Shown one piece after another: positions 1-64,000 of a DNA stretch of 64,000 nt. Both the position numbers and the translations under genes were made by a program. Below the pieces are notes generated by a model. It ran no database searches and had not been told where the DNA came from. It worked only from the letters and a program-made list of their open reading frames with translations. Numbering within the stretch: the stretch's first letter is position 1; each line of letters opens with the position of its first letter. The stretch covers positions 62,001 through 126,000 of the forward strand of contig JAVYUU010000002.1 in assembly GCA_038728085.1 (NCBI GenBank), given 5' to 3'. Source of the stretch: Candidatus Bathyarchaeia archaeon. GTDB lineage: Archaea > Thermoproteota > Bathyarchaeia > Bathyarchaeales > Bathycorpusculaceae.

Positions 1-569
1 TCCGAAAGCCTCTTCGCCCTGTCCTCGGCTTCCTCGAAAAGAGCAGACCACTCCCGTCTCTTCACGAGGTTTGTCAGCTTCTCAATGTTGGATGGTATCT
101 TCTCCATGGCTAAAACCCACTTCTTTGTTACCGCATCGTCTTCCCTCACGAGTTCCAGGGCCTCCTCGGGGCAGAACTGGATGCATTGAGGCCCTTCTGG
201 ATTGTTTTTGCAAAGGTCGCAGACCAAAACCGAAGGCTTGTCCGGGTGGAGTGAAATTCCACCGTAGGGACAAGCTTGAATACACCAGCCGCACCGGTCG
301 CACTTAGCCTCATCCACAAGAATGAAGCCTTCCTCAGACTGGATTAAGGCGTTTCTCGAGCAAGCCCTCACACAGGGCGCGTTCTCGCAGAAACGACATG
401 TTAAGGCGAGGTTAAAGGCTGGGGTTAAGCGTATAACTCTAATCCTAGACCTTAATGGGTTCCAGAGGGGTTCATTTTTTTCCAATACGCAGACGTACTC
501 GCATAGGCTGCAGCCAGTGCATTTAGCCGGATCCACAGCCACAAACTTTCTCTCAGCTTGTCCAGCCAT
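1..569 (-). CDS. Four-cluster [4Fe-4S] ferredoxin subunit (partial)
   Basis: Electron-transfer subunit of the HycB/DmsB type that would pass electrons between a catalytic subunit and a carrier in the cytoplasm. The reading frame runs off the left edge, so the C-terminus is missing. Sixteen cysteines form four ferredoxin motifs in order: CTGCSLCEYVC, CRFCENAPCVRAC, CDRCGWCIQACP and CDLCKNNPEGPQCIQFC. I start at ATG 569 because a GGAG lies 9 bases upstream and the protein then begins just before the first cluster, as in the family; in-frame ATGs at 608 and 635 lack a ribosome binding site. The usual partner (an oxidoreductase such as a tungsten/molybdenum enzyme) would lie left of the window, so the substrate cannot be told. 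Confidence 0.85.
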   Translation of the reverse strand, partial: MAGQAERKFVAVDPAKCTGCSLCEYVCVLEKNEPLWNPLRSRIRVIRLTPAFNLALTCRFCENAPCVRACSRNALIQSEEGFILVDEAKCDRCGWCIQACPYGGISLHPDKPSVLVCDLCKNNPEGPQCIQFCPEEALELVREDDAVTKKWVLAMEKIPSNIEKLTNLVKRREWSALFEEAEDRAKRLS

Positions 570-657
570 GAACAGCATCTCCGTCAAACTTGAGTTAAGT
601 GTTCTCATGTGGAACTTGTTTTTATAATTTCCCATACCAAAAATGGAGCAGACATGT

Positions 658-1368
658 TTAAAGCCTAACCTCAACCCTTCCATCCAACACTATTCCATCC
701 TCAGTAAACCTCGCCCGATAGGCATAAACCTCCACACCGCGCCTCACCGCCTCCCGAAGAGCCGCCCCAAATCTCGGGTCCATCTCATCGTTTGGTGTGA
801 AAACCACAGCGTCTCCCCTCTGGATTACAAAGAGCACGGCAGCCCTAAAACCTTCATCCAAAGCTTTGGAAAGCTCTAAAACATGTCTGGCACCCCTCTC
901 GGTGGGAGCATCTGGAAACATAGCAACTCCGTCCCGCACAAGAGTACAGGACTTAACCTCTAAAAGGCAGGGCTTAACCTCTGATCCCTCATAAAGGAGA
1001 AAATCAAATCTGGCGTGTCCATAACTGTATTCAGCCTTAACACCGCTATAACCGCGAAACTCCGGCAAATCTCCATGCTTCAAAGCCGCGAGAACAAGTT
1101 TGTTGGGAACTCGGGAATCAACCGAAACAATCACACCATTACAGTAAACACCTATAATATCGTAAACGGTTTTCCTCCCTGTCGCGGTGGCTCCCTCCCT
1201 CAAAATCACCTTCACACCGGAAACCAGAAGCTCACTCAATCTCCCGGGATTGGGTAGAAAACATGGAAAGCCTTTCCCGCCGACGTTTACCAGCGCCGAA
1301 AACCTTGTCAGCCTTCTCTCAAAAACTCCTTCCAAGATTTTGCCCTCAACCTTGATGAAGGCGACCAC
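658..1368 (-). CDS. sfsA: SfsA family DNA/RNA nuclease
   Basis: Member of the SfsA family, named for sugar fermentation stimulation and now regarded as a DNA-binding nuclease with a PD-(D/E)XK-like fold. Visible family motifs are the N-terminal FLPNPGRLSELL, the central ARFDFLL and LLEVKSCTL (nuclease-like D...ExK), the PDAPTERGARHVLEL block and FVIQRGDA. From the GTG at 1368 the protein is 236 residues, the usual family length; that start has a strong GGAGG 7 bases upstream, whereas the in-frame ATG at 1443 adds 25 residues the family lacks. It stands alone on the minus strand. The physiological role of archaeal SfsA is not established. Confidence 0.9.
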   Translation of the reverse strand: MVAFIKVEGKILEGVFERRLTRFSALVNVGGKGFPCFLPNPGRLSELLVSGVKVILREGATATGRKTVYDIIGVYCNGVIVSVDSRVPNKLVLAALKHGDLPEFRGYSGVKAEYSYGHARFDFLLYEGSEVKPCLLEVKSCTLVRDGVAMFPDAPTERGARHVLELSKALDEGFRAAVLFVIQRGDAVVFTPNDEMDPRFGAALREAVRRGVEVYAYRARFTEDGIVLDGRVEVRL

Positions 1369-1461
1369 CCCTAAACCTCCATAAGCGTTGAGCCAAAATT
1401 CATATTTAACTTTCACAAACCATATCCACAAAACTGGCAACAATAAAATTCTGGATAAAAA

Positions 1462-1611
1462 ATGCTACAGGGATTTTTCCAAAAGAACAAAAAAGTGAAC
1501 TCCGCTAAATGCACGAAATGCGGTAGAAGAGACGCAACGGGCGATGATAGCCTTTGCGATAGCTGCCGATTCACTCAAACCATGGAGAGCATAGTTCGAA
1601 CGAGAAAGTGA
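1462..1611 (+). CDS. Small zinc-binding protein, 49 aa
   Basis: A short frame encodes 49 residues with CTKCG followed 14 residues later by CDSC, a typical four-cysteine zinc ribbon, and a basic C-terminus (RTRK). It sits between sfsA and the radical SAM gene, converging on the latter. I recognise no family. The spaced CxxC pairs argue that it is a real protein rather than noise, but no strong ribosome binding site precedes the ATG, and a GTG at 1495 is an alternative start that keeps both pairs. Function unknown. Confidence 0.45.
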   Translation: MLQGFFQKNKKVNSAKCTKCGRRDATGDDSLCDSCRFTQTMESIVRTRK

Positions 1612-1645
1612 AAAAGGCGATTCCCATTAACCGCCAATGGAAAGG

Positions 1646-2767
1646 TTAAGGAATTATCTCGCAGCCCACATACTGCATAAACTCGAAATCCTCCATTTTT
1701 ATTCTCCCAGAATCAATAAGCCTCTTAATTCTTGGAATTTCACATGTCACGGCGTCAATCATATTTTCAACAGTTTTACAGACAAGCCTGTAGGCTTCAG
1801 GCTTCCAGCGTTTCGTTATATTTGCATAGAGGCATCTGCCCCCACAAACATTGAATATACCGCAACTCATGCAGGGCTCGCCGACAAACACTTTTCTAAG
1901 CCTAAGCGGATGTGCAGTGCTTATATGCCCCAAATAAAAGTCCCGCATGCCCCACATACTCGGACAGGGCACAATGTGCCCATCCGTCTGAATAGCATAG
2001 TTTATCCAACCAGCGCCACACCGCAAAAACGTTTTCTCTTCGCCTCTCAAAAGGGACCGGGCGACTCCAAGAAAGGGATACAATCGCAGAACAACGCCAT
2101 GTCTCTCCATGTAGTCAACCCAAAACTTAACGAGACGGTGGATTCCTGGATTATAGCTCTCCTCGCTCCACTCCTTAAATCTTCGCCTCTCAAAATCGCT
2201 CCAGAAGCCAGCATTGAGCTGCCAGTGCACAGACGAAAATGGAAAATCGCTGTTATTCAGCAGCCACAAAACCTGCCGGTAAATGTCCGTCTCCTCCATA
2301 ACAGTCATCCGCGCAATAACCTCACCCCGAAAACCCCTACGCCTAACAATCCTCAAGTTCTCAACAACCCTGCGGTAAACACCTCTCCCACGGTAAAAGT
2401 CGGTTAGGGCTTCATCCCCATCAATAGAGACTAGGATAACGCTAAAACGGTTCAAGTATTCAAGCTCTAAATTGGCAAGATGCAAACCATTAGTCTGAAC
2501 AACAAAATGCTTGGCTTTGACATTGTCCATAATGCGCCTAACATCATCCAAATACAAAAGAGGCTCCCCACCATAAAAAATCACAACACAATCCGGATCC
2601 AAACCGCAAAAACGCTCCAACAACCCCAAATCATAGCCAACACGCCTAGGCAAACAATAATCAACACTAAAACCGCCAAAATCACCTCCAAAATCCTTCA
2701 AAGCCTCACCAAAACAATAACGACACTCCAAATCACACTGAGTCGTCAACATCAAATGAAAGAACAT
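1646..2767 (-). CDS. Radical SAM/SPASM protein, possible peptide-modifying enzyme
   Basis: Radical SAM enzyme: the CDLECRYC motif near the N-terminus binds the SAM-cleaving [4Fe-4S] cluster, FYGGEP is the conserved glycine-rich loop, and a cysteine-rich C-terminal SPASM-like region (CGAG...CPSM...CMSCGIFNVCGGRC) should bind auxiliary clusters. The layout resembles the archaeal AF0577-type radical SAM/SPASM proteins, predicted to modify peptides. ATG 2767 is preferred because GGGGG lies just upstream and the core motif then begins about 10 residues in; ATG 2791 is possible. The nearby 49-residue cysteine protein on the other strand is a conceivable but unproven substrate. No second maturase gene is next to it. 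Confidence 0.8.
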   Translation of the reverse strand: MFFHLMLTTQCDLECRYCFGEALKDFGGDFGGFSVDYCLPRRVGYDLGLLERFCGLDPDCVVIFYGGEPLLYLDDVRRIMDNVKAKHFVVQTNGLHLANLELEYLNRFSVILVSIDGDEALTDFYRGRGVYRRVVENLRIVRRRGFRGEVIARMTVMEETDIYRQVLWLLNNSDFPFSSVHWQLNAGFWSDFERRRFKEWSEESYNPGIHRLVKFWVDYMERHGVVLRLYPFLGVARSLLRGEEKTFLRCGAGWINYAIQTDGHIVPCPSMWGMRDFYLGHISTAHPLRLRKVFVGEPCMSCGIFNVCGGRCLYANITKRWKPEAYRLVCKTVENMIDAVTCEIPRIKRLIDSGRIKMEDFEFMQYVGCEIIP

Positions 2768-2795
2768 TATGCCCCCACAAAATGAAAACACCTAA

Positions 2796-4010
2796 TCAAC
2801 CCTTGGTAAACTTTTCCCTAACCCGCTTAGCCCACTCAATATAGCTCCTAAGCTCCCGCTCACGAAGCACCCTTTCAGGCAAAGTCTCAGGAGCAAAAAC
2901 AAGCGGGATAACGGCAATAAACAGGAAAAAGGAGGCCAAAGAGAGAGCACTGCTTTGAGGAACCAAAATCAGGAATGGCTCAAGCACTAACGAGAGAATT
3001 TCTGCAAGGAAAAATGGAATCCCGCCTAAAGCATAGAACTTCACCGAATTCCCAACAGATATCTCGCCCCAAATGACAATCATGAACAAGACAAAAGCTA
3101 AACCGATTGCTACCCCATCTGCAACAGAATAGAAGATCCATGAGATCAAAGAATATGGAAACAAACCCAAAACAGCATAAGCCACTCCGAGAAATATAAA
3201 AATGAAAACAAGCACACGTTTGCGTCCAACAACATCTAGAATTGCCCCAACAAAAAGCGCTGAAAAAGCAGCAACACATGGCTCTACAATTTTCATAAAG
3301 AAGGCGAACTCAGCCGCTTTAAAGTTCATAACCACCGTCTGAAAACCATCTATAAGAGAGAACATCAACCAGGCCGTAAAGTAAAGCAAGAAGGCTCTAT
3401 TCTTCAAAACTGAAGCAAAAGTGTGATTTTTTTCCAAAGTTTCATCCTTAGAAAGCCTCTCTTCAGAAACTAGAAAGGCCAATGGAAGGCTCCAAAGTCT
3501 CCATAAAGACAATAATAATCCGGAAGTCAGAAGGTCAAACAAGAAAACGCTCCTGTAAAGGGCGAGGAAGCTCGAGAATGTTGCAAACAGAATTGTCCCT
3601 CCAGCTTTTCCTCTGTTTTCAATCGCTATCGTCCTGATGAGTAGGTCCATGCAGAAAGGGATGGCAAAGCCTAATGATGCGCCTAATAAGGATACAACCG
3701 CTAAGTTTCCCCAAAAATTGAACCGTGAGAGGATCATAACAAGCGGGGACGTAAAAGACCCTAGAAGAATCCATGTTTTCAGAATTAGCAACCTTTTTAG
3801 TCCTTTAAGCAACGCAACTCCAGCAATTGCCGAGACCATAATAGATATGGAATAAGCAGTATTCAGATATAAGGTCTCATCCATGCATCCAAATCTATTG
3901 ATAGTTAAACGGCATAGATAATGCCATGAAAAGGCATTAAACAATAAGATGATCACAGCTATGCTTTCTCTGTCCTGTAGCGTGTTTTTATAAGCCGTGA
4001 AGACTTTCAT
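2796..4010 (-). CDS. Major facilitator superfamily-type membrane transporter
   Basis: Polytopic membrane protein with about a dozen hydrophobic segments and the central short basic loop expected of the major facilitator superfamily; DVVGRKRVLVF in the second half matches the loop 2/3 motif (D...GRR) of the fold. A conserved GRKR appears only in the C-terminal half. ATG 4010 gives about 404 residues, typical for MFS; the longer frame from 4130 adds a hydrophilic 40-residue extension. The substrate cannot be predicted. It is the first gene left of a divergent AT-rich promoter region, with a TATA-like stretch near 4110. The C-terminal tail is charged and probably cytoplasmic. Confidence 0.7.
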   Translation of the reverse strand: MKVFTAYKNTLQDRESIAVIILLFNAFSWHYLCRLTINRFGCMDETLYLNTAYSISIMVSAIAGVALLKGLKRLLILKTWILLGSFTSPLVMILSRFNFWGNLAVVSLLGASLGFAIPFCMDLLIRTIAIENRGKAGGTILFATFSSFLALYRSVFLFDLLTSGLLLSLWRLWSLPLAFLVSEERLSKDETLEKNHTFASVLKNRAFLLYFTAWLMFSLIDGFQTVVMNFKAAEFAFFMKIVEPCVAAFSALFVGAILDVVGRKRVLVFIFIFLGVAYAVLGLFPYSLISWIFYSVADGVAIGLAFVLFMIVIWGEISVGNSVKFYALGGIPFFLAEILSLVLEPFLILVPQSSALSLASFFLFIAVIPLVFAPETLPERVLRERELRSYIEWAKRVREKFTKG

Positions 4011-4153
4011 TTCATGATCTATTAGTTTTACCTTTGCCGGCGAATTAAACTTAAGGCACTGCTTATACAGATTTTGAATACAGATTGGATTGCGATGGTA
4101 GACAAAATGTTTAAATAAAGTGTTGAACAAAAATACAAAAGGGAGAAGGCTTC

Positions 4154-4213
4154 ATGGTTAGGAGAAAGAAAATCAACATTCCCTCTAGATCAGTGTTCGG
4201 CTGGTTTACGTAA
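4154..4213 (+). CDS. Candidate 19-aa basic peptide
   Basis: A very short frame (MVRRKKINIPS...) is preceded by GGGAGAAGG about 5 bases before the ATG and by a TATA-like tttaaataaag about 45 bases upstream, a better initiation context than many long genes here have. It ends just before the stop of the convergent prenyl-synthase-like gene. No homolog is recognised and the length is too small for coding statistics, so it may be chance. Confidence 0.2.
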   Translation: MVRRKKINIPSRSVFGWFT

Positions 4214-4214
4214 A

Positions 4215-5234
4215 CTAGAATACGTCCAGTTCTTTGGGACTCAGTTTAAAAGCTTCAGCTATTAGGGTTAACTTTTTATTTTTTCTGACGAAGTAGCTAG
4301 TAGATGAACATGCACGATCTACTGCTTTGTTTAAAAGTTTAATGGTGAAATTTATGCCGCCAAACTCATTTACCGTTTTAAAAATTTCTATCAATTTTGA
4401 CTTTGTTTGCCTTCTTTTCTGCAAGATTGGCGGGATCAATCTTTGTCTGGCTTCGGTTTTTTGGAGGGCATATACCAGTGGCAAAGGCCAGGATTCATTT
4501 TTTAGTCTGTGTTTTAAAACGTCAAGTTCTAGCATATCTATCAGTTCTTCTCTTAAGATGGAGGCTAGACCTATGGATCTTCCATAGACAGCTAGGGCTT
4601 CAATTTCTTTTTCGGATGCCTTTCCCAGGATTGCGCCTATGCGGGTTATTGCTTCCATTTCGGAGGCTCTTTTTCTCAGTTTCGTTATGCAATCTTCTGG
4701 TAGAACATCTGTTTTTCTGCGGAATTGATGTTCAAGGATTTCGCTTTCGCTTTGTTCAAACCACACTTGGTCGATGGTTTCCAAAATTTTTCCTAAAGTC
4801 TCCGGGGGAACCCCTATTTCCAAGCTTTTTTTCATCAATGTGAAACCTTTGAATAGGAGTATATCGCTCAATATGAGGGCGACTTCTTTGCCGAACTTTC
4901 CATAAGCGGTTATGTGCTTCCCCCTTCTCTTAACGTTGTCAATTATGTCGTCGTGTATTCCTATGGCTTTTGCAAGCAGTACTAGTGAGGCTCCCGTGGG
5001 CACCGTGATTTCTGGGTCTCCGCCTACCGTCTCGCAGCAATACGCAACGATGGCTGGTCGGAAATAGTCGGGAATCAATGTGAGATAGGCTAGGGCTTCC
5101 TTTAGCTTGGGGTTATCTGTTTCTTGTTTCAGCAAGGCTTCTTTTGCCAGGTTCCAGCCTTTCGCACCATCTTTTTCAATAATCCTTCGAACATCTTCAA
5201 TGGATGGTTTGGTCTTTCGATCGATTTCCATCAT
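4215..5234 (-). CDS. Polyprenyl-synthase-like protein with degenerate second motif
   Basis: Member of the trans-isoprenyl diphosphate synthase fold. The first aspartate-rich motif is present as HDDIIDN around residue 95, but the second, normally DDxxD preceded by Q/R, is replaced by ILREELIDMLELD, and the GKP-like residues after it are missing (NESWPLPL instead). True chain-elongating enzymes need both motifs to bind Mg-diphosphate. It may be a cyclase, a regulatory homolog or a prenyltransferase with altered chemistry. The gene lies 21 bases downstream of a PadR regulator on the same strand, so the two are probably co-transcribed and the enzyme is likely PadR-controlled. Length (339) is normal for the family. 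Confidence 0.7.
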   Translation of the reverse strand: MMEIDRKTKPSIEDVRRIIEKDGAKGWNLAKEALLKQETDNPKLKEALAYLTLIPDYFRPAIVAYCCETVGGDPEITVPTGASLVLLAKAIGIHDDIIDNVKRRGKHITAYGKFGKEVALILSDILLFKGFTLMKKSLEIGVPPETLGKILETIDQVWFEQSESEILEHQFRRKTDVLPEDCITKLRKRASEMEAITRIGAILGKASEKEIEALAVYGRSIGLASILREELIDMLELDVLKHRLKNESWPLPLVYALQKTEARQRLIPPILQKRRQTKSKLIEIFKTVNEFGGINFTIKLLNKAVDRACSSTSYFVRKNKKLTLIAEAFKLSPKELDVF

Positions 5235-5255
5235 GTTTCACGTTTAAGAGTTATG

Positions 5256-5561
5256 CTACAATTCCGTTACGATATTAGAGTAGATTTTTAGGTATGTTTT
5301 TCCTTTTTCCGTTATGGTGTATATTTTTCTTGTGCGTTTTCCTAGTTGTTGCTCTTGGCTTGTGATTAATCCTTTATCTTCTAGTTTTCGTAGTAGTGGG
5401 TAGAGGGCTCCGTGTCTTATTTTTAGTCCGGAGATGTTTTCTATTTCCTTTTTTATTTTGTATCCCCATGTGGGTTGTTTGTTTATCAGGCGTAGTATTT
5501 GGATGTCGAGTAGGTTTTTGATTACGTGTTGAACAATTTCTTTTTTGAGGCTCTCTTCCAT
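5256..5561 (-). CDS. PadR family transcriptional regulator
   Basis: Compact winged-helix regulator of 101 residues: LRLINKQPTWGYKI at the start of the HTH, HGALYPLLRKLEDKGLI as the recognition region and KRTRKIYTITEKGK as the wing, all classic PadR features. It lacks a C-terminal effector helix bundle, so it is the minimal PadR type, which works as a dimer. It precedes the prenyl-synthase-like gene and is divergent from another PadR gene at 5791. Local base composition is unusually GT-rich on the plus strand. Confidence 0.88.
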   Translation of the reverse strand: MEESLKKEIVQHVIKNLLDIQILRLINKQPTWGYKIKKEIENISGLKIRHGALYPLLRKLEDKGLITSQEQQLGKRTRKIYTITEKGKTYLKIYSNIVTEL

Positions 5562-5676
5562 TTTTGGGCGGCCTTTTTGTTCTGCTTTTGACTTGTTTTG
5601 TTGGGTTTTATATGTTTTATGAAGTTCTCCGGGCTTGGCTGGTGTATGCTTTGTTATGCTTTTGATATGTGTGAAG

Positions 5677-5684
5677 CTTTATAT
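5677..5684 (+). promoter_or_regulatory. TATA box of PadR gene
   Basis: ctttatat lies about 30 bases before the start of the palindromic operator at 5712. Archaeal transcription normally starts 25-30 bases below the TATA box, so the operator would sit right at the start site. Confidence 0.55.
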
Positions 5685-5711
5685 GGCTGTTTAGTCTTTA
5701 TAGAGTCTTGA

Positions 5712-5735
5712 GATATGTCAAAAAATGGACATATC
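5712..5735. promoter_or_regulatory. Palindromic PadR-type operator
   Basis: Perfect inverted repeat gatatgtc - 8 bases - gacatatc. The ATGT...ACAT half sites are those known for PadR-family repressors. It lies between the TATA box at 5677 and the PadR gene, consistent with autorepression. The apparent ATG at 5725 lies inside the spacer and is therefore unlikely to be the start codon. A near-identical site occurs at 39607-39628. Confidence 0.7.
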
Positions 5736-5790
5736 GTATCCAAGTCTAACAGAAAAACTGTTAGACAAAACAACAGGAGAGATGGGTGAT

Positions 5791-6216
5791 ATGAACAGCA
5801 CTAAAGAGGTTCAGGTTAAGCTTATGAAGGGTCTCCTAGATCTGATTGTGCTTCAGTTTCTCAGCAGCCAGCCCATGCATGGCTATCAGATAATCACCAA
5901 GATCCGCAAAACTTTTGGTGTTTACTTTGGTCCAAGCACTATTTACCCGCTTCTGAATGCCCTGGAGAGAAGCGGCTACGTGAAGAGCGAGTGGGACATG
6001 AGTAATGAGAGGCCCCGGAAAGTGTATAAGCTCACGGCTGAGGGGCGGAATCTTTTGAGTTATACTGAGGACTCGTTGAACTTTATATGCAAGAAGATAG
6101 GGGCGGCGGGAATATCAAAGGAAATAGCCGTGGAGGAGGGTTCAGCTCAACCGGCGCTGCATTCTCTTGTTAAGGGCGGCAATGGCGTAAAACCTCGGGC
6201 CCCCCTCCTGAAGTAG
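5791..6216 (+). CDS. PadR family transcriptional regulator
   Basis: Winged-helix PadR regulator, 141 residues from ATG 5791. Motifs: LQFLSSQPMHGYQI, FGPSTIYPLLNALERSGY and RPRKVYKLTAEGR. A short C-terminal extension (about 45 residues) differs from the minimal PadR next door. I choose ATG 5791 over 5725 because a GGAGA lies 10 bases before it and because 5725 is within the operator. The palindrome at 5712-5735 between TATA box and gene suggests that it represses itself. It precedes the amidohydrolase gene by about 95 bases; co-regulation is possible. Confidence 0.85.
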   Translation: MNSTKEVQVKLMKGLLDLIVLQFLSSQPMHGYQIITKIRKTFGVYFGPSTIYPLLNALERSGYVKSEWDMSNERPRKVYKLTAEGRNLLSYTEDSLNFICKKIGAAGISKEIAVEEGSAQPALHSLVKGGNGVKPRAPLLK

Positions 6217-6311
6217 TTGCCGTTAAGCCGGGGAGAAAGGAGACCTTTCGTAGCTGAGGTTTGTCGCGCCCTTTATTAGTCTCCTTCCCATCCTCTAATT
6301 TTGGTGTCGTT

Positions 6312-7625
6312 TTGGATAGAGTGGACCTTCTGATTTATGGATGCTATGTCTTGCCGATGAGCAGTAGAGTTGTGATTGAGGATGGAGCCATAGCCGTAAA
6401 GGATGGAAAAATAGTTTTTGTTGGAAAGGGTTCGTCTCTCCGTGGATTGAAGGCGGAGGAGAAAATTGACGCTAGGGGAAAGGTTGCAATTCCAGGTCTT
6501 GTGAACTGTCACACTCATGTGGCGATGACTCTTTTTCGAGGTTTGGCTGAGGACAAGCCTTTGAATGTTTGGCTGAGGGAGGCTATTTGGCCTTTAGAGG
6601 CGAAAATAACCGTGGAGGATGTTTATGCGGGGGCGCTTTTGGGCTGTTTGGAAATGTTGAAGAGCGGAACCACCTGTTTTGCTGACATGTATTTTTATGA
6701 AAGGGCCGTTGCAGAGGCTGTTCGTGAAAGCGGCATGAGAGGGGTTCTGGCAGAAGGCATTATTGAAGCTGGAAATAGGGAAATGGGCGAAAAAATGTTC
6801 AATAACAGCGTGGGTTTTGCGGAGAGCTTTAAAGGTTTTGCAGATGGAAGAGTGACCACCATGCTGGCCCCTCATGCCGCATACAGTTGTAGTCCGGAAC
6901 TGCTCAGGAAAGTTAGGGAGAAAGCTTCCGAGCTTGGTGTGGGCGTTCATATTCATCTTGCGGAATCCACCGACATGTTTAGGGAGTTTGAAAGGGTTTA
7001 CGGTTGTAGTGAAGTTGAGTTTCTCCGTAGGCTGGGGTTTTTTGAAGGGCATGTGCTTGCAGCCCACTGTATAGACTTGTCGGAGGCGGATAGGCGTATT
7101 TTGGCTGAACATGGCGTTAAGGTTGTCCATGCACCCGTTGCCAATATGAAGCTTGGCTTGAACGCGGCGAGGGTTAAGGAGCTTATGGATTTAGGTGTTA
7201 ACGTGGCATTGGGCACAGATGGACCGGCCAGCAATAACGCTCTAGACATGTTTGAAACTATGAAGTTTGCCGCCTTGCTGCAGAAGCATGTTTATCGCAG
7301 TCCCGGAATCCTATCTGCCTACGAAGTTTTGAGGATGGCAACCTTAAATGGAGCCAAAGCCTTGGGGCTTGAAGGGGTTATAGGCTCATTGGAGGTTGGG
7401 AAAAAGGCGGACATAGTGCTTGTTGATCTTTCGAAGCCTCACCTTAGGCCCCTACATGATGTTTACGCCGTCTTAGTTTATTCAGCCCGTGGAAGCGATG
7501 TGGACACAGTCATAGTTGACGGGAAAATCCTTGTAGAAAACGGTAGGGTTCTAGTGTTGGATGAAGGGGCCGTGATGGAAAGGGCTGAAAGGTGCGCAGC
7601 GGATCTTCTTGCACGTAAACCTTAA
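6312..7625 (+). CDS. Amidohydrolase, MTA/SAH (5'-deoxyadenosine) deaminase family
   Basis: Metal-dependent TIM-barrel deaminase of the ATZ/TRZ-MtaD group, which deaminates S-adenosylhomocysteine, methylthioadenosine or 5'-deoxyadenosine. Zinc ligands are visible: CHTHVAMTLFRG (HxH), HLAES, AAHCIDLS and GTDGPASNNALDM. An N-terminal beta-sandwich strand set (VIEDGAIAVKDGKIVFVG) precedes the barrel and a C-terminal one (GSLEVGKKADIVLVDL) follows. The start is uncertain: TTG 6312 and GTG 6321 fit the family, whereas TTG 6261 adds 17 atypical residues. In organisms rich in radical SAM enzymes, as this one appears to be, such a deaminase would clear 5'-deoxyadenosine; that is inference. Confidence 0.88.
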   Translation: MDRVDLLIYGCYVLPMSSRVVIEDGAIAVKDGKIVFVGKGSSLRGLKAEEKIDARGKVAIPGLVNCHTHVAMTLFRGLAEDKPLNVWLREAIWPLEAKITVEDVYAGALLGCLEMLKSGTTCFADMYFYERAVAEAVRESGMRGVLAEGIIEAGNREMGEKMFNNSVGFAESFKGFADGRVTTMLAPHAAYSCSPELLRKVREKASELGVGVHIHLAESTDMFREFERVYGCSEVEFLRRLGFFEGHVLAAHCIDLSEADRRILAEHGVKVVHAPVANMKLGLNAARVKELMDLGVNVALGTDGPASNNALDMFETMKFAALLQKHVYRSPGILSAYEVLRMATLNGAKALGLEGVIGSLEVGKKADIVLVDLSKPHLRPLHDVYAVLVYSARGSDVDTVIVDGKILVENGRVLVLDEGAVMERAERCAADLLARKP

Positions 7626-7666
7626 GTACTGCATTTAAGCGGAGATTTTCAAGTCTGGAATGTAGA

Positions 7667-8629
7667 ATGTCCACGATAATTCGAATTGAAAACTTGACAA
7701 AAAAGTTTGGAACCTTCACGGCGGTTGATCACCTGAACTTGGAAATTGAGGAAGGGGAGATCCTCGGCCTTTTAGGTCCAAACGGTGCTGGAAAAACCAC
7801 GACTATTCTCATGCTTGCAACGGTTATAAAGCCCACGGAGGGTACAGCCTACGTTGGAGGCTATGACATTAGGAAGAACCCGGACAAGGTGCGCGAGCTT
7901 TTAGGAGTTGCCTTCCAGGAGCCTAAAATGCTGTGGGTCAGCACCCCATGGGACGTGGTTAACTGGCATGCCAAGGTCTGCGGGCTGTCAACGCAAGAGC
8001 GTAAAAAGAGGGTCCGCGAGGTCCTCGAGGCCTTGGACATGTGGGAGTATCGCCATAGAAGTGTTCACGCCCTTTCCGGTGGAATGCGAAAGCGGGTTGA
8101 AATAGCTAAGGTGCTGATTCAAAGGCCTAAAATAGCCGTAGTGGATGAGCCGACAGCCCAGATTGACGTTGTTGGCAAGCATAAGATTTGGAGGATGCTT
8201 CGGGAACTATGTGATGAAGGAACCACCATAATCCTTGCAACCAACGAGCTTTACGAGGCTGACGTGCTCTCCGATCGGGTTGGCATAATGCATAGGGGCA
8301 AGCTGCTCGTATGCGACACTCCTCAAAGGCTTAAGGATAGCATTGTAGGCGGCGACATAGTTGAAATCAAATTTGAAGCCGAGCCCTCACCGGAAACTGT
8401 TGAGGAGCTAAGCCATTTCAAGGAGGTTGTAAAGGTTATCAGGGCTGGGGCTTCCACGCTGCGTCTCTACCTAAACAAGGTTGAGGAGGTTGTGCCGAAA
8501 ATCATGGAGGAGCTTATGAAGGAGGGGGCTGCCGTTTCCTCTATCCGCATGAGCGAGCCAAGCTTGGATGATGTGTTCGCCCACTATACGGGCTTAACCC
8601 TCGAAGAGGCGGAGAAAGGGGGACACTGA
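7667..8629 (+). CDS. ABC transporter ATP-binding protein (DrrA/CcmA type)
   Basis: Cytoplasmic ATPase subunit of an ABC-2 exporter. Walker A GPNGAGKTT, the Q-loop in AFQEPK, signature LSGGMRKRVEIA, Walker B KIAVVDEPTAQID and a downstream ATNELYEAD are all present; the H-loop position reads TNE rather than the usual H, a deviation worth noting. The C-terminal 90 residues form the extra domain common in DrrA-type ATPases. It is the first gene of a three-gene unit with two ABC-2 permeases. Transported substrate unknown. Confidence 0.92.
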   Translation: MSTIIRIENLTKKFGTFTAVDHLNLEIEEGEILGLLGPNGAGKTTTILMLATVIKPTEGTAYVGGYDIRKNPDKVRELLGVAFQEPKMLWVSTPWDVVNWHAKVCGLSTQERKKRVREVLEALDMWEYRHRSVHALSGGMRKRVEIAKVLIQRPKIAVVDEPTAQIDVVGKHKIWRMLRELCDEGTTIILATNELYEADVLSDRVGIMHRGKLLVCDTPQRLKDSIVGGDIVEIKFEAEPSPETVEELSHFKEVVKVIRAGASTLRLYLNKVEEVVPKIMEELMKEGAAVSSIRMSEPSLDDVFAHYTGLTLEEAEKGGH

Positions 8630-8652
8630 AGACGCGGAAGCTCCTATATGTT

Positions 8653-9399
8653 GTGGAGCGAGATGTTCGCCTATTCTTCCAATACAAAGTCATGGTTATT
8701 ATGAGGGCTATTTGGTTTGTTTCCCAAATAGCCTTTTTCGGGCTTATAGCATCCCGCATGGTTGCCGTGGAGGATTACTTCCGCTACTATGTTGGCGGCT
8801 TATCCGTCATGACGCTTTACTCGGCAGCCATATTCATTGGTTTCGACATATATGAGGAAGCTGAGCATGGGGTCTTCGAATACCTTCTAAGCCTACCAGT
8901 TACAAGGAGGCAGCTTGTTCTTGGGCGTTCCATCGGAGGGGGACTCCGCGCCTTCATATACGTGGCACCGCTCATGTGCATAGCCCTCTACGTCATTGGC
9001 ATAGCGAATCCGCTTAACTTTCTCATAGCTTTGTTTTCGCTTTTCCTCTTCGCCTTCGGAGTCTCCGGAATGAGCATAACCTTAGCCGTTGCAATAAAAT
9101 CCAGCGATCGCTTCGACATCCTTATGGGAGTTTTAGATGCACTAATCGTCCGCCTAAGCACAGCCATGTATCCATTAAGCTTTGTTAAGGAGGCAAATCC
9201 CCTTTACGGATGGATTGCCAACTTTAACCCGGTCACTTACGCCGCTGAGCTTTTCCGCTGGGGTGCTGGGATTGAATCCCTCATATCTTTTGACAACCCG
9301 CTTCTGCCCCTCCTTGGAATAGTCATGTTTTTCGGCTTCTTCATGTTTGTGGGTATAGTGCTCTATGACAAGAGCATAGAGGGCGGTGGATGGCGGTGA
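8653..9399 (+). CDS. ABC-2 type permease
   Basis: Membrane subunit with six predicted transmembrane segments; YLLSLPVTRRQLVLGRSIGG is the conserved ABC-2 cytoplasmic coupling region. GTG 8653 is used here. The reading frame stays open to the stop of the ATPase gene, and a CTG at 8626 preceded by GGGGG would add a plausible basic N-terminus (KTRKLLYV), so the true start may lie further upstream. It overlaps the next permease gene by 10 bases. Pairs with it to form a heterodimeric channel. Confidence 0.85.
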   Translation: MERDVRLFFQYKVMVIMRAIWFVSQIAFFGLIASRMVAVEDYFRYYVGGLSVMTLYSAAIFIGFDIYEEAEHGVFEYLLSLPVTRRQLVLGRSIGGGLRAFIYVAPLMCIALYVIGIANPLNFLIALFSLFLFAFGVSGMSITLAVAIKSSDRFDILMGVLDALIVRLSTAMYPLSFVKEANPLYGWIANFNPVTYAAELFRWGAGIESLISFDNPLLPLLGIVMFFGFFMFVGIVLYDKSIEGGGWR

Positions 9400-10181
9400 A
9401 GAGGCACATCGTGTACATCCTTGAAAATGATTTTAGAAATTTCTTCCGCTACAAATGGTGGCTTGTAGGCTTGATAAGCATGAACCTAGCTGACCTGTTT
9501 ATTATGGCGATAGTCTATAACCGAATGCTGAATCCTGAGATAATCCAGCAAATAAAAAGCTACTTCAACTTCTTCGCGCCCGGATTAACCGTTACAGGCT
9601 TGTTTGCATCTGCATTCATGATTGGACGAGAGGTAAACATGGAGAAAAGGCGGGAGGTCCATCAATATCTACTAAGCCTGCCTATGACTAGGTTTGAGCT
9701 TGCCTTTGGACGGGTGCTTTCCGGGGGGCTGCGGGGCATGATGTACATGTCCCCCCTTCTCTTAACATGCTTCGCCTTTGTTGGGCTTCCAACGCTGACT
9801 CAGTTTTTCATAATACTGTGTGTGCTGTTCTTTCTAGCCATGGGAATTTCCGGCTTAAGCATAGCCATAGCTGTTTCCACAAGAAGCATAGACAAGTTTG
9901 TAACTGCAAGGGGCTTGGTTTATTATCTGCTGTTCTTCTGCAGCAGCGTCTTTTATCCATTCTCTCTAATTGAACAGCTTGGTCGGGAGGGCAAGTTTCC
10001 GCTTTTCTTGGTGCAATTTGCAAGGATAAACCCGTTGAGCAATGCCTCAGATCTTATACGCTCCTTCCTCCTGGGAACTCCCTCCTTTTCGCCTGAAATG
10101 ATCATCAGCGTTCTGGTTTTTTCAGTCGTTTTTACGGGCTTAGCGGCTTTCGCCTACATAAAGTTGATTGAACGAGCATAA
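9390..10181 (+). CDS. ABC-2 type permease
   Basis: Second membrane subunit of the exporter, related to the preceding one: the same coupling motif occurs as YLLSLPMTRFELAFGRVLSG, followed by six hydrophobic segments. The start codon lies inside the end of the upstream gene, indicating translational coupling. Together with the ATPase at 7667 the two permeases make a complete heteromeric ABC-2 exporter. Substrate unknown; the family exports drugs, polysaccharides or lipids. Confidence 0.85.
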   Translation: MAVKRHIVYILENDFRNFFRYKWWLVGLISMNLADLFIMAIVYNRMLNPEIIQQIKSYFNFFAPGLTVTGLFASAFMIGREVNMEKRREVHQYLLSLPMTRFELAFGRVLSGGLRGMMYMSPLLLTCFAFVGLPTLTQFFIILCVLFFLAMGISGLSIAIAVSTRSIDKFVTARGLVYYLLFFCSSVFYPFSLIEQLGREGKFPLFLVQFARINPLSNASDLIRSFLLGTPSFSPEMIISVLVFSVVFTGLAAFAYIKLIERA

Positions 10182-10252
10182 TTTTGAAGTTAAATTTATG
10201 TGCATGATCGCCTAAACTCTTCTTTCTCCCTTTAATTTGAAGGTTAACCCAG

Positions 10253-11620
10253 ATGTGCAGCGTGAAGACTCTCTTTGAACCAAAAACGGTTCTGCTAGTG
10301 GGCTCCAGCCGCGTCAAGGAGAAGGTTGGGCTGGCGTCGCCATGGCTCTTCGAAAACATCATCTACAATATGCGAAAATTTTTCAAAGGGAAAATCTACA
10401 TCCTCGACATCGATGGAAAAGCTGGTTTTGGCAGTATTGAGGAGTTGCCGGAAATCCCTGAGTTGGCAGTTGTCATGCTGCCTCCAAGGGATTCTCTACG
10501 CTATGTTGAAGGGTGTGCCGCTTCCGGAGTGAAAGCCTTCATATTAATAACGGGCGGTTATAAGGATGACCAGCGCCGGCAACTCTTGAAAGTGAAAGAG
10601 GAATATGGCGTTAGAATCCTGGGACCCAACACTGTTATGGGTGTCATAAACACGGCTAATGGGTTGAATACAACCTTTGAGAGGGATGTCATGCCGAAAA
10701 GGGGAAACATCGCCATCATCTCTCAAAGCGGTGGAGTGGGCGCATGCCTCCTTGACTGGGCATGCTTCTACGGCGTGGGCTTAAGCAAAGTCGCTTTCAT
10801 GGGCGATAAGGTGGACGTGGACGACGCTGATATGGTTAAGTATTTTGGCGAAGACGCGGAGACTAGGGTTATATGCCTATACATGGAGGGCGTAAAAAAC
10901 GGTAGACGCTTTATAGAAGAGGCTAGAAAAGTTGTGGGGAGAAAACCCATCATAGCATTAAAGGGCGGAGCAACCCAAGAATCCGCCCATAGAGCTAGGT
11001 CGCACACCGCCTCCATGGCGGGAGCAGATGAAGTTTTTGATGCCGCCTTCAAAAAGGCTGGAATAATCCGGGTTGGAGACGTAGAGGAGCTTATGAATGC
11101 GGCGTTGGCTCTCTCCAAGCAGCCGCCAATGATGGGCGACAATGTGGCCATAGTGAGCAACGTGGGTGGTCCGGCTATACTTGCAGCTGACGCTGTGGTT
11201 AGAAACAATCTTAAGCTTGCCAGACTTTCAGAAAGGACGAAAAATGAAATTGAGAAGGCTTATCCTGGTGTGGATGCAGTAAACCCTATCGATTTGATAG
11301 CGGATGCTAGAGCGGAAAGATTTCAGAAGGTTTTAGATCTCGTTTTAGCCGATGAAAATGTTGACGGAGTTCTCGTGATAAACATGCTTAAATCATGCTT
11401 TTTTGAACCCGAGGATGCGAAGGTGATTCCAGAGGTGGCGGCTAAACATCCCTACAAGCCTGTTGTGGATGTGCCAGCTGGTGGCGAGGACTTTAAACTC
11501 GTCTATGATGTGATCGGTGAAAGTCCAATACCCCTCTATAATTTGCCAGAAAAAGGCGTTAAAGCCCTAAAAGCCCTGAGACTTTACGGGAAAATTCTGA
11601 ACGAGGTTAAGACGGGTTAA
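10253..11620 (+). CDS. Acetate-CoA ligase (ADP-forming), alpha-type subunit
   Basis: Alpha subunit of ADP-forming acyl-CoA synthetase, which converts acyl-CoA, ADP and phosphate to acid, CoA and ATP; it is the substrate-level phosphorylation step of archaeal fermentation. The N-terminal CoA-binding Rossmann domain (KTVLLVGSSR) is followed by two succinyl-CoA-ligase-like domains. The phosphorylated histidine is His251 in RSHTASMAG, and the ISQSGGVG loop is the nucleotide/CoA site. The ATP-grasp beta subunit is not fused and not adjacent, so it must be encoded elsewhere. Length (455) matches the separate alpha subunit. Acyl specificity cannot be read from sequence. Confidence 0.88.
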   Translation: MCSVKTLFEPKTVLLVGSSRVKEKVGLASPWLFENIIYNMRKFFKGKIYILDIDGKAGFGSIEELPEIPELAVVMLPPRDSLRYVEGCAASGVKAFILITGGYKDDQRRQLLKVKEEYGVRILGPNTVMGVINTANGLNTTFERDVMPKRGNIAIISQSGGVGACLLDWACFYGVGLSKVAFMGDKVDVDDADMVKYFGEDAETRVICLYMEGVKNGRRFIEEARKVVGRKPIIALKGGATQESAHRARSHTASMAGADEVFDAAFKKAGIIRVGDVEELMNAALALSKQPPMMGDNVAIVSNVGGPAILAADAVVRNNLKLARLSERTKNEIEKAYPGVDAVNPIDLIADARAERFQKVLDLVLADENVDGVLVINMLKSCFFEPEDAKVIPEVAAKHPYKPVVDVPAGGEDFKLVYDVIGESPIPLYNLPEKGVKALKALRLYGKILNEVKTG

Positions 11621-11671
11621 CTATATCTGGAAAGACGTGTATTTATTTCATTGCGTTAAAATGGTGAAAAG

Positions 11672-13396
11672 GTGTCCAGCAGACAAAAGAGTCTCCGCAT
11701 GGAGTTGGATGAGCGAATCGTTGATTTCTGTAGGCAAATTGCCAATTCCAAGCATATAAGCGGTGTCTGCCTATGTGGGTACACGTTTGGCTCCTTTGAA
11801 AGGACAAAAATGCCGCTGGAGATTTTGCTCGTAGTCAAGGGCTTTAAGCCTATGTTGATGAACTACTTTAGGCTTTTTGATGGCAAGCCAGTCATATTCT
11901 ATGTTGTTGACAAGTGGATTTTCGAGAGAGATGTGGACAGCGGATTTCTAGGCGAAGCCTTCAGTGTGTACCTCCTTTTCCCCTACAAGCCTCTAGTTGG
12001 AGGGGAATACCTAAAAGCGGAAGAGTTTAAGCTTAAAAGACGCTTAATTCTTGAGGCTTTGGAAAACCTTGTTCTGGACTTTCCAGAACTTTCCCATGAA
12101 ATCCGCATAAAACCAGAATACTTCATGTATGAGGCTATGTTGAGCAGAGCCCGTCTCTTCCCACCATTATATTACGTGATATCCAGCTGTTTACGTGGAG
12201 AGACGCGGGAACAGAATATTCAGCGGATTATTAGCGGATACAATGCGGCTATAAGGGAGCTGCGGAAAGAGGGTGTTCTTGAAGATGCTGGTGGCGGTTT
12301 CCTTAAAATTTCAAAAGCCTTTATTGATGGCTCTAAAAGTCGGGGGAAGCTGTTCAGAAACCTTTTAAAGTCAACTCAGAAGACTCTCCTCATGACCATT
12401 CTAGGAATTTTTCCCAAGATTTTGGCGTTTCTTTCGGAAAACATGACCACTTTGTCGAGGATTCAGCTCTTTGAAAATGAGGGATTGAGGCTTAAAGCGG
12501 AATGCGGTATAGAAGACCCCCAGAGATATCTGTTTGTTCCGACGGCTAACGGCTTCGTTTCCCTTGCCGCTAGGATGGGCATAGAAGACTTCGCCAAAAA
12601 AGTCCTTAATGTGGCTGAGAGCGCCGTGGTTGATGTTGAGGAGTTGGGCGGAGTTTTAAATGATGTATATCTGGTTAAGGTTTCCTCAAACGGCGAGCAA
12701 AAGATCGTCGTTAAAAGTTTTAAGGACTGGTCGGATATCAAGTGGTTCCCATTAACCTTGTGGACTTTTGGCACCAGAACCTTCGCTGTTCTTGGGCGCT
12801 CAAGACTTGAAAGGGAATGCTCCATAAATCAGTTTCTCCATTCAAAGGGTTTCGCCGTTCCCCGACTTCTCGGTGTAAGCCATGCTGAAAGACTGGTTTT
12901 CATGGAGTACTTGGAGGGTGAACCCCTCGACAAAGTAATAAAGCGAACCTTTGACTTGGCGGCTGAAGGCAGTGACATCCAAGAGGAGTTGAAGGTTTTC
13001 AGGAGGGTTGGGGAAACTATTGCAAAAGTTCACGCCCTCAACATAGCCTTAGGCGACACAAAACCGGACAACATATTAATAGGCAAGGACGGAGAAGTCT
13101 ATCTAATGGATTTTGAGCAAGCTTCCCGCAACGGCGACAAAGCCTGGGACATTGCCGAACTCCTATATTTTATTGGGCATTATGCACCGCCACTAGCTGG
13201 GACACAAGTTGCAGAAGCCATCGTGAAGGCTTTTCTTAAAGGCTATTTAGAGGCAGGTGGAGACGTAGAAGCCGTGAGGGCGGCTGGAAAGCCAAAATAC
13301 ACGAAAGTCTTTAGCATTTTCGTTTTCCCCCACATAATTTTAGCCATTTCAAATATTTGCCGAAAAGCAATGCTGGAGGAGCATAACCATGGTTAA
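11672..13396 (+). CDS. Nucleotidyltransferase-like / protein-kinase-like fusion
   Basis: A 574-residue protein whose C-terminal part (about 320-560) is an atypical kinase of the Bud32/RIO/Kdo-kinase type: LEELGG-like nucleotide loop, VVKSF lysine, ALGDTKPDNILI catalytic loop and LMDFEQ in place of DFG. Asp and Asn of the catalytic loop are present, so activity is plausible. The N-terminus (about 10-120) resembles a nucleotidyltransferase fold (CGYTFGSFER) but lacks the paired aspartates (PLEILL where DxD is expected), so it is probably non-catalytic. The middle region looks helical. The gene overlaps the following RNase J-type gene by 8 bases, suggesting a functional link to RNA metabolism. 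GTG 11672 follows a GGTGA. Confidence 0.6.
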   Translation: MSSRQKSLRMELDERIVDFCRQIANSKHISGVCLCGYTFGSFERTKMPLEILLVVKGFKPMLMNYFRLFDGKPVIFYVVDKWIFERDVDSGFLGEAFSVYLLFPYKPLVGGEYLKAEEFKLKRRLILEALENLVLDFPELSHEIRIKPEYFMYEAMLSRARLFPPLYYVISSCLRGETREQNIQRIISGYNAAIRELRKEGVLEDAGGGFLKISKAFIDGSKSRGKLFRNLLKSTQKTLLMTILGIFPKILAFLSENMTTLSRIQLFENEGLRLKAECGIEDPQRYLFVPTANGFVSLAARMGIEDFAKKVLNVAESAVVDVEELGGVLNDVYLVKVSSNGEQKIVVKSFKDWSDIKWFPLTLWTFGTRTFAVLGRSRLERECSINQFLHSKGFAVPRLLGVSHAERLVFMEYLEGEPLDKVIKRTFDLAAEGSDIQEELKVFRRVGETIAKVHALNIALGDTKPDNILIGKDGEVYLMDFEQASRNGDKAWDIAELLYFIGHYAPPLAGTQVAEAIVKAFLKGYLEAGGDVEAVRAAGKPKYTKVFSIFVFPHIILAISNICRKAMLEEHNHG

Positions 13397-14726
13397 AGAC
13401 GAGACATCCTTAACCTTCTATGGTGGGGTAAACGAAATCGGTGGAAACAAGATCCTCGTGAAAGATGGTAGCACCGCGGTTTTCCTTGACTTTGGGATGT
13501 CTTTCGCCTTGAGGAAGCAGTATTATTCGCCTCCCCTCCTATCACCTAAAAGTGAAAAAAGCCTTCAGGAGCTGGGCATACTGCCTAAACTTGACGGGGT
13601 TTACCGGTTTGACGATAAACCCCCAGCGGTAAATGCCATCTTTATTTCTCATGGGCATATGGACCATTCTGCCTACCTCTCCTTCGTGAAAAGGGAAATC
13701 CCCGTCCACTGCGGCGAAACAACAAAGACAATTCTCACAGCGCTCGGCGAAATCCGCAAGGCAGATTTGGAATTCAATGTGGAGGGCATAGATTTCCACA
13801 CTTTCAGAACAGGCGACACCATAAAGATTGACGGTTTAGAAATTGAGCCCCTGCATGTTGATCACTCTGTGCCGGGGGCTTATGGCTTCATAATTCACAC
13901 CTCAAGGGGGACAGTTGCCTACACGGGAGACTTCAGGGATCACGGTGCAAAGGGCGAGATGACCCGGGAGTTTGTGGAGCGGGCTAGGGCGGCTGAGCCC
14001 GTGGCTGTTGTTTGTGAAGCCACCAACATGACGAGCGTTTCCGTTTCATCTGAAAGGGAGGTTGAAGCTAAATTAAGCCATATTGTCGGTCAAGCTGACG
14101 GCTTGGTGCTTGCGGAATTCGCCTACACAGACGTGGACAGACTTAACTCGTTCTACAGAGCAGCCCTTAAAAACAACCGGTGCTTGGCTGTTTCACTGCG
14201 ACAAGCCTACTTAATTGAGGCGTTGAGCAGCGACCGGAAGCTTCGCATTCCAAAGCTTAGCGATGAGGGGATCCTCATCTTTCGAAAGTCGAAGGAGCGC
14301 CTATATGCTTGGGAAAAACAAATCCTTGAGCGCTATCCAGACAAGGTTGTGGACGCCGAACGGGTTTCGAAGCGCCAACAAAACATAATCTTGACAATGT
14401 CCCTTTACGATTTGGAGCAGCTGGTGGAAATCCAACCCCGACCCGGAAGCTGCTATATATTCTCTTCTTCCGAGCCCTTCAATGAGGAGATGGAGATAGA
14501 CTTTGAAAGGCTTGTTAACTGGCTTAGGCATTATGGCTTGCCGCAATATCATGTGCACGTTTCCGGACACATAACGCCATTAAGGCTTAAGGCTTGCCTC
14601 AAAGAAATTAACGCCAAAAAAGTTTTTCCAGTGCACACGGAAAACGCCGGGCTTTTCGCTAGGTTCATGCAGGACCTCAAAAGCCAAATTGTGGTAACCG
14701 AGAAAGGCAGAGAATACCCGCTTTAG
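13389..14726 (+). CDS. RNase J-type beta-CASP metallo-beta-lactamase nuclease
   Basis: Zinc-dependent nuclease of the beta-CASP family; archaeal RNase J is a 5'-3' exoribonuclease. Seen in order: GGVNEIGGNKILV at the N-terminus, the HGHMDHSAYL metal motif, HVDHSVPGAYG, YTGDFRDHG, a beta-CASP insertion with the C-terminal HVSGH and FPVHTEN histidines. Length 445 is normal for archaeal RNase J. It is translationally coupled (8-base overlap) to the kinase-like gene upstream. A role in mRNA turnover is inferred from family knowledge; the exact activity would depend on clade. Confidence 0.85.
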   Translation: MVKDETSLTFYGGVNEIGGNKILVKDGSTAVFLDFGMSFALRKQYYSPPLLSPKSEKSLQELGILPKLDGVYRFDDKPPAVNAIFISHGHMDHSAYLSFVKREIPVHCGETTKTILTALGEIRKADLEFNVEGIDFHTFRTGDTIKIDGLEIEPLHVDHSVPGAYGFIIHTSRGTVAYTGDFRDHGAKGEMTREFVERARAAEPVAVVCEATNMTSVSVSSEREVEAKLSHIVGQADGLVLAEFAYTDVDRLNSFYRAALKNNRCLAVSLRQAYLIEALSSDRKLRIPKLSDEGILIFRKSKERLYAWEKQILERYPDKVVDAERVSKRQQNIILTMSLYDLEQLVEIQPRPGSCYIFSSSEPFNEEMEIDFERLVNWLRHYGLPQYHVHVSGHITPLRLKACLKEINAKKVFPVHTENAGLFARFMQDLKSQIVVTEKGREYPL

Positions 14727-14765
14727 GACGTTAACTATATCTTTTGGAAGGTCCAATTAGCTCCT

Positions 14766-15680
14766 ATGATAACCATTATTGGTGCTGGACGCGTTGGAAG
14801 CGCCGCAGCTTTCAATGTTTTAAGGTACCGAATAAGCGATGTTGTGTTAATCGACATTTTTGAGAATTTAGCGAAGGGCGAAGCCTTGGACATGATGCAG
14901 ACAGCCCCCGCCCTAGAGTTTGACGGCAAAATCATCGGGACAAGCGACTACAGTCAAATGAAAGGCTCAGAGCTGGTCATCATAACTGCTGGTGAGTCGC
15001 GAAAACCTGGAATGAGTCGCCTCGACTTGATGCGGAAAAACGCGGGTATAGTGCGGTCCATAGTGCGGGAAGTCGTGAAATACGCGCCCAACTGCAAAAT
15101 CATGATGGTTACGAATCCCGTTGACGTTATGACATACATAGCCTACAAAGAATCTGGCTTTGAGCGAAATCGTGTCTTTGGAATGGGCAACATTCTTGAC
15201 ACGTTACGTTTTAGGTCTTATATCGCTTTAGAGTTGGGTGTTTCAAGGGAGGACATCCGGGCACTTGTGATAGGCGAACATGGCGACTCCATGGTTCCAT
15301 TGGCGGAATACGCGTCGGTAGCGGGCATCCCCATAATGCGCCTTCTTTCAAAGGAGCAAATTGAAAAAATCATAAACCTAACCATAACATCGGGCGCGGA
15401 GGTAATAAAACTTAAGGGTTCAACGGTCCACGCGCCAGCCGCCGCCATAGCCATCATGGCTGACGCTATATTGCGCGGCAGAAACCGTGTCATGGGAGTG
15501 TCCACGTACCTTCAGGGTGAGTATGGCTTCCATGATGTTGCCATAGGCGTGCCCGTTGTTTTGGGCAGAAGCGGTGTTGAACGCATTTTAGAGCTTGAGC
15601 TTCTGCCCGAAACTCGGAAACGCCTAGAAAAATCTGTTGCAGTAATTAAGGAGGCTATCCGTGAACTGGAGGCTTCCTAA
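14766..15680 (+). CDS. mdh: Malate dehydrogenase (LDH/MDH superfamily)
   Basis: NAD(P)-dependent oxidation of malate to oxaloacetate in the cytoplasm. N-terminal GAGRVGSAAA nucleotide loop, the acidic VLIDIF after strand 2, catalytic loop ITAGESRKPGMSR, MVTNPVDVM, and the active histidine in GEHGDSMVP. The loop residue that sets specificity is Arg in RKPGMSR, as in malate dehydrogenases; lactate dehydrogenases have Gln. Aspartate after beta-2 (VLIDI) favours NAD over NADP. Monocistronic as far as can be seen. 304 residues is standard for archaeal LDH-like MDH. Confidence 0.92.
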   Translation: MITIIGAGRVGSAAAFNVLRYRISDVVLIDIFENLAKGEALDMMQTAPALEFDGKIIGTSDYSQMKGSELVIITAGESRKPGMSRLDLMRKNAGIVRSIVREVVKYAPNCKIMMVTNPVDVMTYIAYKESGFERNRVFGMGNILDTLRFRSYIALELGVSREDIRALVIGEHGDSMVPLAEYASVAGIPIMRLLSKEQIEKIINLTITSGAEVIKLKGSTVHAPAAAIAIMADAILRGRNRVMGVSTYLQGEYGFHDVAIGVPVVLGRSGVERILELELLPETRKRLEKSVAVIKEAIRELEAS

Positions 15681-15842
15681 CATTTATTGGCTTGTTTTCA
15701 AGCTAATAGCGACTACCCTCTATAGTTTTGGTTGATTTTGAGTTTTTAGTTTTGGTTTTGAAGATTAATCATAAGGCTATGTCGTTGTTTTGGATTCGTA
15801 ACCTATAAGTTGAGGCATCAAATCTTAATACATGCGATAAAA

Positions 15843-16088
15843 ATGAAAACAGCAACCGCCGACAAACTAAACCGACGCCTCCAAATCCTAATCCACACAT
15901 TAGGCTTAAGCTGCCTAGGCGGAGCCATATTCCTCCAAATACTAGTTTTCACGGATATACTCCAACACGGCTACTTCATGGCTGTGGAAAACAACCCAGC
16001 CATCCTAGCATTCGAAATAGCCCTCACATTTTTCGCCCTTATCTACTTCCTATACATGTATCAGCGGTTTATACGCTCAATAAAATAG
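15843..16088 (+). CDS. Small membrane protein, unknown
   Basis: 81 residues from ATG 15843 with two hydrophobic segments (around 20-42 and 55-75) and a basic tail, so probably an inner membrane hairpin with both ends in the cytoplasm. No family recognised. The frame is open upstream to an alternative TTG near 15810. It is flanked by AT-rich non-coding DNA on both sides and may be transcribed alone. Confidence 0.5.
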   Translation: MKTATADKLNRRLQILIHTLGLSCLGGAIFLQILVFTDILQHGYFMAVENNPAILAFEIALTFFALIYFLYMYQRFIRSIK

Positions 16089-16214
16089 CCGAAAATAAAC
16101 ATAATTCTTAAAAAAGCAACACGCCAAAAACACCAAATAACAAAAGAAGAACCATAAAACTGTTAAATAAACCCACTGGAAATATTCGGGTTTTAAATTA
16201 GGTGTGGATGTTGA

Positions 16215-16985
16215 ATGAATGAAAGAGTGATTGCCTCTTTAACCTTATGTCTAAGTTTGTTTCTCGCTGTGGTATGCGCTGATGTTGGGGTGCAAGCCCC
16301 AACCAGCGAAATCGAAACGTTCTTTGATTCAAAAATTCCCGGTATGAGAATACAAGTCAACGGAACATCGACAACTAAACCCACAGAAAGTATAACCTTC
16401 AACTTGAGCATAACCCCTGATGCTCAAATGGAAGTCAAAATCACCTCAATAAGCCTAAAAATCTGCGGCTTTGAGAACGGAACAAGTAAAGCCATAATCT
16501 ACACCAATAACTGGGGGAACTTCAAGCTTACAGGAGCTGAAATTTATAGCGATAGCTTTCACGTCCCAGAGCGGGTTTGGGGCGTAGCCTACGGCGAAAT
16601 AACCCTAAACTACAACATTACAATCACTGATCAGCTTGGCACGCACCACTATGCCTTTCAAGGGATCACTTTGGGCTTTACCATGACCCGCATAGAAAAC
16701 GTTTATCTCAAGTCGCTTGAGGAGCAGCTTGAAAATCTGAAGGATACTATTGACGGGTTAAATCAGACTTTTAGGGATTGTTTTGGCAGGAATCTCACCC
16801 GTGATGAGCTTTTGAATCTTAATCAGACTCTTTGGGAACTTCAGCGGGACTATGAGGCTCTTAGGGGTGTTAAGAGCGAATTGGACAACACACGGACGGC
16901 TATGGTTTTCTTGGCCGTCGTCGCGGTCTTCTTTGTGGCTACGACGGCTTATCTTGTTTTTCGGAAGCCTAAGGACTACTTTTAG
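16215..16985 (+). CDS. Secreted, membrane-anchored surface protein, unknown
   Basis: 256 residues with an N-terminal signal segment (IASLTLCLSLFLAVVCA), an extracellular beta-rich domain carrying many N-x-S/T glycosylation sites, a coiled-coil stretch around 165-225 (SLEEQLENLKDTIDGLNQ) and a C-terminal transmembrane helix (AMVFLAVVAVFFVATTAYLVF) ending in a basic tail. This is the usual plan of archaeal envelope proteins held by a C-terminal anchor. No named family recognised. Convergent with the gene on the minus strand, with only 5 bases between stops. Confidence 0.65.
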   Translation: MNERVIASLTLCLSLFLAVVCADVGVQAPTSEIETFFDSKIPGMRIQVNGTSTTKPTESITFNLSITPDAQMEVKITSISLKICGFENGTSKAIIYTNNWGNFKLTGAEIYSDSFHVPERVWGVAYGEITLNYNITITDQLGTHHYAFQGITLGFTMTRIENVYLKSLEEQLENLKDTIDGLNQTFRDCFGRNLTRDELLNLNQTLWELQRDYEALRGVKSELDNTRTAMVFLAVVAVFFVATTAYLVFRKPKDYF

Positions 16986-16990
16986 CTTCT

Positions 16991-18307
16991 CTATTCTTTT
17001 TTGTGGAGGTTTTGGGCTGCTATGAAGGTTAAGCCTTTCTCTGTTAGGGCTTTCGCCGTTCTGTTTACAGCGTCATGCTTATCCAAGTAGTTGGCAAGCA
17101 GTTTTGGCATTAGCCCCTTCTCAATTATCTCCTTTTTCGGCATGAAGTAGTCTAGTATGTCTGATGGGTGATCGCGGGTTTGCTCTATTTCTGGCGGTGC
17201 ACCCTCGTGTTTGGCGCTTATGTTTTTCACGTGATCCGCTATTTCCAGCAGTTCACCGAGGCGGTCGTAGGGCTGGCGCACTATGCTCTTGTAGGCTTCT
17301 GTTATGTGGTGTTCTATGCGTACGGTGTCCTCGAAGCCGAGGGCTTTGCGGGTGTAGGCTGCCAATTCAATGGTGTGATTGTTCACGGAGTTGGATAGGT
17401 TAAAGCCAGCTAGTGGTGTTGTGCCGTCCTCTCGGCTGAAAAGCTTCGCCATCACTAGAATCCATAGAATCGAGTAGGGGTTGTCGGTTCCGAGAAAAAC
17501 TGAGATTTTAAACTCTATGTCTATTCCAAGCTTGTGCAGCAGAAACCCTAGCAGCACGGTTCCGATATTCGTGTTTAAAACCTGCCTTACGCCATACTCC
17601 GTGTAGTAGTGGAGGTATTCCTCAACCCATTTTAGGGCATACTCGTTTGGAACGCCGACGCCGCCAAAATAACCCGTTATCGTTTCGGGACCACCTAGGT
17701 GGACGTTGACGGGTTTGCCGTCCGGTCCCAGCATGGTGCCCTTCGTGTCCAAGGTCTGCACGTAGGAGGCTCCGATGATTTGCATGGCAGCAGCGAAAGC
17801 CAAAATGTCGCCATCTTCCACCTGTTCCTTCATGGGTCTTACGCGTATGTATCGGGCTGGCATGAGATCCCGCTGTTTAATCGCTTTTTTCGCCTCTTCA
17901 ATTAGCCATGGGAAAAAATTGCATGCACTGATTTCAAGCGTGACAGCATAAGCCTCGTCAAACTTCATGGACTCGGCTTTCTCGCCCAATATTCTCTTGC
18001 GGTATTCCGGTATGCTTATGAAGGCTTCCATGTCGCGTTGTTTAATGAGCCACTCGAGATCCCCTAGAAACGGTGACCTCATTTTTTCAAGTCGATGCAT
18101 AAGGTTTTCCAGATGGCTATTTTCTCGAGCTTTACGGTTAATCTCCCTAACCCCACCATATCTGTCAATAATTTCTAGGATGGCGTCCACGAGGGGGTTG
18201 TCATCCCGCAATAGGAAGGCGTTAATCTCTTCCAGTTTTTCCCCGCTGATTAGAAGTTCTCTCCTCAAAGTTTCCAAGCATGTATCCTCCCAAGTGTAAA
18301 CGTCCAT
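16991..18307 (-). CDS. Conserved protein of unknown function, 438 aa
   Basis: A soluble 438-residue protein I do not recognise. Its first 150 residues are helical and charged; the central part (about 175-340) has glycine-rich loops such as HLGGPETITGYFGGVG and strand-helix alternation suggestive of an enzyme barrel; a conserved-looking block EHHITEAYKSIVRQPYDR follows at about 345. One Cys (SACNFF) is present. No transmembrane segment or cofactor motif is certain. Its start codon is 55 bases from that of the divergent DapA-Fae fusion, so the two probably share a control region and may belong to one pathway. Confidence 0.7.
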   Translation of the reverse strand: MDVYTWEDTCLETLRRELLISGEKLEEINAFLLRDDNPLVDAILEIIDRYGGVREINRKARENSHLENLMHRLEKMRSPFLGDLEWLIKQRDMEAFISIPEYRKRILGEKAESMKFDEAYAVTLEISACNFFPWLIEEAKKAIKQRDLMPARYIRVRPMKEQVEDGDILAFAAAMQIIGASYVQTLDTKGTMLGPDGKPVNVHLGGPETITGYFGGVGVPNEYALKWVEEYLHYYTEYGVRQVLNTNIGTVLLGFLLHKLGIDIEFKISVFLGTDNPYSILWILVMAKLFSREDGTTPLAGFNLSNSVNNHTIELAAYTRKALGFEDTVRIEHHITEAYKSIVRQPYDRLGELLEIADHVKNISAKHEGAPPEIEQTRDHPSDILDYFMPKKEIIEKGLMPKLLANYLDKHDAVNRTAKALTEKGLTFIAAQNLHKKE

Positions 18308-18362
18308 TTTACTTCAAAGGCTTAAATTGTTTAACGTTTATGGTATTCCACGAGGCGAAAAC

Positions 18363-19841
18363 ATGTTTAAACCAGAGGGAATCATGCCAGCACTCGTCAC
18401 ACCCTTCACCGATGACGGCAAAGCCGTTGACGAGGAGAGACTGCGTCTTCTCGTAAACCACTGCATAGAGTTAGGCGTTCACGGCGTTGTTCCATGCGGC
18501 ACCACAGGAGAATTTGTAAATCTCACAGTTGAAGAGCGAAAGCAAATCATAAAAATCGTGGTGGACGAAGTTAATGGACGTGTACCCGTAATAGCTGGAA
18601 CAGGAGCGAGTGGCACAGACCAAGCCCTAGAAATGACAAAGTATGCCAAGGACATGGGCGCTGACGCCGCCCTTATAGTTACGCCCTTCTACCTGAAGCC
18701 TGCGGATCGCGGCATATATGAGCACTATGACACCATCGCAAGCAAGGTGGACATACCCATAATTCTCTACAATATCCCTCAATGCACGGGTGTACAATTA
18801 ACGTGGCAAATGGTTGAAGACCTGGCGCAAATCCCAAACATAGTGGGATTAAAAGACAGCAGCGGACAACTCAGCTACATCCTGGCGGTGCTGGAAAAGG
18901 TCCGGGATAAAATCAACGTGCTTTGCGGCCACGACGAAGTTGTGGTGGCGGCTTTAGCCGCTGGTTGTTCCGGCGCCATCCTCGCCAGCGCCAACGTTAT
19001 CCCAGACATCTGGGTCCAAATATACAATCACGTTAGAAGCGGGGAGCTTCAAAAAGCCAGAGAGCTCCAATATAGGATTCAGAAGATAGCCCGCATAATC
19101 GCCGGAAGCGGACCAGTCGGCGCAAAGGCAGCTCTAAACATGATGAAAATCAAAGTAGGCCCGGTGAGGCTGCCTCTAAGCGTTGGCGGGGAATTAACCT
19201 ACGAAAACAGAGAGGAACTCCGCCTTGAACTTGAAAAACTCGGAAAAATACAACCTAAACCAGTAACCTTCGAAATTACAGAAAAGCCTCTTGAACAAAG
19301 GTTTATGGCCATCGACATAACACCCGAAATAATAAGAGACTTCCACCTCCGCATTGGTGAAGCCCTAGCCGGGTCTGGTGCGGAAGTAGCCCACATAGAC
19401 TTGATTATCGGCAGAAAGGATGGCCCCGCAGGTGCAGCCTTCGCGAAGGCCAAAGCCGCCCCCACACCAGGACACGAGCCGCTGCTCGCTATACTGGAGC
19501 CAAACTTAACCGTTAAACCCGTAACGCTCATTATTCCAACAGTTACAATAACCAATATGCGGCAGGCAAGCATGGTTTATGGGCCAGCTCAGACAGCGGT
19601 GGCTAAGGCTGTTGTGGACAGCGTTGCAGACGGCACAATACCAAAAGAGGCTGTTGAAGACCTAGTGATTATAGCAAATGTTTTCGTTCACCCCTCAGCA
19701 GTGGACCGCCAACGCGTCTACATAAACAATTATAAGGCTATGCGTCATGCTATAAGAAAGGCTATGGAAGGAAGGCCAACGGTAGACGAGCTTTTAGAAA
19801 ATAAGGATCGCGCCAAACACCCCTTTAAATACTCGCCTTAA
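18363..19841 (+). CDS. DapA-family aldolase fused to formaldehyde-activating enzyme (Fae)
   Basis: Two enzymes in one chain of 492 residues. Residues 1-300 are a DapA/NAL-type Schiff-base aldolase: GTTGEF pyruvate loop, Tyr136 in LYNIPQCTG and the Schiff-base Lys164 in VGLKDSSG. The Arg that binds aspartate semialdehyde in true dihydrodipicolinate synthase (RTG) is Cys141 here, so lysine synthesis is unlikely. Residues 315-492 match Fae, which condenses formaldehyde with tetrahydromethanopterin: GEALAGSGAEVAHIDLIIG with His344, AFAKA, LLAILEPNLTVKP, GPAQTAVAKAV and a C-terminal VFVHPSAVD. ATG 18363 is preceded by GAGGCG; ATG 18327 is less likely. Fae is known fused to hexulose-phosphate synthase, but I know of no description of this fusion. 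Confidence 0.9.
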   Translation: MFKPEGIMPALVTPFTDDGKAVDEERLRLLVNHCIELGVHGVVPCGTTGEFVNLTVEERKQIIKIVVDEVNGRVPVIAGTGASGTDQALEMTKYAKDMGADAALIVTPFYLKPADRGIYEHYDTIASKVDIPIILYNIPQCTGVQLTWQMVEDLAQIPNIVGLKDSSGQLSYILAVLEKVRDKINVLCGHDEVVVAALAAGCSGAILASANVIPDIWVQIYNHVRSGELQKARELQYRIQKIARIIAGSGPVGAKAALNMMKIKVGPVRLPLSVGGELTYENREELRLELEKLGKIQPKPVTFEITEKPLEQRFMAIDITPEIIRDFHLRIGEALAGSGAEVAHIDLIIGRKDGPAGAAFAKAKAAPTPGHEPLLAILEPNLTVKPVTLIIPTVTITNMRQASMVYGPAQTAVAKAVVDSVADGTIPKEAVEDLVIIANVFVHPSAVDRQRVYINNYKAMRHAIRKAMEGRPTVDELLENKDRAKHPFKYSP

Positions 19842-19854
19842 GCGAGGAATACCC

Positions 19855-20640
19855 TTGAAAAGTCGAAAAGTAGTCGAGGGCGAATATGTCCTCCTATACC
19901 TGGATCAGAGGAGAACCTACCTAGTCAAAGCCGAGGCTGGAAAGACCTTTCACACACATAAGGGCTTCATAAAACTTGACGACTTGATCGGCAAGGAGTA
20001 TGGCTCAACGGTTGCAAGCAATCTGGGCGTTCAATTCACGGTTCTCAAGCCGCTGCTCCGCGATTACATAATGAAGAGTGCCCGGCGAACCCAAATAATA
20101 TACCCGAAGGACATAGCCCTAATCATAGTCTTCAGTGGAATAGGCCCAGGCAGCCGCGTTGTAGAAGCTGGAACGGGCACTGGTGCACTAACTACAGCCC
20201 TAGCCCATTATGTCAGGCCAGACGGCCGAGTCTACAGCTACGAAGTTAGAAGCGAATTCCTTGAAACAGCATGGAAAAACATCAAACGGGCAGGCCTAGC
20301 AGATTTCGTGGAGCTTAAAAACAAGGATATCACGGAGGGCATAGATGAAGCCGATGTGGACGCTGTCATATTAGACATGGCAACACCGTGGCTTGTTGTC
20401 CCCCACGCTTACAAGGCTCTAAGGCCGTGTGGAACCATTGTCTCCTTCAGCCCAACAATAGACCAAACAGTTAAAACCGTAGAAGCCTTGAGGGAAAGCG
20501 GCTTCATAGACATAGAAACCGTTGAGTGCCTAGTGCGGGGCATGCAAACAGAGCGGGGAAAAACCCGCCCGCAAACGCTTATGACCGCACACACAGGCTA
20601 CATAACCTCCGCAAGAAAAGCCCTGAAAGAGCCCTGCTAG
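19855..20640 (+). CDS. trmI: tRNA (adenine-N1)-methyltransferase TrmI
   Basis: SAM-dependent methyltransferase of the TrmI family, which makes m1A at tRNA position 58 (and 57 in some archaea). The N-terminal beta domain (GEYVLLYLDQRRTYLV) is followed by IYPKDIALII, the SAM motif VVEAGTGTGALTTALA, acidic YSYEVR and the catalytic-region VDAVILDMATPW. Family length is normal (261). TTG start 13 bases after the stop of the DapA-Fae gene, so they may be co-transcribed. Confidence 0.92.
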   Translation: MKSRKVVEGEYVLLYLDQRRTYLVKAEAGKTFHTHKGFIKLDDLIGKEYGSTVASNLGVQFTVLKPLLRDYIMKSARRTQIIYPKDIALIIVFSGIGPGSRVVEAGTGTGALTTALAHYVRPDGRVYSYEVRSEFLETAWKNIKRAGLADFVELKNKDITEGIDEADVDAVILDMATPWLVVPHAYKALRPCGTIVSFSPTIDQTVKTVEALRESGFIDIETVECLVRGMQTERGKTRPQTLMTAHTGYITSARKALKEPC

Positions 20641-20711
20641 CCTATAGAAAACAGTCAAAGCCAAAATTTTGGAAAGAGATATTTGTTTAGGCTGGTGGAC
20701 TCTGTGAGCTC

Positions 20712-21891
20712 TTCATAAGCGAAGGCGAATATAAAAGGCGCATAGAAAATGTCAGAAAAGTCCTCCAACGTAAAGGGCTTGACGCTTTATATTTGACAAA
20801 TGCCACAAGCATCTTCTATCTAACAGGATATTCGTTTATATCCACGGAAAGACCCGCAGCCCTGGTTATCCCGTTAGATGGGAAAATAACCTTCATGGGA
20901 CCCCTTCTGGAAAGGGATCACGTCCCATTGAAGACCCGGCTCATCGAAGAAATTAAAACTTATCTGGATTATCCCGGTGAGAGGCATCCCATAGAATATT
21001 TCGCAGAGTTCCTGAAGGAAATGGGGTAGCCAAAAAGCGTATTGGCATAGACAATAAGGCTGGAGCCGCTGGCATGTGGGGATATAAGGGACCGCCTATA
21101 ACGCGGAAACTTCCCAAAGCAAAATTTGTTGACATGGCGGATCTCGTGCCAAAAATGCGGCTTGTCAAGTCGCCTGTGAAAATCGCCTTAATAGAGGAAA
21201 GCGCGAAATGGGCGAACCTTGCAGTTTCACTTCTTCAAGAATATACCACTGAAGGTGCTTGGGCTGTGGAGGTAGCCCTAGCTGCATCGCTGGACACCAC
21301 CAGTACAATGAAGAAGACCTTAGGCGTCGACTTCCAGCCTTTAAGAAGCATTTTCCCAGTTTCCGCCTGTTTTAGAGGGCAAATTGGCGAAATGAGTGCC
21401 ATCCCCCATGCAATGGGGACGGGGCGTAGGATTAGAAGAGGCGACGTCTTAATTGCCGAGGCAGCGGTGGAAATAGGCGGATATAGTTGTGAGTTTGAAC
21501 GTACAATGATTGTTGGCAAACCCTCTGCTAAACAGAAACGCTACTTCCAAGTTATGGTTGAAGCCCAGAGGCAGCCATCCAAAAAATAAGGGAAGGAGTG
21601 GAATGCAGCGAAGTTGACAAAAGCATCAATTGAAGTTTTCAAAAAAGCCGGACTAGCCCACCTAATTAGGCATCATACAGGACATGGACTCGGCCTAGAA
21701 GGACACGAACCTCCGTGGCTTGACATCGGAAACCAGGAAAAGCTAAAAGCCGGAATGGTTGTAAGCTGCGAGCCAGGCATATATGAAGCTGGATTTGCCG
21801 GCTTCCGCCCGACACGGTGCTGGTGACAGGGAAAGGCTGCAAGCTTCTCACATACTACCCAGAAGACATCGAAGAATTAACAATAACTTGA
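20712..21891 (+). pseudogene. Xaa-Pro dipeptidase (M24 family), multiply frameshifted
   Basis: The coding content is that of a full-length archaeal prolidase: TNATSIFYLTGY at the N-terminus, ERTMIVG, HHTGHGLGLEGHEPP and SCEPGIY with the metal-binding His and Glu. The frame breaks at least four times: a missing base in the GGGG run at 21023-21026 (the next frame continues VAKKRIGIDN), near 21568, at the AAAA run 21619-21622 and near 21808, after which DTVLVTGKG continues to a stop at 21891. No acceptable start codon is seen upstream of TTG 20793 in frame. Either a decaying gene or a poorly sequenced one; several breaks are single-base changes in short homopolymers. Confidence 0.8.
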
Positions 21892-22029
21892 ACCGCCAAT
21901 TGAGAAGCAGCCTTGCCGTCTGAGTAACTCTGAAATTTCATCCTTTTCGTCAACCTAATGCCTTCTCATCATCCGGCAACAGAATAAGGGAAAATTGAAA
22001 AATAAAAAGTTTCATCCACTCAACTTGAA

Positions 22030-22530
22030 ATGAGCGAGGAATTTAGGGCAGCGCTTCTCAGAAGACTCTTAGAGTTTCCATATCTACCAAGCCCGCTCGG
22101 CGTAATTGAGGCAGCCCTAAACATGGTGAAGGTTAAACCCGACAGCGTCTTCGCCGACCTCGGCTGCGGGGATGGCAGAGTGCTAATAAAGGCAGCGGAA
22201 AAATTTGGGATATATTGTGTGGGCTTCGAAATCAACCCCATCCTCGCCGCGCTTGCCCGTCGGAATATAAAAGATTTCGGGGTAGGCCACTTGGTAGATG
22301 TTGTATGCGCCGACATATTTACAGTGGACTTCTCAAAGTTTAACGCGATATATGTATACCCCTTCCCAACAATAATCGATAAACTGTCAGAGAAAATCGC
22401 CATAGAATGCTCGAGGGGGACACAAATACTAGTTCACGACTACCCGTTAAAGGGACTCAATCCATCCCAACGCATGGAGATTCACGAAAAAGGCTTTCAC
22501 GTTCACTTGATATACCTCTACATCATATAG
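22030..22530 (+). CDS. Class I SAM-dependent methyltransferase
   Basis: Rossmann-fold methyltransferase of 166 residues: motif I FADLGCGDGRVLIKAA, acidic motif II VGFEINPILAALA, and a DAVYVYPFP-like motif IV (NAIYVYPFPT). The compact size and the post-I pattern resemble small archaeal methyltransferases related to protein-lysine methyltransferases of the DOT1/FAM173 type; substrate not predictable. It converges on the nucleotidyltransferase gene with 11 bases between stops. Confidence 0.75.
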   Translation: MSEEFRAALLRRLLEFPYLPSPLGVIEAALNMVKVKPDSVFADLGCGDGRVLIKAAEKFGIYCVGFEINPILAALARRNIKDFGVGHLVDVVCADIFTVDFSKFNAIYVYPFPTIIDKLSEKIAIECSRGTQILVHDYPLKGLNPSQRMEIHEKGFHVHLIYLYII

Positions 22531-22541
22531 GAGTGCCGAGA

Positions 22542-22991
22542 CTAAATTTTCACGTTCCCCTTAACGGCGTTCTTTATGAAGTTGTTTATAATCCAACTGC
22601 TGCTCTGAATCTTGCCGCCACCCACATCAAACACGATTTTTATGCCCAGTTTCCTGCAAACTTCAACTTCACTTTTCGGGAGAGTCTCCAGAGTTCTATC
22701 TCCACCCTTGGCGAAAATGTCGGGCTTAAGCTCCTCCAAAACATCCGCCACTGTCAAATCACAACTAGGCTTGCAGACAATAACCTCATCAATATACTTT
22801 ATTGAACGCAAAATCTCAAGCCTATCCTCAAGAGGCATAAAAACATACCCCTTCTTCTTAACACAGCACTCATCCCGATGCGTATGGACTATAAGCTTGT
22901 CCCCCAGCTTTTTCGCCTCTCTAAATAGAGCCACGTGACCCCGATGGATCGGATCAAAAAACCCCGACGTGAAAACAGTAACAGTAACCAT
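22542..22991 (-). CDS. Cytidylyltransferase-family nucleotidyltransferase (RibL/HldE-C like)
   Basis: Small adenylyl/cytidylyltransferase with the HxGH-type motif in FFDPIHRGHVALF, the LGDKLIV strand and the GGDRTLE signature near residue 100. Archaeal members with this architecture include FAD synthetase RibL and heptose/glycerol phosphate nucleotidyltransferases; the sequence does not let me choose, although MPLEDRLEILRSI resembles the sugar-phosphate adenylyltransferase group. ATG 22991 gives 149 residues and begins 10 residues before the first strand; the longer frame from 23027 adds a non-conserved leader. Confidence 0.7.
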   Translation of the reverse strand: MVTVTVFTSGFFDPIHRGHVALFREAKKLGDKLIVHTHRDECCVKKKGYVFMPLEDRLEILRSIKYIDEVIVCKPSCDLTVADVLEELKPDIFAKGGDRTLETLPKSEVEVCRKLGIKIVFDVGGGKIQSSSWIINNFIKNAVKGNVKI

Positions 22992-23162
22992 ACATCCCTC
23001 ACATCCAAAAACTTTACGGAAGATCAAATATAAAATTAACCCCTCTTAAACGCGGCGTGGAAAGTAGAACGCTAAATGTGGATTTTGAATATAGATTTTG
23101 GGTTCATAAGTTAGTTAAATATGCTCGGCCTATTTCCAGTCGTGCCCGGAGGAAAGTCCTTG

Positions 23163-23342
23163 ATGCATGAATTTACCCCTGAACAGAGGAGACGTATAAA
23201 AGCTAAGATGGCCGTGGCTCTCAAGGAAAGCCTTGCGGGTTTGTCGACGGATTTTCAAAAAATATTGCTAGATGATCTTGTCACCGCATTTCAGAATAGA
23301 ATAAACGTGTTAAAGCGTGTACAAGCGAAAAGGGGCTCCTAA
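23163..23342 (+). CDS. Small conserved-looking helical protein, 59 aa
   Basis: 59 residues from ATG 23163, which has GGAGG 10 bases upstream; the longer frame from ATG 23121 is possible. The sequence is predicted to be all-helical (MHEFTPEQRRRIKAKM, then LSTDFQKILLDDLVTAF). No family recognised. It directly precedes the winged-helix gene, with a separate TATA box in between. Confidence 0.5.
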   Translation: MHEFTPEQRRRIKAKMAVALKESLAGLSTDFQKILLDDLVTAFQNRINVLKRVQAKRGS

Positions 23343-23385
23343 TGGAGACTAAAGAGAAAAAAGACGTAGTTTCAATCCATAAAAG

Positions 23386-23397
23386 CTTTATATAAAG
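23386..23397 (+). promoter_or_regulatory. TATA box upstream of winged-helix gene
   Basis: The palindromic ctttatataaag lies 29 bases before the first of two tandem ATGs, the expected spacing for an archaeal promoter with a very short leader. Confidence 0.6.
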
Positions 23398-23425
23398 TTT
23401 GGGAAAATATGGCAAAGAGGTTTGG

Positions 23426-23722
23426 ATGATGAGACGATCCAAGCTTGAAATGTACATTGATATCCTTAAGGTGTTGGCTCATAGGGGTCCATTGAAGCTG
23501 ACCCATATCATGTATAAGGCTAATGTGAACTGCAGTGTTTTAAAGGAATACCTGGACTTCCTCATTAAACAAAATCTTGTGGAGGAGAGAGCTGTCGGCA
23601 AGAGACGTGTTGTCTACGCCATAACCCCTAAAGGCATTACCGTTCTCAAGTACTTCAGGGAACTTAAGCAGGTCTTGCCAATAATCGAGGAGACCAGAAA
23701 CAGGGCCCCTATCCCATATTAG
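23426..23722 (+). CDS. Winged-helix transcriptional regulator
   Basis: 98-residue archaeal winged-helix protein: LKVLAHRGPLKLTHIMYKAN as helix 1-2, LKEYLDFLIKQNLVEE as the recognition helix and RVVYAITPKGITVLKYF as the wing and dimer helix. Such stand-alone wHTH proteins of about 90 residues are abundant in Bathyarchaeia and Thaumarchaeota relatives. Two ATGs (23426, 23429) lie after GAGG. Target unknown. Confidence 0.8.
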   Translation: MMRRSKLEMYIDILKVLAHRGPLKLTHIMYKANVNCSVLKEYLDFLIKQNLVEERAVGKRRVVYAITPKGITVLKYFRELKQVLPIIEETRNRAPIPY

Positions 23723-23965
23723 CCAACACCATCCCACACAAATTTTCTACATTAACATAATTGACTTCCTCAAGGCTTTTCGTTGCTTTTGATTGGATAG
23801 CTAGTTGTGGGTATATTGGCTAATGGGCTAACTGATTTTTTATTCAGATTTTGGGTTTTAATTGTTTTTGTTGCTGTTTGTGTCATTATAGAGGTTTCGT
23901 AAGACTTAATAAACCCTTTCCCCCAATACAACTTGTACACACGTAAAACAAAAGAGGAAACCCCT

Positions 23966-24349
23966 TTGTCAAGCTCAGATAAGGAGATCCTTGGAAAGAA
24001 GCCCATTCAAATCCTGGAGAAAATTCGGGAGAACCTTGAACGGTTAAATGAGAAAATGGAGATAATGATCGAGCTTCAAAAACATGGGAAAAGGGAACTT
24101 GAACCGTTAAGCCCAGAAGCCCCTCTGGATGTTATGACTCTTCTATCCATGCCCGATCATTTGAGGAAAACCGCCATGACCATTTGCCGCCTCGGCCGGG
24201 CCACAGCTGACGAGGTTGCTAAGCAGACTCGCAGGGCGAGGGCAGTGGAAAGCGCCTATCTAAACCAGCTTGTGGTGATGGGCTATCTTAAGAAGGAAAG
24301 GAGGGGACGGAAAGCCTACTTTTACATAGATCGGGAAGGACAGGGGTAA
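23966..24349 (+). CDS. HTH protein partnered with ParA-like ATPase
   Basis: 127 residues from TTG 23966 (GAGG 8 bases upstream). The N-terminal half is a coiled coil (ILEKIRENLERLNEKMEIM); the C-terminal half is a winged helix: LRKTAMTICRLGRATADEVAKQ, VESAYLNQLVVMGYLKKER and a basic wing GRKAYFYI. The stop is 3 bases before the ATG of the ParA-type gene, so they form an operon. By analogy with ParA/ParB-like modules the HTH protein may be the DNA-binding or regulatory partner; this is inference. Confidence 0.7.
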   Translation: MSSSDKEILGKKPIQILEKIRENLERLNEKMEIMIELQKHGKRELEPLSPEAPLDVMTLLSMPDHLRKTAMTICRLGRATADEVAKQTRRARAVESAYLNQLVVMGYLKKERRGRKAYFYIDREGQG

Positions 24350-24352
24350 GGC

Positions 24353-25132
24353 ATGGGCAAGATTGTAGCCGTCCACTCCTACAAGGGTGGAACCGGGAAA
24401 ACCCTCATATCAATTAATCTAGCCGTATCCCTAGCCAAACTCGGTAAGAAAGTTTGCCTCATGGATCTGGATTTTAGGGCGCCTAGCCTCTCGACGCTGC
24501 TGGGCGTTGGCAAGGTTGATTATTGGCTTAACGATTATCTCAATGGAATATGCGAAATAGACAGGGTTCTCGTGAATCTTAGCGATAGAATAAAGAGTCA
24601 AGGGACATTTTTCGTGGGATTAGCTAACCCTTCAATTGAAGCTATTAGGGACATGTCCTCGAAGGATAGAAGGTGGGAAATGCGTGCTTTGGGGCGCCTT
24701 CTCTCACTTAGGAATTCTCTCTTAAATGCGAAGGGCTTTGACTATATCGTCTTTGACACAAGCCCCGGATTGCAGTATTCGTCTATAAACGCCATTGTTG
24801 CCGCCGACCTTGTCATCGTAGCTACAACTCCAGATAACTCCGACGTTGAGGGAACAAAGCGTATGCTGCGGGATCTTTACGACCTTTTCGAAAAGAAAAC
24901 CGAGCTGGTTTTAAACAAAGTCATGTACGGTGACGCCTTAACGTCTGGGCGGGAGAAGCTTCAGGCGATGGTTAAGGATGCTTATGGTGTTCCCCTTTTG
25001 GGTGTTATACCCTGTTTCTGCGACATTTCAAGGGCTGAGGGCAAAATAATATTCGTCCAGGAGAAGCCGGAGCACCCCTTCACGCGGATACTGGGGGACA
25101 TCGCAGCTAAGGTGGATAAGCTTCAGATTTGA
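24353..25132 (+). CDS. ParA/MinD family ATPase
   Basis: Deviant Walker A ATPase: SYKGGTGKTLISINLA contains the signature lysine pair, CLMDLDFRAPSLSTLL is the switch I region and YIVFDTSPGLQYSS is Walker B. No C-terminal amphipathic MinD membrane helix is obvious. The family positions DNA or protein complexes through ATP-driven dimerisation. It is encoded 3 bases after an HTH protein. The chromosomal setting, with no replication or plasmid genes nearby, suggests a cellular positioning or sensing role rather than plasmid partition. Confidence 0.85.
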   Translation: MGKIVAVHSYKGGTGKTLISINLAVSLAKLGKKVCLMDLDFRAPSLSTLLGVGKVDYWLNDYLNGICEIDRVLVNLSDRIKSQGTFFVGLANPSIEAIRDMSSKDRRWEMRALGRLLSLRNSLLNAKGFDYIVFDTSPGLQYSSINAIVAADLVIVATTPDNSDVEGTKRMLRDLYDLFEKKTELVLNKVMYGDALTSGREKLQAMVKDAYGVPLLGVIPCFCDISRAEGKIIFVQEKPEHPFTRILGDIAAKVDKLQI

Positions 25133-25301
25133 ACGCTGTTAACCCCTACAGAGGACAATTTATAAATTGGTTTTGCGCCTATACCTTTCTGCATGGTGTA
25201 AGCCTTGAACAAAAATGTAGCTTTAACATCATTGGCTTGGGGGATTTTTTTTCGTCTGGATTGGTTTAAGCTGTATAGCAAGCGAATACTACAACGTTTC
25301 C

Positions 25302-25535
25302 ATGGGAGCATACATTGCCCTAGGCGTGGGTGTCATACTGATAGGATTGAACGCCGCAAGGGCGCTTTTAAAATTGAAACCCAGCAAGTTCAGCTTATTC
25401 ATTGGAATAATAGCCCTAGCCTTTGGAGGAGCATCTGCAGCTGGTTTTGAGCTGCCGCTTTGGCAAACGATTCTGGTGCTTATAGGATTGTTCATAATTG
25501 CGGAAGCCGCAACCTCCCTTGCAAGGTCTAAATGA
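25302..25535 (+). CDS. Small membrane protein, 77 aa
   Basis: 77 residues with three hydrophobic segments (about 3-20, 31-48 and 52-70) separated by short basic loops (LKLKPSK). No family recognised. It lies 22 bases before the MobA-like gene and may share its transcript. Confidence 0.5.
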   Translation: MGAYIALGVGVILIGLNAARALLKLKPSKFSLFIGIIALAFGGASAAGFELPLWQTILVLIGLFIIAEAATSLARSK

Positions 25536-25557
25536 GCAAAGTTTATAGAAGCAAAGA

Positions 25558-26253
25558 TTGTCTGAAATTGCGTTGAGATTCAGGGATCGTTGGAGTTTGG
25601 AAAGGTCTGCAGTAATATTGGCTGGAGGTTTTTCTAAGAGGTTTGGCTCAGACAAGGGATTAACAACATTGTTAGGCAAGCCCCTCATTAAATATGTACT
25701 AGACGCTGTAGACGATGTTGTTGAGGAAGCCATAATTGTTGGCAGCTCCAACGAGCAGGCGGAGGCTTATTCAAAAGCTTTAGGTTCAAATGTTAAAGTA
25801 ATTGTGGATAGATATGAAGTGCGTAGTCCCCTCGTGGGCGCCTTAACAGGCTTCAACGAAGCTAAGGGCGAGTATGTGCTTCTGCTTCCATGCGACACCC
25901 CCCTTGTCTCAAGGGACGTTCTCGCCCTGCTCCTTGAACTTTGTATAAACAGAAACGCGGCCATACCCCGTTGGCCCAACGGTTACATTGAACCTTTGCA
26001 GGCGGCATACAGAACCAAGCCGGCACTGGATGCGGCGGAAAAAGCCTTAACCGAGGGAAAATTGGACCTGCGTTCCATGATTAAAAGGCTTAGGGGGATA
26101 AGATACATATCCACCCTTGTTCTCCAGCAGTTTGACCCTGAACTTAAAATGTTCTTAAACATAAATACTCCACTGGATTTGAAGAGGGCTGAGCAGATAT
26201 TAAAGAGCGGAGCAAAGCCAAGAGAAAAGAGGCTATCGTGGAAGCTATCTTAA
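25558..26253 (+). CDS. mobA: MobA-type molybdenum cofactor guanylyltransferase
   Basis: Nucleotidyltransferase of the MobA family, attaching GMP to molybdopterin to give the dinucleotide cofactor. AVILAGGFSKRFGSDKGL is the nucleotide loop, GKPLIKYV follows, RSPLVGALTGF and LLLPCDTPLVS contain the Mg-binding aspartate, and FLNINTPLDL closes the domain. The protein could start at TTG 25558 or later; residues 1-16 are extra relative to the family. Its 3' end overlaps that of the convergent aminotransferase gene by 9 bases. No molybdoenzyme is visible in the window apart from a possible link to the truncated ferredoxin subunit at the left edge. Confidence 0.82.
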   Translation: MSEIALRFRDRWSLERSAVILAGGFSKRFGSDKGLTTLLGKPLIKYVLDAVDDVVEEAIIVGSSNEQAEAYSKALGSNVKVIVDRYEVRSPLVGALTGFNEAKGEYVLLLPCDTPLVSRDVLALLLELCINRNAAIPRWPNGYIEPLQAAYRTKPALDAAEKALTEGKLDLRSMIKRLRGIRYISTLVLQQFDPELKMFLNINTPLDLKRAEQILKSGAKPREKRLSWKLS

Positions 26254-27522
26254 ACCTTTTGTAAACTCCTCCGTTTCCGAGAAGAGCTTTTCAATGTCCA
26301 CCCTTTTGTGGGCTGTGCATAATGCACCGTAATGGCCTGGAAGGAAGAAGATACCGTTAACAAGCAGCCTTAAATGGTATTCTAGAAGCCTTTTCTTGTC
26401 GGATCTAAAGGCGGCGTTGGTGTCTTTAACCTCCTCCTTCGTGAAGTAGACAGAGAACAGTGAGCCCGTTCCGGTGACTTGTATGTCTATGCCTTTAGCT
26501 TCGAAAATCTGCCTTAACTGTTGTCTTATCTTGTCGCCAAGTCTGTTCAGCCTATTTATTAGTAGTCCATCCTCCAAGATTTTCAGTGTTGTTAAGCCAG
26601 CCGTCATGGTTATGGGGTTCGCCGTGAAAGTTCCTCCATGGAATGAGTAGTATGGCCTCTGGTAGCGCGTGTGGTCAATTCTCTCCATGATTTCGGCTGG
26701 GCCGCAGAAGGCGCCCACCGGGAAGCCTCCGCCTAGGATTTTTCCAAGAACAGTTATGTCCGGCCTCACACCGAAAAATTGTTGAACCCCGCCGGGAGCG
26801 AGGCGGAAGCCAGTAATAACCTCGTCAACAATTAGTAATATCCCATGTTGGTCGCACAGCTCTCTTAATCCCTTCAAGAATTCCTTTTCCGCTGGGATGG
26901 CACCGCCTGCTCCGAGAACTGGTTCGATGATGATTGCTGCAACTTCTTTTTCGATGCCCTTGAGCCTTTCCCTAACGCCTTCAAGATTGTTGAAGGGCAA
27001 AACTACTGTATCCTCTAACGCTCCAGGCGTTAAACCCGCGGATTCAGGTATATCGTATGGAGGTTTCACCGCTTTGTGAAGGGCATCGTAGCCTCCGTGC
27101 CATCCACCCTCAAACTTGGCAATCTTTCTCCGTCCAGTATAGGCTCGAGCGAGGCGCACGGCATACATGTTTGCCTCCGTCCCGGAATTGGTGAAGCGAA
27201 TCATCTCAGCGCTTGGAATCATCCTGGCAACCTGCTCCGCCAAGGCTATTTCCAACTCATGGGCAGTGCCATAATGGGTTCCCCTTTCAAGTTGCTTCTT
27301 AACAGCCTTCACAACAGCCGGTGGGCTGTGTCCAAGAATGAGGGCTGTATGTCCAAGCCAAAAATCAATGTACTCATTCCCATCGACGTCGTAAAGCTTG
27401 CACCCCTTGGCTCTAGCCGTGTAGAAGGGATAAGGCTCAAAATGCCTTATTGCATAAGAAACACCCGCGGGCAGAACTCTCTTGGCTCGCTCATGCAAGA
27501 TCCTAGAAGTTGGAGTTTTCAA
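26245..27522 (-). CDS. Class III aminotransferase, glutamate-1-semialdehyde aminomutase-like
   Basis: PLP enzyme closest to HemL, which converts glutamate-1-semialdehyde to 5-aminolevulinate. Seen: NSGTEANMYAVRLARAYTG, KFEGGWHGGYD, IIEPVLGAGG, LLIVDEVITGFR and the PLP-lysine motif VLGKILGGGFPVGAF. True HemL usually has KFEGCYHGHAD and PVMGNMGVV; this protein has GGWHGGYD, so it may be a paralog with a different amino-ketone substrate. No other haem genes are adjacent. 425 residues is the usual length. Confidence 0.75.
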   Translation of the reverse strand: MKTPTSRILHERAKRVLPAGVSYAIRHFEPYPFYTARAKGCKLYDVDGNEYIDFWLGHTALILGHSPPAVVKAVKKQLERGTHYGTAHELEIALAEQVARMIPSAEMIRFTNSGTEANMYAVRLARAYTGRRKIAKFEGGWHGGYDALHKAVKPPYDIPESAGLTPGALEDTVVLPFNNLEGVRERLKGIEKEVAAIIIEPVLGAGGAIPAEKEFLKGLRELCDQHGILLIVDEVITGFRLAPGGVQQFFGVRPDITVLGKILGGGFPVGAFCGPAEIMERIDHTRYQRPYYSFHGGTFTANPITMTAGLTTLKILEDGLLINRLNRLGDKIRQQLRQIFEAKGIDIQVTGTGSLFSVYFTKEEVKDTNAAFRSDKKRLLEYHLRLLVNGIFFLPGHYGALCTAHKRVDIEKLFSETEEFTKGLR

Positions 27523-27887
27523 AATGTAATCCTCAAACGTATTAGGCTCCCTCCGACCTCTTGCATTATGGCAATCCTACTTAATAAAACATAAGGCAAA
27601 AACCTTCGTGGCTTAATTCCAAGAAAAACTATAGCCATTAAGCTTTTAAGCAATCAAAATTAACTCATTCATTTTTGCTATTTTATAGGCGAAAAATGTA
27701 AAGCTTTTTTCAAAGATTGTCTGAAATATATCAATTTTTGCTGTTTTTATTTTTGTTTTTCTCATTCATTTTAATGTTCGTGTCAATTTCGACTTTTTAA
27801 TGGCCAAAAAATTACACTTTTTAAGTGATAGGAAAGTGATAATTTTCATGTTGAGAGCTGTGCCATTTAAAAATAGGGGATAGCTGT
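27523..27887. other. AT-rich intergenic region
   Basis: No gene seen in this stretch. It must hold the promoter of the minus-strand aminotransferase on its left. The right part is strongly AT-rich with T-runs that may terminate eL33 transcription. A 12-base direct repeat ctcattcatttt occurs at 27664 and 27761; significance doubtful in such biased sequence. Confidence 0.5.
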
Positions 27888-28151
27888 TTAACCAATTAAT
27901 TCAACCGTTGTTCCTAGAGCTTGTCCTGGGAGCCCTTTTCTAAATCTGGCTCTTACCAGTCCCTTTTTGCCATGCAAATCCACGATTTTTCCGATTATTT
28001 TTGTTTCTCCGTTTTTCCAAGCCACCTTTCGTCCAATTAGCCTGCTGGCTTCGGAAACCGAGGTGATATGGGGGAACTGGATTATGCACTCTTTTGACCT
28101 CTGCGTTTTTGGTCCAACCCTGTAATTGACTACTATTCCACGAATAGTCAT
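27888..28151 (-). CDS. rpl35ae: 50S ribosomal protein eL33 (L35Ae)
   Basis: Archaeal/eukaryotic large-subunit protein. MTIRGIVVNYRVGPKTQ, ECIIQFP, ASRLIGRKVAWKNGE, GKIVDLHGKKG and VRARFRKGLPGQALG are hallmark segments. ATG 28151 gives 87 residues, the standard archaeal length; the frame is open further upstream to 28211. It lies 60 bases after hjc and is likely co-transcribed with it. Confidence 0.93.
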   Translation of the reverse strand: MTIRGIVVNYRVGPKTQRSKECIIQFPHITSVSEASRLIGRKVAWKNGETKIIGKIVDLHGKKGLVRARFRKGLPGQALGTTVELIG

Positions 28152-28211
28152 TGAAATTCCCCTCAGCATTTTCGAATCAAAAGTTGAGGATTTTATCCGT
28201 TTCGCTCTCAA

Positions 28212-28634
28212 TTAGCCTATTTTGAAGTTTCCCTTATCCCTTTTTAGAATCCTAACTTTATCCGGAAGCTTTCCGCTTTCCCAGTCCTTCCAGCTTAATT
28301 CCTTAAAGACCCATTTTTTGCCAAGGTGGGCTGCCACCACCGCATGCTTAAATGAAGTATCTAGCGGTATGAGTTCCTCTAAAAACCGGAAGAGTTTTTC
28401 TATTTGCTGCTTCGGAAAATACGCGTAATAATCAGCGTTTTTAACTTCGAAGGCGTATACATGTTCTCCTTTCCTTGCCAACACGTCTGGAAGGGGGTTT
28501 AGGCTCGGGTTGCTTACTGGAATACGCACCGCGTTGTAGCCGTTTTTCTGTAGGAGTTTCACGAGAACGTTTTCGCTGTAAAACCCCCTCTTGCGCCATC
28601 TTCGAATGGCATCCTTATCAATTTCTCTAACCAT
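28212..28634 (-). CDS. hjc: Archaeal Holliday junction resolvase Hjc
   Basis: Structure-specific endonuclease that cuts four-way junctions during recombination. The PD-(D/E)XK site is complete: GFYSENVLVKLL carries the catalytic Glu, NPLPDVLARKGEHVYAFEVKN holds the Asp and the ExK pair. The length (140) is close to characterised Hjc proteins. It is followed by eL33 on the same strand. Confidence 0.92.
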   Translation of the reverse strand: MVREIDKDAIRRWRKRGFYSENVLVKLLQKNGYNAVRIPVSNPSLNPLPDVLARKGEHVYAFEVKNADYYAYFPKQQIEKLFRFLEELIPLDTSFKHAVVAAHLGKKWVFKELSWKDWESGKLPDKVRILKRDKGNFKIG

Positions 28635-28684
28635 CTCAGTGCACTGAACTTTAATTTGGAATTGGTGTGCTATTATAGCCTTTA

Positions 28685-30928
28685 CTAAACTTTTGGTTTT
28701 CGACGTGTTTGAACAGGAACCTCGATCTTCGCCTCCTCAACTAGACATTCTCTTAAATAGTCGTCTAGGGTTGCAGCTGGCACCACCTCAATCTTATAAT
28801 CCCTCGGGTCTATTGAATGCTCATAGTTTTTCCTTGGGATAACCACCTTCTTGAAACCCCAGGCTTCTGCAGCTCTAATTTTCTCGTGAACTCCCCCCAC
28901 GGCGGTAATTTGTATAGTGTCGCCTACGCCTAGGTTTATTTCGCCCGTGACTGCAACGTCCTGCCTTATCGGTTTGCCCTCAATAAGCGAGCATAGGAGT
29001 ATCGTCATGGTTACGCCGGCGGATGGGCCGTCCACACCGTAGGATTGAGCGAAGTCTATGTGGGTGAAGTAGTCTTGGGCTATGTCTATGCCGTATTTTT
29101 GGAGGATTACGCTGCGGACTTTGGCTATGCTGTCGGCTATGAAGCTTTGCCCCTTGGCTACGCCGGTCACCTTATAGTATCCTTTAATGGGGTAGTTTCT
29201 TGGAAGGTCGCTTCGCTTAACCATGGTGGCTTTCACACAGAGAACACTGCCAGTCATCTCGCCGCTGTAGGGATCGCGGACAACCGCTAAACCATAAATC
29301 TGCCCAAGCTTAACGCCTTCGGGTTTTATCTCGAGAAGCTTACCCCTCTCCTTCATCTCATGCTCTAATATTTGTCTCTGGATTGTTTTACAGTGATGTT
29401 CAATAGCCTCGCGGACATGTCGCCGTTCAACAACCTTGCAGCCCTCGTTCATGGCAAGAGTTGCCGCGGTTTTAATGATTGAGATCAGCGGTCTGAACCG
29501 TGTGGTTAGGGCATCCTTCTTGTTGCTGCGCCTTCTACCCTCATCAATTATCTCTTCGCAAGCCTCGCGGCTGAAGGGTATTAAGTTGAAGCGTTTAACT
29601 TCCTGGGCGATGAACTGCACATATTTGCGTCGGTTCTCCACGGTGTTGGGCATGTCATTGTTCATCATAACAACTTTTCCATAGCCGTAAATCCTATCCA
29701 TTAAGGCTGGGTGAATCTGGTTTACGCTGTCAAAGTTCCCAGCGCCAACAAGAAATGTTATGGCTGGAACAGGCTCCGTGGAGACGGCCATTGCCGCCGT
29801 GTCTCCGCCGTGCCAACGTCCCCTCATGGTTATGGGTAGTTGGCCGTCCTCAAGCACCGTGAGGAGCGTGATAACCTCGTCTGAGTCGAGGTTCTTTATT
29901 TCATCAATATATAATATGCCAAACGAGGCCCTGTGAACGTCTCCGGCTGTGACCCGCTGGTGCTCCGGTGTGCCCAACCCGCCAGTTTGATAGGGGTCCC
30001 ATGCCACCGAACCGAAGAGTTGGGCGCTTCTGTGGCCTGTTGCATCAACAAAGGGCGCCTTTCCGGAGCTATTATCCACTATGAGTTTTGGTATGTCGCT
30101 TTGCTGGGCGCCTCCGATACCCTTCAGTGTCCCTAAACCGCCTATCCTTGAGAACCACCATATGAAGACTCCGAAGAAAATTAGGCTTCCACCGGGAATG
30201 AATGTCAGCGGTACAAGGCCAACCACTCTGTCGATGAAGTAATTCGTGAAGTTATAGTTGTAGTATTCCTGCAAGGGTTGGCCGAGAAACATCGGGTTTG
30301 CATTCCAAGTTAGCCATGCTTGATACATGAAGTAGAAGCCTAAACTCATCAGAAACAGGCCCATGATTATCAGAAATATTTGAAGCGCCTTCAACCCAAC
30401 TTTTGTGACAAACTTTCTTTTAAGCTCTTTGAGTTGCTCCTTTTGGATAATCTTTTTTCCTTCGCCGGCCTTGTGGATGGAAATTCTCGGCTGGCTTGGA
30501 AGAACAGGGTTTTTCCAGCATAAGACATCGAAGAGTTTGATACCCTTCTCCTTGTAAATTTGGGTTAACTTTTCGGCTAAGGCTCTCCCGATGAGCGACT
30601 TGCCGGTGCCGGGATCCCCCAAAAGTAGGAGGTATGGGCCTGGACTTATGAGGGTTTTAGCCGAAGGCTTAGGCTTATCCGGGCTACTCCAGCTTTCATA
30701 CCATTTTATCTTTTCCAGGTACTTTAGTTTGTGAACCCACTCGTCTAGGCAGAGGAAGCACTCTTTCAAGGCTTGGTCTTGGCCTATAACCCAGTTTATT
30801 AGGTTGTCATCCACTGGGAAGCCTTCAGTGCTTTTGAAGTTTCCCCAATCCCATTTCACCCTAACCTTTCTTCCATTAACAGTTCTTTCCAGAATCTCCA
30901 CGTCATTTCCAAAATAGTCAACAGACAA
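28685..30928 (-). CDS. lonB: Archaeal LonB-type membrane-anchored ATP-dependent protease
   Basis: Membrane-attached AAA+ protease that degrades damaged or regulatory proteins. The AAA+ module has Walker A GDPGTGKS (104-111) and Walker B ILYIDEIKNL; two transmembrane segments inserted between them (about 173-203 and 237-261) are the mark of archaeal LonB. The C-terminal protease domain has the Ser-Lys dyad in GVDGPSAGVTM and GVHEKIRAA. 747 residues, somewhat longer than most LonB proteins because the insertion is large. Monocistronic. Confidence 0.95.
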   Translation of the reverse strand: MSVDYFGNDVEILERTVNGRKVRVKWDWGNFKSTEGFPVDDNLINWVIGQDQALKECFLCLDEWVHKLKYLEKIKWYESWSSPDKPKPSAKTLISPGPYLLLLGDPGTGKSLIGRALAEKLTQIYKEKGIKLFDVLCWKNPVLPSQPRISIHKAGEGKKIIQKEQLKELKRKFVTKVGLKALQIFLIIMGLFLMSLGFYFMYQAWLTWNANPMFLGQPLQEYYNYNFTNYFIDRVVGLVPLTFIPGGSLIFFGVFIWWFSRIGGLGTLKGIGGAQQSDIPKLIVDNSSGKAPFVDATGHRSAQLFGSVAWDPYQTGGLGTPEHQRVTAGDVHRASFGILYIDEIKNLDSDEVITLLTVLEDGQLPITMRGRWHGGDTAAMAVSTEPVPAITFLVGAGNFDSVNQIHPALMDRIYGYGKVVMMNNDMPNTVENRRKYVQFIAQEVKRFNLIPFSREACEEIIDEGRRRSNKKDALTTRFRPLISIIKTAATLAMNEGCKVVERRHVREAIEHHCKTIQRQILEHEMKERGKLLEIKPEGVKLGQIYGLAVVRDPYSGEMTGSVLCVKATMVKRSDLPRNYPIKGYYKVTGVAKGQSFIADSIAKVRSVILQKYGIDIAQDYFTHIDFAQSYGVDGPSAGVTMTILLCSLIEGKPIRQDVAVTGEINLGVGDTIQITAVGGVHEKIRAAEAWGFKKVVIPRKNYEHSIDPRDYKIEVVPAATLDDYLRECLVEEAKIEVPVQTRRKPKV

Positions 30929-31460
30929 TCATCAACACCCTTTCCGTTTTAGCCCCTTCTCCAGGCCTCACCCAACAATGCATCAGCAAGTAATTATAGG
31001 GTTATTTCAGAAACGGCAATATGAAAAAACCAAAAACATGGCCAGCCATGTTTCGACAAACGAAAAACTTCTTTTAAGCAAAAAGCTCAGAAAAGGCCTT
31101 CTCCAACAGGAAAAAGAAAGTAGACGAATCGAAGATAAATGAAATAAGGCTTGAAACTTCTGCAAGCTATCAGTGGCGGATCAGCGAAAAACGGAAAACC
31201 TCGTTAATGGCTTTAAAATGCAAAAGAAGCCTTTTAATCAGTTTTCAGCTCAGCCCTCAAACCAAAAGCATGGACTTGACCAAGGCTTCCTCAAGAAACC
31301 GACGAAAATCTCCATGCCAAACCAGAGCAGCACATCTTCGACGTAGCTTCGATGTTATCTGGAACAGCATCTATCAGCGAGACATATTTTCTCCAACTTA
31401 TTGACACCGGTGGCATCGCAATGCTGAGCTTTACGTCAAATGACTTTAAGCGGTTCACTG

Positions 31461-31719
31461 GTTGATGCTTTTGTATACAGCCCTTCAGCACTTTCCTGCC
31501 GTGGACACTTCACCAGCATGCTGCACACATCTGAAAAGAGGGCTTTTTCTGGTTTTTTCGGCACGTGTGTGCAAACTTGAATTGCATGGTGTAGGCTAAG
31601 TGACTAATGTTTTTGCGTTTTTCGTGTTTTATTTTTACTTGACAGTTAAATTGGTAAAAATGGTATTACCAATTCTTTACTATTTCACTGAGACTCACCA
31701 GGTATACAAAAGCATCAAC
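31461..31719. repeat. 18-bp perfect inverted repeat bounding 223 bp
   Basis: gttgatgcttttgtatac at 31461-31478 is exactly reverse-complementary to gtatacaaaagcatcaac at 31702-31719. The arms point inwards like the terminal inverted repeats of a small non-autonomous element. I see no transposase frame between them and no clear target-site duplication just outside, so the ends may be internal to a larger decayed element. Confidence 0.6.
31650..31673. promoter_or_regulatory. Palindrome, possible operator
   Basis: attggtaa - 8 bases - ttaccaat, a perfect 8-base inverted repeat about 110 bases before the broken acetyltransferase gene. It lies inside the 31461-31719 repeat pair, so it could equally be part of that element. 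Confidence 0.35.
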
Positions 31720-31780
31720 AAAGAGCTGCTTGGTCGCCTTTGAAAAAGCATATTTTGATGTTTAAGGCTTCATTAGGAGT

Positions 31781-32329
31781 ATGAAAACCGGAGAAGTTAT
31801 TCGGGAGTTTGTTGCCAAAGATGGCCGCAGGGTTATCCTGCGAACCCTAAAGTGGGAGGATCTTGACGATCTTTAGGAGTTTATCAACTCGCTTGTAGAG
31901 GAGGGAGCTAATATCCTCAGGGCGGAGAAGGTTTCGAGAGATGAAGAGATCGAATGGCTCTCAAATATTTTCAAGTGTATAGAAAAAGGCGAAATCTTCT
32001 GCGTGGCGGCAGAGGTGGATGGGCGTTTGGTGGCTAATTCAGAAATCATAAGGGGGGCTGGCTATTCGAGACATGTGGGCATCATAGGAATAGCCATCAA
32101 GAAAGGCTTCAGGGGCATAGGCATTGGAACTGAAATGATGAAAACTCTAGAAGAGTACGCGAGAAAAATGGGCTTAAAAGTTTTGATGCTGTCCGTTTTC
32201 GCCAACAACACACTCGCCATAAACCTCTATAAGAAAATGGGGTTTGTGGAAACCGGGAGGATTCCCAAAAGGTTTTTCAAAGACGGAAACTACATAGATG
32301 AAATTATAATGACAAAGGTTCTTGAATAA
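31781..32329 (+). pseudogene. GNAT acetyltransferase interrupted by in-frame TAG
   Basis: Reads as one continuous GNAT protein of about 182 residues except for a TAG at 31874-31876 (codon 32). The ATG at 31781 has TAGGAG just upstream, and residues before the stop (RVILRTLKWEDLDDL) and after it (EFINSLVEEGANIL) form the normal first strand and helix of the fold. The acetyl-CoA motif follows as IKKGFRGIGIGTEMM, then LSVFANNTLAINLYKKMGF. The residue expected at the stop is Leu, one base away (TTG). A shorter product could start at GTG 32003 and would lack the first third of the fold. Confidence 0.7.
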
Positions 32330-32340
32330 GTGGTGGAACC

Positions 32341-32763
32341 TTGGCGGGCTTTAAGGTTTACAGCACCACTTACACTTTCTCCACGAAGGGCGAAATTGAA
32401 TTCGTAGACTTAACTGATAAAGTTCAGGAGGCAGTCGCCCGCTCTGGTATAAAAAATGGTATAGTGCATGTTTTCGCGCCCCATGCAACTGGGATTCTAA
32501 TTCTAACTGAGGATGAGTATGGATTGCTGAATGACATTAAGGCTTTGCTGGAAAAATTGGTTCCTAAGGGAGCCGGTTATATGCACCCCTCGAATGCTCA
32601 CTCTCACCTGCGATCGGTTCTGCTTCCACCGGACAGGACTTTACCCGTTGTGGATGGTAGGGTTGAGTTTGGAACGTGGCAGTCATTGTTGTTTGTGGAA
32701 ACAGACGTGCATCCAAGAAGGAGAACAGTAATTATCCACGTAATAGGTGAAACAGGAGAATGA
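32341..32763 (+). CDS. YjbQ family protein (UPF0047)
   Basis: Single-domain protein of the YjbQ/UPF0047 family, some members of which show weak thiamine-phosphate synthase activity. Conserved residues lie in HVFAPHATGILILTEDE and HPSNAHSHLRSVLLPP (His cluster that binds a metal or phosphate) and in EFGTWQSLLFVETD. 140 residues is standard. TTG start 11 bases after the broken GNAT gene, with GGTGGA upstream. Exact role unknown in archaea. Confidence 0.9.
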   Translation: MAGFKVYSTTYTFSTKGEIEFVDLTDKVQEAVARSGIKNGIVHVFAPHATGILILTEDEYGLLNDIKALLEKLVPKGAGYMHPSNAHSHLRSVLLPPDRTLPVVDGRVEFGTWQSLLFVETDVHPRRRTVIIHVIGETGE

Positions 32764-32771
32764 GAATGCCT

Positions 32772-32990
32772 CTACCCTTTCTTTTCGATTAACTTCTCGA
32801 GCTCCTCTATGCGTTTTGTCAGTTTTGCCAGTTCGGCTTCCAACGCCCTCTTGTATTCTTGTAAAGCTTTCAATTCATCCGTTGGATCGATTGGGTAGTA
32901 ATAGTCGGAGCTCTAGCCCATGCTGGAGGCCCATGGGTATCTCGAGCACCACCAACCTTTAGGCCAGCACCATGCTTTTCACATGTTCCT
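32772..32990 (-). pseudogene. Remnant of DUF5320-like protein
   Basis: The C-terminal coiled coil is intact (YYYPIDPTDELKALQ...ELEKLIEKKG, stop at 32772), but the tryptophan/glycine-rich N-terminal part is scrambled: GPPAWARA and WPKGWW-like pieces lie in two other frames and no start codon joins them. DUF5320 proteins have exactly this plan (GPG/W-rich head, charged coiled-coil tail) and often sit beside DUF134 regulators, whose remnant lies divergently at 33032. Confidence 0.5.
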
Positions 32991-33031
32991 CCACCTTTTC
33001 GTGATATATCACAAAACATAAATACTTGTCT

Positions 33032-33217
33032 ATTTTCTTGGAACCAGCGGAAATAGAGGCTCTCAAACTTGTTGAGTTGGAGAAGCTAACTTTTGAAGAA
33101 GCTGCCGCAAGAATGAAAGTTTCAAGGAACACTGTTTGGAGGCTTGCTGAAAGGGTGTGAGAGAAACTTGCGAGAGCCGTAGTCGAAGGTAGGGAAATCC
33201 TCATACCGCATGAATAA
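33032..33217 (+). pseudogene. Remnant of DUF134 (UPF0251) HTH regulator
   Basis: The plus strand encodes IFLEPAEIEALKLVELEKL, FEEAAARMKVSRNTVWRLAERV, then a TGA at 33158-33160, then EKLARAVVEGREILIPHE. This is the sigma70-region-4-like HTH of DUF134 proteins including its typical ending, but the N-terminal RxRPKxxR part is missing and the frame is cut by a stop. DUF134 and DUF5320 genes commonly accompany NifX/MTH1175-type iron-molybdenum proteins; none is left here. Confidence 0.6.
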
Positions 33218-33560
33218 CTTCGCAGAACAATTTATCATCCAGCAAATAAAGTTTTCAACAAAAATTAAACAAAACTTCATATGTTTTCTTCATCTGCATT
33301 TAATTTTTCATAATTCTTGTATAAAAGTTTGTTTTCGTGATTTTTACGCACATAGAGAAACGAACCGCCGAAGCTTTTCCAAAGCTTTTACACTTAGAAA
33401 CTTCTTGAGGAATCCGTCTTAAGCGTTGGATTAATGAATGTTCAAAGCTGTTCTTCCTGCGAAGCTATCTGATGCAATGTTCCTCTTATCTTGTTGTTTT
33501 ATGAATATTTAAGGTTCGTTTGTTTTCGAGTTTCCGAAATGTTTATAGGCCCTTTTGAAA
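33218..33560. other. AT-rich intergenic region before dtxR-feoAB
   Basis: No gene supported. A 70-codon frame at 33210-33422 has low-complexity, AT-driven composition. The right end holds a TATA-like gtttata at about 33541 that probably drives the iron regulon. Confidence 0.45.
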
Positions 33561-33576
33561 TTACGAGTGCTCGTAA
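33561..33576. promoter_or_regulatory. DtxR/MntR-type operator
   Basis: Perfect palindrome ttacgag-tg-ctcgtaa placed 12 bases before the TTG start of the DtxR-family gene and about 20 bases after a TATA-like box. Its position would block transcription when the metal-bound repressor binds, giving autoregulation of the dtxR-feoA-feoB unit. Confidence 0.6.
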
Positions 33577-33588
33577 ATTGGTGAAGAA

Positions 33589-34266
33589 TTGACCGCTGAG
33601 CTTTCCCACGAGGCTGAGGAGTATATAGAAGCCATCTACAAGCTTCAAAAGAGGAGAGGGGTTGCTAGAACAAAGGAGTTGGCGAGGGCGCTTAATGTTG
33701 TCCCAGGATCCATAACAAACACTATTGCTCACCTTGAGAAGCATGGACTGGTGGAGCACACACCCTACAGGGGTGTGAGGCTTACAGCCGAGGGGGAGAA
33801 GCTGGCTCTGAGCATTATCAGGCGGCACAGGCTTGCGGAGAGGCTGCTGACAGATCTTCTGGAGGCTGACTGGAGCGGGGTGCATGAAACCGCCTGCAGA
33901 CTTGAGCATGCCCTAACGGAGGATGTGCTTGCCCTTCTAGAGAAGCGCCTGGGCTATCCGCGATTCTGCCCTCATGGAAATCCTATACCAACAGAGGACG
34001 GCGAAATAGAGGACGTTGAGTGCTTTCCGCTGACCGCTGTGGCGGAGAATCAGATGTGCATTGTTGTTAGGCTTGTCGACGAAAAGAAGGAGACTCTTGC
34101 ATTGCTAGCCGCTATGGGGATAAAACCTAATGTTCCGATTCAAGTAATTAAGGCAGAGCAGAAGCAGCTTGTTTTGTGTGTAGCTGGGAAAAAGTGTACG
34201 GTGAGCCTTGAGAAAGCCGAAAACATCTGGGTTAGGTTTGCCGGAGTGGATGCTGCGAATGTTTAG
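33589..34266 (+). CDS. DtxR/MntR family metal-dependent repressor
   Basis: Three-domain repressor of 225 residues: an N-terminal winged helix (YIEAIYKLQKRRGVARTKELA, VVPGSITNTIAHLEKHGLV), the dimerisation/metal domain (RHRLAERLLTDLLEADW, ETACRLEHALTEDVLALLEKRL, CPHGNPIP) and a C-terminal SH3-like FeoA domain from about 150. Family members sense Fe(II) or Mn(II). The gene overlaps feoA, which makes iron the likely ligand. A perfect palindrome lies directly upstream. TTG start with GGTGA. Confidence 0.92.
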   Translation: MTAELSHEAEEYIEAIYKLQKRRGVARTKELARALNVVPGSITNTIAHLEKHGLVEHTPYRGVRLTAEGEKLALSIIRRHRLAERLLTDLLEADWSGVHETACRLEHALTEDVLALLEKRLGYPRFCPHGNPIPTEDGEIEDVECFPLTAVAENQMCIVVRLVDEKKETLALLAAMGIKPNVPIQVIKAEQKQLVLCVAGKKCTVSLEKAENIWVRFAGVDAANV

Positions 34267-34540
34267 AGGTAGGAGACGATTTCAAGGAACCGAAGAACTC
34301 TGCCCTTTAACGGATTTGGCCGAAGGAGAGAGGGGCGTTGTAGTCAAAGCCCAAGGAGGTTTCGGTTTGGTTAGGAGACTTGCTGAAATGGGTTTAACAC
34401 CGGGCACGGAAGTGAAGCTTCTCAAGAAGGGCTTCGGCGGACCCGTTGAAGTTGAAGTTAGAGGCGTAGCTTTAGCCCTTGGACATGGCGTAGCCTCTAA
34501 AGTGCTGGTTAAACCGCTTAAGGATGAAATCCATGGCTAG
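34259..34540 (+). CDS. feoA: Ferrous iron transport protein FeoA
   Basis: SH3-like FeoA domain of about 75 residues preceded by a short basic leader: PLTDLAEGERGVVVKAQGG, RRLAEMGLTPGTEVKLLKKG and VEVRGVALALGHGVASKVLV. It regulates or assembles the FeoB transporter. ATG 34259 overlaps the stop region of the repressor gene; ATG 34250 is also possible. The gene end overlaps feoB by 8 bases, so all three are translated together. Confidence 0.9.
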   Translation: MFRGRRRFQGTEELCPLTDLAEGERGVVVKAQGGFGLVRRLAEMGLTPGTEVKLLKKGFGGPVEVEVRGVALALGHGVASKVLVKPLKDEIHG

Positions 34541-36482
34541 AAGGCTTAGGGTAGCCCTAGCTGGAAACGCCAACGTGGGCAAAAGCGTCATCTTCAACCA
34601 GCTTACAGGCTTAAACCAGGTTGTTGGAAACTGGCCTGGCAAAACTGTGGAGCGGGCTGAAGGAACACTGCATTTTAAAGGCTATGACATTCATGTCATT
34701 GATTTGCCCGGAATATACTCGCTCTCCGCATTTTCCATCGAGGAAATTGTTTCACGGGACTACATAGCTGTGGAGAAGCCGGATGTGATAATCAATGTTG
34801 TGGATGCATCGGCTTTGGAGCGAAACCTCTACCTTACGCTTCAGCTTTTAGAACTTGAAACTCCAATGGTTATGGCCCTAAACCAGGTGGACTACGCAGC
34901 GAAAAAGGGCATTCGCATAAACGTGGAAAAACTTTCCGAAAGGCTTCGCATTCCCGTCGTCCCAACAGTGGCCATAACCGGAAGCGGCATAAACGAGCTG
35001 CTAACAACAGTCATCGCGGTGATCCGTGGAGAAAAAAGTTTCAAGCCATTGAAGATTCGGTTCGGAGCTGAGATCGAGGAGAAAGTGCAGAGAATTCAAG
35101 AGGTTGTCGAGAAGAGGCTTCCCCACCTTTGCAACGTTTACCCGGCAAGGTGGATTGCCATCAAACTCCTGGAAAGAGACGAGGACATTGCTGGGAAAAT
35201 AAGGAATTATGAAAATGGAAAGGAGATTTTAGAATACGCGGAAAGACTTGCATCTGAGTTAGAGAAAATTCACGGTGAGCCCTCTCCAGTAATATTGGCT
35301 TCTGAAAGGTACTCGATAGCAAGTAAAATAGCTAGGGAAGTGACTGTTATCAAGACACCACCGAGGATAAGCTTAGAGCAAAAGCTTGACGCCATCACAA
35401 CCCACAGGATCCTTGGCTATCCAATTTTGGTGGGAGTTGTTTTGGCAATGTTCTCGCTCATTTTCATCGGCGGGAGCCTCCTCTCAACCATTCTTGAGTC
35501 CCTACTTGGCAGTGTTGCCTCATACATTGAGGGGGCTCTGGCCTTTTTACCACAAGAAGCCGTGAAACTGGTTGTGGAGGGAGTTTTCGGCGGAATAATC
35601 GCCGGAATCATCATCGCATTACCCTACATTGTGCCCTTCTACATAATCTTGGCGCTACTGGAGGATAGTGGATACCTTCCAAGGGCTGCTTTCCTAATGG
35701 ACAATTTAATGCATAAGATAGGTCTCCACGGGAAAGCCTTCATACCGCTGATTCTAGGCTATGGCTGCAGTGTTCCAGCATGCATTGGCTGCAGAATAAT
35801 GGAGACAAACCGTGAAAGACTCATAGCCGCCTTTGTTGTAACGTTGATTCCATGCGCCGCCAGAACCGTAGTCATATTGGGGCTTGTTGGGCGATATGTA
35901 GGTTTACATGCTGCCCTAGCGCTTTACATCTTCGACCTAATGTTGGTTTTGATTGTTGGTAGGGCGGCCTTCAAGTTTTTGCCCGGAGAGCCCGTGGGCT
36001 TGATAATGGAGATGCCTCCATACAAGAAACCCGCCTTGAGGATCATCTTGACAAAAACGTGGAGTAGACTGAAGGATTTTGTCTACATAGCTTTTCCAAT
36101 AATAGTTGGCGGGAGCCTGGCGATAACTGCCCTAAATGTTTCAGGGTTGATGGAGTATGTTGTTGTAGGCGCTAAGCCGCTCTTAAACGGATGGCTTGGG
36201 CTTCCAGAAGTGGCGGGCATCCCATTAATCTTCGGCGTGCTACGTAAGGAATTAGCCCTCATCCTACTATCGGAGCTTATTCCTTTAAAGTCGCTTTCGC
36301 CTATCCAGATGATAACCTTCGCCTTAGTGATTATGGTTTACATTCCATGCGTGGCAACCATTGCGGCTCTTGTAAGGGAGTTTGGATGGCGAAAAGCCTT
36401 AGCGATAACCTTTGTGGATATAATTTTGGCCCTTCTCCTTGGCGGAGTGGTTTACCGAATCCTTTCACTATTCTGGCCGTGA
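34533..36482 (+). CDS. feoB: Ferrous iron transporter FeoB
   Basis: Fe(II) uptake permease with an N-terminal GTPase. G1 GNANVGKS, G2/G3 NWPGKTVE and DLPGIYSL, and G4 as NQVD (the family has NxxD); then a helical spacer and a polytopic membrane part with the Cys-containing GYGCSVPACIG motif. Downstream membrane segments include the second half-repeat ending in FGVLRKELALILLSELIP. 649 residues from ATG 34533, typical. Part of the repressor-feoA-feoB operon. Confidence 0.95.
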   Translation: MARRLRVALAGNANVGKSVIFNQLTGLNQVVGNWPGKTVERAEGTLHFKGYDIHVIDLPGIYSLSAFSIEEIVSRDYIAVEKPDVIINVVDASALERNLYLTLQLLELETPMVMALNQVDYAAKKGIRINVEKLSERLRIPVVPTVAITGSGINELLTTVIAVIRGEKSFKPLKIRFGAEIEEKVQRIQEVVEKRLPHLCNVYPARWIAIKLLERDEDIAGKIRNYENGKEILEYAERLASELEKIHGEPSPVILASERYSIASKIAREVTVIKTPPRISLEQKLDAITTHRILGYPILVGVVLAMFSLIFIGGSLLSTILESLLGSVASYIEGALAFLPQEAVKLVVEGVFGGIIAGIIIALPYIVPFYIILALLEDSGYLPRAAFLMDNLMHKIGLHGKAFIPLILGYGCSVPACIGCRIMETNRERLIAAFVVTLIPCAARTVVILGLVGRYVGLHAALALYIFDLMLVLIVGRAAFKFLPGEPVGLIMEMPPYKKPALRIILTKTWSRLKDFVYIAFPIIVGGSLAITALNVSGLMEYVVVGAKPLLNGWLGLPEVAGIPLIFGVLRKELALILLSELIPLKSLSPIQMITFALVIMVYIPCVATIAALVREFGWRKALAITFVDIILALLLGGVVYRILSLFWP

Positions 36483-36618
36483 AAAGCTTGCCAATAGTTT
36501 AATTGGCATGTGAATTTCCAGTACAGATTGATGATCGATAAAGCTTTTGACCCTTTGAACCTTAATCACGTAAACACCGCTGATGAGTCGGGCTTTCGGA
36601 GAGTGCTTAAGCTCTTGC

Positions 36619-37059
36619 ATGGTGAAGGCTTTGAATGAATTCGATGAGGTTCTGCTGAGGGTTATTGATGAAACGTTGCGGTATTCGCTTGGAGACAGAA
36701 CTGTTGAAATCTTCTATGAATATTTGAGGCGGAGGGGCTTTATGTTGTCGAATATCCCCCAAAACCCCGACTTCTTCTTTGAAGAGTTGAGGAAAGTTTT
36801 GGAGTTTGAAGATCTTGGGATGCGTTTTCGCAGGGTTTCCGGCATCGGGATAGTCTCAATACTGGAAAGGGCAATCATAGAAATATTGTGCAGAAAAATT
36901 GGTTTGGAATTTGACGAGAAAGGTCCGATAGACTTCTCCGGGTGGGTTGAAAAGGTTAGGGAGGTGTATAACACGCGTTTTTCAAAGTCAAAGGTTCCAA
37001 GAACGGAGGTGAGAATGGTTTATGGGAAAAGCAAGCATCCTAATAGTGGACGACGATGA
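36619..37059 (+). CDS. Small helical domain protein upstream of response regulator (NitrOD5-like)
   Basis: 146 residues, mostly helical (FDEVLLRVIDETLRYSLGDR, IFYEYLRRRGFML, ILERAIIEILCRKIGLEF). This pattern resembles the archaeal NitrOD5-type domain found next to KaiC and two-component proteins; the assignment is by resemblance only. It overlaps the receiver-domain gene by 38 bases, so they form one unit. The C-terminal 25 residues are basic and unstructured-looking. Confidence 0.55.
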   Translation: MVKALNEFDEVLLRVIDETLRYSLGDRTVEIFYEYLRRRGFMLSNIPQNPDFFFEELRKVLEFEDLGMRFRRVSGIGIVSILERAIIEILCRKIGLEFDEKGPIDFSGWVEKVREVYNTRFSKSKVPRTEVRMVYGKSKHPNSGRR

Positions 37060-37483
37060 GAACATACGCTGGACGCTGAAGCTCATCCTCGAAGGCGAAG
37101 GCTATGACGTGGATGAAGCCGGATCAGGAAGGGAAGCCATTAAGAAGTCAAAGGAAAAATTCTATAACATAGCCCTCCTTGACATCGTTCTTCCAGACAT
37201 ACAGGGAACCCAACTGCTGAGGGAGCTTGGGGAGACAGCGCCGAAAATGATAAAGATAATGGTGACTGGCTACCCGAACCTTGAGAATGCCGTTGAAGCC
37301 TTAAACTATGGTGCGGATGCCTATTTGATAAAGCCTGTGAACTTCGGGAAGCTAATCAGCGTTGTGGAAGAGAAACTTGCAAAACAGAGAATGGAGGAAG
37401 CTCTTACCGTCGAAAAAATAGCCGCCTTCGTAGAAGCCAGAACCAGAAAATTACTCCAGAATGTAGAGGAAAGACAACAGTAA
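37022..37483 (+). CDS. Response regulator receiver protein
   Basis: CheY-like receiver domain: ILIVDDDENIR (acidic pocket), phospho-acceptor Asp in LLDIVLPD, VTGYP with the switch Thr and KPVN with the conserved Lys; a C-terminal helix (about 125-153) has no DNA-binding domain. ATG 37022 follows GGAGGTGA. No histidine kinase lies in the window, so this is an orphan regulator whose partner may be the overlapping upstream protein or a kinase elsewhere. Confidence 0.92.
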   Translation: MGKASILIVDDDENIRWTLKLILEGEGYDVDEAGSGREAIKKSKEKFYNIALLDIVLPDIQGTQLLRELGETAPKMIKIMVTGYPNLENAVEALNYGADAYLIKPVNFGKLISVVEEKLAKQRMEEALTVEKIAAFVEARTRKLLQNVEERQQ

Positions 37484-37606
37484 CCTCCTAATTTTAAGCT
37501 TCACCTCTTGATTTCTTCCGCAAAGGGATATATCAAAATTTAAATGTTTTAGCCAATAATATATCATCTAACCATTTATAACATCCACCGTTGGGAGAGG
37601 GTGCTT

Positions 37607-39079
37607 ATGGCGGATGTTGTGCTGACAGCCGACCGCACCTTAATGAGTGACTATCACCACAACGAGTTCATAGGTTTTGGAACGTGTGCCCCTCCAAACT
37701 TCATTCCCAACTGGCTTTACAGTTTCCTATTTTTCCCGCCCATAAAAACCGTAAAGGGAATCCCGGTGGCGGCGCCTTATGGCCTTAGAAAAATTGAGGC
37801 TCAGCTTATAGCTGAAGGCTTTGACGTTTTAACTGTGGATCCTGACCACGTTGAAAAGTATCTGGATGACGCAAAGGTTTTGGGCATTCACGTTATGGAT
37901 CCATTTGGACTTGGACCTGCATCCAGCACCTTCGCCGCAATATTAAAGAAGGAGCCGTTTCTTGCGCAGCATTTTAGACGTTTGCTGGAGAAAACCGAAA
38001 TCAGAAGGGCTAAGAAGCGTGGCCTAAAAATCATTGTTGGTGGACCTGGAGTCTGGCAGTTCCGCTATAGAGAAAAATTCGTCGAGGAATATGGTATTGA
38101 CTGCATAATTGATGGTGAAGCCGAAAAAGTTGTGGGTAGAATTGTCCGGGCAGCCATTAACGGCGAAGAACTGCCCAAATATTATGAGGTAGGTATTGAG
38201 GAAACCCCAAGGCTGGAGGAGATCCCAAACATCTTAAATCCCTCCATCAACGGACTGGTGGAGATTGGACGAGGCTGCTGTAGGGGATGCAAGTTCTGCA
38301 GCGTAACCCTCCGCCCGCTCCGATGGTATCCCATAGAAAAAATCCTGGCAGAGATCGACGTGAACATGCGAAGCAGCTACACTTACACGGCTTGTCTTCA
38401 CGCCGAGGATGTCATGCTTTATGGTTCGAAAAATACAACCCCCGATGACGAAAAACTTGTTAGGCTCCATGAGGCTGTCGTCAAAAAGTGCGAGGGCGGC
38501 TTAAGCTGGAGCCACTGCTCCCTGGCAACGGTAGCCCTAAAGCCCAAGCTATTCCAGAAAGTGGCTGAAATCATACTGCAAAAGCAGCCATGGTGGGGTA
38601 CTGAAGTAGGCATAGAAACGGGGTCGCCTGAACTTGCCAAAAAAGTCATGCCAGCGAAGGCGCACCCCTTTAAACCCGAAGAATGGCCGGAGGTTGTCCG
38701 CACTGGAATGGGACTGATGCATGACAATAACCTTATTCCCGCGTGCACCCTGATAGTGGGGGTGCCGGACGAAACAGAAGACGATTTGATAAAGACCATA
38801 GAACTTGTTGAAGACCTCAAGCATATAAGAAGCCTAATAGTCCCCCTATTCTTCGTGCCGCTGGGCAAACTAAAAAACGAGCAATGGTTCAAAGAAACCC
38901 AAATGACAAAACTCCACCAAGAACTGCTGATAAAATGTCTAAAACACGACTTCCACTGGATAGACGACCTAATAGGCAGATCCTTCGCCGGAAAATGGTA
39001 CGCAAAACCCATGCGAACCCTATACACAATGTTCGTAAAAATAATTGAGCACAAAGCCAGAAAAGCCGACATCCTCTAA
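37607..39079 (+). CDS. B12-binding radical SAM protein
   Basis: 490-residue protein with an N-terminal cobalamin-binding-like region (KIEAQLIAEGFDVLTVDP, KVLGIHV, IIVGGPGV) and a radical SAM domain whose cluster motif is CRGCKFC in IGRGCCRGCKFCSV. Downstream ETGSPELAKK and IVGVPDETEDDL are typical radical SAM barrel motifs. The DxHxxG cobalamin motif is not seen, so B12 binding would be base-off without a ligand or absent. The substrate is unknown; related archaeal proteins are annotated TIGR04190-like. ATG 37607 has GGAGAGGG upstream; GTG 37601 is possible. It ends 57 bases before tRNA-Asn. Confidence 0.8.
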   Translation: MADVVLTADRTLMSDYHHNEFIGFGTCAPPNFIPNWLYSFLFFPPIKTVKGIPVAAPYGLRKIEAQLIAEGFDVLTVDPDHVEKYLDDAKVLGIHVMDPFGLGPASSTFAAILKKEPFLAQHFRRLLEKTEIRRAKKRGLKIIVGGPGVWQFRYREKFVEEYGIDCIIDGEAEKVVGRIVRAAINGEELPKYYEVGIEETPRLEEIPNILNPSINGLVEIGRGCCRGCKFCSVTLRPLRWYPIEKILAEIDVNMRSSYTYTACLHAEDVMLYGSKNTTPDDEKLVRLHEAVVKKCEGGLSWSHCSLATVALKPKLFQKVAEIILQKQPWWGTEVGIETGSPELAKKVMPAKAHPFKPEEWPEVVRTGMGLMHDNNLIPACTLIVGVPDETEDDLIKTIELVEDLKHIRSLIVPLFFVPLGKLKNEQWFKETQMTKLHQELLIKCLKHDFHWIDDLIGRSFAGKWYAKPMRTLYTMFVKIIEHKARKADIL

Positions 39080-39136
39080 CAGAATAAACTTAAATACAAC
39101 ATTAAAACTCAAACCTTCTAGGAAAACGCTGCACAA

Positions 39137-39213
39137 GCCGCCGTAGCTCAGACTGGTAGAGCGGCTGGCTGTTAACCAGTCGGTCGTCGGTTCAAGTCCG
39201 ACCGGCGGCGCCA
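39137..39213 (+). tRNA. tRNA-Asn(GTT)
   Basis: Full cloverleaf: acceptor gccgccg/cggcggc, anticodon stem ctgg/ccag with loop ctgttaa (anticodon GTT), T arm gtcgg-ttcaagt-ccgac, discriminator G and encoded CCA. No intron. A TATA-like cttaaatac lies about 45 bases upstream. Confidence 0.97.
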
Positions 39214-39244
39214 CAATATTCGCTTTTACAGTTTTGGAATAGCT

Positions 39245-39556
39245 TTATGGTCCATGAAGTTTCTTGTATATAGCCGTTAACTTTGTTTGGTTTTTGGCGG
39301 GTGAGGGTGCGCTTTTGGCTATTGGGCGCTTCTGTATGTGTCTATAGCCGCATTCGCATTCGAATCCTACGATTTTTCCGCCCTTTCGGATTTTTCGCCA
39401 TTTTGTGGATTGGCATTGGGCGTTTTGTTTGTGGATTTTCCATAGAACCTGCGCTTCTTCTGGGGTTAAGGGTGCATAATGTTTTGCCATTGTAAAGTAC
39501 CATATGGCGTAGCCTAGGAAGGTGGTCCAAATGGTTGCGGTTAGGATTTCTATCAT
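39245..39556 (-). CDS. Small membrane protein with zinc-binding tail
   Basis: 103 residues: an N-terminal transmembrane segment (about 2-23, ILTATIWTTFLGYAIWYF), then a soluble part with FECECGYRH and a separate Cys (NAQCQSTKW), enough to form a zinc site. GGAG stands 10 bases before the ATG. The promoter carries a palindrome nearly identical to the PadR-type site at 5712, so this gene is a probable PadR target. I do not recognise the family. Confidence 0.65.
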   Translation of the reverse strand: MIEILTATIWTTFLGYAIWYFTMAKHYAPLTPEEAQVLWKIHKQNAQCQSTKWRKIRKGGKIVGFECECGYRHIQKRPIAKSAPSPAKNQTKLTAIYKKLHGP

Positions 39557-39606
39557 TTTATTATTTCTCCTTTTTCATGTGTGTATTTTTGTTCTACGTG
39601 TGTTCA

Positions 39607-39628
39607 ATATGTCCTTTTTTGGACATAT
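39607..39628. promoter_or_regulatory. Palindromic PadR-type operator upstream of 39556 gene
   Basis: atatgtcc-tttttt-ggacatat, a perfect palindrome with the same half sites and the same 8-base distance between ATATGTC and GACATAT as at 5712. On the minus strand a TATA-like ttatat (39660-39655) precedes it by about 30 bases, again placing it at the expected transcription start. Confidence 0.65.
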
Positions 39629-39689
39629 CTATGTCTGGAATATTATGTTTTCAGATATAAGCGTTATTTAAGAAACCGAATACTCAGTT

Positions 39690-40163
39690 TTAGAATTGTT
39701 TGAGAACGTCGTTTTTGTCCATCATGTAGCCGCAGTAGTGGCATTTTAGGATTAAGGGTTCCTCGCTTTTCACGTAGAATTTTGGTTGGACGGGTTCGTT
39801 GCTGTTGCTTATGCAAGCGGGGTTTGCACATTTAACGATGCCTTCGATGACGCTTGGCAGTTTAACCCTCTGCTTCTCCACAACCTTGTAGTTGCGGATG
39901 ATGTTTATGGTGGCATGCGGCGCCAGCAAGGCGATTTTATGCACCTCCTTTGGATTTAGCTCTCGCCCCTCAATTTTGACTATATCCTTAACCTTGAAGC
40001 GTTTGCTTGGCACGTTCATGGCGATGGTGATTATACGGTTTTCTTTGCCCGTTATCCCCAGAATTTTGACAACGTCTAGGGCGTGCCCGCCTGTAATGTG
40101 ATCTATAACCGTGCCATCCTTAATTTTTGAGACGTAAAGCATTGTCTCGCTTGTCTCGCTCAT
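39690..40163 (-). CDS. pyrI: Aspartate carbamoyltransferase regulatory subunit
   Basis: Regulatory chain of ATCase, which binds nucleotides allosterically and carries a structural zinc. N-terminal allosteric domain: KDGTVIDHITGGHALDVVKIL and GKENRIITIAMNVPSK; C-terminal zinc domain with four Cys (CANPAC and CHYC). 157 residues, standard. Unusually it is transcribed away from pyrB, with 120 bases between the two start codons. Confidence 0.95.
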   Translation of the reverse strand: MSETSETMLYVSKIKDGTVIDHITGGHALDVVKILGITGKENRIITIAMNVPSKRFKVKDIVKIEGRELNPKEVHKIALLAPHATINIIRNYKVVEKQRVKLPSVIEGIVKCANPACISNSNEPVQPKFYVKSEEPLILKCHYCGYMMDKNDVLKQF

Positions 40164-40250
40164 TTTCAGTTCGCCTTCCCAGAGGCTTATAGTAGGCTTG
40201 AGAATAAAAGGTTTAAACTTTTGCTTGAAATGCTGATGAAAAGCTTTTAA

Positions 40251-41204
<954 letters not shown>

Positions 41205-41208
41205 GCAG

Positions 41209-43374
41209 TTAAGGATAGCGACTGGAAACTGTTAGGGTGCTAACGGAGCCGCAGCTTGGACACTTATGAAGCACACCGGGCATGCCTATGCCGCATCGGC
41301 TACAATAGGTTAAACTGCGATTGTACGTGAAAAACGCCACTTCATAGTTTTCGACAAGCTTTCTCGTCAAGGACATAAGCTCCTCAGCTTCCAGTTTAGC
41401 TTCGTCAAGGTCCACCACTACAAGTTTTCCGCCAGCAAGGAGGGAGTGAAGCTCCTTCCAAGCAGCCAAAATCTCCAGTGAAGCCTTAAGGTTTTGGATG
41501 CTCACTCTATTAAAGGTTGTATAGTAGGGTTTTTCCCGCGTGCCACGAAATCGAACCTTGGCTAAGCCATAGCGTTCAATATCCTGCCTCGCCAGCCTAA
41601 AGGAGGCTTCCCTGGAGGGTACCATTGAAGATAGGACCCGTCTACCCCGTCTTACGCCCTTCTCACGGAGGAAATCCATAACAAAACGCGCGATTTCTAC
41701 GGCAAACCTCAAGGCTTCTCCACCTTCCTGAACATTTTTCCCGCTGAAGACTTCGAATGCCTCCTCTAGGCCAGCGAGGTTTATTAGGCGTGCAGAGTCC
41801 TCCAGCCTGAAATATTGTTCGCCCTCAACTTTCTGCAGCAAAAACTGTAGAAAGCTTTTCCCGTCCTGTTTTAGCGCCTTACCTTTTATTTCAAGGGCCT
41901 GTGCAGCCATTTCAAGAGTGTCCTGTAGCATCTGGAAAAATGTGCTCTCATCTCCGTTTGATTCATATACCATGCGTGGAAGGTTAACCGTAACAGTCCC
42001 CAAGACCCCAGTGCGAAGGGTGTCGATTTCCCAGTCCCCCTTCACGTCTGGTTTGAGTTGGAAGCCTGAGGGTGAAAAAGCCGTGTATTTTTCCTCCTCT
42101 TTAAGGGCGTTCGCAAAATATAATAAACCCTTCTCGACTGTAAAGCCGTGGGCGGCAAGAAGTATCTTGGCTGCCTCTTCATCCTTAAAGGCTTCTGGCC
42201 GCAGCTTAATTACAACCTTCGGGTTAAGTAGAGGCCTTTTCCGGTTTTCTTCAGCAAAAACTTCCAAGATGAGAAGCGCCAAAAGCCTACACTCATCTGC
42301 AAAGTCTCTATAGAAACGTGACTCGTCTCTGGGGTCTCCCGCGGTGGGAACCGATGCCAAGTACTCTGGGACTATGATTTCAAGGTTTAATGAAGCGTCA
42401 ACATGTTGATTCAAATTATGGATGAAGAGCCTTAGCGCCTCCTTAGCCTCTTCGGGCTTTAAGTCCTTCATGAAGGGAGCTAGGAAAACATTGAAGTATT
42501 CAAGGATTTGAGTGCCGCTGGTCTCGCCTGCCGAATGCAGAAGCACGTTAAATGTTACGTTTAGGGCGGAATGCAAAGACTTCGGAGAACCCGGCTTTTT
42601 AAAGAAAAACCTTAAGTCGTGCACCATCTCCTTTGGCTTTAAAATCCAGTCGCCTAAATCGTCTATGTGAAGTTTTCCTGATAAATGGGCGTCCGCCACG
42701 TCTCTTGGCAGAACATTTAGAAGAGTGTACTCCGCGATAACATTTTTTCCGAATTCCTCGTGCACCTTGGAGGCATCATGAAATTCTCTCTCCTTTAGAG
42801 TGAGCGTCACGTCATAAACTGGAAGGCCAAGCCGGGTGAGCTTGTGGCGGTATTCCTCAAAACCCTTTTCAATGAGAATCCCATTTACAACCTCCCTTAT
42901 TAATGGGGCCGTCAAATATCTCGTCTTAGCCTTTAAAAGGCGTTTTTCCACCTCTTTAGCCACTTTCTTGGCTTGTTCAACAGGCATAGCCGCCTCCTTC
43001 ACAAGGGAATCCACAATACGGTTGACATCAAACTCCTCAAGGGTGAACCTTGAAGTGCGAACAAGAACCTTCTGAGGTCTCAACCCTCTCTTCTCAATCT
43101 CCTCGGCAACCTCGAGCACCATAAACCCCAAATCAGTTAGACGATACTTCTTGGAGTTCGCATCAACCTCAACTAAACCCGTCCTAAGCAAAAACCGCAA
43201 ATGATAAGCAAAACGCCCTGCATCCCGACTTGGACTCATCTTCAAAAAATTCATCAACTCAGTATAAGAGAGCTCCCCTCTATCAAAGAGGAGGCTCAAA
43301 ATTTGAAGGCGAACAGCTGAAGAAACAGCCTTCAAAACACGAATTCCCCGCGAACGCTGACTCTGATTAGACAC
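41209..43374 (-). CDS. wHTH - ATP-cone - NrdD-like protein lacking radical residues
   Basis: 721 residues from GTG 43374, which has GGTGAAGGA just upstream. In order: an ArsR-like winged helix (about 10-90: LKAVSSAVRLQILSLLF, GRFAYHLRFLLRTGLVE); an ATP-cone (about 100-190: FDVNRIVDSLVKEA, APLIREVVNGILIEKG); a body resembling anaerobic ribonucleotide reductase NrdD (TVTVNLPRM); and a C-terminal four-Cys zinc ribbon (CSRCG, CPSCG). The RVxGY glycyl-radical site that normally follows the ribbon is absent: the chain ends SSRYP, and no other frame restores it. The CCR thiyl-radical site before NLPR also has no Cys. It is therefore probably not a reductase but a nucleotide-sensing DNA-binding protein; this is inference. 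Confidence 0.75.
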   Translation of the reverse strand: MSNQSQRSRGIRVLKAVSSAVRLQILSLLFDRGELSYTELMNFLKMSPSRDAGRFAYHLRFLLRTGLVEVDANSKKYRLTDLGFMVLEVAEEIEKRGLRPQKVLVRTSRFTLEEFDVNRIVDSLVKEAAMPVEQAKKVAKEVEKRLLKAKTRYLTAPLIREVVNGILIEKGFEEYRHKLTRLGLPVYDVTLTLKEREFHDASKVHEEFGKNVIAEYTLLNVLPRDVADAHLSGKLHIDDLGDWILKPKEMVHDLRFFFKKPGSPKSLHSALNVTFNVLLHSAGETSGTQILEYFNVFLAPFMKDLKPEEAKEALRLFIHNLNQHVDASLNLEIIVPEYLASVPTAGDPRDESRFYRDFADECRLLALLILEVFAEENRKRPLLNPKVVIKLRPEAFKDEEAAKILLAAHGFTVEKGLLYFANALKEEEKYTAFSPSGFQLKPDVKGDWEIDTLRTGVLGTVTVNLPRMVYESNGDESTFFQMLQDTLEMAAQALEIKGKALKQDGKSFLQFLLQKVEGEQYFRLEDSARLINLAGLEEAFEVFSGKNVQEGGEALRFAVEIARFVMDFLREKGVRRGRRVLSSMVPSREASFRLARQDIERYGLAKVRFRGTREKPYYTTFNRVSIQNLKASLEILAAWKELHSLLAGGKLVVVDLDEAKLEAEELMSLTRKLVENYEVAFFTYNRSLTYCSRCGIGMPGVLHKCPSCGSVSTLTVSSRYP

Positions 43375-43491
43375 TCCTTCACCAACCCCCCACAAGACGA
43401 CAGTCCCGCGAGCCTGGGCAAGGGTTAAAGTTTAGGAAAACACCTTTATTAAACCTACACAAAAACTGAATTGAGCATCACAATCGAAAAT

Positions 43492-43569
43492 GGGGCTGTC
43501 GGCTAGCTTGGTCTAGGCTCTGAGCCTCGGGCGCTCGGGACCCCGGTTCAAATCCGGGCAGCCCCACCA
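43492..43569 (+). tRNA. tRNA-Pro(CGG)
   Basis: Acceptor ggggctg/cagcccc, anticodon stem tgagc/gctcg with loop ctcgggc (anticodon CGG), T arm cccgg-ttcaaat-ccggg, discriminator A and encoded CCA. The D stem is a three-pair ggc/gct. No intron. Confidence 0.95.
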
Positions 43570-43806
43570 CCGGAGGGTTAGTCTTAAACTATTGGAAATC
43601 AAATTTATTGTGGAGAGCCCTTTGTCTGAGGGTGATTCTAGCGGAGGTAGAAAGCCTAGACTTTTTGATTTGCCGGAATGTAGGGGCTGTGAGTATAAGA
43701 ATAGTCGATATTGCTGGAGCCAGTGTCCATACAATATTTGGAGGCGGCGCTAACGCAAACTTGTTAAGCATCTCCGGGCTGTATATTGAGCGGTTGGGGC
43801 GATCTT

Positions 43807-44934
43807 ATGGGTTGGGAGTACACCTTAAGGATTGATAAGAAGTTTATTGTAGCCTTGTTTCTTGTTGCGGTTGCCTTGGGTGGGGGTTTCTCGCTTGTCT
43901 ATTGGAATTTGAAGTCGAGTTTGAATGTTTTGGAGGACAGGTATGCTGATGTTTCAGCCCGACTTGAAAGCCTTCAAACTCTAATAGAACAGCTTTATTA
44001 TGTCCAGAAGCTCAACTTGACGGCTGTCCAAATATACAATTTGAGCAGAAATTCGGTGGTTCTGGTTGTGGCGGGCAGTAAATCTGGCTCGGGTTTTGTT
44101 TATCGTGTCGGTGGGAATGGCAAGGGATACATAATCACGAACAACCACGTTATAGAAGGCTCCGAAAACAATCTTAAAGTGACCTTTTTCATTGATGGCA
44201 AGCCCGTGCAGGTTAGCGCTGCTGTTAAGGGCAAGGACATCTACAGCGACCTTGCGGTTTTGGAGGTTTACAATCTTCCTGCGGAGGCGAAGCCTCTGCC
44301 CGTGGGTGATTCCACGAAACTTTTGGTGGGCGAACCCGTCTACGCTATTGGAAACCCCTTTGGCCTGGAAGGCTCTATGACCGCTGGAATAGTAAGCCAG
44401 CTGGGCAGAGTTTTAAGGCTAAGCGATCTCGGTGTGCCCGAGCCCTGGGGAGCCTACTCCATAGTTGACATTATCCAGTTTGATGCCGCTGTAAACCCCG
44501 GAAACTCCGGTGGGCCGCTCCTCAATAGCCTCGGCCAAGTTATAGGCGTAACATTTGCTATAGAAACAACAGAGGAAGTGAGGGCTTTCATAGGGATAGG
44601 CTATGCTATCCCCTCCATAATAATGGGAAGGGTAGCCGATGCAATAATCGCCAAGGGTAAGTATGAGCATCCCTGGGTTGGCGTGGAATGCGATCCAAAC
44701 TATATAGGCGGAGTGTTAATTTCCAGGGTGGTTGAGGATAGCCCGGCTTACAATGCAGGCTTAATGAGCGGAGACATCATCGTTAAGGTTGATAATCGAA
44801 CAGTTAACCGCTACGATGACATGGTGATCTACCTGGAACGGTATAAGAGCCCCGGGGACACCATAATTTTGGAGGTTAAGAGGGGGACTACAACCTTAGC
44901 CATAACATTAACCCTTGGGAAACGGCCGGAGTAA
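43807..44934 (+). CDS. HtrA/Deg-type trypsin-like protease with PDZ domain
   Basis: Membrane-anchored serine protease acting outside the membrane on misfolded proteins. A signal-anchor helix (about 11-33: FIVALFLVAVALGGGFSLVYW) precedes a short coiled coil, the protease domain with His in ITNNHVIEG, Asp in YSDLAVLEV and Ser in NPGNSGGPLL, and one C-terminal PDZ domain (GVLISRVVEDSPAYNAGL, GDIIVKVDNRTV). ATG 43807 is the better start; the frame extends to 43786. It begins after tRNA-Pro. Single-PDZ architecture is that of DegS-like proteins. Confidence 0.93.
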   Translation: MGWEYTLRIDKKFIVALFLVAVALGGGFSLVYWNLKSSLNVLEDRYADVSARLESLQTLIEQLYYVQKLNLTAVQIYNLSRNSVVLVVAGSKSGSGFVYRVGGNGKGYIITNNHVIEGSENNLKVTFFIDGKPVQVSAAVKGKDIYSDLAVLEVYNLPAEAKPLPVGDSTKLLVGEPVYAIGNPFGLEGSMTAGIVSQLGRVLRLSDLGVPEPWGAYSIVDIIQFDAAVNPGNSGGPLLNSLGQVIGVTFAIETTEEVRAFIGIGYAIPSIIMGRVADAIIAKGKYEHPWVGVECDPNYIGGVLISRVVEDSPAYNAGLMSGDIIVKVDNRTVNRYDDMVIYLERYKSPGDTIILEVKRGTTTLAITLTLGKRPE

Positions 44935-44945
44935 GGGGCAAGTGC

Positions 44946-46127
44946 TTAAAACTTCTGGACGAGGGCTGCCAGCGCCAAGGCAATGGTCATTGTGATGGTG
45001 ACTGTGAAGAGGATGGCTGGTGAAATGGCATAGAGCATTCCACCTACATATGGTGCAAGTATGGATGCGAACATGCTTATTGTTTGGGGTATTGAAACCC
45101 ATCTGGCCCTTATTGGCTCTGGGGCTAGTGGCCCCACAATGGCGCTCATAATAGACCATGTTGCGTAGGATGCGCCTATGAAGAAAAAGGCAAATGCTAG
45201 TAAGCAGAGGTTTCCCGTTAAGAGCATAACCGTCATTGAGAAGCTGCAGAGCGCCATTGCAACTGTAAGGGCGAACTTCTGGCCATACATGTCTCCAAAT
45301 TTGCCTAGAGCTATGCCAAGCACAGCTGAGCCGGCGAAGGCTATGGAGCCCAAAAGGCCGATTTCAAAGTCGCCATAGCCATGCATGTCTGCCAAGAATT
45401 TTGGCAGAAATGGGCGAAACATCATTAGAACAAACATTGTGGCTGCGAAAAAGGCTGAGATTGCCGCCAGCCGCTTTGTCCTTAAAAGCTGCAAAGACGA
45501 TGGATAGTCTCCAAGCCTTTTCTGTTCTAGCTGTTTGGCGTGCTGGCTGCTGATGAACATCAAAACCACAGTTGCCAGGGCATATAAGGCGAAGGAGATG
45601 AGGAAAACTGTTTGCATGCCGAGTTTTCCAGCTAAGTAGCCGCCGAAGGCTGGCGAGAAAATATAGCCCAGAGACCATGCTGATGATATAGTCGTGAATG
45701 TCAATGTAAGTCTGCTTTTGTCAGCTGCTGTCACGATGTAGGCTGTGCTTGTCGGCCCACCAAGCCAAAAGCCCCAGAGGAGCATCCCTGGAATCATTTG
45801 AACCCAGTTTCTTGCAGAAGCGAATATGAGAGGTACTGGAAGCCATGCGATCCAACCAGCCACCATAATCTTTTTTCTGTCATATCTGTCGGCAAGCACT
45901 CCGGCGATCAGCAGCGTTATGGTTGCTGTTAGGCTGGCTAGAGCGTATAAGATTCCAACTTCCACAGAGGTTGCCCCCAGCGCCTCCGCTATGTAGTAGG
46001 GCAGAAGGTAGGCGTAGAGACCGTCTCCAAAGGCCCCGACAAGGTTTGAAACAAAAATTAGTTTCAAGTCTCTGCTGAGGAATTTAAAAGGTGAACTCAG
46101 CCGTGAAGGCTTTTCGCTCTGTGACAT
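44946..46127 (-). CDS. MFS transporter
   Basis: Twelve hydrophobic segments in two halves, the loop 2/3 signature as GVLADRYDRKKIMV and its counterpart GKFGDMYGQKFAL in the second half, so a complete major facilitator protein of 393 residues. The family exports drugs or moves sugars; no substrate can be inferred. Converges on the HtrA gene with 11 bases between stops. Confidence 0.88.
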   Translation of the reverse strand: MSQSEKPSRLSSPFKFLSRDLKLIFVSNLVGAFGDGLYAYLLPYYIAEALGATSVEVGILYALASLTATITLLIAGVLADRYDRKKIMVAGWIAWLPVPLIFASARNWVQMIPGMLLWGFWLGGPTSTAYIVTAADKSRLTLTFTTISSAWSLGYIFSPAFGGYLAGKLGMQTVFLISFALYALATVVLMFISSQHAKQLEQKRLGDYPSSLQLLRTKRLAAISAFFAATMFVLMMFRPFLPKFLADMHGYGDFEIGLLGSIAFAGSAVLGIALGKFGDMYGQKFALTVAMALCSFSMTVMLLTGNLCLLAFAFFFIGASYATWSIMSAIVGPLAPEPIRARWVSIPQTISMFASILAPYVGGMLYAISPAILFTVTITMTIALALAALVQKF

Positions 46128-46230
46128 CGCTGGAACGTTTCCTTATTATGCGCTGTTGAATTTACACTCTAGTTTGTGTTCTGGATTATTAGCTTTAACA
46201 TTAACACTCAGAAGATAACGAGGTGCTAAG

Positions 46231-47229
46231 TTAGGTTCTCCTGTCAATCACGTCTAAAACGTCTTGACCTGTGCCTATCAGGACTACGGGTATGCCCAGT
46301 TGCCGCTCGATTTCAGCCACGAACTCCTTGGCTTCCTTGGGCAGATCCTCGTATTTCCTGATGCCTCTGCATTTTGGGTATAGAACATCCAGCTTCGTTA
46401 ACGCCGCTTGAGTTGCACCATTTATCATTACAGCCCTCTTGGCGATTTCAAAGTTGAAGGGGGCTGAACGTCTCTCGCGGCCTGTTCCAGCTGCAACCTC
46501 AAACCATCCACGCTTTATGGCCTCCTCTTTCGAAATTTCACCAGGCAGGGGTCCCGCGCCCACCCTTGTCATGAAAGACTTGAAGACCACGAGGACTTCG
46601 TCAACCTTTGTTGGACCCACACCGGCTTCAGAGCATATGGCTGAGGCGCTGGTGTCTCTTCCAGTAACGTAGGGGTATGTTCCATAATAGAGGGAGAGCA
46701 TCACACCCTGTGTTCCCTCTAAAATGACCTTTTTGCCGGAGTCTATGGCTGTGTTAACTTCCAGCGCCACATCGGTTAGGTAGGGTTGGAGTTCTGGTAC
46801 GTCTTTGGCTAGTTTGGCTGTTCTGCGGACACGCTCTTCTATGGCTGGTCCAACACCCCAGCCTGTTGTGCCTATGCCCCTTAAATGGGCGTTTGTCTTA
46901 TCTTGCTCGGAATGTTTTTCCTCTATTATTGAGGCTTGGTAATCCACACCTATCCGGTTTTTCACGTTTGTCAATTCAACTTCTTCGAGGAATTTTGCCA
47001 CGTGAATGTTTGCCCCAGCACCTATGAGGAGACGGCATTTTTCATAGACGAAACATGATGGAACCATGTGGAGGGCGTAGCGTTTCCCCTCAAACCAAAC
47101 GGTGTGCGCCGCATTAACGGAGCCTGTTCGCACGCAAACATCAATCTTGTCCTTTAAGGCTAAGTAAGAGACAATTTTTCCCTTACCCTCGTCGCCCCAG
47201 AAACCGCCAACTATGACTGTGCAGGGCAT
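46231..47229 (-). CDS. purA: Adenylosuccinate synthetase (archaeal short form)
   Basis: GTP-dependent condensation of IMP and aspartate in AMP synthesis. The N-terminal loop GFWGDEGKGKIV is the GTP/IMP motif, followed by VRTGSVNAAHTVWFEGK, VILEGTQGVMLSLYYGTYP, VTGRDTSA, and a C-terminal GTGRERRSAPFNF. 332 residues is the compact archaeal form (bacterial PurA is about 430). It follows two small genes on the same strand. Confidence 0.95.
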   Translation of the reverse strand: MPCTVIVGGFWGDEGKGKIVSYLALKDKIDVCVRTGSVNAAHTVWFEGKRYALHMVPSCFVYEKCRLLIGAGANIHVAKFLEEVELTNVKNRIGVDYQASIIEEKHSEQDKTNAHLRGIGTTGWGVGPAIEERVRRTAKLAKDVPELQPYLTDVALEVNTAIDSGKKVILEGTQGVMLSLYYGTYPYVTGRDTSASAICSEAGVGPTKVDEVLVVFKSFMTRVGAGPLPGEISKEEAIKRGWFEVAAGTGRERRSAPFNFEIAKRAVMINGATQAALTKLDVLYPKCRGIRKYEDLPKEAKEFVAEIERQLGIPVVLIGTGQDVLDVIDRRT

Positions 47230-47302
47230 TTAAACCACGAATTCGGAGAATGCCTCAAGCCTATTTAAGCCTATTTAAGGCGTTTATGTAAAATTAACAT
47301 TG

Positions 47303-47554
47303 CTAGCTGCTTTGCCTGCCGCCGGCCTCGATTAGGTTGAGGTTTAGAAGCTTCACCCAAGCGATGTTTCTTAGGGGTATTTGGAGGGCAGCGGCCTTCC
47401 CGTAGGGAATACATTTTACGAAAACCTCACCCTTCAATGCATCCCTGCGGATCTCGTCCACCCGAACATTAACTATGACCGAGCCGTCTTTAAGGTGAAG
47501 GTTGACGTTTTTTCCGAGGAAGGATTTAGCCACATTCAGGGTTAAGCCTTCCAT
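47303..47554 (-). CDS. Small Sm-like protein
   Basis: 83 residues whose layout fits an Sm/LSm fold: LNVAKSFLGKNVNLHLKDGS as helix plus strands 1-2 (the G-x-N-V-x-L-x-L-K-D-G pattern is Sm1-like), VRVDEIRRDALKGEVFVKCI in the middle and IPLRNIAWVKLL as the last strand pair. Archaeal Sm-like proteins bind RNA as rings. Assignment is by pattern only. It lies 8 bases after the zinc-binding mini-gene and 73 bases before purA, probably in one transcript. Confidence 0.55.
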   Translation of the reverse strand: MEGLTLNVAKSFLGKNVNLHLKDGSVIVNVRVDEIRRDALKGEVFVKCIPYGKAAALQIPLRNIAWVKLLNLNLIEAGGRQSS

Positions 47555-47561
47555 GGGGTTT

Positions 47562-47699
47562 TCACCACTCCAGGTCTTTATCAGCTATTTTGTTCCAGCA
47601 GCGCTTGCAGATGGGAAGCTTTTCACCCTTAAAGACTATGTAAACTCCAATGTCGTCATTTCTGCAATTTTTGTTCCACGGGTTTCTACAATGCTCCAT
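47562..47699 (-). CDS. Small zinc-ribbon protein, 45 aa
   Basis: 45 residues with Cys at positions 4 and 12 (EHCRNPWNKNC) and a second pair CKRC at 31-34, likely binding one zinc. It starts at ATG 47699 and ends 7 bases before the Sm-like gene, on the same strand, so the two are probably translated together. No family recognised; the paired Cys and operon position support a genuine gene. Confidence 0.5.
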   Translation of the reverse strand: MEHCRNPWNKNCRNDDIGVYIVFKGEKLPICKRCWNKIADKDLEW

Positions 47700-47816
47700 G
47701 ATTGCGGTCCTCCACTGGATGCCTTGGCCACTATTCAGCCCTGCTATGCCTTTTAAATAATGCTGTGGAATGGCAGTTTCAAGCCGTGGGGGGAGATAAG
47801 TTAAAGTGAAGCAAGC

Positions 47817-48359
47817 CTATGAAAGCACAACAATTTCGGGTGAAATTTTCTCCTTGGTTATTGTTAATAGTCCAACGGTTGGTTTTGTAATGAATGGGGG
47901 GACTGGATTTGTGGGGCTGCCGGGGTTAATGAATAGGATCTCGCCTTCCCACTTTATGTTCGCATGGTGAGTGTGCCCATAAACGAGCACGTGGAAGCCG
48001 TTTTGTTTGGCTATTTCCCTCATTTTTCCTATGCCGAAGATGGTTCCCGGGTCATGCATAACCCCGACCTTCCAGTCGAAAACTTTGAGGGAATTCATTT
48101 TGGGAAGTTTTCCGCGGATTTCCGGCCCATCCATGTTCCCATAGACGGCTAGGACTGGCGCGATTTGCTCCAGTTTATCTATGACTGTTAAATCCACCAA
48201 GTCGCCGGCGTGGATTATGTAGTCAACCTTTTCAAAAACCTCGAAGACTTTTCTGGGAATTTCCCGGGCGCGAACTGGAACATGGGTGTCCGAGATTAAA
48301 CCGATAACCTTTTTTGTTATGTCTCTCTCCTGTCTTGCCGCGGTTTCTTGACTAAGCAT
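47817..48359 (-). CDS. Metallophosphoesterase, YfcE/MJ0936 family
   Basis: Calcineurin-like phosphodiesterase. Metal ligands are visible in order: GLISDTHVP, IIHAGDLVD, VYGNMDGPEIR, VGVMHDPG and LVYGHTHHANI. MJ0936-type enzymes hydrolyse phosphodiesters such as cyclic nucleotides in vitro. 180 residues with a non-conserved N-terminal 15 residues; a later start just before VIGLISDTH is possible. Confidence 0.9.
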   Translation of the reverse strand: MLSQETAARQERDITKKVIGLISDTHVPVRAREIPRKVFEVFEKVDYIIHAGDLVDLTVIDKLEQIAPVLAVYGNMDGPEIRGKLPKMNSLKVFDWKVGVMHDPGTIFGIGKMREIAKQNGFHVLVYGHTHHANIKWEGEILFINPGSPTNPVPPFITKPTVGLLTITKEKISPEIVVLS

Positions 48360-48423
48360 TTATGTGGGCCTCTTTCGCTTCTATATCTGGCAACGCTTAA
48401 ATAAATAAGGTTTAAACTGCGCC

Positions 48424-49002
48424 CTATGGTCTGGAGACAAAGGCGTTTCCCTTAATGTAAAACCTCAATTTCTGGGGAAGGTCTGCCTTCACGCCGATTC
48501 TATGGGAAGTGCAAATTTCAAAGGGCTCGCCTTCACCGTATGTTATGGTTAAGTCGCTGTTGGAGTTGGCAACGTCGACACCGTTCAGCTTTTTTGTTAT
48601 GGCCAAGGCCTTGGTTAGCTTTCCAGGCCCGTTTGTCAGGGCTTTCGTGTCCCCGGTTTTCCTGTTCTTCTTCATGGTTTCTATTCCTTGGACAGGTTCG
48701 AGGGCCCTTATCAGAACGGCGCCAACCTCGCCTTTTGGGTGAGCCACTATGTTTAGGAGCCAGTTTCCATGAACCATGTAAATGAACGTTCTGCCGACCT
48801 CGCTGAACATGGGCTCGTTGAAGGGCTTTTTCCCCATGTAGGCTTTTGAGGCCGGGTCGTTTTCGCCGTAGTAGGCTTCTGTTTCAACAATTTTTCCGCT
48901 TAAAATTTGGCCTTCTAGATGTCTAACAAGCATCTTTCCAAGGAGCTCCCTTGCCACGATGGCTGGATCCCTTTCGTAGAAGCTTCTTGGCAGGACTTTC
49001 AT
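48424..49002 (-). CDS. 3-methyladenine DNA glycosylase (AAG/MPG family)
   Basis: Base-excision repair glycosylase removing alkylated purines. AAG family features: LPRSFYERDPAIVARELLGK, GKIVETEAYYGENDPASKAY with the catalytic Glu, VYMVHGN-like IYMVHGNWLLNIV and NGPGKLTKALAI. 192 residues, standard for the family. Single gene. Confidence 0.92.
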   Translation of the reverse strand: MKVLPRSFYERDPAIVARELLGKMLVRHLEGQILSGKIVETEAYYGENDPASKAYMGKKPFNEPMFSEVGRTFIYMVHGNWLLNIVAHPKGEVGAVLIRALEPVQGIETMKKNRKTGDTKALTNGPGKLTKALAITKKLNGVDVANSNSDLTITYGEGEPFEICTSHRIGVKADLPQKLRFYIKGNAFVSRP

Positions 49003-49070
49003 GCCAATAATCCTCTCAGCGTTAGGGTTTAAATTTCTTAATAATCTAGAACCTAATATTTGGTGGCGAA

Positions 49071-49418
49071 ATGATCGAGTCTTATGATTTCGGCGTGATG
49101 GTTGTTAATGGGAAACGCTATACAAGCGACCTCATAGTTTTCCCAGAAAAGGTCTTAAGCGGATGGTGGAGGAGGGAGGGACACCAACTCTGCTTGGAAG
49201 ACTTGAGGGATGTTCTCTCCGCAACGCCTCCTCCAAGGGTTTTGGTTGTTGGCACAGGCTATTTGGGGCTCGTTAAAGTTCTGCCCGAAGTTGAGAAGGC
49301 CCTAAAAGATCGGGGGATAAAGCTCATAGCCCAGCCGACAAGGGAAGCCTTTAAAACCTTCAATGAGCTTTTGAAGGCGGGCAAGCGGGTTGTCGGCGCC
49401 TTCCACCTAACATGCTAA
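49071..49418 (+). CDS. Mth938 domain-containing protein
   Basis: 115-residue protein of the Mth938/DUF498 family (homologous to mitochondrial NDUFAF3). Seen: YDFGVMVVNGKRYTSDLIVFPEKV, the conserved W in GWWRREGH, and the P-V-L-V-V-GTG-Y-G strand-loop (RVLVVGTGYLGL) with a C-terminal TREAFKTFNELL helix. Biochemical role unknown in archaea. Confidence 0.88.
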   Translation: MIESYDFGVMVVNGKRYTSDLIVFPEKVLSGWWRREGHQLCLEDLRDVLSATPPPRVLVVGTGYLGLVKVLPEVEKALKDRGIKLIAQPTREAFKTFNELLKAGKRVVGAFHLTC

Positions 49419-49475
49419 ACTTGTAAAGCCTTAAATCGCTTACCGCTATAGATTGAAGCTAAGCGGTGAAAACCT

Positions 49476-50834
49476 ATGGGTGCAAGGCTTCTAAAGGAAA
49501 TCGGAGAAGAAATCACAACCCTTCTGAGCGATTTGATTCGGATAAACACGACAAACCCTCCTGGAAACGAAACCCAAGCAGCCAAATATTTAGCTGAAAC
49601 TCTTGAAAGGGAAGGCTTCAAATGTGAGGTTTTGGAATCCGCTCCGGGAAGGGGAAACATAATTACCCGTCTAAAGGGCACTGGTGAAGGGCCAAGCCTT
49701 CTCCTGCTCAGCCACTTGGACGTGGTGGCCGCCAACCCTAAAGAGTGGAGCGTAGATCCCTTCTCTGGACTGGTTAAGGATGGCTTTGTCTGGGGTAGAG
49801 GCGCCTTAGACATGAAGTCCATGACGGCCATGGAGGTTATGGTCATGAAGCTTCTGAAACGCAACGGTGTGAGGCTTAAAGGCGACGTTATATTGGCGGC
49901 AACAGCCGACGAGGAGAAAGGCGGAGAATACGGGGCTGGCTGGCTTGTCCAAAACCATCCGGAAAAGGTTAGGGCGGACTATGTTATAAATGAGGGGGGA
50001 GGCCAAGCGGTCCCCGTGAACGGCAAAAACGTCTTCACAATTCAAACAGCCGAAAAGGGCATATTATGGTTTAAGGTTAAGGCCAAGGGCAGACCTGGAC
50101 ATGGTTCAGTGCCGGGTGCCGCCGATAACGCCATCCTTCGCATAAGCAGGGTTGTGGACAGGCTTGGCAACCATCGCGCGGAAATTGCCTTGACGCCGAC
50201 CGTTAAGGAGTTTTTGACTGTTATGGCAGAGGAAAACAAGGAGGCGGGGGAAACCCTTAGGCTTCTGCTTCAAAACCCAACTGCCGCTGACCAAATTTTG
50301 GACCAGCTAGCCCAAAAGGATAAGGCTATGGCTGAGGAGCTTCGGGCCATGTTGAGGATGACCATAGCCCCCACCATCATTCACGGCGGCATCAAAGAGA
50401 ACATAATTCCATCAGAATGCGAGGCAGTCTTCGACTGTAGAATACTTCCGGGGCAAACCACACTGGAGGCGCTAAACCACATAAAGAAGCTCTTGGAGGA
50501 TGTAGACCTAAACAAGCTCGAGTTTGAGGTTATCCAGGCCAATGAACCCTCAGAGTCGCCTACCAACACACCCCTCTATAGGATTATGGTGGAAACCCTC
50601 AGAGAGTTTGAGCCCAACTGTGCAGTAGCTCCTATCCTGCTGACAGGGGGAACAGACTCAAGGTTCTTCAGAAAAATGGACGCGGTATGCTATGGTTTCC
50701 AGCCAGCCCTATCCGATTTGCCTTATGGCGAAATCCTCAAGATGGTGCACGGCGTAGACGAGCGCATATCAATAAACAACCTTGTATTCGGGACAAGCGT
50801 CCTCTACAATGTTGTGAAAAAATTCCTAACATGA
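49476..50834 (+). CDS. M20 family metallopeptidase / deacylase
   Basis: Two-zinc aminoacylase of the ArgE/DapE/CPG2 family. LLLSHLDVV (HxD), VWGRGALDMKS, ATADEEKGGEYG (catalytic Glu and Glu ligand), a dimerisation insertion with GRPGHGS, then ILLTGGTDSRFF near the C-terminus. 452 residues, in the usual range. It could hydrolyse peptides or N-acyl amino acids; specificity cannot be read. Follows the Mth938 gene by 57 bases. Confidence 0.88.
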   Translation: MGARLLKEIGEEITTLLSDLIRINTTNPPGNETQAAKYLAETLEREGFKCEVLESAPGRGNIITRLKGTGEGPSLLLLSHLDVVAANPKEWSVDPFSGLVKDGFVWGRGALDMKSMTAMEVMVMKLLKRNGVRLKGDVILAATADEEKGGEYGAGWLVQNHPEKVRADYVINEGGGQAVPVNGKNVFTIQTAEKGILWFKVKAKGRPGHGSVPGAADNAILRISRVVDRLGNHRAEIALTPTVKEFLTVMAEENKEAGETLRLLLQNPTAADQILDQLAQKDKAMAEELRAMLRMTIAPTIIHGGIKENIIPSECEAVFDCRILPGQTTLEALNHIKKLLEDVDLNKLEFEVIQANEPSESPTNTPLYRIMVETLREFEPNCAVAPILLTGGTDSRFFRKMDAVCYGFQPALSDLPYGEILKMVHGVDERISINNLVFGTSVLYNVVKKFLT

Positions 50835-50938
50835 ACAATCCCCACTCTGTTTCTGTGATTTCATAGAGTTTCAAGCTGAAATTTTATAAATGGGAGCGTT
50901 GATGTTTACGTCTATGCCTATGAAATGGAGGGCTGCTC

Positions 50939-51229
50939 ATGCCGGCGATAGAAGTTGGCAGAATATGCGTTAAAATCTGCGGAAGGGAAGCGGGCAGAAA
51001 ATGCGTGATAGTCGACATAATAGACAAGAACTTTGTGCTTGTCACAGGGCCTAAAAGCATTACGGGTGTTAAGAGGCGAAGGGCAAACATAAACCACTTG
51101 GAGCCTTTAGCTGAGAAGATCGACATTAAGCGGGGGGCTTCCGACGATGAAGTCGTTGAAGCCTTGAAGGCCAAAGGCCTCTTAGATGCTATGACTCAAC
51201 CCGTCAAGCCCGTCCTCGCCCGGATCTAA
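50939..51229 (+). CDS. rpl14e: 50S ribosomal protein eL14
   Basis: Archaeal/eukaryotic ribosomal protein with the KOW-like start [36 protein letters not shown] and [12 protein letters not shown]. 96 residues, standard archaeal length. It precedes cbf5 by 55 bases; eL14 and cbf5 are neighbours in many archaea, consistent with a translation operon. Confidence 0.95.
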
Positions 51230-51284
51230 CAATTGTTATTAGGGCGCCCCTTATTCTCTAATCTTTAGAGGTGCACTGTTTAAA

Positions 51285-52322
51285 ATGCCTAGAAGCCCCG
51301 CTCCATGGATGATTGAACGTAAATTGCTGGTGAAGGCTGAGGGCGAGACAAGCCCGAAATATGGCTGTAAACCAGAAGAACGCCCAGCCAAAGACTACAT
51401 TAGATTCGGCGTCATAAACCTCGACAAGCCAGCTGGACCCACAAGCCATGAAGTAGCCGCATGGGTTAAGCGAATAATAGGCGTGGAATACGTCGGCCAC
51501 GGTGGGACCCTAGAAACCCTCTGGGCTTTCGAAGGGGTTTAGGGAAATCCCAACGTGACCGGCGTTCTCCCCATAACGCTGGAAGAAGCTAGGAAAGTTG
51601 TGCAAGCCCTGCTGTTAAGCGGAAAAGAATACGTGTGCATTATGAAGCTTCACGGCGACGTCCCAGAAAATCGCGTCAAAGAAGTGCTCAAGGAATTCGA
51701 GGACACTATTTATCAGCGTCCCCCCTTAAGGGCCTCAGTGAAGCGGCAGCTCCGCACAAGGAAAATATACTATATAGACTTTCTGGAAATGGAGGGGCGA
51801 AACGTTCTCTTCAAGGTTGGCTGCGAAGGAGGCACATACATCCGCAAGCTATGCTATGACATCGGCGAAGTTTTAGGCTGCGGCGCTCACATGCAGGAGC
51901 TCCGCCGAACAAGGGCAGGCCCCTTTGTCGAAGAGGAGGGGCTTGTAACACTTCATGATGTGGCATATTGGTTCTCCAAGTGGCGGGAGGGTGGAGACGA
52001 TGCAGTTCTCAAAAAGTTCATTCAACCAATGGAAAAGGCCTTGGCGCTTGTTCCAAAAATCTATGTGAGGGACACAGCTGTGGACGCTATATGTCACGGT
52101 GCAAGCCTAACAGCCCCAGGTGTTTTGTCTCTTGAAACGGGCATAACCGCTGGATCCACAGTGGCAATCTTCACCTTGAAGGGTGAAGCCGTAGCTCTGG
52201 CGGAGGCTCAAGCCTCCAGCGAGGAAATTCTCGGTATGGATCATGGCATCGTCGCAAGGGTTAAACGTGTTCTAATGCCCCGGGGCACATACCCCAAATG
52301 CTGGAAGAGCGGCGAAATATGA
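51285..52322 (+). CDS. cbf5: tRNA/rRNA pseudouridine synthase Cbf5 (TruB family), with predicted intron
   Basis: Catalytic subunit of H/ACA RNPs and tRNA Psi55 synthase. Joining 51285-51513 to 51547-52322 gives 1005 bases, 334 residues, the normal archaeal length. Exon 1 ends GHGGTL plus the first base of an Asp codon; exon 2 supplies the rest and continues PNVTGVLP, so the catalytic Asp77 of the GTLDPxxTGVLP motif is restored exactly. Further motifs: YQRPPLRASVKRQLR, RKIYYIDFLE, GTYIRKLCYDIG and a C-terminal PUA domain (about 245-330). Unspliced, the frame stops at TAG 51540-51542 before any catalytic function. It overlaps the next gene by 4 bases. Confidence 0.9.
51514..51546 (+). other. 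Predicted archaeal pre-mRNA intron (bulge-helix-bulge)
   Basis: 33 nt. Folding gives: outer helix 503-507/548-552 (uggga... with uccca), a central four-pair helix cccu 508-511 with aggg 541-544, a three-base bulge a-g^a (512-514) on one strand and a-a^a (545-547) on the other, and an intron stem around aaaccc/gggguu. Cutting after the second base of each bulge, as archaeal EndA does, leaves g513 joined to a547. This is the classic plan; only the inner stem deviates slightly. Confidence 0.8.
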
Positions 52323-52933
52323 CCACAAAAAGCGGCGGAATAAACCACTATTTCTCTGAAAAACCAAAAGTTAAACCCCGCTATAGGCTTATTCAGGCTT
52401 GTCTCCGCGGCAAAACCTTCAAATTCCTAACAGCCTCAGGGGTTTTCTCAAAAAAGCGCGTGGATTTAGGCACAAAACTCCTAATAGAATCCATGATACT
52501 GCCGGAAAGCGGTTTGGTCTTAGATGTTGGGTGCGGCTACGGCGCCATTGGGATAGCCGCCGCCTCGCTTAACCCAAAACTCCACGTGGTCATGGTGGAC
52601 GTAAACGAGCGGGCAGTCCGGCTGGCAAAACAGAACATCGAACTAAACAAGGTTTATAACGCCGAAGTCAAGCGGGGCAACCTATATGAGCCAGTTGAAG
52701 GCATGCTGTTCAACTGCATCCTCTCAAACCCGCCAGTAAGCGCCGGACTAGCCACAGTCAAAGCCATAATAACCGAGGCACCAAAACACATGACGGAAAA
52801 GGCGACGCTACAAATGGTTTTAAGGTCAAAAATAGGCGGAAAAAGAATGCAACAAATCTTCCAAGAAACCTTCGGAAACTGCACAATACTGGCAAGAGAA
52901 AGCGGCTACCGAGTACTAATGGCCCAAAAATAA
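52319..52933 (+). CDS. Class I methyltransferase, RsmC/small-domain type
   Basis: SAM-dependent N-methyltransferase with motif I VLDVGCGYGAIGIAAA, acidic VVMVDVNERAVRLAKQNI and the NPPV catalytic motif (SNPPVSAG) typical of enzymes that methylate exocyclic amines of nucleic acid bases. 204 residues from ATG 52319; the ATG overlaps the cbf5 stop, so the two are translationally coupled. A role in rRNA or tRNA guanine methylation is inferred from family and operon. Confidence 0.82.
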   Translation: MTTKSGGINHYFSEKPKVKPRYRLIQACLRGKTFKFLTASGVFSKKRVDLGTKLLIESMILPESGLVLDVGCGYGAIGIAAASLNPKLHVVMVDVNERAVRLAKQNIELNKVYNAEVKRGNLYEPVEGMLFNCILSNPPVSAGLATVKAIITEAPKHMTEKATLQMVLRSKIGGKRMQQIFQETFGNCTILARESGYRVLMAQK

Positions 52934-53005
52934 TAAACACCACCAACACGACAACATGTAAAAGGATAATTACCCCCAACAAGAAACATTGAAAAAGTAC
53001 AGCGC

Positions 53006-53107
53006 GCCGGGGTCTCCTAGTCTGGTAGGGAGCAGGCCTGGAGACAACACAAGCCCAACAGCCTGTGGCCCACATGGGCCGCGTGGGTTCAAATCCCACC
53101 CCCGGCG
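53006..53107 (+). tRNA. tRNA-Ser(GGA) with 16-nt intron
   Basis: Class II tRNA: acceptor gccgggg/ccccggc, D stem tcct/agga-like, anticodon stem caggc/gcctg, loop c-t-gga-g...a (anticodon GGA), long variable arm ggccca-ca-tgggcc and T arm gtggg-ttcaaat-cccac, discriminator G. Intron acaacacaagcccaac at 53044-53059 is at the canonical 37/38 site; tgg 53039-53041 pairs with cca 53055-53057 as a shortened central helix of a relaxed bulge-helix-bulge. CCA is not encoded (CCT). Confidence 0.93.
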
Positions 53108-53278
53108 CCTTCAACATTGTTTTTAATGAACCCCCGCTACTTTTCGTTTTCCGGGAACTAAAACATCATTCCGAGGCGTTCCATGATAATTTCTTATTTC
53201 AAAGGCACTTTCAGAGTTAGGATATATCTGAATTTGGAATATTCATTATCGATGCCTTTGTCTAATTTTGGATAGGGG

Positions 53279-53371
53279 ATGAGGGTGAATAAGCGTCAGA
53301 TTCGTAGAATGTTGAGGATGATGGGTTATTCGGAGAGGGCTATTAGGGAGATTCTTAAGTGGTATGAGTGA
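53279..53371 (+). CDS. Candidate 30-aa basic helical peptide
   Basis: MRVNKRQIRRMLRMMGYSER and a further helix ILKWYE. It follows GGGG, and a GTG at 53285 after GGGGATGAGG is an equally good start. The repeated R-R-M-L-R-M-M pattern superficially resembles the N-terminus of archaeal nascent-chain-associated protein, but the rest of that protein is absent. Very short; real status unsure. Confidence 0.3.
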   Translation: MRVNKRQIRRMLRMMGYSERAIREILKWYE

Positions 53372-53385
53372 AGCGGCTAAACGGT

Positions 53386-53721
53386 TTAGGCTTGTTTTCT
53401 CTCGCTGATTATTTCCATTAGGAATTCTCGTAGAGTTTTTGTGAAGGTTTCCCGCACCTTTCTCAGGAGGTCTTCACCCTTTTTTGTTAGGGTGTAATGT
53501 TTGATTTTTCGTCCATCCTTGACGAGCCACTGGCCGCTTGCAAAGCCTTCCATTTCGAGTCTGTGGAGGAATGGGTAGACTATGCTTGGCTTCAGTTTTC
53601 TTCCAGTTAGCCTTCTAAACTCGATTATTAACTCGTAGCCGTGTCTAGGCTTGCGGGATAGAAGCCAAAGGATTATTGGTTTTTCAAGGCCTCGGAGGAA
53701 GGCGTCGCCAACCCTAGCCAT
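53386..53721 (-). CDS. PadR family transcriptional regulator
   Basis: 111-residue winged-helix regulator: IILWLLSRKPRHGYELI, LKPSIVYPFLHRLEMEGFA and KIKHYTLTKKGEDLL. Divergent from a second PadR gene at 53828 with 106 bases between starts; a gatatatc palindrome (53750-53757) lies in the gap but has no ATGT/ACAT halves. Targets unknown; the neighbouring porGDAB operon is a candidate. Confidence 0.88.
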   Translation of the reverse strand: MARVGDAFLRGLEKPIILWLLSRKPRHGYELIIEFRRLTGRKLKPSIVYPFLHRLEMEGFASGQWLVKDGRKIKHYTLTKKGEDLLRKVRETFTKTLREFLMEIISERKQA

Positions 53722-53827
53722 GGCTACTCAAGTAAACATTTTGGATCTCGATATATCAGATTTTCCATTGTAAAAGTGCTTATATTGCCCGTTGCCCACT
53801 AGAATAGCGGTTTAGAGCAGATGAAGG

Positions 53828-54178
53828 GTGAAAGATCAGCTTATGGAGCTGGAGAAGGACCTTGTGAAGGCAACTCTTAAGGGTTTCAGCAGAGTCTTAA
53901 TCCTCTGGCTTTTAAATGGAAAACCCATGTCTGGATACCATATTTCAAAGGAGTTGAGGAGACTGACCGAGTGGAGTTTTCATCCTGGGGTTGTCTATCC
54001 GCTTCTTTATGAGCTTGAAGAGAGTGGTTTAATAAAGGGTGAATGGATAGAGAAGGGGCGAAGGCGCATGAAGTACTATTCAACAACAAAAGATGGCGTT
54101 GAGCTTCTAAACCGTGTTAGAGAGCTCTTAGAAGCCCCCATTAAAGAGGTTTTGAGGGATCTGATGTCCCAGCCCTAA
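53828..54178 (+). CDS. PadR family transcriptional regulator
   Basis: 116 residues: VLILWLLNGKPMSGYHISKE, FHPGVVYPLLYELEESGLI and RRRMKYYSTTKDGVELL. GTG start with a TATA-like gcttatattg about 48 bases upstream. It is the gene directly before porG (92 bases) and so may be part of, or control, the oxidoreductase operon. Confidence 0.88.
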   Translation: MKDQLMELEKDLVKATLKGFSRVLILWLLNGKPMSGYHISKELRRLTEWSFHPGVVYPLLYELEESGLIKGEWIEKGRRRMKYYSTTKDGVELLNRVRELLEAPIKEVLRDLMSQP

Positions 54179-54270
54179 AACGCGCTTTGAATTTTAATTT
54201 TCATTTCTTCTCTTCGAAAAATGTATATTGGAGTGTCACTAATTGTGAAAAGTCCACGGAGAAATGAGCT

Positions 54271-54831
54271 TTGAAAAAGATTATTGAAATTAGGTGGCAT
54301 GGCAGAGGCGGTCAGGGAGCGTGGACAGCAAGCGAGCTTCTTGCAAGAGCTGCCGTTTATGAGGGCAAATATATTCAATCTTTTCCCGAGTTCGGTCCCG
54401 AAAGGATGGGTGCTCCAGTGTCGGCGTTTACGAGGATAAGTGTGGAGCCTATCAAGTTGCACTGTGCAATTTACAATCCGGATGTGGTTGTCGTTTTGGA
54501 TCCAACGTTGATGAAGACTGTGCATGTAACCGAGGGCATAAGTGAGGATGGAAAGCTTGTTGTTAATTCGAGGGAGAGCCCCGTGGAGGTTAAGCAGAGG
54601 CTTGGCAATGATAGGATTGAGGTTTGGACCGTTCCAGCCACCGAAATAGCCATAAAGATTCTGGGAGTTCCCATAACAAGCACAGCTATGCTTGGAGCTG
54701 TTGCCCGCGCCACCGGAATCGTCAGCCTCGAAAGCATTAAGAAAACCGTTAAGGAGCGTTTCAGAAGCGACATAGCTGAGAAAAACTTTGCGGTCATAGA
54801 GGAAGCCTACAGGGAGGCGCGTTCAGCGTGA
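54271..54831 (+). CDS. porG: Pyruvate/2-oxoacid:ferredoxin oxidoreductase, gamma subunit
   Basis: Gamma subunit of the four-subunit enzyme that converts pyruvate and CoA to acetyl-CoA, CO2 and reduced ferredoxin. WHGRGGQGAWTASELLARA is the conserved N-terminal CoA-binding loop, followed by IQSFPEFGPERMGAPVSAF. 186 residues, standard. TTG start; overlaps porD by 4 bases. Confidence 0.94.
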   Translation: MKKIIEIRWHGRGGQGAWTASELLARAAVYEGKYIQSFPEFGPERMGAPVSAFTRISVEPIKLHCAIYNPDVVVVLDPTLMKTVHVTEGISEDGKLVVNSRESPVEVKQRLGNDRIEVWTVPATEIAIKILGVPITSTAMLGAVARATGIVSLESIKKTVKERFRSDIAEKNFAVIEEAYREARSA

Positions 54832-55103
54832 CCCAAGAAAAAGGTTGGCGGGAGATTTCCATAGCAGCGGTCTGCTGGAAGCCGAACACCGAATTTTTGA
54901 CCGGTGATTGGAAAACCTTTAAGCCCATTAGGGACCCGGCGAAGTGCACTCGATGTCTTCTATGTGCCATCTACTGTCCAGACGGGGCGATTCACTGGAA
55001 AGCTGACAAAAATGACATCGAATTTGACTATAACTACTGTAAGGGATGCGGGATTTGCGCCAACGAGTGCCCAACAAAGGCAATAGAAATGAAACTTGAG
55101 TAG
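54828..55103 (+). CDS. porD: Pyruvate:ferredoxin oxidoreductase, delta (ferredoxin) subunit
   Basis: Small 2[4Fe-4S] protein: CTRCLLCAIYCP and CKGCGICANECP. 91 residues. It carries electrons from the active site to ferredoxin. GTG start within the porG stop; the end overlaps the frame of porA. Confidence 0.94.
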   Translation: MTQEKGWREISIAAVCWKPNTEFLTGDWKTFKPIRDPAKCTRCLLCAIYCPDGAIHWKADKNDIEFDYNYCKGCGICANECPTKAIEMKLE

Positions 55104-55113
55104 GGGAGGCTGT

Positions 55114-56346
55114 ATGATGGAAAAGGTTGAGCAGAAGGTTTTGGCTTTAAACGGTGACGAGGCTGTTGCTTACGCCGTTAAGCAGTGCGACGTGGATGTG
55201 GTGGCCGCCTATCCCATCACACCCCAGACGATTATTGTTGAAAGATTCAGCGAGTATGTGGCTAACGGTGAGGTTGAAACAGCCTTCGTCTGCACGGAAT
55301 CCGAGCACAGTGCCCTAACCGCATGTCTGGCAGCCTCGCTGACCGGTGCAAGAACATTTACAGCTTCAGCCTCCGCCGGCTTAGCCCTCATGCATGAAAT
55401 GCTCTTTGTTACTTCTGGCTGCCGTGCGCCCGTGGTTATGGCTATTGCAAACCGCGCCTTGTCGGCGCCCATAAACATTCATGGCGATCAGTCGGACACT
55501 ATGGCGCAGAGGGATAGTGGCTGGATACAAATTTACGCTGAAAACGCGCAAGAGGTCTACGACTCAGTTGTTCAAGCGTTTAGAATAGCTGAGCATCCGG
55601 AGGTCATGTTGCCAGCCATGGTTTGCCTCGACGGCTTTCAGCTAAGCCACTCCGTAGAAAATGTAGGCGTGCTTCCAGATGAAGTGGTTAAAAAGTTTGT
55701 TGGGGTCCGCCAATTTCCAAAAGTGTTAACCCATGAAGGCAAGCTTGCACCATTAAGGCTTGACCCTGAAAATCCCATGACCCTCGGGCCGCTGGCCTTT
55801 CCAAACTACTACTTCGAGTTTAAGCGTCAACAGGAGGAAGCCATGAGGAGGGCGCTTGAAGTAATTAGGCAAGTGCACGATGAATACGCCAAAATAAGCG
55901 GCAGAAGCTACGGCGACGGGTTGCTGGATGCCTACTGCCTCGAGGACGCTGAAATCGCCACAGTTTGCCTTGGCTCAACAGCCGGCACCGTTAAAGCTGT
56001 TATAGACGAGCTTAGAGCTGAAGGCGTTAAGGCTGGACTGTTAAGGATCCGCACTTTTAGGCCATTACCCGTGGAGGGTATACGAAAGGCTCTGGAAAAC
56101 GTGAAGGCTGTGGCAGTCATGGATAGAAGCATGAGCTTCGGCGGGCATGGTGGCGCCGTCTTCCACGAGGTTCGCCATGCACTCTACGATTCTGAAAAAC
56201 GGCCAATAGTCGTAAACTACATTTATGGACTCGGCGGAAGGGACACAAGTCCCATGCAGATCCGCGCCATCTACAAGGATCTTCAAGAAATAGTCCAGAG
56301 GGGACGCGTTGAAACCCCGATAAGATATGTTGGCTTAAGGGAGTAG
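55114..56346 (+). CDS. porA: Pyruvate:ferredoxin oxidoreductase, alpha subunit
   Basis: Alpha subunit with the pyrimidine-binding half of the TPP site. AAYPITPQTIIVE, TESEHSALTACLAASLTG and RTFTASASAGLALMHEML are hallmark segments; GSTAGTVKAVIDELR begins the C-terminal domain II. ATG 55114 (GGGGAGG upstream) is preferred to TTG 55096. About 410 residues, typical for archaeal PorA. Confidence 0.94.
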   Translation: MMEKVEQKVLALNGDEAVAYAVKQCDVDVVAAYPITPQTIIVERFSEYVANGEVETAFVCTESEHSALTACLAASLTGARTFTASASAGLALMHEMLFVTSGCRAPVVMAIANRALSAPINIHGDQSDTMAQRDSGWIQIYAENAQEVYDSVVQAFRIAEHPEVMLPAMVCLDGFQLSHSVENVGVLPDEVVKKFVGVRQFPKVLTHEGKLAPLRLDPENPMTLGPLAFPNYYFEFKRQQEEAMRRALEVIRQVHDEYAKISGRSYGDGLLDAYCLEDAEIATVCLGSTAGTVKAVIDELRAEGVKAGLLRIRTFRPLPVEGIRKALENVKAVAVMDRSMSFGGHGGAVFHEVRHALYDSEKRPIVVNYIYGLGGRDTSPMQIRAIYKDLQEIVQRGRVETPIRYVGLRE

Positions 56347-56360
56347 GAGGTGAAGGGCCT

Positions 56361-57326
56361 ATGCAAAGCGAAGAATGGAAGTTTACCGCCAAAGACATCG
56401 TTGAAAAACAAGACCTATTCATGTCCGGGCACCGGGCATGCGCGGGCTGCGCCCCAGCAACAGTTATGAGGCTTATCTTGAAGGCTGTTAGAGGCCCCAC
56501 CATCGTGACTATGGCTACAGGCTGTATGGAGGTTGTTTCAACCATTTACCCCTACACTTCTTGGGCTGTTCCCTGGCTGCACACAGCCTTCGAAAATGCT
56601 GCCGCCAACGCTTCCGGCATAGAAACTGCCATCAAAGTGCTTCGGAAAAAGGGAAGAATAAAGGATGAACATGTAGACGTTATAGCTATAGCCGGAGACG
56701 GAGGCACCTATGACATAGGCATACAAGCCCTCTCAGGGGCTGTTGAAAGAGGCCACGACTTCCTGTTCATACTCTACGATAATGAGGCTTACATGAACAC
56801 AGGCATCCAGCGGAGCGGAGGCACACCCCTAGGCGCGGCGACAACAACCTCGCCAGCGGGAGAAGTTATACCCGGAAAGCTTGAGCACAAGAAACCCATA
56901 TCGGACATAATGGTGGCTCATGAAATCCCATACGTGGCCACGGCGTCGCCCTATTACTGGCGGGATCTAATAATAAAAGTTCGAAAGGGCCTAGAAGTGG
57001 AGGGACCGGCATTCCTACATGTTCTTGCGCCCTGTCCCCGTGGCTGGAGAAGCGACCCAGCGAAATCCATAGAGCTTTCCCGCTTAGCCGTGGAGACCTG
57101 CATCTTCCCCCTCTGGGAATGTATAAATGGCGAATATCAGCTTTCGGCGCCCAGCAAAGTCATAGCCATGGCCCCCCAAAAGAAAAAGTCTGTCCGGGAA
57201 TACTTGGCGGTGCAGGGACGCTTCAGACACTTATTCACGCCAAAATACGAGAGGCTTATAGATGAAATACAGCGGATAACCGACTTGAGGTGGCAGAAAC
57301 TCCTCAAGAAATGCGGAATTGCTTGA
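56361..57326 (+). CDS. porB: Pyruvate:ferredoxin oxidoreductase, beta subunit
   Basis: Beta subunit holding the TPP diphosphate site and a [4Fe-4S] cluster. GHRACAGCAPA and downstream Cys residues ligate the cluster; GDGGTYDIGIQALSGA (TPP Mg site), DNEAYMNTGIQRSGGTP are the TPP motif. The NTGxQxSG pattern is typical of pyruvate-type enzymes. 321 residues. It completes a porGDAB operon without gaps. Confidence 0.95.
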   Translation: MQSEEWKFTAKDIVEKQDLFMSGHRACAGCAPATVMRLILKAVRGPTIVTMATGCMEVVSTIYPYTSWAVPWLHTAFENAAANASGIETAIKVLRKKGRIKDEHVDVIAIAGDGGTYDIGIQALSGAVERGHDFLFILYDNEAYMNTGIQRSGGTPLGAATTTSPAGEVIPGKLEHKKPISDIMVAHEIPYVATASPYYWRDLIIKVRKGLEVEGPAFLHVLAPCPRGWRSDPAKSIELSRLAVETCIFPLWECINGEYQLSAPSKVIAMAPQKKKSVREYLAVQGRFRHLFTPKYERLIDEIQRITDLRWQKLLKKCGIA

Positions 57327-57458
57327 CCTCTTTCTCCTTTATTGGAACGTCTGCCTAGCCCTCTCTTTTGGGCGTTTTAGCCTTTAAAGTGCCGTTTTCC
57401 CAGCGTCAAATTTTTATTCAGCCTTCTATTACGCGGTTGAAAATATGCATGGCTGTCC

Positions 57459-58843
57459 ATGGGCAACAATGCTTGGCATGCAGGAGGCTGGGATCCTTTG
57501 ACACTCTTGTCAATGGCTAGTCTGCTTGCATTTGGGGTGTCAATCCTCTTAACCTTTAAACACCCGAGGGTTAGACTTCCATTCAAGCGTGCCTACATCC
57601 ACTTGGACTATGGTTTAGCCCCAATTTTATGCGTGGCTCTTCTATGGGCAACCTCCATAATAGACGTCAACTTCATTGTGAGGAGCATCGTTGGTTATGG
57701 AAACATAAAACCCTACTCGGTGATAGTTCTGATATTATCTTTAGCCTACATTTGCATCTCCTTAGACTTGACTGGTCTCTTCGAGTATGTAGCGCTACAA
57801 GCGGTTAAAATGGCCGGCGGCTCCGGTAAGAAGCTTTTCATATATCTTTTCGCGCTCACATCTTTTCTGACTCTTTTTACAAGCAACGATGTTGTGATAT
57901 TAACGATAACCCCGATAATCATTTACATGTGCGGCAGCGTGGCTGTTTCGCCCATCCCATTCCTCTACGCCCAGTTCTTCGCGGCGAACATTTCAGGCAT
58001 GGGGCTTTACGTGGGAAACCCAACAAATATTGTAATCGCAGAGGCTTACGGCCTTTCCTTCGCCGAATTCGCTAAATGGATGCTTCTGCCAGCAGCTTCC
58101 GCCACCCTCACATGCATCCTTCTGCTCTGGCTTGTTTTCCGCCGGAAACTGCCAAGCAAGATGCAGCCGCAAGTTGAGCCGCATCAAGCCCTCAGAGACA
58201 AGAGGGGCGCCGTTTTTGGTTTGACAGTGCTAGGCAGCGCAATATTCCTCATGAGTTTACCATCAACAGTGACGGGTCTTCAACCGTGGATCATTGCCTT
58301 AATAGCCGCATTCATAATGTTTCTCTACAATCTTTTGACCGTACGCTCCAATATTCCAGCAGCCCTTAGACGGATGCCGTGGAAATAGCGCCGTTTCTGA
58401 TTGGGCTGTTCGTTATAGTTGAAAGTATGGCTTCTTCGGGGTGGACGGATCTGTTGGCATCTGAGCTCTCAAAAGTTTCCACAAACCTCATGAGCGCAGT
58501 GTTCAGTGTGGGATTTTTGTCGTCGCTTGCAGCTGGCTTAATGAACAATCACCCCATGACCGTATTCTTTGTTAAAGCGCTTCAAAGCCAAGCCTACTCT
58601 GCCCCTGCCACCGTTAGGTTAGGTGCTATGCTGGCGCTGGTTGTAGGAAGCAATCTTGGAGCCAACTTCATGCTGACCGGAGCCCTTGCTGGGTTGATGT
58701 GGGCGAAAATCCTTTCAGATAAGGGATGCTCGATTTCCTTTTCAGAGTTCTCCAAATACGGCTTTCTGGTGATGCCGCTTGTTGTTGCAGCAGCATGTCT
58801 AACGGTGGTTGGCGTTATAACCGCTTTCAGTGTGATCGGCTAG
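57459..58843 (+). pseudogene. ArsB/NhaD-type ion permease, single frameshift
   Basis: Two adjacent frames (57459-58388 and 58379-58843) read as one ion transporter of the ArsB/CitT (IT) superfamily of about 461 residues: TSNDVVILTITPIIIYM and GMGLYVGNPTNIVIA in the first half, GLMNNHPMTVFF and VGSNLGANFMLTGALAGLMW in the second. The break is one base: RRMPW-E-IAPFL would need GGG where the sequence has GG at 58381-58382. Substrate could be arsenite, Na+/H+ or a dicarboxylate. Sequencing error and real mutation are equally possible; the rest of the gene shows no decay. Confidence 0.85.
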
Positions 58844-60720
58844 ACAGCGTTTCTGAGGAATTTTTCTATTTCATTTTCCGCGTTATCCGCCCTTATGAAT
58901 ATGGGCACATTTTCTATTCCGGTGGCTATGTAGCTGGACAAAAGCCACTCGCCGGGCGCAAATTCCAGCGTTTTTTCCAGTATGCCCTTGTCTATCATGA
59001 AGGTGTCGCTTATCAATGTGCGGTCATAGGGGCGGGGCAGCGTGCCCACAAAGTATGTGTGAAGCTGTTGAAGCGCATTCGTGTTCAGATAGGCGATGCG
59101 CTGGGTTGCTATGCACACGCCTAAACCATATTTGCGGCCTTGTCTAAGCAGTGTTTCCACCTGTTTGCTGCATTTTTTGTCTATTCCCGCTGCGCTTGAC
59201 AGCTCCGGAATGAATTCTTGGGCTTCATCGAAGACTAGGAGTATGTAGGGCTTAACTTGGAACATGCGTTTTCTCCGGATTAGCAAGTCATTCGTCAATG
59301 TTATAACAAGCTCTTTTATGGTTGTTGGGTCAGATATGGAAATGCAAACAAGCCTAGTTTCGCCTTCCAAAAGCTCTCGGATTTTCTCCGCCGTCAAACC
59401 GCCAGTTTCCTTCTTTATCTCCTCTTGGCGTTTCCTTATTTGGTCGAGGATAGTCGTTCTTGTTGTCGCCCAACCGTAAAGGCCGCTTTTGTCGTGAACT
59501 TTGAACTCGTCCACAGTGGCTGTACACACGGCGTCTATGTATTTGATAAAGTCTTCGCTTACCTCCTGGTTTTCGCCGAGGCCATGTGCTTCCATATAGT
59601 CCAATATGGCGTCGTGAATTCTATCAATAGCGTTCAAATAGTGGGGTTTGTCAGTTATGCCCTTCCTCTGTTCGTTCAGTTCCTCCAAGAACTGGGCGTA
59701 TGTTGGGATTTTCTGTTTGGGTCTCGTGTAGAAGGTAAGTTTGCCCTGCTCCATTATACGTTTAAGTCCAAACTTTATCCGCTCGTCAGCCTCGTATTCT
59801 CTTGGCTTGACTACGGAGTTGAAGAACTGTTCAAGAGAGTCTGTTCGATGCTCAAGAATCACTTTTGATGGGATTTTCTCGTCCGCCAACAAGTCAAGTA
59901 GCAGAAACACGTATTCGCAGCTTATGTCGAATACAACAACCTTTATGTCGCTTGTATGAAGCAATATTCGCCTCAAAATGTTGGACATCAAGTTGCTTTT
60001 GCCTCCGCCTGTAAAGGCGAAAACACCGAAGTGGTAGCGCACAAGCTTCTCGAAGTCCACGTATATGGGGATAACGGTGTTGCTTGTCTGAAACATCTTT
60101 ACAACGCCGAGTCTTGGGTCAAGACGGGCATCTTCCACGGTTTTAGATGGATCTACACCAAGCTTTTCGGTGATTTTCTGGTTATACATCCGGTTTATCA
60201 TTTCACTGTTTAGGATGTAGACGGGGCTTCCCACCACCGGATAGGAGAAGCCCTTGACAAACCTGTACTCGCAGTTCTTGCCAATCACCAAATCATAGTT
60301 TATGGGCACTGCGTCTATCTGAATCATCATGGTAGAGCGGTCGTCCGTCAGCCAATCCGCCTCAGACTGCTCAATAATCTCAAACTGCATGGGATAATAG
60401 CCATGATCCGACAAGCCCTTAAGCCCAAAGTGTTCAGGCCAAACTCGGCTTATCTCCATAAGCGTATAGCGTTCCTCGCCCATAAGCGCCTGCTTAAAGT
60501 TTTTCACGGCGAGGAGCATGCCCTCCTCCAGCAGCCCCATCAAGTCCTTTTGGTATTCCACTTTTATGCGGCATGTATAGCGGGCGCTGGTTCCCGCCAG
60601 TTTGGACTCTTCTGCCCCGCCGAAGAAGCGGGGCACAACGGCTGCAAGCCTAGCTCGGAATCTTCCGTCGAAGTCTGTGAAGCACATGCGGTTAAATTTG
60701 TTCTCTTCTTGCGGCTTCAA
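58840..60720 (-). CDS. HerA-like FtsK-fold ATPase, 626 aa
   Basis: Hexameric DNA-translocase-type ATPase related to HerA. Walker A lies at 236-243 (FTGGGKSN), Walker B at about 495 (LVFDEAQEFIPEL), then the sensor-like CIATQRIAYLNTNAL and a C-terminal APGEWLLSS. The N-terminal 220 residues include a HAS-barrel-like beta region (YDLVIGKNCEYRFVKGFSYPVVGSPVYIL) preceded by an extra N-terminal stretch. 626 residues is larger than standard archaeal HerA (about 500). Its start lies 29 bases inside the upstream NurA-like gene, so the two are coupled. Mre11/Rad50, usual partners, are not adjacent. Confidence 0.88.
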   Translation of the reverse strand: MKPQEENKFNRMCFTDFDGRFRARLAAVVPRFFGGAEESKLAGTSARYTCRIKVEYQKDLMGLLEEGMLLAVKNFKQALMGEERYTLMEISRVWPEHFGLKGLSDHGYYPMQFEIIEQSEADWLTDDRSTMMIQIDAVPINYDLVIGKNCEYRFVKGFSYPVVGSPVYILNSEMINRMYNQKITEKLGVDPSKTVEDARLDPRLGVVKMFQTSNTVIPIYVDFEKLVRYHFGVFAFTGGGKSNLMSNILRRILLHTSDIKVVVFDISCEYVFLLLDLLADEKIPSKVILEHRTDSLEQFFNSVVKPREYEADERIKFGLKRIMEQGKLTFYTRPKQKIPTYAQFLEELNEQRKGITDKPHYLNAIDRIHDAILDYMEAHGLGENQEVSEDFIKYIDAVCTATVDEFKVHDKSGLYGWATTRTTILDQIRKRQEEIKKETGGLTAEKIRELLEGETRLVCISISDPTTIKELVITLTNDLLIRRKRMFQVKPYILLVFDEAQEFIPELSSAAGIDKKCSKQVETLLRQGRKYGLGVCIATQRIAYLNTNALQQLHTYFVGTLPRPYDRTLISDTFMIDKGILEKTLEFAPGEWLLSSYIATGIENVPIFIRADNAENEIEKFLRNAV

Positions 60721-62617
60721 TGGTCGCTCGCCTCTCTCTAAACGTGCTCATGTAGAATATGAACTTTCTCAATTTATGATTATTGAGAATCCATTCGGCT
60801 GTCGTGTCCACAACCCGCTTGAATTGGCTGTAATTCCACTTGGCAATTTTGTCCGCAATAAATAATGGCGTGTTATGCCCGAAGGCTTCTGGAATGTTGG
60901 ATGGCGCCATAGCCACCAAAATGCTCATGGTTAGGTTTTGCATGGGATTTGGCACGTTCTTGTCCATAAATAGGATTACCTCTATGGGCTCTTTTGCACC
61001 GTCGCCGAGTTCATTCCAAAACTCAACGGTGGTTTCAGGCTTGTAATCATATTCCGGATATACGAGGCGGTCTACAAGGAGCACGTTGCTCCGCAGCATG
61101 GGATCGGTTTTGGCTTGGCTCAATTGTACATAGGTTTTGAGGAAAACCTTCTCCAAGCCTATCTTGTTTTTGATGGCGCCCGAGACGTAGCCCTTCCGTT
61201 TTTGATTGTCCAAAACCATAGTCCTAAAGGCGGAGTCGTATTCTATGAGGCTCCACGGCGGCGTGATTTTGTCTGCGTTTAGTATGCTGGCGGACTGGAG
61301 GATCATGCGGTCTGTGTTTGGCAGCTTCTCCAGCTCCTCTTGGGAAACTTCAGCCTTCAACAAGTCGTTGTTGCACATTATTGGGATGAGCTGCCGCTTA
61401 AAGTCTCTGGCGGCGGTGTCCTTTGTTACGCCTATTAGGAGGATTCGTCTACTCCAGCATTCCTCCATCAGCATGTGGAGGGTGAAAAGCGTTAAGAAGG
61501 CTATGTCGAGGGTTGTGAGCCAATGTTCCTTTCCGCCCTTAACAATCTTCATGGGGTTGCCGGTTTCATGGTTTTCCGCGAAGAAGAATTTGTCGCCTAT
61601 TTGTATGACCAGTTTTTTGATGCGCGTCCATGTCTTTGCATACTTCTGGTTTAGGGCGTAAATTTCGCCCTTCTCAATTAGAAAACCCTTTTTCACAAGA
61701 TTGTTTAGGGCGCGTTCAACCCTTTTAGCTCTCTTCTCATCTTTTATGTCGAACTCCGCGAGAATCTGCCTCCGTGTTAAAGCCCCCTTCCGTTTAAGCA
61801 AGTCTATTATGGCATAGCGTAGGTAGTCCGCTCTTGGAGGGGGCAAGCCCAGCTGCTGGTTGCAGACAAGATGTCTTGCCATGGTCAAATCATTGATGTC
61901 TATGGGCTCCCCGTCCACCTCATAGCCTAAAATGTTGCTTTTAGCCTCCCACAAGGCGCGCTTCGAAGTGTCGTAGAGGAGGCTTGCCCTCTCAATGGAT
62001 AGGCTTCTGTCCAAAATTATTACTCGAACATTTTGTTCGATGTCCGTGGCAAGCCTGTAAGCCAAATAATATTCAGCGAGGGTCATGATCCAGTTGGCGA
62101 TGGTTGAATTGTTGATTATTGACTCTTCGGTTAGCGGCTTTCCGAGGCTGACCTCACCGGGCTGTGAAACCTCAAAGAAGGTTTGGTCCACGTCTGGAAT
62201 TTCGTTGACGTAGATGGGCACTACGCTGGATATGCCGGCGCCGTGCTTGGCGGTTCGCTCATCATACTTGACCGTGGGCGGCTTATCCTCATGAAAAGTT
62301 ATTGTCCCCGTTGAGGCGTAGGCGCCGCCAAAAAAGACCACAAGATCGAAGAGGGGACGTGAGTACATGGTGCCATCTATGCCCGCAAAACGCACAGAGG
62401 AGGCCCCAAAAAACTCTTTTGCGGTTTCATACGCCTCCTTTGTGTTGAAGCCTATTCTGATCAAGTTTGAGAGGAGACTCTCATAGAAGTTTTTTAGGCA
62501 GGAGAAGCGCTGCTCATAATCCAGAACCTGCATGGAAGCTCCGATTTTAAGCATGTTGCACGTCCGCTTTATGGCGTTGCTCAAGGGCGAAAGCTGCACC
62601 AATTCCACCGCCAACAA
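60692..62617 (-). CDS. NurA-like nuclease with inserted winged helix, 641 aa
   Basis: Protein about twice the size of typical NurA (about 340). NurA nuclease signatures are spread out: FAGIDGTMYSRPLF (Asp81), IILDRSLS (Asp203), LLIGVTKDTAARD (about 393) and near the C-terminus PEAFGHNTPLFIADKIA. Between the second and third lies an intact winged-helix domain (about 264-323: LRYAIIDLLKRKGALTRRQI, RALNNLVKKGFLIEKG). Residues beyond 410 form a long region with VDRLVYPEYDYKPE. The gene overlaps the HerA-like gene, as NurA and HerA do in archaea, and would supply the end-resection nuclease. The inserted wHTH and size set it apart. Confidence 0.72.
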   Translation of the reverse strand: MLAVELVQLSPLSNAIKRTCNMLKIGASMQVLDYEQRFSCLKNFYESLLSNLIRIGFNTKEAYETAKEFFGASSVRFAGIDGTMYSRPLFDLVVFFGGAYASTGTITFHEDKPPTVKYDERTAKHGAGISSVVPIYVNEIPDVDQTFFEVSQPGEVSLGKPLTEESIINNSTIANWIMTLAEYYLAYRLATDIEQNVRVIILDRSLSIERASLLYDTSKRALWEAKSNILGYEVDGEPIDINDLTMARHLVCNQQLGLPPPRADYLRYAIIDLLKRKGALTRRQILAEFDIKDEKRAKRVERALNNLVKKGFLIEKGEIYALNQKYAKTWTRIKKLVIQIGDKFFFAENHETGNPMKIVKGGKEHWLTTLDIAFLTLFTLHMLMEECWSRRILLIGVTKDTAARDFKRQLIPIMCNNDLLKAEVSQEELEKLPNTDRMILQSASILNADKITPPWSLIEYDSAFRTMVLDNQKRKGYVSGAIKNKIGLEKVFLKTYVQLSQAKTDPMLRSNVLLVDRLVYPEYDYKPETTVEFWNELGDGAKEPIEVILFMDKNVPNPMQNLTMSILVAMAPSNIPEAFGHNTPLFIADKIAKWNYSQFKRVVDTTAEWILNNHKLRKFIFYMSTFRERRATIEAARREQI

Positions 62618-62738
62618 TTAAACAGTAGGCTGGTAAAAACATTTTCAAGAATTCATTTGAAACGTCTTCTCCTCAGAATCTTTTATATTGCCTTTCAGCA
62701 AAATCTAGCTTGAAACCACCAGCTGAAAAGGGTCTATT

Positions 62739-63227
62739 TTGAAACATAAACACGCCCGCAAAAGACAGGTTGAAATTGAAGTTAGGCAAATGACATTGGA
62801 GGATTTACCAGAAGTTTGGCGATTAAGCGAAGAGGTCTTCACACCCGAAAAGCTTCAGTTCACCTACCGCACATGGAATATAAACGAGCTACTCTCGCTT
62901 TTCCAAGAAGAACCAGAACTGTGCCTAGTGGCTGAAGACGTAAACTCAAAGAAGATTATTGGATTCGCCCTAGGCACAATCCTTAAACGTCCTTTCAGCC
63001 CATGGACCTACGGCTACTTCCTATGGATAGGCGTGAAAAAGATGAGGCGACGCCGAGGCATCGGCAAGAAACTTTACAGAGAACTAGAAAAACGCTTCAA
63101 GGAGAAGGGCGCCCGCATAGCCATAGTGGACGTTGAAGGAACAAATGTGGCTGGCATGCGATTCATGGAAAAGCTAGGCTTCAAGCGAAGCCAAACCTAC
63201 GTGTGGTACAGTAAACTCCTTGAATAG
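62739..63227 (+). CDS. RimI-like GNAT acetyltransferase
   Basis: 162 residues: IEVRQMTLEDLPEVWRLSEEVF at the N-terminus, acetyl-CoA motif WIGVKKMRRRRGIGKKLYRE (R-x-x-G-I-G) and the closing TNVAGMRFMEKLGFKR. RimI-like proteins acetylate N-terminal amines of proteins; substrate not determined. TTG start; divergent from the NurA-like gene. Confidence 0.85.
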   Translation: MKHKHARKRQVEIEVRQMTLEDLPEVWRLSEEVFTPEKLQFTYRTWNINELLSLFQEEPELCLVAEDVNSKKIIGFALGTILKRPFSPWTYGYFLWIGVKKMRRRRGIGKKLYRELEKRFKEKGARIAIVDVEGTNVAGMRFMEKLGFKRSQTYVWYSKLLE

Positions 63228-63325
63228 GTATTTGCTAAAACTTATATGAAGGTTCCAAAAAAGCCTAAATAACCCTCAAGATACTGCAATTCATATCGTC
63301 TACTAAGGTGATATAGAGAGGTTCG

Positions 63326-64000
63326 TTGCAGAAAAAGGATTTTAAAGCCCTCGGTGTTGCCTCATGCATTTACTTCCTCTCCAGCAATTTAACAAGCATG
63401 TTCCTTCCAGTCTATTATTTAAGACTTGGATTGGGTGTAGGTGACATTGTTCTGCTTTTGCTGGCTACATTCATGATTATTGGGCTCTTGCCCATTACAT
63501 TGCTGATGTTTATCCGAAATTTCGAGTGTTTGATATGTTTTGGCGTTTTATTCACTATGATATTCTACACGCTGTTAATGTTTGTTAGAAATCCCGTTGT
63601 GCTGGGCATAGTCTACGGTCTAAGCATAGCCACTTTTTGGCCAAGCTTTAACCTACTCCAATTTAGGCTCAGCGAATCCAACATTAGGGCGCGCTCAGTA
63701 AGCCTCTTCTCCATAATAATTCCATCAGTCGCCAGCATAGTTGGCCCAGCAACCGGAGGTTTACTCATTGAGAAAATTGGTTTCACAGCAGTTTTTGGCT
63801 TCGCCGTAGCATTATACCTTGTTGCGTTGATCTTTTTCATGCGAGTGAGGTTTAGACGAGAAACTTTTGGTTTAACTGTTCCGCGAAGCAGAAAGCTCTC
63901 CATATTCTTCGCCACGTTTATAATTTTTGGAATGTGCGAAGCTTACTGGTTGGCTTATCCCCTCTTTGTTAATAGGATTTCTGAAACGGTTTCTAGAATG
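63326..64000 (+). CDS. MFS transporter (partial, right edge)
   Basis: The N-terminal 225 codons of a polytopic membrane protein run to the last base without a stop. Six hydrophobic segments and a VASIVGPATGGLLIEKIGF segment (helix 5 G-x-x-x-GP-x-x-GG motif) fit the major facilitator superfamily. TTG 63326 starts the frame; no ATG is available before Met25. Distantly similar in plan to the MFS genes at 2796 and 44946. Confidence 0.75.
   Translation, partial: MQKKDFKALGVASCIYFLSSNLTSMFLPVYYLRLGLGVGDIVLLLLATFMIIGLLPITLLMFIRNFECLICFGVLFTMIFYTLLMFVRNPVVLGIVYGLSIATFWPSFNLLQFRLSESNIRARSVSLFSIIIPSVASIVGPATGGLLIEKIGFTAVFGFAVALYLVALIFFMRVRFRRETFGLTVPRSRKLSIFFATFIIFGMCEAYWLAYPLFVNRISETVSRM

Follow-up and report, generated by a model that had tools for sequence, protein, structure and literature searches.

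The cbf5 gene of this bathyarchaeal genome is interrupted, inside the codon of its catalytic aspartate, by a 33-nt insert that we interpret as a tRNA-type, protein-spliced intron with a bulge-helix-bulge (BHB) motif. We give a probability of roughly 93% to the reading that this is the cbf5 pre-mRNA intron at its crenarchaeal position, cut by EndA and ligated by RtcB, and that it arose early in the Thermoproteota and was lost many times. The insert is the known crenarchaeal cbf5 intron, alike in gene, codon and motif, and is not a new kind. What appears new is its breadth and probable age, a wider size range and a bias towards in-frame stop codons; its presence in most of the Thermoproteota families sampled suggests a much greater age, with exact losses on repeated occasions.

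The interrupted cbf5 gene

In the window (the whole 64,000-nt stretch of DNA analyzed here), sequence and translation place cbf5 at 51285-52322 on the forward strand, split over two frames by the 33-nt insert (Table 1). Joining g51513 to a51547 produced a 334-aa Cbf5 containing ...GHGGTLDPNVTGVLP..., and the coordinates, frame break, join and 334-residue product given in the initial annotation proved exact. The join 513/547 (last three digits) is unique except for 514/548, which yields an identical mRNA. A domain search of the spliced protein revealed the DKCLD, TruB_N, TruB_C_2 and PUA domains. Its best match among solved structures was an archaeal Cbf5 (2aus_C, E 1.5e-125, nearly full-length alignment), and its GTLDP motif is in register with that of solved archaeal Cbf5. 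These matches identify the host as the gene for archaeal dyskerin, of the TruB family, as expected for an archaeal cbf5 BHB intron. It is the sole cbf5 copy in the genome, the next matches having E values of 3e-6 or weaker, and Nop10 is encoded in the same genome.

The aspartate at the position of residue 77 is catalytic in the Cbf5 family, according to PMC2738675. As the initial annotation had claimed, its codon is split by the insert and exists only after joining: GAT arises at the exon join, and the unspliced RNA reads AAT. Because the join makes this GAT, active Cbf5 would come from spliced mRNA only, and translation of unspliced mRNA would end at the intron TAG.

Table 1. Coordinates (window positions) of cbf5, its putative intron, the pairing elements and the neighboring tRNA gene; a slash marks a putative cut
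Feature	Position	Strand	Remarks
cbf5 exon 1	51285..51513	+	Codons 1-76 and base 1 of the Asp77 codon; basis: translation
Outer helix, 5' arm	51503..51507	+	Partner 51548-51552; all exonic
Central 4-bp helix, exon arm	51508..51511	+	Partner intron 51541-51544; all four pairs in 120/125 sequences
5' bulge AG/A	51512..51514	+	Putative cut after 51513; AGA in 109/125 sequences
33-nt putative BHB intron AAACCCTCTGGGCTTTCGAAGGGGTTTAGGGAA	51514..51546	+	Site filled in 125 distinct sequences
TAG stop, exon-1 frame	51540..51542	+	Unspliced product 85 aa, without the catalytic Asp
Central helix, intron arm	51541..51544	+	Pairing and covariation
3' bulge AA/A	51545..51547	+	Putative cut after 51546; AAA in 71/125 sequences
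Outer helix, 3' arm	51548..51552	+	Pairing and covariation
cbf5 exon 2	51547..52322	+	Bases 2-3 of the Asp77 codon through stop
tRNA-Ser(GGA)	53006..53109	+	16-nt intron 53044-53059; among ten intron-bearing tRNA genes found

Structure and covariation of the putative splice site

In the predicted fold of the transcript, two bulges flank a 4-bp helix, built from exon 1, both ends of the intron and exon 2. All nine outer and central pairs named in the initial annotation exist; its two-bulge form, however, lies above the minimum-energy fold. That fold of 51503-51552 (-21.5 kcal/mol) shuts the 5' bulge with A-U, G-U and A-U pairs, and enforcing two 3-nt bulges carried a penalty of 2.5 kcal/mol and left U51540 unpaired. 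The exon-intron borders of the window's cbf5 copy therefore form a slightly relaxed BHB. A perfect BHB is present in the close relative L004, with the sequence TGGGACCCTAG AAACCC...GGGTTAGGGAA ATCCCAAC. Central and inner pairing arose by chance in 0.26% of shuffled inserts.

Each central pair was formed in 97-100% of 125 distinct intron-bearing sequences, with G-U counted. At pair x-5:i-4, which involves the exon Thr codon (ACC/ACT), we observed C-G 90 times, T-A 31 times and T-G 3 times (Fisher P = 4e-26); the ACT codon goes with an intron A where ACC goes with a G. A Leu codon TTA instead of CTA was likewise matched by an intron change (C-G 116, T-A 7; P = 1e-11). Both P values are descriptive because the sequences are related. 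The covariation score in a 94-sequence alignment was 0.367, compared with 0.170 for shuffled sequences and at most 0.124 with slid partners, and every one of the four inner-helix pairs, as well as two of the central ones, had changed on both sides. Intron-bearing genes favor GGG ACC CTA GAT CCC, whereas intronless genes are spread over synonymous codons.

Candidate splicing machinery

Two EndA genes, alpha and beta (C1:225773 and C3:48330), and RtcB are encoded in the genome, the heteromeric enzyme and ligase to which the initial annotation had pointed. EndA alpha is closest to 2cv8 and 3p1z, which we take to be the EndA proteins of S. tokodaii and A. pernix, respectively. It retains the His for which 3ajv_B, elsewhere identical to 3p1z_B in the aligned part, has Ala; opposite position 44 of the A. 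pernix sequence it carries a lysine, presumably the functionally important crenarchaeal loop lysine. EndA beta carries Thr where 1a79 (presumably M. jannaschii EndA) has the catalytic His, which fits the expectation for a structural subunit. At the gene level, the catalytic and structural subunits of a hetero-oligomeric EndA and a ligase are all present, and assembly of the enzyme is predicted. The EndA heteromer (catalytic alpha, structural beta) would cut after 51513 and 51546, and RtcB would ligate the two cbf5 exons, making the GAT codon of Asp77.

At least ten tRNA genes in the genome bear introns of 16-60 nt, and splicing of the tRNA type therefore evidently operates here. One of the ten, the tRNA-Ser(GGA) gene inside the window, lies ~680 nt downstream of cbf5 and was missed by intron-less ARAGORN. 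A group I or group II self-splicing intron was rejected as a candidate; such introns need a catalytic core of hundreds of nucleotides and the insert has only 33. Taken together, the BHB-intron reading of the initial annotation is strongly supported by a gene, codon phase and motif as in experimentally spliced crenarchaeal introns, by covariation, by the sole gene copy, and by the presence of both EndA subunits and RtcB. From these sequence data we infer that splicing occurs in vivo, with EndA and RtcB as the probable agents.

Distribution and size range

The best-matching named genome records for cbf5 were all Bathyarchaeota, so the proposed placement of the host outside classical Crenarchaeota is right. 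Of 50 distinct cbf5 genes from named Bathyarchaeota, 41 had an insert at exactly this nucleotide, a stronger argument against chance than the shuffled inserts, and 9 had none; the named bathyarchaeal inserts are 17-36 nt long and many are not multiples of three. We also read the cbf5 loci of 155 Thermoproteota genomes, of which 96 had the intron and 59 did not, and 47 of the 63 sampled families had at least one intron-bearing member. The sample was picked for diversity, so these counts are not prevalence figures, and its metagenome assemblies may contain misbinned contigs. The scope could not be seen in the initial annotation, which placed the intron in a lineage apparently outside classical Crenarchaeota: most sampled Thermoproteota families have the intron, not one new lineage. 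EndA architecture was rejected as the cause of intron presence or absence, since most of 80 genomes have two EndA genes regardless, including those of the intronless families f18 and f60.

Overall, 125 distinct inserts at the same nucleotide ranged from 13 to 76 nt. We take G173 to be S. tokodaii, G155 Staphylothermus marinus, G107 Desulfurococcus mucosus, G137 Ignicoccus hospitalis, G074 Pyrolobus fumarii and G017 Caldiarchaeum subterraneum. The intron measured 31 nt in G173, 36 nt in G155, 16 nt in G107, 0 nt in both G137 and G074, and 14 nt in G017 (L218). The first five sizes match Table 1 of PMC2738675 and provide a positive control. The published sizes are 16-44 nt in that table (Yokobori 2009); the 33-nt insert falls inside this range and is not, as had been stated, one of the shorter introns of its type. 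Introns of 13-14 nt, below the published minimum of 16 nt, occurred in seven families (L215, L218, L221, L226, L235, L237 and L238) and, with not enough space for an inner helix, look like bulge-helix-loop substrates. Two introns exceeded the published maximum of 44 nt, with 67 nt in L134 (G369) and 76 nt in L139 (G048).

Because intron sites were found with a motif pattern spanning at most 200 nt, any longer insert would have escaped the search; within that span, no larger, endonuclease-encoding cbf5 intron was found, none exceeding 76 nt. An origin of small cbf5 introns as deletion derivatives of larger endonuclease-encoding ones is raised in PMC2738675.

Intron state was mixed in one genus (family f1, genus code g3), with the intron present in L102, L144 and L161 and absent from L107 and L108, which makes this genus well suited to studies of recent precise loss or regain. 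The cbf5 gene L239 (genome G001, same family) carries a 22-nt BHB intron together with a ~520-aa intein that sits at GTYIRKLC^YDIG and contains a LAGLIDADG domain, and would thus combine RNA splicing and protein splicing within one gene. More generally, the cbf5 inserts offer many natural replicates for studies of archaeal intron gain and loss, and in many genomes the gene could be annotated wrongly as two fragments.

Stop codons within the inserts

Stop codons in the exon-1 (translated) frame were present in 97 of the 125 inserts, compared with 25 and 22 for the other frames. All 33 multiple-of-three inserts contained one (11.5 expected from shuffled interiors), as did 64 of the 92 inserts that are not multiples of three (16.8 expected). 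When one sequence per family was used (45 families), the mean stop counts were 27.6 in the translated frame versus 11.1 and 7.7 in the others. The first stops fall at one common offset in 56 inserts; others are at eight different offsets and are TAA, TAG or TGA. Part of the stop bias is shared ancestry. Its simplest reading is that it may reflect selection against translation through unspliced mRNA: read-through would yield a Cbf5 whose active site contains extra residues, and where ribosomes meet unspliced transcripts during coupled transcription-translation, an internal stop would block synthesis of full-length, broken-site Cbf5. As far as we know, no sequence feature before this bias had indicated that unspliced cbf5 mRNA is of consequence for the cell.

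A length that is a multiple of three and a sole in-frame stop that is TAG would also suit translational recoding of the unspliced 33-nt insert, by stop readthrough (e.g. TAG as pyrrolysine) or ribosome bypassing. We give this almost no credence, because the Asp codon is absent from unspliced RNA (AAT, not GAT), 92 of the 125 inserts found here have lengths not divisible by three, the in-frame stops of relatives include TAA, TAG and TGA alike, and the pairing fits an EndA substrate. The draft state of the assembly (13 contigs) could suggest a pseudogene or an assembly error, an explanation that is just as hard to credit: the genome has no other cbf5 copy and does encode Nop10, both exons are intact over 334 codons, and dozens of independent assemblies, some of them single-contig genomes, share the insert site.

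Evolutionary history

In a careful tree of 85 rows, the window's Cbf5 fell within a Bathyarchaeia clade of 17 rows (support 100/99), separate from a clade of 17 rows holding the presumed Sulfolobales and Desulfurococcales families (100/98). Forcing these two clades together was rejected (p-AU 0.013), and forcing all intron-bearing rows into one clade was rejected outright. Parsimony on a 124-row quick tree explained the intron states by one gain and 20 losses; with equal costs for gain and loss, the optimum was 3 gains and 16 losses, with the main gain near the base of the phylum sample, on a node with 114 of 118 rows. The Cbf5 tree thus favors one early gain, or at most a few, with 16-20 losses. 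The deepest branches of this tree are weakly supported; a cbf5 intron ancestral to most or all Thermoproteota is therefore likely but not proven, and some gains may have been repeated at the same site.

Two other histories were weighed against early gain and loss. The intron could have been inserted separately in Bathyarchaeia and other clades, with the DNA coding for GGTLDP acting as a preferred site for short BHB elements. Its patchy presence (16-19 state changes on the trees), the insert interiors that cannot be aligned across clades, and the ease with which Gly-Thr-Leu-Asp-Pro codons become self-complementary all fit such insertions, but equal-cost parsimony still places the main gain on the deep node and no short insert was noticed elsewhere in cbf5 in an unsystematic look, and we consider this history unlikely. 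Identical position and motif would also follow if Bathyarchaeia had acquired an intron-bearing cbf5 horizontally from Sulfolobales or Desulfurococcales; the separate, well-supported clades and the rejection of their union make this very improbable. Under early gain, the intron would have entered cbf5 early in the Thermoproteota and then been lost precisely many times. The occurrence of the same intron in most of the phylum makes it probable that it long predates the published origin, a gain in the ancestor of Desulfurococcales and Sulfolobales (2009; PMC2738675). More tentatively, and at somewhat short of even odds, the intron may date back to the last common ancestor of Thermoproteota or close to it, which would make it the oldest known archaeal pre-mRNA intron, and may have been kept under selection for an in-frame stop, with splicing as a checkpoint that the supply of the H/ACA enzyme must pass.

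Comparison with known introns

A cbf5 pre-mRNA intron has reportedly been described in crenarchaea (Aeropyrum, Sulfolobus and Desulfurococcales) by Watanabe in 2002 and Yoshinari in 2006. To our knowledge, confirmed archaeal pre-mRNA introns amount to essentially one case. In 2020 the cbf5 intron was still described as reported in crenarchaeota only (PMC7714728), and our literature search found no report of it outside crenarchaea, including Bathyarchaeota and Caldiarchaeum, in a searched collection beyond which further papers could exist. The bathyarchaeal insert shares with the crenarchaeal intron its gene, its phase in the catalytic Asp codon and a similar length (PMC2738675), as well as a relaxed BHB with the cut, predicted here, between bulge bases 2 and 3. 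It differs in its bathyarchaeal host, in the spread to most sampled Thermoproteota families, in size range (13-76 versus 16-44 nt) and in the in-frame stop bias, of which the available text of PMC2738675 makes no mention for the crenarchaeal intron.

Archaeal tRNA introns cut by EndA have the BHB, the short size and the EndA and RtcB pathway in common with the cbf5 intron, but are hosted by tRNA and not by a protein-coding mRNA. BHB recognition is also shared with archaeal rRNA introns; these often encode homing endonucleases, as stated in PMC2738675, whereas the cbf5 inserts are too short for one. The BHB sites in the 5' UTR of Haloferax HVO_1309 (PMC7714728) are likewise mRNA motifs processed by EndA; they lie in an untranslated region, while the cbf5 intron splits a codon.
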